Origin: Oceanospirillaceae bacterium
GTDB taxonomy: Bacteria > Pseudomonadota > Gammaproteobacteria > Pseudomonadales > Balneatricaceae
Assembly (NCBI GenBank): GCA_013373085.1
Contig: JABXIM010000206.1
Span: 1-32,493, forward strand
Direction: 5' to 3'
Length of the DNA: 32,493 bases
Part shown: positions 1 through 32,493 of the stretch, one piece after another
How positions within the stretch are numbered: position 1 is the stretch's first letter
Layout of the letters: each line of letters opens with the position of its first letter
Notes under the pieces: generated by a model
The model's input: the letters and a program-made list of their open reading frames with translations, nothing else
Told to the model about the DNA's origin: nothing
The model's database searches: none
Position numbers and translations under genes: made by a program

Positions 1-359
1 CCTCGAAGGCGCCCGCCGGCCGGGGCCGGCGGACCTCGGTGGCTGACTTCGCCGGATGACCGTGGCGGGGGAGGATGGCGATGCACTGGCAGATTCTTAA
101 CGTCATCTGCACGTCGCGGGCATTGTGAAAGTCATCATATCGATCGTATGGCAGATCGACTGGCGTCGGTCGGCAGAGTCTGTGTTGGGTTCGCTTTCAT
201 TGGCTCCTGCAATAAGCGTATTTCCACCGTCCTTGGCGGTTGCACGGGAAGTACCGCTGCACTCGACCTGCAAGCCTGCAGCATCCTCCTGTCTTTCCGG
301 CCGCTGTCTCTTCTATAATAGGGCGCCCTTTTTAACCCCAAACGCCTGTTAACCAATTC
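1..359. other. Non-coding stretch upstream of hrpA
   Basis: I see no convincing gene here. A plus-strand frame is open from the window edge to about 316, but it has no recognisable protein content and looks fortuitous. A second frame ends at a TGA at 44-46 and could be the tail of a gene outside the window. A TATAAT hexamer at 314-319 is a likely -10 element for hrpA, about 40 bases before its start codon. The matching -35 (around 291-296, GTCTTT) is weak. Confidence 0.4.
314..319 (+). promoter_or_regulatory. Candidate -10 element of the hrpA promoter
   Basis: A perfect TATAAT lies 41 bases upstream of the hrpA GTG. No good -35 hexamer is found at 16-18 bases, so the call rests on the -10 alone. 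The leader that would result is short (about 35 bases). Confidence 0.35.
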
Positions 360-3300
360 GTGACTATCGACATTCAGCAATTCCAGCGGCGGTTGCCGCT
401 GTGCCAGTGCCGTGACCGCGCCGCCTTCGAGCGCAGACTTCAGAAACTTGAACAACGCCTTGGTAACCGTCAGCCGGCGGACCGCATGGCCGCTCAGCTC
501 GAAGCCGCAATGCAGGCGTCGGTGGAGCGTGTCGAGGACAGGGGGCGGCGTCTGCGGCCCGTCGAGTTTCCGACGCTGCCGATTTCCGAACGCCGCGACG
601 AGATCGCCAGACTGATAGCGGAAAACCAGGTCGTGGTGGTCGCGGGCGAGACCGGTTCCGGCAAAACCACCCAGCTGCCCAAGATCTGTCTTGATCTGGG
701 CCTGGGGCGTCGCGGCTTGATCGGGCATACGCAACCCCGCCGGCTGGCGGCCCGTACCGTGGCCAACCGTATCGCCGAAGAACTGCACAGTCCGCTGGGG
801 GATCTGGTCGGCTATCAGGTGCGCTTCACCGAGCAGGTGTCGGACCAGACCCTCGTTAAACTGATGACCGACGGTATCCTGCTGGCTGAAACCCAGCGCG
901 ACGCGCTGCTGGAGCGTTACGAGGTCATCATCGTCGACGAGGCCCACGAACGCAGCCTCAATATCGACTTTCTGCTCGGGTACCTCAAGCGACTGCTGCC
1001 GCGGCGGCCGGACCTCAAGCTGATCATCACCTCGGCGACCATCGACCTGGAACGTTTTTCCCGCCATTTCGACGACGCGCCGATCATCGAAGTCTCGGGA
1101 CGCACCTACCCGGTTGAGGTGTTGTATCGGCCGCTGACGGACAGGGGCGAAGATGAGCAGGATATCGACCAGCAGCAGGCGATACTCGAGGCGGTAAGCG
1201 AGATAAGCGCGCTCGAGCGGCAGCAGAAAAAGGCGCCGGGCGATATGTTGGTGTTTCTCAGCGGAGAGCGGGAGATTCGCGAAACGGCGGAAACGCTGCG
1301 CAAGGCGCAGCTGCGCGATACCGAGGTCATGCCGTTGTATGCGCGTTTGAGCCTTGCCGAGCAAAACCGGGTTTTCGAGGGAAGCCGTCGCGCGGGGCGC
1401 CGCATCGTGCTGGCCACCAATGTCGCCGAGACGTCGGTGACGGTGCCGGGCATCCGTTATGTGATCGATCCGGGACAGGCGAGGATCTCCCGCTACAGCT
1501 ATCGCGCCAAGGTACAGCGGCTGCCGGTGGAGCCGGTATCGCAGGCCAGCGCCAACCAGCGCGCCGGCCGCTGCGGCCGTGTCGCGGAAGGCATCTGCAT
1601 CCGCCTGTATTCCGAAGAGGATTACGCCGGCCGGCCGCAATTCACCGACGCCGAGATCCGTCGCACCAACCTGGCGGCGGTCATCCTGCAGATGCTGAGT
1701 CTTAAGCTCGGCGACATCAAGGATTTCCCCTTTATCGACCCGCCGGACAGCCGTTTCGTCAATGACGGCTACAAGCTGCTGGAGGAGCTAGGCGCCGTCG
1801 ACGACAAAAGGTGCATCACGCCGCTCGGGCGGCAGCTGTCAAAGCTGCCGGTGGATCCCCGTATCGGGCGCATGGTGCTCGAGGGCGCCAAGCAGGGGGC
1901 GCTGCGCGAGGTACTGGTAGTCGCCAGTGCGCTCAGCTGCCAGGATCCTCGCGAACGCCCGCTGGACAAGCAGCAGGCCGCGGACGAAAAGCATCGGCTT
2001 TACGCCGACGACGAATCGGACTTTGTCACCCTGCTGAATCTCTGGACGCTTTACGAGGAGCAACGGCAGGCGCTGAGTCAGAACCAGTTGCGCAAATACT
2101 GCCAGAAGCACTTTCTGTCTTTTCTGCGCATGCGCGAATGGCGCGACGTGCATCGTCAGCTGCACCTGATCGCCCGCGAGCTGAAGCTTGCGGAAAACCA
2201 CGAGGCGGCGACAGCCGAAGCCTTGCACCGGTCGTTGCTGGCGGGTCTGTTGAGCCAGATCGGCATGCGCCAGGAAAACAAGGAATACCTGGGTGCGCGA
2301 AACCGTCGTTTTTTCCTGTTTCCGGCGTCGACGCTGTTCAAGAAGGCGCCCAAGTGGGTGATGTCGGCGGAGCTGGTCGAAACGTCGAAGCTCTATGCGC
2401 GTATGAATGCCGCCATAAAACCGGAGTGGGTCGAGCCGCTGGCGGGGCATCTGGTCAAGCGTACCTATCTGGAGCCGCACTGGGAGAAAAAACGGGCCCA
2501 GGTCGTCGCCAGCGAGCAGGTCACGCTCTACGGACTGATTATCGTGCCCAAGCGCAAGGTGCATTACGGCAAGATCGATCCGGAAGTGTCGCACGAGATC
2601 TTTATCCGTTCGGCACTGGTCGAAGGCGCGTTCAGTACCCGGGGGGAATTCTTCGCCCACAATCGCCGCCTGCTGGCGGGCGTCGAAGACCTCGAGGCCA
2701 AGTCGCGACGACGCGACCTGCTGGTCGACGAGGATACCCTGTACGACTTCTATCGGGAGCGGCTGGCGCGGGCCGGCGGTGCCGGTGTCGTCAACGGTGC
2801 GGGTTTCGAGCACTGGCGCAAGGAGGTCGAGAAGGACAATCCGCGCCTGCTGTTCCTGAGTGAGGAGGATGTGCTGCAGCGTTCGGCCGGGCACGTGACC
2901 GCGCGTGCCTACCCCGAGCGCCTGCGGCTCGATGGCGTCGAGTTGCGGCTGCATTATCACTTCGAGCCGGGGGCGCAGGATGACGGCGTGACCCTCGATC
3001 TGCCGCTTGCGCTGCTGAACGGGCTGTCCGAGCGCCGGCTGGATTGGCTGGTGCCGGGCATGCTCGAGGAAAAGTGCATCGCAATCCTCAAGGGGCTGCC
3101 GAAGCAGCAGCGCAAGCACTTCGTGCCGATACCGGACTACGTTCGGGCATTCGTCGACCGGGCGGTATTCGCCGACGGCGACCTTTACGAAGCGCTCAGT
3201 CACCACCTGCGGCGAATGAACGGTGTGCTGGTCGAGGCGGCGGAGCTGCGGGCGGTGGCGCTGGACGATCACCACCGCATGAACCTGCGGCTGCTGGACG

Positions 3301-4274
3301 AGGACGGCAAACGCCTGGGGGGCGGGCGGGATCTTGCCGACCTGGTAAGGCGTTTCGGCAAGGCGGCGGAGGATGCGCTGCGCGCCGGCCCCGGGGATCA
3401 GTGGGGGCGCAGCGGTATCGAACGCTGGGATTTCGGCGATCTGCCGGAGTCGGTGTCGTTACGCCAGGCCGGCGGTATCCGCATCGACGCCTTTCCGGCG
3501 TTGCGCGACTGCGCAGACAGCGTCGAGCTGCACGTTTGCGCTTCGCTGGAGCAGGCGCAGCGGGAGTCCCGGCAGGGGATCGCGCGCCTGGGGCTGCTGG
3601 AGCTGGCCGGGCTGGTACGTCAGGTGCGTCGGGATATCCCACACCTTAACGAGTCTCTTCTATATACAGGAGCACTGTTCGATAAGACCCGGCTGACAGA
3701 CGCCATACTATTACAGGCGTTGATGCGGCTACTGGCGCTCGATGAATCCCTGCCGCGCAGCGAGCAGGACTTTCGCGCGCGCCTGGAAGCGGCGCGTGCC
3801 GAACTTTGGGATACGGTGTCGCAGCTGGCGGTGTTCGTCAGGGACTGCCACAAGGCCACGCATCGTATCCGCAAACAGCTGGGTGGCCGGATACCGTTGC
3901 AGGCGGCAACGGTGCTGAACGATATTAAAAGCCAGCTCGCCGACTTGATCGATTCGGAGTATCTGATCGGCAATAGTTGGGAGCAGCTGCAGCATTTTCC
4001 GCGTTATCTAGAGGCAATTGAAAAACGACTGGAAAAATACCAGCGCGACCTGCCGCGGGAGCGGTTGTTATCTGATCAATTACAGCACTATTGGTCGGGA
4101 TATAAGAAACAACTGGAAAAGAATCGTGCGCAGGGACTCTACGATCCGCGCCTGGACGAGTTCCGCTGGATGCTCGAGGAATACAGGGTGTCGCTGTTTG
4201 CCCAAACGCTTGGAACCCGGGTGACGGTCTCGGACAAGCGGCTGCAGCAACTGTGGCGCGAGGCGCAGCGGTGA
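360..4274 (+). CDS. hrpA: ATP-dependent RNA helicase HrpA (DEAH box)
   Basis: This 1304-residue protein matches the HrpA family in length (E. coli HrpA is about 1300) and in sequence throughout. The helicase core shows Walker A GETGSGKT at residues 96-103, DEAH at 193-196, the SAT motif at 225-227 and a QRAGRCGR motif VI. Helicase-associated and OB-fold regions follow, then the long HrpA-specific C-terminal region. HrpA proteins unwind RNA and, from work in E. coli, are linked to rescue of stalled ribosomes and mRNA processing; the protein is cytoplasmic. The start is GTG. An in-frame TAA at 333-335 excludes anything longer, and residues from about 70 onward align with the E. coli protein. 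No clear Shine-Dalgarno is visible. Base composition drops in GC in parts of the last 600 bases, but the reading frame is intact. Confidence 0.97.
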   Translation: MTIDIQQFQRRLPLCQCRDRAAFERRLQKLEQRLGNRQPADRMAAQLEAAMQASVERVEDRGRRLRPVEFPTLPISERRDEIARLIAENQVVVVAGETGSGKTTQLPKICLDLGLGRRGLIGHTQPRRLAARTVANRIAEELHSPLGDLVGYQVRFTEQVSDQTLVKLMTDGILLAETQRDALLERYEVIIVDEAHERSLNIDFLLGYLKRLLPRRPDLKLIITSATIDLERFSRHFDDAPIIEVSGRTYPVEVLYRPLTDRGEDEQDIDQQQAILEAVSEISALERQQKKAPGDMLVFLSGEREIRETAETLRKAQLRDTEVMPLYARLSLAEQNRVFEGSRRAGRRIVLATNVAETSVTVPGIRYVIDPGQARISRYSYRAKVQRLPVEPVSQASANQRAGRCGRVAEGICIRLYSEEDYAGRPQFTDAEIRRTNLAAVILQMLSLKLGDIKDFPFIDPPDSRFVNDGYKLLEELGAVDDKRCITPLGRQLSKLPVDPRIGRMVLEGAKQGALREVLVVASALSCQDPRERPLDKQQAADEKHRLYADDESDFVTLLNLWTLYEEQRQALSQNQLRKYCQKHFLSFLRMREWRDVHRQLHLIARELKLAENHEAATAEALHRSLLAGLLSQIGMRQENKEYLGARNRRFFLFPASTLFKKAPKWVMSAELVETSKLYARMNAAIKPEWVEPLAGHLVKRTYLEPHWEKKRAQVVASEQVTLYGLIIVPKRKVHYGKIDPEVSHEIFIRSALVEGAFSTRGEFFAHNRRLLAGVEDLEAKSRRRDLLVDEDTLYDFYRERLARAGGAGVVNGAGFEHWRKEVEKDNPRLLFLSEEDVLQRSAGHVTARAYPERLRLDGVELRLHYHFEPGAQDDGVTLDLPLALLNGLSERRLDWLVPGMLEEKCIAILKGLPKQQRKHFVPIPDYVRAFVDRAVFADGDLYEALSHHLRRMNGVLVEAAELRAVALDDHHRMNLRLLDEDGKRLGGGRDLADLVRRFGKAAEDALRAGPGDQWGRSGIERWDFGDLPESVSLRQAGGIRIDAFPALRDCADSVELHVCASLEQAQRESRQGIARLGLLELAGLVRQVRRDIPHLNESLLYTGALFDKTRLTDAILLQALMRLLALDESLPRSEQDFRARLEAARAELWDTVSQLAVFVRDCHKATHRIRKQLGGRIPLQAATVLNDIKSQLADLIDSEYLIGNSWEQLQHFPRYLEAIEKRLEKYQRDLPRERLLSDQLQHYWSGYKKQLEKNRAQGLYDPRLDEFRWMLEEYRVSLFAQTLGTRVTVSDKRLQQLWREAQR

Positions 4275-4759
4275 AGCAGTGGTGGAAAAGCGCAGCGGTG
4301 ATAGAAGCTAAATTCAAAATAGTGGTTAATTATAGTACAGCTGTGTACTTTTTCCGGTCGAGAAAGATGACAATAATTAACCGGATGTTGCGGTTTTCGG
4401 CAGGTGGCGGAGGTGATGGTTCGAAGGGTTGCGCACTATCGGTGGGTGTGCTGTAATGCCCTCGATTTGACTGTCGTTTCTGTCCGGTATGGGAAATATC
4501 GGAGAGCCAGGCAGCAGACGGGCAGGTTAATAGGGAATAACCCAGCCAACCGCTGTAGTCCGGGGCAGTATTCAGGGAAACTTAATGATTGGCGGTTATT
4601 ATTTTGGCCGGCGATAAAGGGAATCCCGGGTGAAGGAAAAAAGTGCCTTCACTGGTTTGAAATAATTTGGATTTATAGTATTTTCCTAGTAGCACTTGCG
4701 TGCACTAAGAAAAACTAGAATTCACTACTAGTAAGTTGAATCATTGAAGGGGAATGTTG
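4275..4759. other. AT-rich intergenic region and porin leader
   Basis: This 485-base gap separates hrpA from the porin and is much richer in A and T than its surroundings. A weak terminator-like hairpin follows hrpA (4334-4353). A perfect 7-bp inverted repeat, GTGAAGG / CCTTCAC with a 9-base spacer, sits at 4630-4652 and could be an operator or RNA hairpin. Possible porin -10 elements are TATAGT at 4674-4679 and TAGAAT at 4716-4721 (the latter 17 bases after CACTTG); neither has a good -35. No open frame here is convincing. Confidence 0.5.
4334..4353 (+). terminator. Possible weak terminator after hrpA
   Basis: A 6-bp stem AGTACA / TGTACT with loop GCTG is followed directly by five T residues. 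The stem is short and AT-rich, so termination would be weak. It lies 60 bases past the hrpA stop codon. Confidence 0.35.
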
Positions 4760-5770
4760 ATGAAAAAGTCACTGATTGCACTGGCTGTTGCTGGCGCCAT
4801 GACTGCTCCGATCGTTGCTCAGGCTGACGCTACCCTGTACGGTAACGTTGAAGTCGAGCTCCACATGGGTGATGACACTACATCCGATATTACCGATCCG
4901 GGCTCCTACAACGGTGCCGAAGATGCCAACCTGGAACTGGATGACGCTATCCTGGGTGTCAAGGGCTCTTCCGAGCTGGAAAACCTGAGCGGCGTTGAAG
5001 CGTTCTATCAGCTGGAAGTTGAATTCGCACGTAACAGCGATCCGATCCGTAGCTCCACCGATACCGGTCCTGTCTCTACTCGTAAGGCGCTGGTCGGTCT
5101 GGACAGCGGTTTCGGTACTCTGATCTTCGGTCGTCAGAACCTGCTGGCTGAGTCGGTTGAGCGTATGGATAAGTACGCCGAGTCCCTGTCCACCAACAAC
5201 TACTTCGCGTTCAACGACCGTATCGGTAATGCCGCTACTTACGTGACCCCGACCTTCGCTGGCTTCGAGGCTTACGGTCAGATCATCGTTCAGGGCGAGC
5301 AGGACGACAGCCGTGATGACATCGATGGCGGTGTTGTTGGCTTCAACTACTCACTGGGCGGTTTCGACCTGGCAGCAGCCTACTCTGAAATGGATCAGAA
5401 CATCGCATTTGCGCCGGGTACCGACGATACCATGGAAATCTACGGTGTTGGCCTGGGCTACGCCATCGGTGACCTGCAGCTGGACGCTACCTACGAGGCC
5501 ACCGAAGACAACGCAACCAATGAAGAGTCCGATATGTGGGGTGTAGGCGCTGCTTACGCTCTGGGCGACGCTACCATCGGCGCTACCTACATGGACTTCG
5601 AATACGACAAGTCTCCTGTCGAGTCCGACGAGTGGGGCGTTTACGCTTCCTACAAGCTGGGCAAGAAGGCTTCCGTCAAGGCTCAGTACACTTCTGCTGA
5701 CGTAGACGGCAACAGTCTGTCCAACGACGACTTCGAGAAGTTCGTTCTGGGTTACAACGTCTCCTTCTAA
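4760..5770 (+). CDS. Gram-negative outer-membrane porin
   Basis: This is a trimeric-type general diffusion porin. A signal peptide (MKKSLIALAVAGAMTAPIVAQA) ends at AQA, and the mature protein opens with DATLYGNVEVEL, typical of marine gammaproteobacterial porins. Strands alternate hydrophobic and polar residues with many Gly, Tyr and acidic residues, and the chain ends in a phenylalanine (YNVSF), the usual signal for outer-membrane assembly. Length is 336 residues. I prefer the ATG at 4760 to the one at 4754 because GAAGGGG at 4746-4752 then has normal spacing. Codon use is strongly skewed to CGT, GGT, GCT and CTG, unlike neighbouring genes, which indicates very high expression. The gene stands alone, with its own leader and a strong terminator. 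Substrate specificity cannot be read from the sequence. Confidence 0.93.
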   Translation: MKKSLIALAVAGAMTAPIVAQADATLYGNVEVELHMGDDTTSDITDPGSYNGAEDANLELDDAILGVKGSSELENLSGVEAFYQLEVEFARNSDPIRSSTDTGPVSTRKALVGLDSGFGTLIFGRQNLLAESVERMDKYAESLSTNNYFAFNDRIGNAATYVTPTFAGFEAYGQIIVQGEQDDSRDDIDGGVVGFNYSLGGFDLAAAYSEMDQNIAFAPGTDDTMEIYGVGLGYAIGDLQLDATYEATEDNATNEESDMWGVGAAYALGDATIGATYMDFEYDKSPVESDEWGVYASYKLGKKASVKAQYTSADVDGNSLSNDDFEKFVLGYNVSF

Positions 5771-5790
5771 TCGCCTCGCGATTAATGCTT

Positions 5791-5815
5791 AAAGGGCCCC
5801 TTCGGGGCCCTTTTT
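5791..5815 (+). terminator. Intrinsic terminator of the porin gene
   Basis: AAAGGGCCCC and GGGGCCCTTT form a 10-bp stem around a TTCG tetraloop, followed by a T tract. It starts 20 bases after the porin stop codon. This is a strong Rho-independent terminator. Confidence 0.93.
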
Positions 5816-5885
5816 GTGTTTCTATGAAACCTGTTTACGGTGTGCAGTGCCGGAGCGGTCGCTTGCGAGGGCACTCGAGTGGCGG

Positions 5886-5915
5886 CTGTTTTGCGCAGGT
5901 GCGAAATGCTATAAA
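5886..5915 (+). promoter_or_regulatory. Candidate sigma-70 promoter of mlaA
   Basis: TATAAA at 5910-5915 is preceded by TG one base upstream, giving an extended -10 (TGCTATAAA). CTGTTT at 5886-5891 lies 18 bases upstream as a poor -35. The leader to the mlaA start would be about 37 bases. Confidence 0.4.
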
Positions 5916-5958
5916 GTAAGTAAGGCCTCTGCTACTGAGTCTTGGGCAAGGATACGAG

Positions 5959-6666
5959 ATGTTAAAGTTTTGCGGCTGCGCCGTGTTGGCGATGGTGCTT
6001 TATTCAACGCCGATGTCGGCGATGGCGGATGATGCGCCTGTCGACCCGGATCCCTGGGAGGGATTCAACCGGGCCATGTTCGAATTCAACGACTACCTGG
6101 ACCGCTATGCGCTCAAGCCGGCCGCGCAGGGGTATCGCTTCGTGATGCCGGATCTGGCTGAGCGGGGGGTGTCGAACTTCTTCGACAACCTGCAGGATGT
6201 GCGGACGCTGGCCAACAACCTGATGCAGTTCAAGTTTCATAATGCGGCGAGCGACACGGCCCGCATTACCATGAACACCTTCTTCGGGCTTGGTGGCGTT
6301 TTCGATCTGGCGACCCCGTTCGGGCTCGAGCGGCACGACGAAGACTTTGGCCAGACGCTCGGATACTGGGGCGTGCCAAGCGGCAATTATCTGGTGTTGC
6401 CGTTTTTCGGTCCCAGTACCGTGCGCGATGGTGTCGGACTGGTGCCCGATATGTATCTCGACCTGGTTGGCGACGTTGATCATGTTCCAACCCGCAATAC
6501 CCTTTATGGCGTGAGATTGGTGGATACCCGGGCCGAGCTTTTGAAAGCCGAAGGGCTGATCAGTGGTGATCGTTATCTGTTTATCCGGGATGCCTATTTA
6601 CAGCGTCGTGAATATCTCGTCAACGATGGTCGAATTGACAGTGAATTCGATGCCGACGACTTCTGA
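5959..6666 (+). CDS. mlaA: MlaA (VacJ) outer-membrane phospholipid transport protein
   Basis: MlaA is the outer-membrane component of the Mla system. It removes mislocalised phospholipids from the outer leaflet and hands them to periplasmic MlaC. The 235-residue protein shows the family core: DPWEGFNRAMFEFND at 32-46, the FFDNLQDVRTLANNLMQ segment, and the GVFDLATPFGL and DFGQTLGYWGV stretches. The signal peptide has no lipobox; cleavage is predicted after AMA at residue 23. This differs from the E. coli lipoprotein, although lipobox-free forms occur elsewhere. The start is well supported by AAGGA at 5948-5952. The genes for the inner-membrane Mla complex are not in this window. An 80-base gap separates it from the next gene on the same strand. 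Confidence 0.95.
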   Translation: MLKFCGCAVLAMVLYSTPMSAMADDAPVDPDPWEGFNRAMFEFNDYLDRYALKPAAQGYRFVMPDLAERGVSNFFDNLQDVRTLANNLMQFKFHNAASDTARITMNTFFGLGGVFDLATPFGLERHDEDFGQTLGYWGVPSGNYLVLPFFGPSTVRDGVGLVPDMYLDLVGDVDHVPTRNTLYGVRLVDTRAELLKAEGLISGDRYLFIRDAYLQRREYLVNDGRIDSEFDADDF

Positions 6667-6682
6667 TAGTCGAATTGAAAGT
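6629..6682 (+). repeat. 14-bp direct repeat across the mlaA stop
   Basis: GTCGAATTGACAGT at 6629-6642 and GTCGAATTGAAAGT at 6669-6682 differ by one base and are exactly 40 bases apart. The first copy lies in the end of mlaA, the second in the gap before the phosphatase gene. Confidence 0.6.
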
Positions 6683-6746
6683 TCATGGTAATGGGCGTAG
6701 TGTGCAAGCTCATGAACAAATGGCTATCCCGTCTGCAGGCTGCGCT

Positions 6747-7919
6747 ATGAGTCACTCCTGTCACCGCATTCTGCTGGTGGAGTCGGATAACGATATTGTC
6801 GATCAGGTGTTCGAGCTGAGCGAGCAGGTCGAGTCCTTCCGGCTGCAGATCCTGCTGGCGGCGGACTCCGACCGGCTGTCCGACATGCTCGATCACTTCG
6901 ACTTTTCGCTGGTTATCGTCAATGTGCAGCGTCTTTCGGCTGGAACCAGCCTGACCGACCTTTGCATTCGTGTGCACCCCAAGCCTGTTCTGGTGCTGAT
7001 GCCCGATCTGGATGCGAGTGCGCTGTTGGCGGGTCTGCGCGCTGGCGCCAGCGATATTTTCAGCTACCGCTGCCTGGAACAGGAGGCGCAGGCGTTCGTC
7101 GCGGCGGTGTCCCGGCTGTTGAGTCGCGCCGCCCAGCTCGAGGCGATACCCCGCTATCGCGAGACACTCGAGCGCAGTCTCGAGGAGCTGCGCTCCGATC
7201 AACTGGCGGCGCAGCAGGTGCAGCAGAACCTTCTGCCGCCGACGTCACAGACCATTGGCGGCATACGTTTCGATTACGAGCTCACGCCGTCGCTGGTGCT
7301 GAGCGGCGATTTCGTCGATGTCGCGCCGCTCGACAGTAACCTGACGCTGTTCTATCTCGCCGATGTCTCGGGGCACGGCGCTTCGTCGGCGCTGGTAACG
7401 GTGCTGTTGAAAAACATGACCAGTCGCGTGCAGCGCGCCCACCGCCACAATACCGAGCTGACAGATCTTTCGCCGGCCGCTGCGCTGCATCTGCTTAACC
7501 GGGAGCTGCTGGATACCGGTCTCGGCAAGCACTTTACAATCTTTGCCGGTGTTCTCGACGGGCGCACGTCTCGACTCAAATACGCGGTCGGCGGGCATCA
7601 CCCCATGCCGGTGCTGCGTCAGGGTGGCGACGTCGTGTTTCTTGAAGGTCGTGGGATGCCGGTCGGGTTATTCGACGAGCCCTTCTTCGATGAGCGGGAA
7701 ATCGAGCTGGCGAGCGGCTTTTCGCTGACGCTCTTTTCCGATGGCGTTTTCGAAGTCATGTCCGGCGGCTCCCTGGCGGAGCGCGAGCAGCAGTTGATGG
7801 ACCTGGTTGCCTCGGGTCTGACGCAGCCGCAGCGGCTGCGTGAGCATCTGCTGGGGGATAGCGATTGTCCGGATGACATTGCAATCATGACCTTGTGCCG
7901 GGGCACTGCCAATGCGTGA
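6747..7919 (+). CDS. rssB: RssB-like regulator: degenerate receiver plus PP2C phosphatase
   Basis: The 390-residue protein has a receiver-like domain (about 1-125), a coiled-coil linker (about 126-165) and a SpoIIE/PP2C phosphatase domain (about 170-390). The phosphatase metal-binding motifs are all present: SGDFVD at 186-191, DVSGHG at 206-211, then FSDG and a C-terminal DDIAIM, so it should be active on a phosphoserine partner. The receiver appears dead as a phosphoacceptor: the third strand reads VIVNVQ with Asn59 where Asp is expected, and the usual Lys after strand 5 is missing (DIFSYRC). The overlapping STAS gene downstream is the obvious substrate. Gene order and domain layout match what I recall of Pseudomonas RssB. 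The start at 6747 keeps the receiver intact; the 24 residues possible upstream from a TTG look non-coding. Confidence 0.85.
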   Translation: MSHSCHRILLVESDNDIVDQVFELSEQVESFRLQILLAADSDRLSDMLDHFDFSLVIVNVQRLSAGTSLTDLCIRVHPKPVLVLMPDLDASALLAGLRAGASDIFSYRCLEQEAQAFVAAVSRLLSRAAQLEAIPRYRETLERSLEELRSDQLAAQQVQQNLLPPTSQTIGGIRFDYELTPSLVLSGDFVDVAPLDSNLTLFYLADVSGHGASSALVTVLLKNMTSRVQRAHRHNTELTDLSPAAALHLLNRELLDTGLGKHFTIFAGVLDGRTSRLKYAVGGHHPMPVLRQGGDVVFLEGRGMPVGLFDEPFFDEREIELASGFSLTLFSDGVFEVMSGGSLAEREQQLMDLVASGLTQPQRLREHLLGDSDCPDDIAIMTLCRGTANA

Positions 7920-8397
7920 GGGATCGATATTTTTCGCCCGAGAGGGCAGCAGTTACGTGCTCAAGTTCGTGGGCGAGGTGCGTCTGACGCTCTGTACCAG
8001 CCTGGATCGTCACATCGAGCAGATTCTGGCGGTCGGGGATATTGAGCATATTCTCGTGGACCTGACCGAAACCGATACCATCGACAGCACCACGCTGGGG
8101 CTGATCGCCAAGCTGGCGGTGTTTGCCCGGCGCCTGTCGCTGGAGCAGCCGACGCTGGTGTCGACCAACGAGGATATCACCCGAATCCTGATGTCCATGG
8201 GCTTCGACCGGATATTTCTGTTGCTCGATAGTCTGCCAACCAGTCTTGTGGATCTTCATCGCGTGCCATTCGTGCAGGAGTCGGAGGTATCGGTGCGTGA
8301 GCGCATTATCGATGCGCATAAGGTATTGATGAGCCTTAACGAGTCCAACCGCGAAGCCTTTGTCGACCTGGTATCTGCGCTCGAGTGTTACCCCTGA
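7912..8397 (+). CDS. STAS-domain anti-sigma factor antagonist (RssC/HsbA type)
   Basis: The 161-residue protein has an N-terminal STAS domain (about 5-110) and a helical tail (about 115-161). The phosphorylation-site region reads DTIDSTTLGLI, with Ser59 at the position of the regulatory serine in SpoIIAA-type proteins. In that switch, a kinase phosphorylates the serine, a PP2C phosphatase removes the phosphate, and the unmodified form binds an anti-sigma factor. The reading frame overlaps the PP2C gene by 8 bases, so translation is coupled and the two proteins should be made together. No RsbW-type kinase gene is in this window, and the phosphatase lacks a kinase domain, so the kinase must be encoded elsewhere. 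Which sigma or anti-sigma factor is targeted cannot be read here. Confidence 0.88.
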   Translation: MREGSIFFAREGSSYVLKFVGEVRLTLCTSLDRHIEQILAVGDIEHILVDLTETDTIDSTTLGLIAKLAVFARRLSLEQPTLVSTNEDITRILMSMGFDRIFLLLDSLPTSLVDLHRVPFVQESEVSVRERIIDAHKVLMSLNESNREAFVDLVSALECYP

Positions 8398-8420
8398 CGC
8401 CTTTTTGGGTTGCCTGTTCG

Positions 8421-8449
8421 CTTTTTAGGAATTCTTCCTATGGTATAAC
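8421..8449 (+). promoter_or_regulatory. Extended -10 promoter with overlapping palindrome
   Basis: TGGTATAAC at 8441-8449 is an extended -10 element. A perfect inverted repeat TAGGAA-TTC-TTCCTA fills 8426-8440, directly upstream, and overlaps the weak -35 region (CTTTTT at 8421-8426). Such placement suits an operator. Transcription would start near 8456. Confidence 0.5.
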
Positions 8450-8455
8450 CGGCCA

Positions 8456-8617
8456 GGATCGCTAGACTGGGTACCTGTAGAGCGAAGGCACAAGGAGGTG
8501 GCGGTGCTTCGACAGGAAGCCGGTTCGTTCTTTCATTGCCCAGGGAGTGGTGCAATGACCGGCATGGAAGCTGGAAGGGGGCTCGATGGCAGGATGCTTG
8601 AGGGCCCTTTGTTTTTT
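8456..8617 (+). ncRNA. Candidate CsrA/RsmA-sequestering small RNA (RsmZ/CsrB-like)
   Basis: The predicted transcript of about 162 bases contains seven GGA motifs (starting at 8456, 8494, 8515, 8544, 8566, 8573 and 8592), far more than chance. Several fall in hairpin loops. GAA(G)GCAC/GTGCTTC (8484-8510) carries AAGGAGG in its loop. TCATTGC-CCA/TGG-(T)-GCAATGA (8533-8558) has loop GGGAG. CCGGC/GCTGG (8559-8574) has loop ATGGAA. The terminator hairpin loop holds AGGA. GGA in loops is the recognition feature of CsrA/RsmA, and CsrB, RsmY and RsmZ act by sequestering that protein. It has its own promoter and terminator. The alternative is an mRNA leader for the short frame at 8504. The call is by eye only. 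Confidence 0.55.
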
Positions 8618-8710
8618 ATGACCTTTTGTTTTGTGTTAAGTGTTTTGTCTGTTTTGTCTGTTTTGTCTGTAGAGGTGCGTTCGGAGTTGACAGCCGGTCA
8701 GGTCCCGTAA
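8504..8710 (+). CDS. Possible 68-residue peptide, doubtful
   Basis: A GTG at 8504 follows a near-perfect ribosome site (AAGGAGG at 8492-8498, 5-base spacing), and the frame runs 68 codons. The product would have one hydrophobic segment containing a VLS-VLS-VLS-VLS run encoded by tandem 9-mers, then a short polar tail. Against it, the frame crosses an apparent intrinsic terminator at 8575-8617, and the AAGGAGG sits in a loop of the candidate small RNA. I recognise no family. It may be fortuitous, or an overlapping peptide made on read-through. Confidence 0.2.
   Translation: MLRQEAGSFFHCPGSGAMTGMEAGRGLDGRMLEGPLFFMTFCFVLSVLSVLSVLSVEVRSELTAGQVP
8575..8617 (+). terminator. Intrinsic terminator of the candidate small RNA
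   Basis: AAGGG pairs with CCCTT and CTCGA with TTGAG (one G-U pair), separated by a symmetric GG/GG internal loop. An 11-base apical loop contains AGGA. The stem is followed by TGTTTTTT. Confidence 0.6.
8642..8668 (+). repeat. Three tandem copies of GTTTTGTCT
   Basis: Three perfect 9-bp units lie in tandem, preceded by a degenerate partial copy. The length would be prone to change by replication slippage. The unit is a multiple of three, so changes would not break the overlapping frame. Confidence 0.9.
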
Positions 8711-8754
8711 TTCATCACGGGCGGTTCTCCAGATCTTAGGCTGTGGTAAAAATC

Positions 8755-8781
8755 AGGCCCGCAATATGCGGGCCTTTTTTT
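8755..8781. terminator. Bidirectional terminator between the sRNA region and tal
   Basis: AGGCCCGC / GCGGGCCT form an 8-bp stem around AATAT. On the plus strand seven T residues follow. On the minus strand the stem is followed by GATTTTTA. It lies 20 bases past the tal stop codon and would end the dusA-tal transcript. Confidence 0.88.
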
Positions 8782-8800
8782 GTCTGGTTGGCGCCGCTCG

Positions 8801-9757
8801 TTACTGCATCTCCAGCAGAAGTTGCTCCAGCTTGACCTGATCGACGGCGAAGTTGCGAATGCCTTCAGCGAGCTTTTCGGTCGCCATGGCGTCTTCATTC
8901 ATGTCCCAGCGGAAGCCGGTTTCGTCCAGTTGGCTGTTGGCGTCGTCGCTGGCGGAGCTCTCGGGGTCGAGGCGCCGGCTCAGCGGCTCCTGAGACTGCT
9001 CCAGTTCCTGCATCAGTGCCGGGCTGATGGTCAGTCGGTCGCAGCCCGCCAGCGCCTGGATCTCGCCGATATTGCGGAAACTCGCGCCCATCACCACGGT
9101 GTCGTAGCCGTGCTGCTTGTAATAGCGGTAGATACGGCTGACCGACTGCACGCCGGGGTCCCGGTCGCCGCTGAAATCGGCGGCGGCGTCGCGTGTTTTG
9201 TGCCAGTCGAGGATGCGCCCGACAAACGGGGAAATGAGGTAAACGCCCGCATCGGCACAGGCCTGCGCCTGGGCAAAACCGAACAGCAGAGTCAGGTTGC
9301 AGCGAATACCCTCGCGTTCCAGTACTTCGGCGGCGCGGATGCCTTCCCAGGTGGAGGCAATCTTGATCAAAATGCGGTCGTGTCCAATGCCGGCCTCATC
9401 GTAGAGTCCGATCAGTTTGCGGGCGCGGGCGATGGTCGCGTCGGTGTCGAACGACAGGCGGGCGTCGACTTCGGTGGAAACGCGTCCCGGTACCAATTGC
9501 AATATTTCCCGTCCGATCAGTACCGCGAGCTTGTCGGTCATGTTGTCGAGCTGGGTCTGATCGCTTCCGCCGCGGGTTCTGGCCCAGTCGCGGGCCTGCA
9601 GCAGCAGAGGCCGGTACAGGGGGTTCTGGCTGGCCTTGAGCAGCAGTGAGGGGTTGGTCGTCGCATCCACCGGGGCAAACTGGCGAATGGCTTCGATATC
9701 ACCAGTGTCGGCGACGACGGTGGTCATCGACTTCAGTTGTTGCAGTTGGCTTGGCAT
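8801..9757 (-). CDS. tal: Transaldolase (TalB type)
   Basis: Transaldolase moves a dihydroxyacetone unit from sedoheptulose 7-phosphate to glyceraldehyde 3-phosphate in the non-oxidative pentose phosphate pathway, in the cytoplasm. The 318-residue protein aligns end to end with E. coli TalB (317). It shows TTVVADTGD near the N-terminus, [12 protein letters not shown] at 31-42, and the Schiff-base lysine Lys132 in [11 protein letters not shown]. The STEVDARLS and [10 protein letters not shown] segments are also present. The frame is open far upstream, but that part overlaps dusA and is not coding. The ATG at 9757 is preceded by GAAGGA and matches the family N-terminus. It lies 59 bases downstream of dusA on the same strand, so the two are probably cotranscribed. 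Confidence 0.97.
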
Positions 9758-9816
9758 TAGTGCTTTTCCTTCGATAAAGATGCCCGCATGGTATATGAAA
9801 ATCGTTGCCTGCGGGG

Positions 9817-10851
9817 TTATTCGGGAATCCGTTCCAGGGCGGCTTTGAGCACGTCGACGCCGGCGCCGGGTCGGTGGGCATTTTCGCTGAGGTGGCGGCG
9901 GAACTGGCGGCCTCCGCGTTGGGCGTGAAAAAGTCCCAGCATATGTCGCGTGATATGGCCGAGGCTGGCGCCGGCGGCAAGTTCGCGGGCGGTATAGTCG
10001 AGCATCTGCTCCGCGACTGCCCGACGTGTCGGCGCCTCTCCGGGCAGGCCGTATAGCCGCTGATCGATGCCCGCCAGAATGTCGTAGGGGTTCTGATAAG
10101 CCTCGCGTCCGATCATCACGCCATCGACGGACTGGAGGTGCTCTTCGCACGCTTCCAGGGTCTTGATGCCACCGTTGACGATGATCTCCAGTTGCGGGAA
10201 GTCCTGCTTGATCCGGTAGGCCCAGTCATACTTGAGCGGCGGTATCTCGCGATTCTCCTTCGGGCTCAGGCCCGCGAGTATTGCCTTGCGGGCATGGATA
10301 ATGAAGGTGCGGCAACCGGACTGGCGGACGATGTCGACGAAGCCATACAGCTCCTCGTAGCTGTCCATATCGTCGATGCCGAGGCGGTGCTTGACCGTGA
10401 CCGGAATGCGCACCGCGTTTTGCATCTGTTCGAGACAGTCGGCGACCAGCTGAGGATGAGCCATCAGGCAGGCGCCGATCATGTTGTTCTGCACGCGGTC
10501 GCTGGGGCAGCCGACATTGAGATTGACCTCGTCGTAGCCATGCTCCTCCGCCAGGCGCGCGCAGCGCGCAAGTGCTTCCGGATCGCTGCCGCCCAGCTGC
10601 AGTGCGATCGGATGCTCGGCGGGGTCGTAGCGCAGAAAACGTTCGGCGTCGCCGTACAGCAGTGCGCCGGTCGTGACCATTTCGGTGTAAAGCAGCGCCT
10701 GACCGCTGAGCAGTCTGTGAAAATAGCGGCAATGGCGATCGGTCCAGTCCATCATCGGCGCGACCGAGAAGCGACGGTTGACCCGGTCCTCGAGCTTGGC
10801 GAGAGCGGTGGCGGTGCTGGCGGACGTATCGGTTGTATTTGGCTGATGCAT
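9817..10851 (-). CDS. dusA: tRNA-dihydrouridine(20/20a) synthase DusA
   Basis: DusA is an FMN enzyme that reduces uridine to dihydrouridine at tRNA positions 20 and 20a, using NADPH. The 344-residue protein has the family opening [19 protein letters not shown] (28-46), the catalytic Cys115 in NVGCPSDRV, Lys154 in VKHRLGIDD, and the FMN-phosphate region VNGGIKT followed by [13 protein letters not shown]. The C-terminal helical domain contains [21 protein letters not shown], the tRNA-binding part. The first 25 residues are poorly conserved, so a slightly later start is possible. It leads a two-gene minus-strand unit with tal, an arrangement I also recall from Pseudomonas. Confidence 0.96.
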
Positions 10852-11199
10852 TTCGGATTGTTCAGTTGCCGTGAAAACGGGCTCGGCATTAAAAAGCGAA
10901 ATTGCTGATAAATCGATTAAAGGCCGGGGCTTTTCAGCCGTGCGGGGCGGTGGCCAGTCCGCGAGTGAGACGATCCGCGCCCAACGGCCCGCCGCTATTG
11001 TATCCTAGACCGGTGGCGCCTTCACCCTGGCCGTTGCAGCGCGGCGGCCGGAGACTTTGTTGCTGCGGGCAGCGCTGAAAGCGCTATATGGTTGTCGGTT
11101 TTTGCAGAGCGATAGGGCGGTAAAGTCGCTGCTTATTTTTCCGCCACAGCGAGCGGTGCTATCGCCGCCAATCCCGATACGCTGGTTTTCCATGCCGAT
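10852..11199. other. Divergent region between dusA and the dgkA unit
   Basis: This stretch of about 350 bases holds a candidate minus-strand -10 for dusA (TACAAT at 10997-11002). Plus-strand frames here are interrupted. The frame of the next gene is open back to a TAG at 11113-11115 and reads like protein, but contains no ATG, GTG or TTG before 11200. A minus-strand frame at 11005-11418 lacks any family feature. Confidence 0.4.
10997..11002 (-). promoter_or_regulatory. Candidate -10 element for dusA-tal
   Basis: TACAAT on the minus strand sits within the context AGGATACAATAGCGG. The -35 region 16-17 bases upstream is poor. The leader to dusA would be about 140 bases. Confidence 0.3.
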
Positions 11200-11484
11200 A
11201 TGGTACCGACCGCGTTGGAACTGAAGGGCGTTACGCCGGTCACTGAGCTGGGTGGTTTCGGTGGTCGACCCCGAACGACTGCGTATCGTGACGGCCTGTA
11301 TGATCAGGTTGCACAAGGCCCCCGCGCTGCGCTGGTATTTCCAGATCAGTCGATCTATAAAATCGATTTCGAGCGTGGCAATGTAAAATTGAGCGACGGC
11401 AGAATGCTGTTGGGCCAAGATCAGCTCGAACAGCGTTTTCGTCGCCTGTACGAACGCCGTTTACACCTGCCTGGAGAGGGTTGA
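11200..11484 (+). CDS. Small hypothetical protein coupled to dgkA
   Basis: This frame of 94 residues ends in TGA at 11482-11484, and the last A is the first base of the dgkA ATG (TGATG). Such a junction is typical of translationally coupled genes and is the main reason to believe it. The C-terminal half (ALVFPDQSIYKIDF, then a charged helix LEQRFRRLYERRL) looks like a real protein. I recognise no family. The start is uncertain: the ATG at 11200 has no ribosome site, and protein-like sequence continues upstream to a stop at 11113, so the gene may be longer with an unusual start or a disrupted 5-prime end. Confidence 0.4.
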   Translation: MVPTALELKGVTPVTELGGFGGRPRTTAYRDGLYDQVAQGPRAALVFPDQSIYKIDFERGNVKLSDGRMLLGQDQLEQRFRRLYERRLHLPGEG

Positions 11485-11861
11485 TGCCGAATGAGAAGGT
11501 GACGGGACCGGCGCGGTTTTATTACGCGACCTGCTACTCGTTCAAGGGAATGCGCGCGGCTTTTATTCATGAACCCGCGTTTCGATATGAGCTTTATGCC
11601 GCGGCGGCGATGTTGCCGTTTTCGTTCTGGCTGGCGCAATCCGCACTGCAGTTCGCGCTGCTGTTGGCCAGCTGCGTACTGGTACTGATGGCGGAGCTGA
11701 TCAATACGGCGATCGAGGCGGTGGTGGACCGTGCCGGGCTGGAGTTCAACGAGCTGGCCGGGCGCGCCAAGGATCTGGGGTCGGCGGCCGTTTTCATGAC
11801 ATTGATCATCGCGGCCCTGGTATGGGGGGCGGCGATCTGGGATCGTTTGATAGTGGTCTGA
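11484..11861 (+). CDS. dgkA: Diacylglycerol kinase DgkA
   Basis: DgkA is a small trimeric inner-membrane enzyme. It phosphorylates diacylglycerol to phosphatidate, recycling the lipid released during membrane-derived oligosaccharide synthesis. The 125-residue protein (E. coli 122) keeps the signature ELINTAIEAVVDR at 71-83, with the metal- and catalysis-linked glutamates Glu71 and Glu78. It also keeps the N-terminal amphipathic helix with KGMRAAFIHEPAFRYE, and NELAGRAKDLGSAA at 89-102. Three transmembrane helices are visible (about 36-52, 54-70 and 100-122). The ATG at 11484 has GGAGAGGG 4-11 bases upstream and overlaps the previous stop codon. A terminator follows. Confidence 0.95.
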   Translation: MPNEKVTGPARFYYATCYSFKGMRAAFIHEPAFRYELYAAAAMLPFSFWLAQSALQFALLLASCVLVLMAELINTAIEAVVDRAGLEFNELAGRAKDLGSAAVFMTLIIAALVWGAAIWDRLIVV

Positions 11862-11871
11862 TCCGATAACG

Positions 11872-11899
11872 AAAAAGGCGCCCCTCGGGCGCCTTTTTT
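11872..11899. terminator. Bidirectional terminator between dgkA and speD
   Basis: GGCGCCC / GGGCGCC form a 7-bp stem around CTC, flanked by AAAAA before and TTTTTT after. It therefore works in both directions between two convergent genes. Confidence 0.92.
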
Positions 11900-11915
11900 A
11901 CCGACCTCGCAAGCC

Positions 11916-12734
11916 TTATTCGGCCGGCATCTCCGGCAGGTTGCGGGCGTAGAAGATTTCGCGCATCTCCCGGAACAGGTTCTCGGTGATATGATTGATC
12001 TCGTCTTCGCTCAGGTCGCTGGTGGTGGTGCCGAACAGGTACTGATTGAGGTCGAAGTCGTTCAGCATCATCTTGGTGTGGAAAATGTTTTCCTGGTAGA
12101 CGTTCACGTCCAGCATCTGATACTGGTCGCGGATATCCTGGCTGATGAAGTTCTGGATCGAATGGATATCGTGGTCGATGTAGTGCTTGACGCCGTGTAC
12201 ATCGCGGGTGAAACCACGTACCCGGTAATCGATGGTGACAATATCCGACTCCAGCTTGTGGATCAGGTAGTTCAGCGCCTTGAGCGGCGATATGACGCCG
12301 CAGGTGGATACTTCGATATCCGCGCGGAAGGTGCAAATGCCGTTGTCCGGATGGCTTTCCGGATAGGTGTGCACGCAGATATGGCTCTTGTCGAGATGCG
12401 CGACGACGTAATCCGGCTGCAGCGGGCCAGGCTTCTCGGACTTGTCGACCATCAACGAGTCCTTCAGCGGTTCTTCCGAGACCAGGATCGTCACGCTGGC
12501 ACCCTGCGGCTCATAGTCCTGGCGGGCAATATTCAGCACGTTGGCGCCGATGATGTCGCAGACCTCGGTGAGGATCTCCGTCAGGCGGTCGGCGTTGTAC
12601 TGCTCATCGATATATTCGATGTATTCGGCCTTCTGTTCCGGCGTACGGGTGTAGCAGATGTCGTAGATGCAGAAGCTCAGGCTCTTGGTGAGGTTGTTAA
12701 AACCCTGCAGTTTGATTTTGCCACTGGGTGTCAA
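11916..12734 (-). CDS. speD: S-adenosylmethionine decarboxylase proenzyme SpeD
   Basis: SpeD decarboxylates S-adenosylmethionine to supply the aminopropyl group for spermidine synthesis. It is made as a proenzyme that cleaves itself to form a pyruvoyl cofactor. The expected site is seen in [14 protein letters not shown], with cleavage between Lys116 and Ser117. [20 protein letters not shown]-type and [13 protein letters not shown] segments are also conserved. The frame is open for 88 further residues upstream, but those are not conserved. A TTG at 12734, eight bases after GGAGG, gives 272 residues beginning [14 protein letters not shown], close to the 264-residue family length. The ribosome site lies directly after a terminator-like hairpin, which suggests control in the leader. 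No speE gene is adjacent. Confidence 0.95.
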
Positions 12735-12742
12735 CGGCTCGA

Positions 12743-12773
12743 CCTCCAAAAAATAACGCGCCTCTCGGGCGCG
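12743..12773 (-). promoter_or_regulatory. Attenuator-like hairpin abutting the speD ribosome site
   Basis: On the minus strand CGCGCC / GGCGCG (12757-12773) form a 6-bp GC stem with a 5-base loop. TTATTTTTT follows and then immediately GGAGG (12743-12747). This is the layout of an intrinsic terminator inside the leader, or of a hairpin that could occlude the ribosome site. A competing antiterminator was not identified. Confidence 0.5.
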
Positions 12774-12865
12774 GTGGGTATTGATGCGAAATGGGGGCAG
12801 GGAAAAGGACTCGGTTGCGGTGTTGCTATGAGCCTGGCTTCTTCCTCGCCCCGGATTGTGTGCTG

Positions 12866-12871
12866 ATTGTA
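12866..12871 (-). promoter_or_regulatory. Candidate -10 element for speD
   Basis: TACAAT on the minus strand would start a leader of about 125 bases. The -35 (TTATTC, 17 bases upstream) is poor. Confidence 0.3.
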
Positions 12872-13000
12872 GTGCAAGTGGTCGGGCGGAATAAAGGGAA
12901 TGTTGCTCAATATTCGGACTATTGCGGGCCGGCTGTTCAAGAGGCGCCGGTGAAGTCGTGACTTGGGAACTGAGCCGGATAAAGCAAAATATTCGCAAAC

Positions 13001-13033
13001 GCTATTGCGAATCGTTATCAGTAAGATTAATAT
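13001..13033 (+). promoter_or_regulatory. Fur-box promoter
   Basis: GCTATTGCGAATCGTTATC (13001-13019) matches the 19-bp Fur consensus at 14 positions. It overlaps a sigma-70 promoter: TTGCGA at 13005-13010, a 17-base spacer, and TAATAT at 13028-13033. An 8-bp perfect inverted repeat ATTCGCAA / TTGCGAAT (12991-13012) lies across its left half. Iron-loaded Fur bound here would block the -35. Confidence 0.6.
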
Positions 13034-13039
13034 GGATCT

Positions 13040-13200
13040 CGCTCGTAAGTGATCGGCAACGTACAGACCTCACCTCACTGACGCGTTGTCGAGCAACGGG
13101 GCCCGCCTTTGGCGGGGCGGGTCCCGCCCTCATTTATCAAGCTTTAGGCTCTTATCACTTTGCATTGTGCAGACCGACCCTTCGGGGTCGGTGATTTTTT
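13040..13200 (+). ncRNA. Candidate Fur-regulated small RNA (RyhB/PrrF analogue)
   Basis: A Fur-overlapped promoter and a strong TTCG-loop terminator enclose about 160 bases with no convincing open frame. This is the architecture of iron-starvation small RNAs such as PrrF and RyhB, which repress mRNAs of iron-using proteins. The 5-prime part has a C-rich unpaired-looking stretch (ACCTCACCTCACTG, 13068-13081) that could pair with purine-rich ribosome sites. A hairpin CGTTG/CAACG follows (13084-13098), then GC-rich hairpins and an AU-rich segment before the terminator that could bind Hfq. I see no clear primary-sequence match to PrrF or RyhB, so the assignment rests on layout. Confidence 0.5.
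13173..13200 (+). terminator. Intrinsic terminator of the candidate Fur-regulated RNA
   Basis: ACCGACCC / GGGTCGGT form an 8-bp stem around a TTCG tetraloop, followed by GATTTTTT. Confidence 0.88.
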
Positions 13201-13364
13201 ATGCCTCCACGCACGACCAGCGTGCACAGCATCGTTTCGCCGGTCCGGATGATTTCGCTTGCAGGCTTTTAAGGTGCGATGAAGCTTATCGTGCCGGAGT
13301 CCAGCGTGCGTGACTCGCCGGTCAACAGCTACTGCTGACCACTAACCCGTCACGTCTTCGCGTT
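13201..13364. other. Short gap, nothing recognised
   Basis: I see no gene, repeat or clear promoter between the terminator and the convergent small WGR-like gene. Confidence 0.4.
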
Positions 13365-13613
13365 TCAGCTGAAATCGAATCTCAGTTGCACTTCATTGCG
13401 GTCTTCGTGGCGGTAGCCGCGCTGACGCTGTTCGCGGGCGATGACGCGCAGCAGCCGTCGCGCTTCCTGGTAGGAGGGCAGCACCGTATGGCTGATGTTT
13501 GACTCGTCGCTCAGGCAGTCGCCCCAGCTCTGGCTCAGTATCCAGTCACCTACAAGGTCCTGATACAGGCGGACGATGAAGTATTCCTGATCTTTGCGCC
13601 AGCGTACTATCAA
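13365..13613 (-). CDS. Small WGR-like domain protein
   Basis: This 82-residue protein has aromatic and charged strands (YFIVRLYQDLVGDWILSQSW) followed by a glycine and a helix SYQEARRLLRVIAREQRQRGY. That resembles the strand-rich, W-G-containing core of WGR domains, nucleic-acid-associated modules found in PARPs and in stand-alone bacterial proteins. Function is unknown. The only upstream start is TTG at 13613, bounded by an in-frame stop at 13626-13628; the ribosome site is weak. It is divergent from pdxB and convergent with the Fur-controlled RNA. The domain call is by resemblance only; the coding call is firmer because the sequence is compact and protein-like. Confidence 0.65.
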   Translation of the reverse strand: MIVRWRKDQEYFIVRLYQDLVGDWILSQSWGDCLSDESNISHTVLPSYQEARRLLRVIAREQRQRGYRHEDRNEVQLRFDFS

Positions 13614-13769
13614 GGGGCTTTTACCCTAACTCAATCGGGGGGAAAATATGGTTCGTTTGCGGCTCTGCCGTGTGTTGCGTAGCCGATGGGCGACTGTTGT
13701 CTGCCAGCGGCGGGCGTAACGGCGCATTGAGCCCGAAACCCGCGCAATTGTAAAGACCTGGAGGGAAGT

Positions 13770-14918
13770 TTGAAACAAAGAGCCCTGAATATAGTGGCGG
13801 ACGAGAACATACCGGCGCTGGATGCGCTGTTCGGTCCGCTGGGGAGCATTCGCAGACTGCCGGGCCGGCAGATGACGGCGGACGCGCTCGTCGATGCCGA
13901 CCTGCTGCTGGTGCGCTCCATTACCAGGGTTGATCGGGCGCTGCTGGACGGTACCGGGGTGCGCTTTGTCGGGACGGCTACCATCGGTACCGATCATGTC
14001 GATCTCGACTACCTGGCCGGTCGCGGAATCGCTTTCAGCAGTGCGCCGGGCTGCAACGCGGACGCTGTGGTCGAGTATGTGCTGACGGTGCTCTATCAGC
14101 TCGCCGCCGAGCAGGGGTTTTCGCTGCGGGATAAAACGCTCGGGATCGTCGGGGTCGGCAACGTCGGCGGCCGACTGCAGCAACGGCTCGAACGGTTGGG
14201 CATTCGCCTGTTGCTGAATGACCCGCCGCGCGCGGAACAAACACCGCAGGGCTTCGTTGCGCTCGACGAACTGCTGGCGTCCGCGGATATCGTGTCGATG
14301 CACACGCCGCTGGTCCGCGATGGCCTGCATCCGACTTATCATCTGCTCGATGCGGACGCGCTGTCACGCTTGAAGCCGGGGGCGATACTGCTCAATGCAG
14401 GCCGGGGAGGCGCCATCGACAACGAAGCGCTGTTGGCCTTCGCCCGGCAGCGCTCGGACCTCACGCTGGTGCTGGATGTCTGGGAGCACGAGCCGGTCGT
14501 CGATCCCGAACTGGCCCAACGGGTGAAGTTCTGTTCGCCCCATATCGCAGGCTACAGTCTCGATGGCAAGATTCGCGGCACCCATATGCTCTATGAAGCG
14601 GTCTGCCGTTACCTTGGCACGACACCCGAGATTGCCCTCGAAGTCTGCCTTCCGGCGCCTGCGATCAGGCGCGTAGATGTGTCGCGGCAGGTCGAGCCGC
14701 TGGAGCTGATGCGACTGCTCTACGACCCCTATCGGGACGATCGCGAGTTACGCGCGACGCTTGCCTTGCCGGAGCCGGAGCGGGGGCAGGCCTTCGACCG
14801 GCTGCGCAAAACCTATCCGGTGCGGCGGGAGTTCGCGACGCTGAGGGTGCGGGGCGACCTGGATACGGCGCTTGCCGACGAACTGGCGGCGCTCGGTTTC
14901 GGCGTCGAATTGGCGTAA
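13770..14918 (+). CDS. pdxB: Erythronate-4-phosphate dehydrogenase PdxB
   Basis: PdxB oxidises 4-phosphoerythronate in the DXP-dependent pathway to pyridoxal 5-phosphate. The 382-residue protein (E. coli 378) is a D-isomer 2-hydroxyacid dehydrogenase. It has the NAD-binding GVGNVG at 128-133 and the catalytic triad Arg212 (NAGRGG), Glu241 (DVWEHEP) and His258 (SPHIAGY). GTATIGTDHVD at 68-78 and SAPGCNADAVVEY at 91-103 are PdxB signatures, and the C-terminal dimerisation domain ends in the RLRKTYPVRREF region. The start is TTG at 13770, 5 bases after GGAGG, and gives the right N-terminus. The PilZ gene follows after 35 bases, so read-through is likely. Confidence 0.96.
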   Translation: MKQRALNIVADENIPALDALFGPLGSIRRLPGRQMTADALVDADLLLVRSITRVDRALLDGTGVRFVGTATIGTDHVDLDYLAGRGIAFSSAPGCNADAVVEYVLTVLYQLAAEQGFSLRDKTLGIVGVGNVGGRLQQRLERLGIRLLLNDPPRAEQTPQGFVALDELLASADIVSMHTPLVRDGLHPTYHLLDADALSRLKPGAILLNAGRGGAIDNEALLAFARQRSDLTLVLDVWEHEPVVDPELAQRVKFCSPHIAGYSLDGKIRGTHMLYEAVCRYLGTTPEIALEVCLPAPAIRRVDVSRQVEPLELMRLLYDPYRDDRELRATLALPEPERGQAFDRLRKTYPVRREFATLRVRGDLDTALADELAALGFGVELA

Positions 14919-14953
14919 GCTAGCGCGTTTGCTGTCAAGCGACCCATTGAGCG

Positions 14954-15661
14954 ATGCCGAAATACCTGGAACAGAGCGAGTGGCCCGGGCTGGCTGACCT
15001 GCAGCCGCGCCCGGGCGAGCGCCTGCGCGTCGAAAGCCGTACGCCCAGAAGTCGGTTTACGGCCGAACTGATCGGCTATAGAGCCGGCGCCAGCGTGCTG
15101 ATCAGCGCGCCGCGGGCCGGTTTGCTGGCGGCGCGGATAAGTCAGGGCGCTCCGCTGACGGTTCGTCTTATGGCGGGCAACCGTATCTGCGCGTTCAGTA
15201 CCCGATTGCTTGCGGTTGCCGATGGTCCTTACGGTTACTGGCATCTGGAGTATCCCCAAAGGCTCGAGGTACAGCGCATTCGCGCCGGTACCCGGGTGCC
15301 GGTTCGCCTCAAGGTGGCGGTCGACAGCCAGGACGACGAGTATCTGGGAGCGGCGCTGCTGCCGTGCGCCGGAATCTGTACCGATATCAGCCTCGGGGGC
15401 GCCTGTGTCGAGACGTCGCAGGCGCCCGGCGGGTGCGGCGACAGGCTTTACCTGACGTTGCGGTTGCGGGTATCAGACATCGACCAGGTATTGCTGGTGC
15501 CGGCGGTGATCCGTAATGTGCAGCCGGCGCACGAAGGCGGGGTGGCCCGGTATCGCGTCGGTATCGAGTTCCAGGAGCTCGAAGAAGAGGCGCGGTTGAT
15601 GCTCACGGCATTCGTTTACCAGCAGTTTCTCGTGGAAACTGGCTATATCGAAGAAGTTTGA
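14954..15661 (+). CDS. YcgR-like PilZ domain protein (c-di-GMP receptor)
   Basis: The 235-residue protein has an N-terminal YcgR-N-like beta domain (about 15-100) and a C-terminal PilZ domain (about 105-225). Both PilZ ligand motifs are intact: RxxxR as R110-A-G-T-R114, and DxSxxG as D144-I-S-L-G-G149. It should therefore bind cyclic di-GMP. Related two-domain proteins act as flagellar brakes or surface-behaviour effectors. No flagellar gene is nearby, so the target is unknown. There is no signal peptide, so it acts in the cytoplasm. Only 9 bases separate it from the next gene, so the two are almost certainly cotranscribed. Confidence 0.85.
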   Translation: MPKYLEQSEWPGLADLQPRPGERLRVESRTPRSRFTAELIGYRAGASVLISAPRAGLLAARISQGAPLTVRLMAGNRICAFSTRLLAVADGPYGYWHLEYPQRLEVQRIRAGTRVPVRLKVAVDSQDDEYLGAALLPCAGICTDISLGGACVETSQAPGGCGDRLYLTLRLRVSDIDQVLLVPAVIRNVQPAHEGGVARYRVGIEFQELEEEARLMLTAFVYQQFLVETGYIEEV

Positions 15662-15670
15662 GGAGTTTTT

Positions 15671-16783
15671 ATGTTCAGGCTCGGGCTGATCGTCAATCCC
15701 CTCGCCGGCGTCGGTGGCAGTGTCGCGCTCAAGGGCAGCGATGGCGCCGAAACGGCCCGTCGGGCGCTGGAGCTCGGCGCAGAACCTCGGGCGGCACAGC
15801 GAGCGCTGCAGGCGCTTGAAGTGTTGCGGGGACTGCCGGTCGAAGTGCTGACCTGGCCGGCGGAAATGGGCGAAAATATTGCTCGCGAAGCCGGCTTCGC
15901 CCCCCAGGTGCTGGGCGCGATCGACCCGGGGCATACGGGGCCCGAGGACACCGAGCGTGCTGCCCGCGAGCTGACCGCGGCGGGTGTCGACCTGCTGCTG
16001 TTCGCCGGTGGCGATGGCACTGCACGCAATATCTGCGATGTGCTCGGCGATCGTCAGCCGGTGCTGGGCATTCCCGCGGGCGTCAAGATTCACTCCGGGG
16101 TCTATGCCGTCACGCCCCGTGCCGCCGGAGAGATCGTGGCGATGCTGGTGCGCGGCGAGCTGGTGACGCTCGGCGACCAGGAAGTGCGGGATATCGATGA
16201 GGAACAGTTTCGTCAGGGGCGCGTTCGCGCGCGCTATTACGGCGAACTGCTGGTGCCGCAGGAGCATCGCTACCTGCAGCACGTCAAGAACGGCGCGCGC
16301 GAGTCGGAAGAGCTGGTGCTGGCGGATATTGCCGCCGATGTCGTCGAGTCCATGGAGCCCGGTGTGCTGTATGTCATGGGCTCCGGCACTACGGTGCAGG
16401 CGGTGATGGACGAGCTGGGGTTACCCAACACCCTGCTTGGCGTCGATCTGGTTGAGGACGGACGGCTGGTCGCCAGCGACTGTACCGCGGCCCAGCTGCT
16501 GGCGCTGACGCAGGATCGCGACGTCCGGCTGGTGATCACGGTGATCGGCGGGCAGGGGCATATTCTCGGGCGCGGCAACCAGCAGTTGAGCCCCGAGCTG
16601 GTCAGGCGAATCGGCCGCGACCGGATCCAGGTGCTGGCGACCAAGACCAAACTCAAGGAGCTTGATGGCCGGCCACTGATCGTGGACAGCGGCGATCAGG
16701 CGCTCGACCGGGCCCTGGCGGGCCTTATTCGGGTGACCACCGGTTATCACGACGCGGTACTCTACCGGGTGGCAGATATCTGA
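15671..16783 (+). CDS. ATP-NAD kinase family protein
   Basis: This 370-residue protein belongs to the ATP-NAD kinase-like group (COG3199), larger than the housekeeping NAD kinase PpnK/NadK. The N-terminus reads GLIVNPLAGVGG. The nucleotide-binding signature FAGGDGT lies at 111-117, followed by GIPAGVKIHSGVYAV, the equivalent of the NE/D-containing substrate loop. A second conserved glycine-rich block, VMGSGTTVQAVMDELGL, lies in the C-terminal half, with VITVIGGQGHILGRGNQQLSP after it. Family members are predicted to phosphorylate NAD or a related small molecule; the true substrate is not established. The ribosome site GAGGAG precedes the ATG. It is the last gene before a terminator hairpin. 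Confidence 0.85.
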   Translation: MFRLGLIVNPLAGVGGSVALKGSDGAETARRALELGAEPRAAQRALQALEVLRGLPVEVLTWPAEMGENIAREAGFAPQVLGAIDPGHTGPEDTERAARELTAAGVDLLLFAGGDGTARNICDVLGDRQPVLGIPAGVKIHSGVYAVTPRAAGEIVAMLVRGELVTLGDQEVRDIDEEQFRQGRVRARYYGELLVPQEHRYLQHVKNGARESEELVLADIAADVVESMEPGVLYVMGSGTTVQAVMDELGLPNTLLGVDLVEDGRLVASDCTAAQLLALTQDRDVRLVITVIGGQGHILGRGNQQLSPELVRRIGRDRIQVLATKTKLKELDGRPLIVDSGDQALDRALAGLIRVTTGYHDAVLYRVADI

Positions 16784-16787
16784 ACGA

Positions 16788-16817
16788 GCTTCTACCCTGA
16801 CTAGAAGCCGCGTTTTT
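16788..16817 (+). terminator. Terminator after the NAD-kinase-like gene
   Basis: GCTTCTA / TAGAAGC form a 7-bp stem with loop CCCTGAC; TTTTT follows after CGCG. The gap between stem and T tract makes it moderate. Confidence 0.6.
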
Positions 16818-16897
16818 GTTCGTCGAGCTCCGGGTCGGGCGGGCGGCTGGTGCAGGAGGCCAGTTTTGGAGCCCTGCAGGTCGCTAATGGAGGGCTC

Positions 16898-17104
16898 ATG
16901 CTTCCAGGTCTATTCAGGTTCTTGCTGTTGTGGTCGGGTCTGGGGGACTGGCAGGTTCGATCGCGCCGGGCGTTGGTTCGGGATATCTGGATACTGTCCG
17001 GTCTGTTCATGCTTTGGCTGGCCCAGCCGCCGTTGATGATGGCAGTGGCGCTTTTCAGCACCTGCCTCTCGTTTTGTGTGCTCGATGAAGGCGGCTGGCA
17101 CTGA
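16898..17104 (+). CDS. Small membrane protein, unknown function
   Basis: The 68-residue product has two likely transmembrane segments (about 4-14 extended, and 29-55, the latter long enough for one and a half passes) and basic residues between them (QVRSRRALVRD). GGAGGG at 16889-16894 precedes the ATG at 16898 with short spacing. A longer version from 16850 is possible but less protein-like. I do not recognise the family. It lies alone between a terminator and the convergent htpX terminator. Confidence 0.55.
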   Translation: MLPGLFRFLLLWSGLGDWQVRSRRALVRDIWILSGLFMLWLAQPPLMMAVALFSTCLSFCVLDEGGWH

Positions 17105-17168
17105 AAACTGCTGCCGGCTCCAGCCATCGTACCAGCTAAGCTTTCTCCCTACTGCATTCGATGAAGCA

Positions 17169-17196
17169 TAAAAAAACGGGCGCCGAGGCGCCCGTT
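17169..17196 (-). terminator. Intrinsic terminator of htpX
   Basis: On the minus strand AACGGGCGCC / GGCGCCCGTT form a 10-bp stem with a 2-base loop, ending in a run of seven T residues. It lies about 20 bases after the htpX stop codon. Confidence 0.9.
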
Positions 17197-17214
17197 CATG
17201 TTTTGTACTGCGGA

Positions 17215-18102
17215 TCAGCGCTGGTTCTGCAGCGCTACGATGCGGTCGTCGAGAGGCGGGTGGGACGAGAACAGCTCCATCAGTCCCTGCTTCATATGGC
17301 TGCTGATGCCGAAGGCGGTCAGCTGTCCGGGCAGCTGATCCGGTACCCCGTATTCGGCCTTCAGACGCTGCAGCGCTCCGATCATGGCGTGGGGGCTGGC
17401 CAGGGTGGCGCCGGCATGGTCGGCGCGGTATTCGCGGCGGCGCGAGAACCAGGCGACGATGACCGAGGCGATGATGCCGAACAGAATCTCGAACACGAAG
17501 GTGGTGATGTAGTAACCGATGCCCGGGCCGCTTTCTTCGCCGTCCCGGCGCAGGAATGAATCGACGGCGTAGGCGGCGATACGGGCGAAGAACATGACGA
17601 ACGTGTTCACCACGCCCTGGATCAGCGCCAGAGTCACCATGTCGCCGTTGGCGACGTGCCCGATCTCATGGGCCAGTACCGCGCGGATTTCCTCCGGACG
17701 GAAGCGTTCCAGCAGTCCCTGGCTGACGGCCACCAGAGACGCATTCTTGTTCCAGCCGGTAGCGAAGGCGTTGGCCTGCTGGGCCGGGAAAATGCCGACT
17801 TCCGGCATCTCGATACCGGCTTTCTGCGACAGCTCGGCGACGGTATCCATCAGCCAGCGCTCGGCATCGGAACGCGGTTGCTCGATGATGCGTGTGCCGG
17901 TCGACATCTTTGCCATCGTCTTCGACAGGAACAGCGATATCAGCGAGCCGGCGAAGCCAAAAACGGCGCAGAACACCAGCAGTGATCCGAGATTGAGTCC
18001 GGAACCGCTGAGGTAATGGTCGACGCCGAGCAGGCTCAGCGTGATGCTGGCGACGATCAATACCGCGATATTGGTGGCTAGAAACAGGATGATCCTCATC
18101 AT
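17215..18102 (-). CDS. htpX: Membrane zinc protease HtpX
   Basis: HtpX is an inner-membrane M48 metalloprotease that helps degrade misfolded membrane proteins with FtsH. The 295-residue protein (E. coli 293) aligns along its whole length. It has two N-terminal membrane segments (about 4-26 and 36-60), [13 protein letters not shown] at 72-84, and the zinc motif HEIGH at 145-149. Two further membrane segments follow, then the third zinc ligand Glu in [10 protein letters not shown]. The C-terminus keeps SHPPLDDRI. Two adjacent ATGs open the gene; the first is used here. The promoter upstream looks sigma-32 dependent, matching the heat-shock regulation known for E. coli htpX. Confidence 0.97.
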
Positions 18103-18137
18103 GGTCGTGCTTTTCCTAGGCTTGGAAGTTGCGAATT

Positions 18138-18166
18138 AGATAAGGCTTCCAGCGTAAAGTTTCAAG
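18138..18166 (-). promoter_or_regulatory. Sigma-32-like heat-shock promoter of htpX
   Basis: On the minus strand CTTGAAA (18160-18166) is a perfect sigma-32 -35 element. A 14-base spacer leads to CCTTATCT (18138-18145), which matches the CCCCATTT -10 consensus at 5 of 8 positions. The start site would leave a leader of about 30 bases. Confidence 0.6.
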
Positions 18167-18211
18167 GTCTCGGCCGGATAATGTTGGCTGGCCGCTGCGG
18201 TGAGCGGAGAG

Positions 18212-18217
18212 TATAAT
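18212..18217 (+). promoter_or_regulatory. -10 element for the methyltransferase gene
   Basis: A perfect TATAAT lies 30 bases before the preferred ATG at 18248. No convincing -35 is seen at 16-18 bases. Its position argues against the alternative GTG start at 18200. Confidence 0.5.
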
Positions 18218-18247
18218 CGCCGGCTTTTTTCACCCTGTGGGCATCCC

Positions 18248-19153
18248 ATGCAGCACTTGATCGACACCATCGAACAGCAGCTCTCGCGATCCGGCGGCGA
18301 ATCCCGACGGCTGTTCCACGGCCGTGGACATTGTTACCCGGGGCTCGAGCATCTGGTTATCGACTGGTTTCCGCCCGTGGCGGTGATCCGTCTCTATGCT
18401 GATGTCGATGCCGCCTGGCTGGACAGGCTATGCGGTTCGCTGCAGGAGCTGGCCGCGATCGAAGCGCTGGTGGTGCAGGAGCGCGGCCGTGGACGGGAAG
18501 CGAGGCAACGCATCGTCTTCGGCGAGGTGCCGGAGCGGTTGCCGGCGGTGGAGCTCGGGTTGCGCTACTGGGTGCGGCCGTTGCAGAACCAGAACAGCGG
18601 CCTGTTCCTGGACATGCGCGAAGGCCGGCGCTGGGTCCGTGATAACGCCCGCGATGCCCGGGTACTGAATCTGTTCGCCTACAGCTGCGCGTTTTCCGTG
18701 GCGGCAGTGGCCGGCGGTGCCCGTTCGGTCGTTAACCTGGATATGAGTCGCGGCGCCCTGGCGCAGGGGCGTGAAAACCACCGCCTCAATGAGCAGCAGA
18801 CGGCGGATGTTCGCTTTCTGGCCCACGACCTGATGAAATCCTGGGGCAAGCTGCGTAAGCTCGGACCCTATGACCTTATACTGATCGATCCACCCAGTTT
18901 TCAGCCGGGCAGTTTCGTTGCCGACCGCGATTACCTTAAAGTGCTGCGCCGTCTGCCCGAACTGGCAGCGCCAGGTTGCCGGATTTTGGCCTGTCACAAT
19001 GACCCGATGCATGATACGGTCTTCGTCCGCGATCTTGTGGCCGAGGCCTGTCCCGAGTTCCGGTTGCAGCAGCTACTGCCGAACCCGGACGATTTTCCCG
19101 AGCGCGATGCAGGGCGCGGGCTCAAGGTCATGCTGTTCGAACGGGAGGCCTGA
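18248..19153 (+). CDS. Class I SAM-dependent methyltransferase (RlmI-like, COG1092)
   Basis: This 301-residue protein resembles the RlmI/RlmK-type 23S rRNA cytosine-5/guanine methyltransferase group. After an N-terminal region (about 1-110) comes the Rossmann fold: NQNSGLFLDMREGRRWV, the SAM-binding VLNLFAYSCAFSVAA, the acidic strand end VVNLDMS, and the catalytic-type motif LILIDPPSFQPGSF. The exact rRNA site is not predictable. An in-frame GTG at 18200 would add 16 residues, but it lies upstream of the likely promoter. The ATG at 18248 has little ribosome site and may be nearly leaderless (about 24 bases). The exonuclease gene starts one base after its stop codon. Confidence 0.85.
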   Translation: MQHLIDTIEQQLSRSGGESRRLFHGRGHCYPGLEHLVIDWFPPVAVIRLYADVDAAWLDRLCGSLQELAAIEALVVQERGRGREARQRIVFGEVPERLPAVELGLRYWVRPLQNQNSGLFLDMREGRRWVRDNARDARVLNLFAYSCAFSVAAVAGGARSVVNLDMSRGALAQGRENHRLNEQQTADVRFLAHDLMKSWGKLRKLGPYDLILIDPPSFQPGSFVADRDYLKVLRRLPELAAPGCRILACHNDPMHDTVFVRDLVAEACPEFRLQQLLPNPDDFPERDAGRGLKVMLFEREA

Positions 19154-19154
19154 G

Positions 19155-19646
19155 ATGGATCTGATTTGTCTGGATTTCGAAGCCAGCGGTCTGGGGCTTC
19201 GCTCCTATCCGATCGAAGTTGCCTGGCGGGATGCGGCAACCGGCGCTGACGACAGCTTCCTTATCAACCCTGACCAGGTGTCGGGCTGGGAGGAGTGGAG
19301 CGAGAATGCCGAAGCGATACACCATATCAGCCGGGACGTGCTGCTGGCCGAGGGGCTCGGTGTGCAGCAGGCCTGCCGGCGTCTCAATCGCGCGCTGGAA
19401 GGGCGCACCGTTTACTGCGATGCGCTTGAGTTCGATCTGTTCTGGCTAAGGCGCCTATACGATGCCGCGGGTATGCGGCCGATGTTCCGTCTGCTGGGGC
19501 TCGAGTCGCTGCTGAAGGGGGAAAGCCTGCAACGCTTTCTCAACGTGATCGCAAAGCAGCAACGGCGGCATCGTGCACTGGACGATGTCGCCGACCTGAT
19601 CAGAGCGCTGGAGTACGCCTTTTCCGCTGATACTTCAGCGGACTGA
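19155..19646 (+). CDS. DEDD-family 3-prime to 5-prime exonuclease
   Basis: The 163-residue protein is a single DnaQ-like exonuclease domain. Exo I reads LDFEASG (Asp7, Glu9), Exo II includes the aspartate in YCDALEFDLFWL, and Exo III reads HRALDDVADL with the His-x-x-x-Asp pattern of the DEDDh subclass. All four metal-binding acids are therefore present. The substrate (RNA or DNA) is unknown. GGGAGG ends just before the ATG, and the methyltransferase stop codon is one base upstream, so the two genes form an operon, which hints at a shared role in RNA metabolism. Confidence 0.8.
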   Translation: MDLICLDFEASGLGLRSYPIEVAWRDAATGADDSFLINPDQVSGWEEWSENAEAIHHISRDVLLAEGLGVQQACRRLNRALEGRTVYCDALEFDLFWLRRLYDAAGMRPMFRLLGLESLLKGESLQRFLNVIAKQQRRHRALDDVADLIRALEYAFSADTSAD

Positions 19647-19651
19647 GACGG

Positions 19652-20023
19652 TCAATCCGCGTTCAGGATCAGCGCGTCGATCTGCTGACGTATGGCGTCG
19701 TACTGTCCGGTCTCCTCCGGCATGAAATAGAGCTTGTAGTAGCTGCGCTCAACCAGGCGCCCCTTGTTGCCTTTGATGTCCTCCTTGTAGGTGGCGTAGG
19801 GATAGCTCATCTGCAGGTGGATGACCCGGGTGTGGGGTTGTACCTGAAATTCATGGTGCTCGAGATCGTAGCGGGTCTTGGTTTCCTTGATGCTGTAAAA
19901 CGAGGCCTCGGCGACATGGTTGAGGTTGATCAGGAAGTTCGAGGTCACCGGCACCAGGTGCTGTTTTTCCAATCCGTTATGCTCCATGTAAATACCGCTG
20001 TTCTTGGTGATCTTGATAAACAT
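19652..20023 (-). CDS. Conserved-looking hypothetical protein, 123 residues
   Basis: I do not recognise this family firmly. The N-terminal third (MFIKITKNSG, then VPVTSNFLINLNHVAEA) has the strand pattern and INxxxV motif of small FlbD-like proteins. A middle section is rich in Tyr, His and charged residues, and the C-terminus ends in an amphipathic helix (AIRQQIDALI). There is no signal peptide or membrane segment. The ATG has AGG six bases upstream. A minus-strand TATAAA at 20053-20058 could be its -10. It is convergent with the exonuclease gene, only 5 bases apart. Confidence 0.7.
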   Translation of the reverse strand: MFIKITKNSGIYMEHNGLEKQHLVPVTSNFLINLNHVAEASFYSIKETKTRYDLEHHEFQVQPHTRVIHLQMSYPYATYKEDIKGNKGRLVERSYYKLYFMPEETGQYDAIRQQIDALILNAD

Positions 20024-20174
20024 GTTTGCCTGTCCCTCGCGGTTGTGGCCAGTTTATACCCGGGGTGTTACCACCGCGATAAAGCGGTTTGTCCCGGGTG
20101 GTTGAGTCCGGCGGCTAAGGAATCTATGGATTAGGTCCCAATGTGGCTCTGACTGGGACTTGTTCATGGGTTCC

Positions 20175-20762
20175 CTATATCTGCCGCAGCGGAATATTGA
20201 ATGCTGCCGGATGCCAGCGCTTGCCGTCCCAGGCGAAGCTCTGGAGTCGGCGGTAATCGAGCCTGTGCGGCGCCCGGCCGCGCATGTCCCAGTCGCAGGC
20301 CGCGGCGAAAAGCGCCCGTATCACGCCCTTGTGGCAGACCGCACCGGCCCTCGAGCAGCCGCGCAGACGCAGCTGCTCGGCCCAGTTGCTGACCCGATGC
20401 AGTACCTGGCGCGGCGACTCGCCGCCCGGGGGGCACAGGTCCAGCCCAAGATCCTCAATTGCCGCCATACCGGCGGGGTCCTGTCGTCGCAGCTCCGTGA
20501 CGCGTTGTCCTTCCCAGTCCCCCCAGTCCATTTCGGTCAGCATCGCCGCTGTGGTCGCGTCGAGGCCAAGCGCGGTGGCGGTCTGGCGGGCCCGGCGTAA
20601 TGGGCTGCAGTACCACTCAAGGGTCTGCAGTTCGTCGGGGATGGCGAGAGCCGCCAGCTCCGCGACCGACGAGTCGCAAAGTGGCCGGTCCTGTCGTCCC
20701 TGCAGGCGCTTTTCGAGGTTCCAGTCGGTGGGCCAGTGCCGCAGGCAGATCAATTCAAGCAT
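20175..20762 (-). CDS. Histidine phosphatase family protein
   Basis: This 195-residue protein has the phosphoglycerate-mutase-like fold. LRHW at 7-10 carries the catalytic His9 (usually RHG; here the Gly is Trp). SPLRRARQTA at 53-62 supplies phosphate-binding arginines, Glu77 sits in EMDWGDWEG, and His144 in AVCHKGVIRAL completes the pocket. It would hydrolyse a small phosphate ester. It is the last gene of a six-gene glycosyltransferase run and overlaps the preceding gene by 8 bases, so a sugar-phosphate or glycoside-phosphate substrate is a reasonable inference. There is no signal peptide. Confidence 0.87.
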   Translation of the reverse strand: MLELICLRHWPTDWNLEKRLQGRQDRPLCDSSVAELAALAIPDELQTLEWYCSPLRRARQTATALGLDATTAAMLTEMDWGDWEGQRVTELRRQDPAGMAAIEDLGLDLCPPGGESPRQVLHRVSNWAEQLRLRGCSRAGAVCHKGVIRALFAAACDWDMRGRAPHRLDYRRLQSFAWDGKRWHPAAFNIPLRQI

Positions 20763-21891
20763 GGCCGAGGGGCTCCAGTTCGCGGCGCAGCAACGCGGCG
20801 ACGGCCTCGAGCGAGTGCCGGGACTCGGCTCTCGGTCGGCAGGCGCGGCGCCAGCGATCCAGTTGTTCCGGTTGTTTCAGGACCGCCTCGATCGCAGTCG
20901 CCAGGTGCTCGGGAGCGTCCACGGGCACCAGGCGGCCGGTTTCACCGTCCGCAACGATGGTGCCGACGCCGCCACTGTCACCGGCGATCGTAGGCAGGCC
21001 CAGCGCCAGGGCTTCCAGCAGGGCCATGCCAAAGGCTTCGTTGACCGCGGGCCAGACCATCAGGTCGCAGCTGCCGAGCAGCGGTATCAGTTGATCCGGC
21101 GAGAGCAGGCCGGTAAAGCGTACACGCGCGTCACCGGCAAACGCCTCGGCGACTTCGCTGCGGGCGCTGCCATCGCCGACCAGCAGCAGCTGGCAACGGC
21201 TCTGTACCCGGCTGAAGGCTGCCGCCAGCTGGCGGTAAGAGGCGAGCTTGTCGCCCGGTCGCATCATTGCCACGCTGACCAGCCAGGGGCAGTCAATGGC
21301 GAGGCCATAGCGCCTGGCCAGTGCCGCCCGCACTGTCGATCGCGGCTGCGGCGGCTCGGGAAAGCACGCAAGGTCGACGAAGGGCGGCAGCTCAACCACC
21401 GGGGCGGAAGCGCCGAGCAACTGGCGTAGACCCGGGATGTCCGCCGGGTTGAAGGTGAAGATGCGGTGCGCCTGCTCCAGGCTTGCTCGCAGCTGGCGAT
21501 GGGATCTTTCCCAGGGACCGTCGGCACGTTTCGCGGCCCAGGAGGCTTCAGCAACGATATAGGGGATGTCCAGCGCACGGCAGACGGCTGGTCCTATCCA
21601 GTCCGGCGCCTTGTAGTAGAGGTGGTAGGTGAACCAGAGCCGCGGTCGCCAGCCTTCCCGGTGCCAGTGTCGCAACAGGCGCTGAGCCAGGCGCTCGCCA
21701 AGGTGCTCGAGGCGTCGCTGATACTCCGGCCGTCCGGCTGCATCGCGGCTGCGCAGCCGGCTGGCCAGGCGCACGTCGAACCCCGCCGTATCCAGCGCCT
21801 GCATCAGCAGTCTTGCCAGCAAGCGGTCGCCGGACGGGTTCGGGTGGTCCGGCGGCTTGAGCGGCGCATAAAAGGCGAGCGCGGTCTTCAT
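20755..21891 (-). CDS. GT4-family glycosyltransferase
   Basis: The 378-residue protein has the GT-B fold of retaining GT4 enzymes. An N-terminal acceptor domain starts MKTALAFYAPLKPPDHPNPSGD. The donor domain contains LLLVGDGSARSEVAEAF, RVRFTGLLSPDQLIPLL and the E-x7-E motif NEAFGMALLEALALGLP, followed by SGGVGTIVADGETGRLV. The start at 21891 overlaps the upstream stop codon as ATGA, which is preferred to an ATG five codons earlier. No membrane segment is seen. Donor and acceptor are unknown. Confidence 0.88.
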   Translation of the reverse strand: MKTALAFYAPLKPPDHPNPSGDRLLARLLMQALDTAGFDVRLASRLRSRDAAGRPEYQRRLEHLGERLAQRLLRHWHREGWRPRLWFTYHLYYKAPDWIGPAVCRALDIPYIVAEASWAAKRADGPWERSHRQLRASLEQAHRIFTFNPADIPGLRQLLGASAPVVELPPFVDLACFPEPPQPRSTVRAALARRYGLAIDCPWLVSVAMMRPGDKLASYRQLAAAFSRVQSRCQLLLVGDGSARSEVAEAFAGDARVRFTGLLSPDQLIPLLGSCDLMVWPAVNEAFGMALLEALALGLPTIAGDSGGVGTIVADGETGRLVPVDAPEHLATAIEAVLKQPEQLDRWRRACRPRAESRHSLEAVAALLRRELEPLGHA

Positions 21892-23174
21892 CGGGTATTG
21901 CAGCAACTGGCCGGAGGCAACGGCTCGTCGCTGGCCGTTCGGGGGGCAGCGGGCAGGTCGAACAGCCGCGCCAGCTGGTCGACGCCGCGCTCCATGTCGA
22001 AGGTGCCATGCACCCGCGCCAGGCCGTTACGACCGAGCCGCTGACGCAGCGACGGATCGGTAATCAACGTCTGCAGTGCGTCGCGAAGGGCGGTCGGGCT
22101 GCCGGGGTCGACCAGCCAGCCGGATTCGCGGTCGCGGATCAGTTCCGGAATCCCGGATATGCGGGTCGAAAGGCAGGCCAGGCCCTGGCTCTGCGCCTCC
22201 ATCAGCACGTTGGGCAGCCCATCCCGGTCGCCATCCTCGACGACCTTGCTGGCCAGCACGAAGAGGTCGGCGCGGCGGTACTCGTCCAGTACCTGGCGTT
22301 GTGGCAGCGCGCCCCGCCAGTCGATCCGCGCATCGATACCCAGATTTCGGGCCTGTTGCTGTAGCTTTTCGAGCAGGGGGCCGCCGCCGATATGGGTCAG
22401 TTGCCAGTTCAGTGTCTGCGGCAGCGCTGCCAGTGCTTCGAGCAGATCGTCGTAGCCTTTCTTGGCTACCGCGCGACCCACCGAGATCAACCGTACCGGG
22501 GTCTCGGCATCACCGCCGTCCCGGACCTGTTCGAGTTGGATGGGGGCCGGGAAGCGGCGAAAATCCAGGCCGTGGTAGACCAGGTGCACCCGTTCCGGGG
22601 CCGGGCTGAGGTCGCTCAGGTAACGGTGGTTCGCCTCGGTGCAGGTTGCGAGCCACTGGAGTTCCGCGAGCTTCTCGCGCAGCTCCCACGCCTGGCTGGT
22701 CCAGATATCCTTGGCGTGGGCCGAGGCGCTCCAGGGCAGGCCCGTGAGCAGGGCGCAGTAGCGCGTGACCGACGCGGGTGTGTGGAGGAAGTGCGCGTAC
22801 AGCTGTTCAGTGCCCGGAGGCAGTTCGGTGGCCAGCACCAGGGCCTGGCCCAGGCGCCGGATCCGGTTACGGCTGCGATCGCGGCGCCAGTCTTGCCACC
22901 AGTGTCGCATGCAGTCGCGGTAACCGGGCAGGCGCCGAGCCCGCCACCAGGCGCGCAACACCCGTGCGGGTTCCTGGTGCAGGTATTCCGGCAGATAGAG
23001 CACTTCGGCTTCGATTTCGTCATGGATCGGGTGGCGGGCGACATCGGTGGGGTGGCGCAGCGAGGCCAGGGTGATGCGCAGGCCGCGCCGCTCCAGCGCC
23101 CGTATTTCCTGGGCGATAAAGGTTTCCGACAGGCGAGGGTAGCCTTTGAGTACGAGGGTGATCTGTCGGCTCAA
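21888..23174 (-). CDS. GT4-family glycosyltransferase (WcaL-like)
   Basis: The 428-residue protein begins with TLVLKGYPRLSETFI, an N-terminal pattern typical of GT4 enzymes related to colanic-acid WcaL. It continues through LYAHFLHTPASVTRY, SAHAKDIW and VYHGLDFRRF to the donor domain, with ISVGRAVAKKGYDDLL and DGLPNVLMEAQSQGL. The usual E-x7-E motif is D-x7-E here. The frame is open 73 residues further upstream, but that part is not protein-like. A TTG at 23174, six bases after AGGAG, matches the family start. It is 148 bases after the deacetylase gene, the only sizeable gap in the cluster. Confidence 0.88.
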   Translation of the reverse strand: MSRQITLVLKGYPRLSETFIAQEIRALERRGLRITLASLRHPTDVARHPIHDEIEAEVLYLPEYLHQEPARVLRAWWRARRLPGYRDCMRHWWQDWRRDRSRNRIRRLGQALVLATELPPGTEQLYAHFLHTPASVTRYCALLTGLPWSASAHAKDIWTSQAWELREKLAELQWLATCTEANHRYLSDLSPAPERVHLVYHGLDFRRFPAPIQLEQVRDGGDAETPVRLISVGRAVAKKGYDDLLEALAALPQTLNWQLTHIGGGPLLEKLQQQARNLGIDARIDWRGALPQRQVLDEYRRADLFVLASKVVEDGDRDGLPNVLMEAQSQGLACLSTRISGIPELIRDRESGWLVDPGSPTALRDALQTLITDPSLRQRLGRNGLARVHGTFDMERGVDQLARLFDLPAAPRTASDEPLPPASCCNTR

Positions 23175-23322
23175 GCATGACTCCTGTTTAGATGGCAACT
23201 CGGCAGGCGTCTTGCCTGTTGGGTCGCCGCCCGTTCCGATCGGGCCGAATAGTGCGAAATTGCCTGTTGCCTTGGCTGTAGCGGCAACAGGTGCTGCCCG
23301 TTGGCGGCAGTAGTGCTTCCGT

Positions 23323-24060
23323 TCAGCTGTCCAGCAGCGTAGGCCCTTCGAGCCATCGCACCCGTCCGGCAAGCCGGGTGGCCAGCTCGGCAAGAAAGCG
23401 CCAGCAGTCGTCGTCCTGATCCAGATGATGGGTCATCAGGCCGGTGGGCTCGCAGGCGTCGGCAGTGCCGAGACGCCGAGCTTCGAGGTGGCTGGTCAGG
23501 CGCTGGACGACCGCTTCCTCGCCGGCGAAGCAGCGGCGTTTCCAGTCGATGATGTCGATATGCACATTGATTTGCTGCAGGCCCACCGGTTCCCTCGGTC
23601 GCGGCCCCAGCACCGAAAGTCTGCGGTAGCCCAGCCCCGGCAGTGCCGGCAGCAGGTCAGCGTCGATGCGGTTCCAGGGGGGGACCAGGATATCGAGCGC
23701 CCGCGGGCCGTATTGCCGGGCCAGCAGTTCACGACCCTGGCTGAGCTGCTGCAGGATTTCGTCGCGAGGCCGCGGCCCGCCGAGTTCGCGCTTGCGCTCG
23801 CCGGCCGCTGCGTAGCCGCGATGGTTCCAGCCGTGCTGCAGTATCCACACCTGCTCGGTATCGGTGAGGCGCGCGGCCAGCGTTGCTTCGCTGTAGGCTG
23901 GAATGACCGCCAGCTGCAACGGTATGGCGTGCTCGCCCGTCAGTAGCAGCAGTCGTTCCAGCGCAGCGGTGGGCGCCACGGCGTCGTCATCCCGCCACCA
24001 CAGTGTCGGGGGGGTGGGCCAGCGCTGCAGTTCCTGTACCAGTGCCTGCCAGACCGTCAT
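23323..24060 (-). CDS. Polysaccharide-deacetylase-like protein, cytoplasmic
   Basis: The 245-residue protein resembles the NodB/polysaccharide deacetylase fold. The first motif, normally TFDD, reads WRDDDA (Asp24-26). The metal-binding histidine pair is seen as QHGWNH (His76, His80), and a later ILVPPWNRID corresponds to the RPPYG-type motif. Such enzymes remove N- or O-acetyl groups from sugars using a metal ion. No signal peptide is present, unlike most family members, so its substrate should be cytoplasmic. It overlaps the upstream glycosyltransferase stop codon as ATGA. Confidence 0.8.
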   Translation of the reverse strand: MTVWQALVQELQRWPTPPTLWWRDDDAVAPTAALERLLLLTGEHAIPLQLAVIPAYSEATLAARLTDTEQVWILQHGWNHRGYAAAGERKRELGGPRPRDEILQQLSQGRELLARQYGPRALDILVPPWNRIDADLLPALPGLGYRRLSVLGPRPREPVGLQQINVHIDIIDWKRRCFAGEEAVVQRLTSHLEARRLGTADACEPTGLMTHHLDQDDDCWRFLAELATRLAGRVRWLEGPTLLDS

Positions 24061-25220
24061 GCGCAGTTCCTGCGCAGATCCAGGAGCCGTTGCAGGTCGA
24101 TGGCCGCATTGGTGGCGCCATCCAGCGGCAGGGGAGGAAGACGATGCGACAGGCCGAGTGCCCGCTTCGCGGCCTGCGCGAGGCGCTCAGGATCGAGATC
24201 GGATTCCGTGACCAGGCTGGCGCGCCCGCCAGTTTCCAGCGCCCGGGCTCGCTCGAGCTGTTCGGTTTCGCCCTCGCCGGCGAAGGGTACCAGTACCGAA
24301 GGAACGCCGCTGACGATCAGGTCCATAACGGTGTTGTAGCCGGCCTGGGAAATTGACAGCTCGGCGCCTGCCAGGCGTTGCACGAACTGTCGGCAGAAAC
24401 GGATCAGTTCCAGCCCCTGCGCGCTGGCCTGAAGTTGCAGCCTCGCATAATCGGAAGCGGGCAGGCCTGGGCCGGTGATCAGGGTCCAGGGGCGGTCATG
24501 AAGCAGGCCGTTGCGGTGTGCCTCTAGGGCCGTCTGCAGCAGCTGGAGCCCGACGGCGCCACCACCGGCCGAAACCACGACGCCACGGCGCGGCCCCGGA
24601 GCTGTTTCCGGGGCGGGAGGGGCGACGTATCCGGTGTAAGCGGTGCGGTCCTCGATCTCATCGGCGAGGGTAAAGCTGGCTGCAAGCGGGCTCAGGCGGC
24701 TGTCACCGTGGACCCAGACGCGATCATAGTACTGTCTCACCAGCGCCAGTGTTTCCTGCTCCCGTTCCGGGCGGCGCTGCTGCAGGATATCGCGCAGCGA
24801 ACATACCAGCAGTGGTCTGGTCGGCTGACGATGCGCCCACTCCAGCAGCGGCCGGAGTTCGAACCGCATCTGACGGCGCCCGAACGGGTAGAGTTCGGTA
24901 ATGATCGCCGCCGGGGTCAGTTGCTGCGCCAGCGCCAGCAGGCGTTTGCGACGATTCTGGCGGAATGCCTCGTCGAGCGGCAGCCCGCCGCCGTCGACCA
25001 GGCCGCTGAAGCCCGCATCGGAGCGTACCGCGGGGAGGTAATGGCAGTTTGCGCCAACGAAGTCTATGGCCGCTACCGGCTCGCCGCCAAGCACCATGTG
25101 GACGTCGAGTCCCTGTTTCACCAGCGCGTCGCTGATCAGCGCCGCGCGCCGCAGGTGGCCGACTCCAAGCAGGTGCTGAACGTAGAACAGCACACTAGGG
25201 GGCTTGCGACTCGATTTCAT
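24057..25220 (-). CDS. MurG-like glycosyltransferase (COG4671)
   Basis: The 387-residue protein has the GT-B fold of the predicted glycosyltransferase group COG4671. The N-terminal domain shows FYVQHLLGVGHLRRAALISDAL (a GHLRR loop at 21-25). The C-terminal donor domain shows RRGVVVSAGGGAVGLQLL, then SQAGYNTVMDLIVSGVPSVLVPF, the equivalent of the MurG GGxGT/S donor-binding region. No transmembrane segment. It shares the family with the gene directly upstream, so the pair may act in succession or as a complex. Start and upstream stop overlap as ATGA. Confidence 0.85.
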   Translation of the reverse strand: MKSSRKPPSVLFYVQHLLGVGHLRRAALISDALVKQGLDVHMVLGGEPVAAIDFVGANCHYLPAVRSDAGFSGLVDGGGLPLDEAFRQNRRKRLLALAQQLTPAAIITELYPFGRRQMRFELRPLLEWAHRQPTRPLLVCSLRDILQQRRPEREQETLALVRQYYDRVWVHGDSRLSPLAASFTLADEIEDRTAYTGYVAPPAPETAPGPRRGVVVSAGGGAVGLQLLQTALEAHRNGLLHDRPWTLITGPGLPASDYARLQLQASAQGLELIRFCRQFVQRLAGAELSISQAGYNTVMDLIVSGVPSVLVPFAGEGETEQLERARALETGGRASLVTESDLDPERLAQAAKRALGLSHRLPPLPLDGATNAAIDLQRLLDLRRNCA

Positions 25221-26395
25221 GCCGAAGTTTCCTCGAACAGCTCGCCGACGCGGCGGATGACATTGTCGAGGCCGTCCAGCCAGCCGGGCGCCTGATGTAC
25301 CGAGGGTAGGGGCTGTCGGGGCAGTTGCTGCAGCGCCTCGATCATCTCGCCTGTGGTGCGGGGGCCATCGCTGTCCAGCAGTGTGACCAGATTGAGCCGG
25401 GCGGCATTCTGCGCCCGGATCAGCTGTTCCCGGCGAGGGTGGCTGCGAGGCAGAATCAGTGCCGGCCGGTTAAGCGAGAGGATTTCGCAGAAGGTGTTGT
25501 AGCCGCCCATGGCGACGACGCCGCTGGCATTCGCCATGAGGCGCTCGAGCTGGGCGTCGAAGGTGATCATATCAACGAGGTCGATGCCTTCGGCGCGCTG
25601 CATGAATTGTTGCCGCTCCGCCTGCGGCATAAAGGGGCCGAGTACGAACAGCGCCCGCCATGGCATCGCCGCGCCGGACTCGTATGCCCGTAGTACCCAG
25701 TCGATCATCTCGATGCCATCGCCGCCCCCGCCTGGCGTGACCAGGAGGTAAGGTTGTTCGGGAGGCGGATAATCCACCGCATTGGCGATGGCCGGTATGT
25801 CGCGGCGCAGATAGCCGGTGTAGCGCATGCGCGGCTCCACCGATGGGTCGAGTGGCAGTCCCTGCAGCGGGTTGCCCATGGCACGGGGGCCGTAAACCCA
25901 GTATTCGTCGTACAGCGTCTCGATTTCGCCGAATACGCCCTTGTTGCGCCACTCCTCGGTCAGCAATTCCGGCGCATCCATGACGTCGCGCAGGCCGAGA
26001 ACGGTGCGGGTGGGCGTTTCGCGCAGCATGCGCAGCGTGGCGTGAACCTCTCCCTTCAGGCCCAGTGGCTCCTTGTCGACCAGGAACAGGTCGGGCGCGA
26101 ATACCCGGGTGGTGTGCAGGATGATCGATTCGCGCAGGGCCAGGGTGTCCGCCAGGTCGATATGCAGCGCCAGCGAGGTATAGTCGCCATTGTGCAGCTT
26201 GATGACGCCGGGAATGCGCACGAAGTCAACGCGGGCCTTGAAATCGAAGCGACCGATGATCGGCGACCCGGTGAGTATCAGAACGGAGAGGTCCTTGTAG
26301 GCGTCCACCAGCGCATGCGCCAGCGTGCGGCAGCGGCGCAGGTGGCCGAGTCCGAAGGAATCATGGCTGTAAATCAGCAAGCGGCGGCTTTTCAA
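25217..26395 (-). CDS. MurG-like glycosyltransferase (COG4671), first gene of cluster
   Basis: This 392-residue protein is a second member of COG4671. It has YSHDSFGLGHLRRCRTLAHAL near the N-terminus, a long acceptor domain, YLLVTPGGGGDGIEMI at the start of the donor domain, and VVAMGGYNTFCEILSLNRPALILPR near the end. It is more distant from the previous protein than a recent duplicate would be. The TTG at 26395 lies eight bases after AAGGG and gives the family N-terminus; the frame upstream to 26593 overlaps the mscS end and is not coding. It is the first gene of the six-gene run, 103 bases after mscS. Confidence 0.85.
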   Translation of the reverse strand: MKSRRLLIYSHDSFGLGHLRRCRTLAHALVDAYKDLSVLILTGSPIIGRFDFKARVDFVRIPGVIKLHNGDYTSLALHIDLADTLALRESIILHTTRVFAPDLFLVDKEPLGLKGEVHATLRMLRETPTRTVLGLRDVMDAPELLTEEWRNKGVFGEIETLYDEYWVYGPRAMGNPLQGLPLDPSVEPRMRYTGYLRRDIPAIANAVDYPPPEQPYLLVTPGGGGDGIEMIDWVLRAYESGAAMPWRALFVLGPFMPQAERQQFMQRAEGIDLVDMITFDAQLERLMANASGVVAMGGYNTFCEILSLNRPALILPRSHPRREQLIRAQNAARLNLVTLLDSDGPRTTGEMIEALQQLPRQPLPSVHQAPGWLDGLDNVIRRVGELFEETSA

Positions 26396-26458
26396 AACGT
26401 GCCCTTTAGCGTTTTGCGTCCATTCTGGCGCAATAGTAAAGCACCGGGTTCTGCGTTG

Positions 26459-26482
26459 TATAGGGAACCTGCGAGCAAGTTC
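26459..26482. repeat. Hairpin and inverted-repeat end at the head of the glycosyltransferase cluster
   Basis: GGGAAC / GTTCCC form a 6-bp stem just downstream of mscS. The left arm is part of TATAGGGAACC (26459-26469), whose exact inverse GGTTCCCTATA lies at 20169-20179, across the stop codon of the last cluster gene. There is no U tract, so it is a poor terminator. Confidence 0.5.
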
Positions 26483-26498
26483 CCCGGTGGAGCGGAGC

Positions 26499-28745
26499 TT
26501 AAGAGGCGTCTTCGTCGTCAATACGGTTGTTTCGCCGCAGGGCTGGCGGTGTTTCTGCAGCCTCGGCGGCCGCACTTGCGACCGACTCGACAATAGCTGC
26601 GCGCGTGGCCGGAGTCGCCTGATGCAGTTCGTGGGTCAGCTCATCCGGCAGCAGGACATGAACTGAACGATGGGCGAAGAAGATGCCTTGCTCGGCGAGG
26701 GCCTCCTTGACCCGACGATAGGCTTCGCGCCGGATAATCCACTGCTCGCCCGGCTTGCAGGTAAACTTCATGCGGAAAATCAGCGCCGACTCCTCGACCC
26801 GCATGACCCCCTGGGACTTCAGCGGCAACAGGAAGTTGGGGCCCATTTCCGGGTCGTCTAGCATCTGCTGGCCGACTTTCTTGATGATCTTGCGCACCTT
26901 CTCGACATCGGTGTCGTAGGGAAGACGGAACTCGAGCTTCATCGTCACCCAGTCACGCGACAGGTTCTTCACGGTCTGGATTTCGCCGTAGGGAATGGTC
27001 TGGACCGCGCCCAGGTGATGCCGCAGGCGCATGGATCGCAGCGAAATCTGCTCCACGGTACCGCGCATGCCGGCGCACTCGATGTACTCGCCGCGGCGAA
27101 AGGCATCGTCGAGCAGGAAGAAAATGCCTGACAGGATATCCTGCACCAGTTTCTGGGCGCCGAAGCCGATGGCGATGCCGGCCACCCCGGCACCGGCCAG
27201 CAGCGGGCCTATTTCGACGCCCAGGATGCTCAGCGTGGACAAGGCCACGATAATAATCAGAATGGCGTAGGCGAAGCTGCGCACCATCGGCAGCAGGGTC
27301 TCGACGCGCGTCGCGCCGCCGCCGCCGCCTTCGCCATCGAGGGCGGCGATGGCTTCATTATCCCTGGGTTCCGGCAGTCGGCGCTCGATGGCCGACAGGA
27401 TCACCTGCCAACTGATATAGGCCAGCAACAGCAGAACCAGTATGTTGATGGCGCCCTTGAGTGCGCGTTCCGCCACCGATGCCTGAAACATCGACATCGA
27501 ATTGAATCCCAGTGCTTCGCTGATGAAGAAGAGCGCGACGCCGAGCAGTAGCAGGCGGCTGCCGTGTTGAATCACTTGCTTGAAGCGCAGCGACCGCTGT
27601 TCGAAGCTATAGCTCTGCAGCCAGGAGGTGCGGCACAGTGCCTCGAGCACTGCGTGCAGCAACCGGTCGATCAGTACGAATGCCAGCGTCAGCCACCAGG
27701 CCGGTGTCAGAGCGTCGGCCGATGCGGTATCGCCGACAAAGCTGTAGTAGGACCAGAGACCCCACATCAGCAGCAGCCAGGTGGTCGCGAGTATCGGCCA
27801 GTGTTGCTGCAGGAACCCGGGCGTAGGTGGCGTCGCTCCGGGGCTCGATTCGATAAACAGCTGGGTGATGGTATATCGGTGGCGCCAGAGGTAGGCGAGA
27901 ATGATCAGTGTCAGCACCAGCCCGCTCAGCGGTATCGTCAGTGATTGCAGGACCGGCTCGATGCCGTGGTGGTAGAGCAGTTCGTTGATCAGACGGTTGA
28001 GCGCGTAAGCGGTCGCAAAGGCGATGAACCAGAAATAGGTATTGCGTGCGTCCTGGCATTCCATGTGAAATGGACGGATGCCGCGGGCATAGGGGGCCAG
28101 CAGGCCGCGCGACAGAATCGCTGCCGCGCGCACCAGTATCACCGCGAGCAACAGCATGATCAGGGTGGTGCGCAAGCTGCTTCCCGGCGCATAGCGCAGT
28201 ACTGGCACCAGCAGGGCGCCGAGGAAGAAAGCGCCGAGGCGTACCAGGTTTACCAGTGTCAGTACCGCAAGGTAGCCGATGCTGGTGGACAGGCTGCAGG
28301 AGGTGCGGGACAGGATGTCGGCCGATATCTGCCGCAGCTTCCACCCGGCAAGGTTTTCGACTGCGATTCCGACCAGCAGCGTCAGCCCGAATGCGAGCAG
28401 CAGGTCAAGAATGCCGTCCCAGCCACGCTGGTCCGAGATTGACGCCCAGAAGCGCTGGCTTTGCTCTGGCCATCGCGCCAGGCTCTGCTGGATCTGGGGC
28501 AGCCTGCTTTCGAAGTCCTGTGTCGAGACCTGCATGGTCTTTAACACATCGTAAGGGTTCTGCTTGTCGGCGATGGACCGCTGTTCCAGCTCTTGGGTCA
28601 GTGCGGCCCGTACCGCTGTATCGCTCATTTGCGCCACCCGCTCGGCGCTGGTCTGTCCGTCAGGCGCTTCTGCCGCCGGCACAGCAGCAAATGGCAGTAG
28701 CAGGAGCAGGCAGAACAGCAGCGAGCGGGTGGCGGACGTGATCAT
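26499..28745 (-). CDS. Large MscS-family mechanosensitive channel (YbiO-like)
   Basis: The product of 748 residues has a signal peptide (LLFCLLLLLPFAAVPAAEA), a periplasmic region of about 90 residues, and many transmembrane segments. The conserved MscS pore and beta domain follow: VAGIAIGFGAQKLVQDILSG, then FRRGEYIECAGMRGTVEQISLR and RHHLGAVQTIPYGEI. The C-terminal alpha/beta domain ends in a poorly conserved, acidic tail. Size and layout fit the YbiO/MscM-type channels (E. coli YbiO 741). Such channels open under hypo-osmotic shock to release solutes. The ATG at 28745 has AAGG six bases upstream, is followed directly by the signal peptide, and is preferred to an upstream TTG. It precedes the glycosyltransferase cluster on the same strand. 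Confidence 0.92.
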   Translation of the reverse strand: MITSATRSLLFCLLLLLPFAAVPAAEAPDGQTSAERVAQMSDTAVRAALTQELEQRSIADKQNPYDVLKTMQVSTQDFESRLPQIQQSLARWPEQSQRFWASISDQRGWDGILDLLLAFGLTLLVGIAVENLAGWKLRQISADILSRTSCSLSTSIGYLAVLTLVNLVRLGAFFLGALLVPVLRYAPGSSLRTTLIMLLLAVILVRAAAILSRGLLAPYARGIRPFHMECQDARNTYFWFIAFATAYALNRLINELLYHHGIEPVLQSLTIPLSGLVLTLIILAYLWRHRYTITQLFIESSPGATPPTPGFLQQHWPILATTWLLLMWGLWSYYSFVGDTASADALTPAWWLTLAFVLIDRLLHAVLEALCRTSWLQSYSFEQRSLRFKQVIQHGSRLLLLGVALFFISEALGFNSMSMFQASVAERALKGAINILVLLLLAYISWQVILSAIERRLPEPRDNEAIAALDGEGGGGGATRVETLLPMVRSFAYAILIIIVALSTLSILGVEIGPLLAGAGVAGIAIGFGAQKLVQDILSGIFFLLDDAFRRGEYIECAGMRGTVEQISLRSMRLRHHLGAVQTIPYGEIQTVKNLSRDWVTMKLEFRLPYDTDVEKVRKIIKKVGQQMLDDPEMGPNFLLPLKSQGVMRVEESALIFRMKFTCKPGEQWIIRREAYRRVKEALAEQGIFFAHRSVHVLLPDELTHELHQATPATRAAIVESVASAAAEAAETPPALRRNNRIDDEDAS

Positions 28746-28863
28746 CGGTAGCCTTGCCTTATGCAACAGAATCAATTGCTTGAGTCTAGTCGCCTGTGTC
28801 CGACAAGGCGAGCGACGTAACGTTTCGCGAGGGCGAAAAGGGAGTCAAGAGAGTGTGGGGAGG

Positions 28864-28892
28864 CGAAGCCGGCGATCTGGGCGCCGGCTTCG
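28864..28892 (-). terminator. Hairpin downstream of alaA
   Basis: CGAAGCCGGC / GCCGGCTTCG form a perfect 10-bp GC-rich stem with a 9-base loop, 10 bases after the alaA stop codon. There is no T tract, so it may pause or protect the transcript rather than terminate it fully. Confidence 0.5.
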
Positions 28893-28901
28893 GTGTTGCG
28901 G

Positions 28902-30116
28902 TTACTGCTGGTACTGGCGCAGGAAGTCAGCCATGCGGCCGATGGCGTCTTCGAGGTCGTCCTGGCGCGGCAGGAAGACCACCCGGAAATGCTGGGTGTC
29001 GGGCATGTTGAAGCCGCTGCCCTGTACCACCAGGACTTTCTGCTGCTGCAGCAGGTCGAGGACCATTTTCTCATCGTTCTTGATCGGGTACAGCGCCGGA
29101 TCGAGCTTCGGAAACAGGTACATGGCCGCCTTGGGGCGAACACAGGAAACGCCCGGGATCTCGTTAAGCTGGCGCCAGGCGCTGTCCATCTGGTCGTAGA
29201 GCCGGCCGCCGGGCACGATCAGTTCATTGATGCTCTGGTAGCCGCCGAGCGCGGTCTGGATCGCGTGCTGAGCCGGTACGTTGGCGCACAGGCGCATGCT
29301 GGCGAGCATGTCGAGCCCTTCGATGTAGTCACGCGCCTGGTGCTTGGGACCGCTGACAATCAGCCAGCCCGAGCGGAAACCGGCGGCGCGGTAAGTCTTC
29401 GACAGGCCGTTGAAGGTGATGCACAGCACGTCGTCGGCGATCGATGCCAGTGAGGTGTGTTCGTTGCCGTCATAGAGGATCTTGTCGTATATCTCGTCGG
29501 CGAACAGGATCAGGCTGTGCTCGCGCGCCAGGTCGACGATCTGCTGCAACAGCTCCGGCGGATAGAGCGCGCCGGTCGGGTTGTTCGGGTTGATGACGAC
29601 AATGCCCTTGGTTCGGTCGGTGATCTTGCTGCGGATGTCCTCGATGTCCGGGAACCAGTCCGACTGTTCGTCGCAGACGTAATGCACCGGGTTGCCGCCG
29701 GAGAGACTGACGGCCGCGGTCCAGAGCGGGTAGTCAGGGGCCGGGATCAGCATTTCGTCGTTGTCGTTGAGCAGCCCCTGCATCGCCATCACGATCAGCT
29801 CCGAGACGCCGTTGCCGATATAAATATCCTCGATGGTGACGTTGCGGATGCCCTTGCGCTGGGTTTCCTGCATCACCGCCTTGCGGGCCGAGAACAGCCC
29901 CTTGGAGTCGCAGTATCCCTGTGCCGTTGGCAGGTTTAGGATCACGTCCTGGACAATTTCTTCCGGGGCTTCGAAGCCCCAGGGTGCCGGGTTGCCAATG
30001 TTCAGTTTGAGGATGCGGTGTCCCTCTTCCTCGAGTCGCTTCGCCTCCTGCAGTACCGGACCGCGGATGTCATAGCAGACGTTGATCAGCTTGTTCGATT
30101 TTCGGATAACTGGCAT
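28902..30116 (-). CDS. alaA: Glutamate-pyruvate aminotransferase AlaA
   Basis: AlaA makes alanine from pyruvate and glutamate using PLP. The 404-residue protein aligns closely with E. coli AlaA (405). It keeps NVCYDIRGPVLQEAKRLEEEG at 12-32, NLPTAQGYCDSKGL at 61-74, INPNNPTG at 175-182, FADEIYDKILYD at 205-216 and the PLP lysine Lys240 in GLSKTYR. LASMRLCANVPAQHAIQTAL is nearly identical to the E. coli sequence. Thirty-three extra residues are open upstream, but the ATG at 30116 matches the family N-terminus. The gene is divergent from the Tag-like gene. Confidence 0.97.
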   Translation of the reverse strand: MPVIRKSNKLINVCYDIRGPVLQEAKRLEEEGHRILKLNIGNPAPWGFEAPEEIVQDVILNLPTAQGYCDSKGLFSARKAVMQETQRKGIRNVTIEDIYIGNGVSELIVMAMQGLLNDNDEMLIPAPDYPLWTAAVSLSGGNPVHYVCDEQSDWFPDIEDIRSKITDRTKGIVVINPNNPTGALYPPELLQQIVDLAREHSLILFADEIYDKILYDGNEHTSLASIADDVLCITFNGLSKTYRAAGFRSGWLIVSGPKHQARDYIEGLDMLASMRLCANVPAQHAIQTALGGYQSINELIVPGGRLYDQMDSAWRQLNEIPGVSCVRPKAAMYLFPKLDPALYPIKNDEKMVLDLLQQQKVLVVQGSGFNMPDTQHFRVVFLPRQDDLEDAIGRMADFLRQYQQ

Positions 30117-30210
30117 GGTTGCAACCCTGAACTCCATTGCATGAGCGCACCCGTCTCGCCCGGGCGGCGGGTTCGGCCCGAAGGGCCATTCGATGGCGAA
30201 AAAGGCGATC

Positions 30211-30239
30211 ATCATACGCCGATTTCGGTGCCAAAAGAA
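30211..30239 (-). promoter_or_regulatory. Candidate sigma-70 promoter of alaA
   Basis: TATGAT at 30211-30216 (minus strand) has TTCTTT 17 bases upstream (30234-30239). The leader would be about 90 bases. Confidence 0.4.
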
Positions 30240-30298
30240 TATCCGCGCCGCCGATAGCGGGCTTCCGGGCCGCGGCAGCGTGCAGTCAGGATCAAGCC

Positions 30299-30967
30299 AT
30301 GAAAAGCTTCCAGTGGATTTACGAACATGTCTGCGCCCATCATGCTGGCGAGGATGTCGAAGCCATGCTGCCGCAACCGAAGTCGGCCGATGAGCTGTCG
30401 CGAGTGGGGGATGACCGGTTGCTGTCGGACATGTCGCGCCGGGTGTTCCGCGCTGGTCTGAAACACTCGCTGGTCGACGCCAAGTGGCCGGCCTTCGAAG
30501 AGGCTTTTTTCGGCTTCGGTCCGCACAGGGTCGTGCTGATGTCCGATGAGCAGCTCGAGGCGCTGATGCAGAACGAGCGTCTGATCCGTCACTTCGGCAA
30601 ACTCAAGTCGGTACGGGCCAATGCGCTGCTGGTGACCGAGTGCGCGGCAGAGGCGGGCAGCTTTGCGCGATTTCTGGCGGACTGGCCGGGCGAGGATATC
30701 GTCGGGCTGTGGGCGTTGCTGAAGAAACGCGGCTCGCAGCTCGGCGGCAACTCAGGGCCCTATTTTCTGCGGATGGTCGGCAAGGATACCTTCATTCTCA
30801 CCGACGACGTGGTTGCAGCGCTCAAGGCACAGGGCGTGGTCGACAAAAAGCCAACGGCCCAGCGTGACCTGAAGCGGGTGCAGGAGTCGTTCAATCAGTG
30901 GCAGCAAGAGTCGGGTCGCCCGCTGTGCCAGATCAGCCGGCTGCTGTCGATGACGGTTGGCTGGTAA
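30299..30967 (+). CDS. DNA-3-methyladenine glycosylase I family protein (Tag-like)
   Basis: The 222-residue protein resembles Tag-type glycosylases (HhH superfamily), which excise 3-methyladenine from alkylated DNA. The core segment is SRRVFRAGLKHSLVDAKWPA, then EEAFFGFGPHRVVLMSDEQLE and NERLIRHFGKLKSVRANA, matching the family helices. GGNSGPYFLRMVGKDTFILTDDVVAAL covers the active-site half. The E. coli Tag N-terminal zinc-binding residues are not obvious, so it belongs to the wider family rather than being a strict orthologue. The ATG at 30299 has AGGA at normal spacing; the longer open frame upstream overlaps the alaA promoter and is not coding. Confidence 0.85.
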   Translation: MKSFQWIYEHVCAHHAGEDVEAMLPQPKSADELSRVGDDRLLSDMSRRVFRAGLKHSLVDAKWPAFEEAFFGFGPHRVVLMSDEQLEALMQNERLIRHFGKLKSVRANALLVTECAAEAGSFARFLADWPGEDIVGLWALLKKRGSQLGGNSGPYFLRMVGKDTFILTDDVVAALKAQGVVDKKPTAQRDLKRVQESFNQWQQESGRPLCQISRLLSMTVGW

Positions 30968-30979
30968 CGTGGCGGCGGG

Positions 30980-31573
30980 TCATCCGTTTTGGCGCAGGAA
31001 GTCGATCAGCCGTGGATCGCTGAATGCCCGGCTCAGGGTTTCACTTGCCAGCTCGTTAAGCAGTTCCTGGTTCGTTGCTTCCGTGGGCGGCAGCGGTGAG
31101 CTATGGGTCTTCTGCGACTGATAATGACCGGTGAAAGTGCGCCCGTGGTATTGCGTTACCAGTCGCAGTTTCATGCTCAGCTGCACCTCCTGCCGCACGC
31201 TGTGCTGATTCGCTTCGTAGCTGAGATCGTCGAGCAGCAGGGTCAGCTTGGCCACGTCGTTTGAACTGGCGTCGGGAACGATGCGGTAGGCGCCCATCTG
31301 ACGCAGTGCCTGTTGTGCACTGCTGAGCAGGGTATAGCGGGCGTCCCGGGCAAGGGTGATAAAGGCGTTCTGCTCGAACCGCGAGACGCGGTAGCCGATG
31401 ACCGGCGATGGCCGCAGATCCTTGGCGTCGAGTGCCAGCGAGAGGCCTGCGGGCAGTCGCTGGCGGGCATCGATCAGCGGTTGCAGTTCGACCTGCTGAG
31501 GGCTCAGGCTGGTGCAGGCGCTCAGGATCAGTGCAAACAGTACTAGGCCCGCGGTCCGTTTCAGGCGATGCAT
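30980..31573 (-). CDS. YajG-family lipoprotein
   Basis: This 197-residue protein has a lipoprotein signal peptide ending in LILSAC, with the lipid-modified Cys20. The mature part resembles the YajG family of uncharacterised lipoproteins: VIGYRVSRF and the LTLLLDDLSYEA and HGRTFTGHYQSQKTHSSPLPPTEATN segments. After cleavage the second residue is Thr, so outer-membrane sorting is expected. The function is unknown. It starts 4 bases after the syd stop codon and is certainly cotranscribed with it. Confidence 0.87.
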   Translation of the reverse strand: MHRLKRTAGLVLFALILSACTSLSPQQVELQPLIDARQRLPAGLSLALDAKDLRPSPVIGYRVSRFEQNAFITLARDARYTLLSSAQQALRQMGAYRIVPDASSNDVAKLTLLLDDLSYEANQHSVRQEVQLSMKLRLVTQYHGRTFTGHYQSQKTHSSPLPPTEATNQELLNELASETLSRAFSDPRLIDFLRQNG

Positions 31574-31577
31574 GATT

Positions 31578-32153
31578 TTACTCCTGGTCGGGAATCAGAG
31601 CAGTTTCGAGGCTGTCTATAAAACTTGCAAGGCTGGTATCGAGCTGCCGTAACGGCTTGCGGCCGGGGGCTTCCAGCCAGATGCTGCCATCCTGGTTGTC
31701 GAGGCTGATAAAAAGGTCGTCGTCTTCGACGCAGGCGAAAAACAGCGTCAGGGGCTGTTTGCGTCGCAGCTGGTTAAGGGCATGTCCGATCAGGTTGGCG
31801 CGCAGGCGTTCACCGTCTTCTGGGTTCCAGATTTGCAGCAGACTGAGCGTGCCTTCGGCCCGTCTCGCCGGTAGCGGGTCCGACCAGTAGCGTCCGTAGA
31901 ATAGGGCAATGTCGGGATGCAGCGGCTGCTCCAGGGCAATGGCGATGCGTTCGAACAGGTCCGATTGTTCGCTCTGGCGCACCGGACGCCAGGCGGTTGG
32001 CTGGCCTGGTGTGGCCGGGGGCTCTTCGTAGCACTCGGAGGGCCACTCCGGATCAAACGGCTGGCGAGGCAGGCGGCCCACCTGTTGCAGTTGCTGCGAG
32101 ACGGTGCGCTCGATGAATCGATCCAGGGCTGCTTCGACACGCGTAATGGTCAT
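31578..32153 (-). CDS. syd: SecY-interacting protein Syd
   Basis: Syd is a small, peripheral cytoplasmic-membrane protein that binds SecY and may proofread SecYEG assembly. The 191-residue protein (E. coli 181) shows HPDIALFYGRYWSD, then LSLLQIWNPEDGERLRANLIGHALNQLRRKQPLTLFFACVED-type sequence split across the conserved core at about 100-145, and DNQDGSIWLE near the end. The first 60 residues are more variable. The ATG at 32153 is the only sensible start; a minus-strand TAATAT at 32169-32174 could be its -10. It leads a two-gene unit with the YajG-like lipoprotein. Confidence 0.92.
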   Translation of the reverse strand: MTITRVEAALDRFIERTVSQQLQQVGRLPRQPFDPEWPSECYEEPPATPGQPTAWRPVRQSEQSDLFERIAIALEQPLHPDIALFYGRYWSDPLPARRAEGTLSLLQIWNPEDGERLRANLIGHALNQLRRKQPLTLFFACVEDDDLFISLDNQDGSIWLEAPGRKPLRQLDTSLASFIDSLETALIPDQE

Positions 32154-32466
32154 GGCATTCCGGTGGTTATATTAGTAAATGACCGTACTCTAGCGGCTAA
32201 CAATTTGCTTTTACAAGGTTCTGTGTGCCCGGGACTCCGGCTGGGGAAGGGTGCGCCGGCACCGTGGTGCAGCGCGGTGTAATGACGACTGACGCGATGT
32301 GCGCTGCACAAAAACTAAGCGGTTGAAAAACTTTCAAAAAAATTTGCGCTAAACGTTTGACAGCACTCATAAAATCATTAGAATTCGCACTCCGTTCTGG
32401 GGCGATAAGCAACAGAGCGGCAAGCAAGTCGGCGGGGCATGTTCATCGGCTTGCAGGCGAAAAGTG
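32154..32466. other. Divergent promoter region of syd and tRNA-Asp
   Basis: This stretch of 313 bases contains the strong tRNA promoter at 32357-32384 and a weak minus-strand -10 for syd. No other gene is seen. Confidence 0.6.
32357..32384 (+). promoter_or_regulatory. Strong sigma-70 promoter of the tRNA-Asp gene
   Basis: TTGACA (perfect -35) at 32357-32362 is followed by a 16-base spacer and TAGAAT (5 of 6) at 32379-32384. The region after the -10 (TCGCACTCCG) is GC-rich, as expected for stringent control of stable RNA genes. Transcription would start near 32391, about 75 bases before the tRNA. Confidence 0.82.
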
Positions 32467-32493
32467 GAGCGGTAGTTCAGTTGGTTAGAATAC
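32467..32493 (+). tRNA. tRNA-Asp, 5-prime part only
   Basis: GGAGCGGTAGTTCAGTTGGT at 32467-32486 followed by TAGAATAC is the acceptor and D-arm sequence of bacterial tRNA-Asp. The gene runs off the window before the anticodon, so the identity rests on the 5-prime half, which is highly conserved among gammaproteobacterial tRNA-Asp genes. Confidence 0.85.

Follow-up and report, generated by a model that had tools for sequence, protein, structure and literature searches.

Between a STAS gene and tal, the stretch of DNA analysed here (the window, 32,493 nucleotides) carries an intergenic region with repeated GGA triplets, and the question is whether this region encodes a small RNA of the CsrA-sequestering class. 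An earlier note had proposed a CsrA/RsmA-titrating RNA at 8456-8617. Judged by comparison of sequences, 8475-8617 encodes a real structured RNA, and we consider it highly probable that it is a Csr/Rsm-type sRNA gene of about 143 nt, with its own dyad-activated promoter, whose product would titrate CsrA. The original proposal is supported in that stems and GGA sites are kept in relatives, and fails in that the RNA matches no Rfam Csr/Rsm family.

Fold and conservation of the RNA

The predicted sRNA (8475-8617, forward strand, as are all its parts; six GGA) was delineated from a nine-sequence alignment, its structure, covariation and model matches, the start being placed from the -10 hexamer. 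It would fold into a junction and three hairpins and present GGA at up to five sites. The junction (8480-8530), which contains H1 and H2, is closed by stem P1 (8480-8486/8524-8530), in which 7/7 pairs changed on both sides; single-sequence folds of the window prefer another pairing in this region. Hairpin H1 (CAC-AAGGAG-GTG, 8489-8500, GGA 8494-8496) keeps its GGA in 69/73 non-redundant copies, and its helix is weaker in the nine-sequence alignment (73-78 percent of cells paired). The H2 region has its GGA at 8515-8517, not looped in this species; GGA is found in the region in 70/73 copies. Hairpin H3 (8533-8558), with GGA 8544-8546 in the loop, shows 6/9 pairs changed on both sides and GGA in 72/74 copies. 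In H4 (CCGGC-ATGGAA-GCTGG, 8559-8574, loop GGA 8566-8568) all cells are paired in the nine-sequence alignment, GGA is present in 72/74 copies and ANGGA in 68/74. The RNA ends with an intrinsic terminator (8576-8617) recognized from the fold: a stem at 8576-8610, a loop with GGA 8592-8594 (GGA in 65/73 copies), then a T run. A simple terminator scan does not list it. Just 3' of the RNA lies a short tandem repeat (8641-8669, TGTTTTGTC), the unit of which is absent from L008-L011.

The seven GGA triplets originally counted in 8456-8617 are present (8456, 8494, 8515, 8544, 8566, 8573 and 8592). In the fold of this interval three are in hairpin loops (AAGGAG, 8492-8497; around 8544; AUGGAA, 8564-8569) and one in the terminator loop (8592-8594), as had been claimed; GGA 8515 and 8573 are outside loops. 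The interval folds better than its shuffles (z -3.10; 1/200 as good). For 8473-8616 the corresponding values are z -2.03 and 7/200, and the minimum-energy fold of this shorter segment taken alone pairs the H4 region differently, which disrupts H4. The number of GGA was rejected as evidence, being at chance level in shuffles: 6 in 8473-8616 vs a shuffle mean of 4.79 (P 0.33, 300 dinucleotide shuffles) and 7 in 8456-8617 vs 5.75 (P 0.32, 300 shuffles). GGA located in loops do exceed chance, with 3 vs 0.73 in 8473-8616 (P 0.027) and 4 vs 0.89 in 8456-8617, the coordinates first proposed (P 0.010; 300 shuffles each). Loop GGAs reach P 0.03 or less in 7/9 sequences tested, the nine including two versions of the window; L010 (P 0.07) and L011 (P 0.15) do not reach 0.05. 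The comparative evidence is stronger than these loop statistics.

Nine RNAs (window, L003, L004, L007, L008, L009, L010, L011 and L014), from loci chosen for carrying the RNA, were aligned by sequence alone; L004 and L009 being almost the same sequence, the nine are not independent. RNAalifold predicts 29 pairs, of which 13 changed on both sides. In a 39-pair model structure 18/39 pairs changed on both sides (0/500 shuffles as high, mean 8.5), with 89.2 percent of cells paired; when the structure is slid along the alignment, 2-7 such pairs remain. The pairs were counted on the sequences that had also served to derive the structures. A covariance model of the nine RNAs (R1) was searched in the family at E 0.1 or better, with strict filters under which weak matches may be lost. 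It matches 55/116 genomes and 11/16 genera, and the weakest listed matches (E 0.001 to 0.007) may be due to chance. Over the 64 loci fetched on those matches R1 gives 90 matches. The model-fitted alignment of the family matches, which leans towards the structure, has 39/39 pairs changed on both sides and 89.4 percent of cells paired. Among the 74 non-redundant copies left after removal of those 85 percent alike or more, 55 keep 5/5 GGA sites, 17 keep 4/5, one keeps three and one keeps two, the H2 site being counted as a region and not as a strict loop. A later covariance model built from the 90 matches (R2) is found at E 0.01 in 31/390 genomes of the order: 12 of this family, 8 of genus g42 and 11 elsewhere, the last being weak and, by eye, in good part chance. 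The earlier note had made its proposal depend on the conservation of stems and GGA sites in relatives, and both are kept.

The same comparison bears on two other readings of the region. The window contains a 70-codon open frame at 8498-8710, from which a small protein could be made, and coding conservation of this frame was to count against an RNA. The frame has two same-frame stops in Marinobacterium nitratireducens, the alignment has gaps of 1 and 2 bases, and changes follow base pairs; on these grounds the small ORF was rejected, and a protein is exceedingly improbable. That we are looking at a G-rich intergenic stretch which happens to end in a terminator would agree with a GGA number within that of shuffles, and is hardly credible in view of the family-wide matches, the covariation and the fixed promoter geometry described below.

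Copies of the RNA can be clustered. Seven genomes of genus g11 matched by R1 have 2 to 7 neighbouring copies (L059, L040, L060, L061, L062, L075 and L078), the densest being seven copies within 1.2 kb beside tal (L059:2090-3270, G134:C33). Some copies or siblings are near 5S or 23S rRNA genes (L051, L142, L143, L149), and others are near contig ends (L067-L072, L096), perhaps for the same rRNA reason. A related-looking GGA RNA occurs in g42 genomes, for example at L105 (G396, where six places score equally and a seventh is matched too); it has a GACAGAG/CTCTGTC closing stem and two GGA hairpins.

A predicted dyad-marked promoter and sibling RNAs

Upstream of the RNA we found a 15-bp dyad (TAGGAATTCTTCCTA, 8426-8440, forward strand), a proposed operator with its centre at about -42 from the predicted start, and a -10 hexamer, TAGACT (8463-8468, forward strand). 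In 9/9 syntenic loci a TARG-N7-CYTA dyad lies 37 bp before this preferred hexamer, which has 4-5 of 6 matches to TATAAT in all nine. A simple sigma-70 scan lists no promoter in 8300-8800. At the scale of the family, the N7 dyad is present within 110 bp upstream of 72/90 copies, vs 11 for the same half-sites at N6 spacing and 1 at N8; by the strict pattern 18/90 copies are without it, 16 in g11 tandem arrays and the others at L054 and L079. Of 71 distinct family promoters, 66 have a hexamer with A in its second and T in its sixth position either at +37 (25 promoters) or at +38 (41 promoters).

The extended -10 on which the original claim relied (TGG TATAAC, 8441-8449) does exist, and in the window it is closer to TATAAT than TAGACT is (5/6 vs 4/6). 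It is not conserved: over the nine loci its hexamer scores 5, 2, 3, 3, 4, 1, 1, 3 and 2, vs 4 or 5 in all for the preferred hexamer, and it was set aside for that reason. Because dyad and preferred hexamer are conserved in 9/9 loci and the other -10 is not, the RNA probably starts near 8475, and GGA 8456, which had been taken as the first of the RNA, is probably upstream of it and not transcribed from the preferred promoter. Given the higher score of the alternative element in the window, both may be used.

The dyad also served to look for other RNAs. Allowing up to two mismatches, TTAGGANTTTTTCCTAT occurs 9 times in this genome vs 3 for the backward control, and two of its three perfect matches head GGA-rich RNAs. 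The first sibling (G000:C4, L140) has 9 GGA and is beside a thiD-like gene with a TPP riboswitch; the second (G000:C77, L149) is near a 5S rRNA gene and has 4 GGA after the expected start. With the window RNA, the dyad-marked GGA RNAs of this genome would then number three. When the counterparts in relatives are counted, 19/19 sibling promoters have a hexamer at +37 (CATAAT, GATAAT, CATACT or GATACT) with 4 or 5 matches to TATAAT. The sibling structures are less supported than that of the window RNA (9/35 and 4/25 pairs changed on both sides). Of the weak R2 matches in the genus, six are sibling RNAs (L124, L126, L129, L130, L132, L133), and five were discarded by eye as coding ends or plain terminators and repeats (L123, L125, L127, L128, L131). 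Four of the five two-mismatch dyads of this genome were read (all except C149), and none is followed by a clear GGA RNA.

The third perfect match (G000:C97, L158) precedes a gene for a LuxR-like protein (NF041232, 23 bits, cut-off 700), in which no Pfam match was found. By eye the dyad is upstream of LuxR-type-looking genes at L158, L156, L191 and L192, L158 being the one searched, with this weak match; because the same dyad precedes such genes, the activator that binds it may control proteins too. At L188 (G002:C1:1043852 and 1044070) and L145 (G004:C95) the dyad is followed by a short stretch with 2-3 GGA. Since an ORF neighbouring L188 resembles, by eye, a Mu-like phage protein, a prophage may carry its own copy of the dyad there. 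A TPP riboswitch was found near the sibling RNA of the L140 kind in 4/5 loci scanned (L140, L134, L142 and L159, not L151).

The siblings and the pattern of conservation also weigh on a different mode of action, in which the RNA would act as an Hfq-type sRNA, base-pairing with target mRNAs through its GGA loops, or would have both functions. Its GGA-rich loops could indeed pair with CU-rich stretches and it ends in a U run; nevertheless five separate GGA sites are kept while the stems change, and the dyad also stands in front of RNAs that differ in sequence yet have GGA repeats in common, so that we find this mode of action quite unlikely.

Sequestration of CsrA is the reading that we prefer. 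Membership of the RNA in the CsrA-sequestering class is very likely and rests on form: GGA hairpin loops, a dyad, hexamer and terminator with a T run, and a csrA gene in the genome are the class features recognized by sequence. The csrA gene (PF02599, over cut-off) is at G000:C194:138-293, and CsrA is found in 113/116 family genomes at E 0.001, in 112 of them over cut-off. The SELEX consensus of CsrA is RUACARGGAUGU, with the GGA in a hairpin loop that is mostly of six nt (PMC7652899). Elements similar to this consensus are found in the RNA, in hairpins such as CACAAGGAGGUG and GGCAGGAUGC, H4 and the terminator loop included. In the proposed mechanism, a promoter with a -10 and no clear -35 would be turned on when a dimeric activator occupies the TARG-N7-CYTA dyad near -42. 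Each GGA of the RNA would bind one face of a CsrA dimer; once made, the RNA would take CsrA away from mRNA leaders, and their expression would change. Transcription, CsrA binding, titration and the kind and identity of the activator are what we infer from the features above.

The half-site of the dyad resembles, we assume, the sites of NarL/FixJ-type regulators, and the activator would most likely be a response regulator of this type, of the GacA kind. The published GacA box is TGTAAGN6CTTACA (PMC8523701; PMC3171408). Searched as exact matches, this box is absent from 7 genus genomes and present in 11/116 family genomes vs 10 for the backward control. The best GacA/UvrY-like protein of this genome scores 172 bits vs a cut-off of 280, and the UvrY/GacA cut-off was passed by no genome among nine searched; one of the GacA-like regulators is encoded at G000:C213. 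With exact boxes at control level and a GacA-like score below cut-off, either a diverged GacA would read a diverged site or another regulator would have taken over.

The rssB-rssC neighbourhood

The gene order at the locus is mlaA (a name that we carry over as first given), an RssB-like PP2C gene, an RssC-like STAS gene and the RNA, followed on the opposite strand by tal and dusA. The RssB-like protein has a PP2C/SpoIIE domain (6675-7919, forward strand, start codon uncertain; PF07228 at 113.6 bits, NF045505 at 267 bits, cut-off 700). The RssC-like STAS protein is an anti-sigma factor antagonist (7912-8397, forward strand; PF01740 at 29.7 bits, NF045506 at 193 bits, cut-off 250). The convergent neighbour tal is transaldolase-like (8801-9757, reverse strand; an ORF with its start read by eye, its name likewise carried over) and adjoins the RNA in many relatives. 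A bidirectional terminator lies between RNA and tal (8755-8775). The locus had first been compared with Pseudomonas; its closest named relatives are instead those of Marinobacterium nitratireducens, M. sedimentorum, M. profundum and M. rhizophilum. The gene pair had likewise been likened to HsbR/HsbA, whereas the best curated models are RssB (NF045505) and RssC (NF045506), each below its cut-off, and none of the best models is labelled HsbR/HsbA. We take HsbR/HsbA to be PA3346/PA3347 of P. aeruginosa. There the PA3346/PA3347 pair is reported to affect rsmY and not rsmZ (PMC2904497), and the names HsbR/HsbA are used for the same pathway (PMC6482189).

The earlier note had also suggested a local functional link between the RNA and this pair. 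According to work on Azotobacter vinelandii, loss of rssB or rssC raises RpoS in A. vinelandii and P. aeruginosa, RssB and RssC are both proposed to be needed for RpoS degradation by ClpXP, and in A. vinelandii Gac-Rsm controls RpoS proteolysis via ClpXP levels (PMC12923157). A link between the RNA and RpoS turnover is thus possible and attractive; it is not obligatory, as M. stanieri and L057 indicate. In M. stanieri the RssC-like gene is present and the RNA is missing behind it, three model matches, one of them weak, being located elsewhere in the genome. At L057 the RNA is flanked by mlaA and tal, and the 3.1 kb examined contain no PP2C or STAS match. The RNA is behind a STAS match in five genera (g1, g7, g8, g12 and g16). 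Among RssC-gene loci of named genomes, 5/21 have the RNA behind the gene; the other 16/21 have no R2 match up to E 1, though for L021, whose sequence stops shortly after the gene, no judgement is possible. The gene pair as a necessary partner of the RNA is unsupported, given M. stanieri and the loci of the L057 type.

The position behind rssC raises the question of whether we are dealing with the 3' untranslated region of the rssB-rssC mRNA, made up of a terminator and accessory hairpins, where any CsrA binding would serve that mRNA only, or with an RNA processed from it. An mRNA 3' end is the source of RsmW in Pseudomonas aeruginosa. Downstream of the STAS stop (8397) no terminator was seen before the RNA begins, which makes read-through likely; this is weak, as the scan also misses the terminator of the RNA itself. 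Moreover, in several relatives no more than about ten bases separate the end of the STAS match from the dyad. Against this stand the RNA's own conserved dyad and -10 and the many copies, tandem arrays included, without a STAS match in the stretch examined; in particular, L057, L059, L061 and L075 carry the RNA beside tal in this way. We therefore judge an origin as mRNA 3' end improbable, and keep to an independent sRNA gene. As a more specific and tentative proposal, to which we give distinctly less than even chances, this family would run its Csr system through a different site: a TARG-N7-CYTA regulon (three RNAs here, arrays of up to seven elsewhere) under a regulator that is not an orthodox GacA, in which the rssB-rssC copy would couple CsrA titration to RpoS turnover via its own promoter and rssBC read-through.

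Comparison with known Csr/Rsm systems

At gathering thresholds Rfam has 0 matches in the window, and in 20 loci of relatives the RNA is unmatched, the matches to 5S rRNA, TPP riboswitch and tRNA being away from it. CsrB, CsrC, RsmY, RsmZ and RsmX, the families among which the RNA had been expected to find its match, are absent from the 12 matches obtained up to E 10 in 8350-8800. These low-score matches, none of a Csr family, were taken as chance. Most are on 8682-8800, around the bidirectional terminator; mir-1207, ctRNA_p42d and SECIS_3 overlap the RNA far below their gathering scores. Of the Csr/Rsm models, the one searched over whole genomes was RsmY (RF00195). Over 57 genomes it gives one match over cut-off (G055, from another family), and in this genome 4 sub-threshold matches elsewhere than at the RNA (best 25 bits, cut-off 57); 7/14 control genomes also give matches. 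Two siblings from M. jannaschii match RsmY below threshold (21 bits, gathering 57, E 0.18 and 0.25). A literature search found no earlier published prediction of such RNAs in this group, though one may exist.

In length the window RNA is presumably similar to RsmX (RF02144), RsmY and RsmZ (RF00166) of Pseudomonas. It shares with them several unpaired GGA and a palindromic activating sequence upstream (PMC2375449), and differs from them by its dyad, TARG-N7-CYTA instead of TGTAAG-N6-CTTACA, and by having no Rfam match. CsrB and CsrC of Marinomonas mediterranea, another marine gammaproteobacterium, are likewise predicted to sequester CsrA and have ANGGA/AGGA motifs and a terminator; they are expressed by RNA-seq and much decreased in ppoS and ppoR mutants. 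Compared by description, they differ in their read-count intervals of about 456 and 655 bases, their TGTAAGN6CTTACA box and their loci (PMC8523701). RsmZ1-7 and RsmY of A. vinelandii offer a parallel for many siblings per genome and for a control of RpoS proteolysis by Gac-Rsm; by description they are GacA-activated, and the part of the article available mentions no rssBC-adjacent gene (PMC12923157). E. coli RrA, RrB and RrF, encoded at rRNA operons and produced by read-through of these, contain GGA and are bound by CsrA in vitro (PMC8144298). The third RNA of this genome, near a 5S gene, is like them in place, whereas the Marinobacterium RNA has its own dyad and hexamer. P. aeruginosa RsmW is an example of an RsmA-binding RNA besides RsmY and RsmZ (PMC4950607).

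With these results Csr RNAs can be searched for by model in a marine group where Rfam detects none, either in the window or in the 20 loci of relatives examined, and siblings can be found through a promoter mark, independently of GGA counts. They also show that RNAs of this kind can expand into tandem arrays. That the RNA recurs behind rssB-rssC suggests a connection of Csr with RpoS proteolysis, one for which Azotobacter offers independent genetics (PMC12923157). The unusual dyad poses a testable question, namely which regulator would govern Csr in these bacteria.
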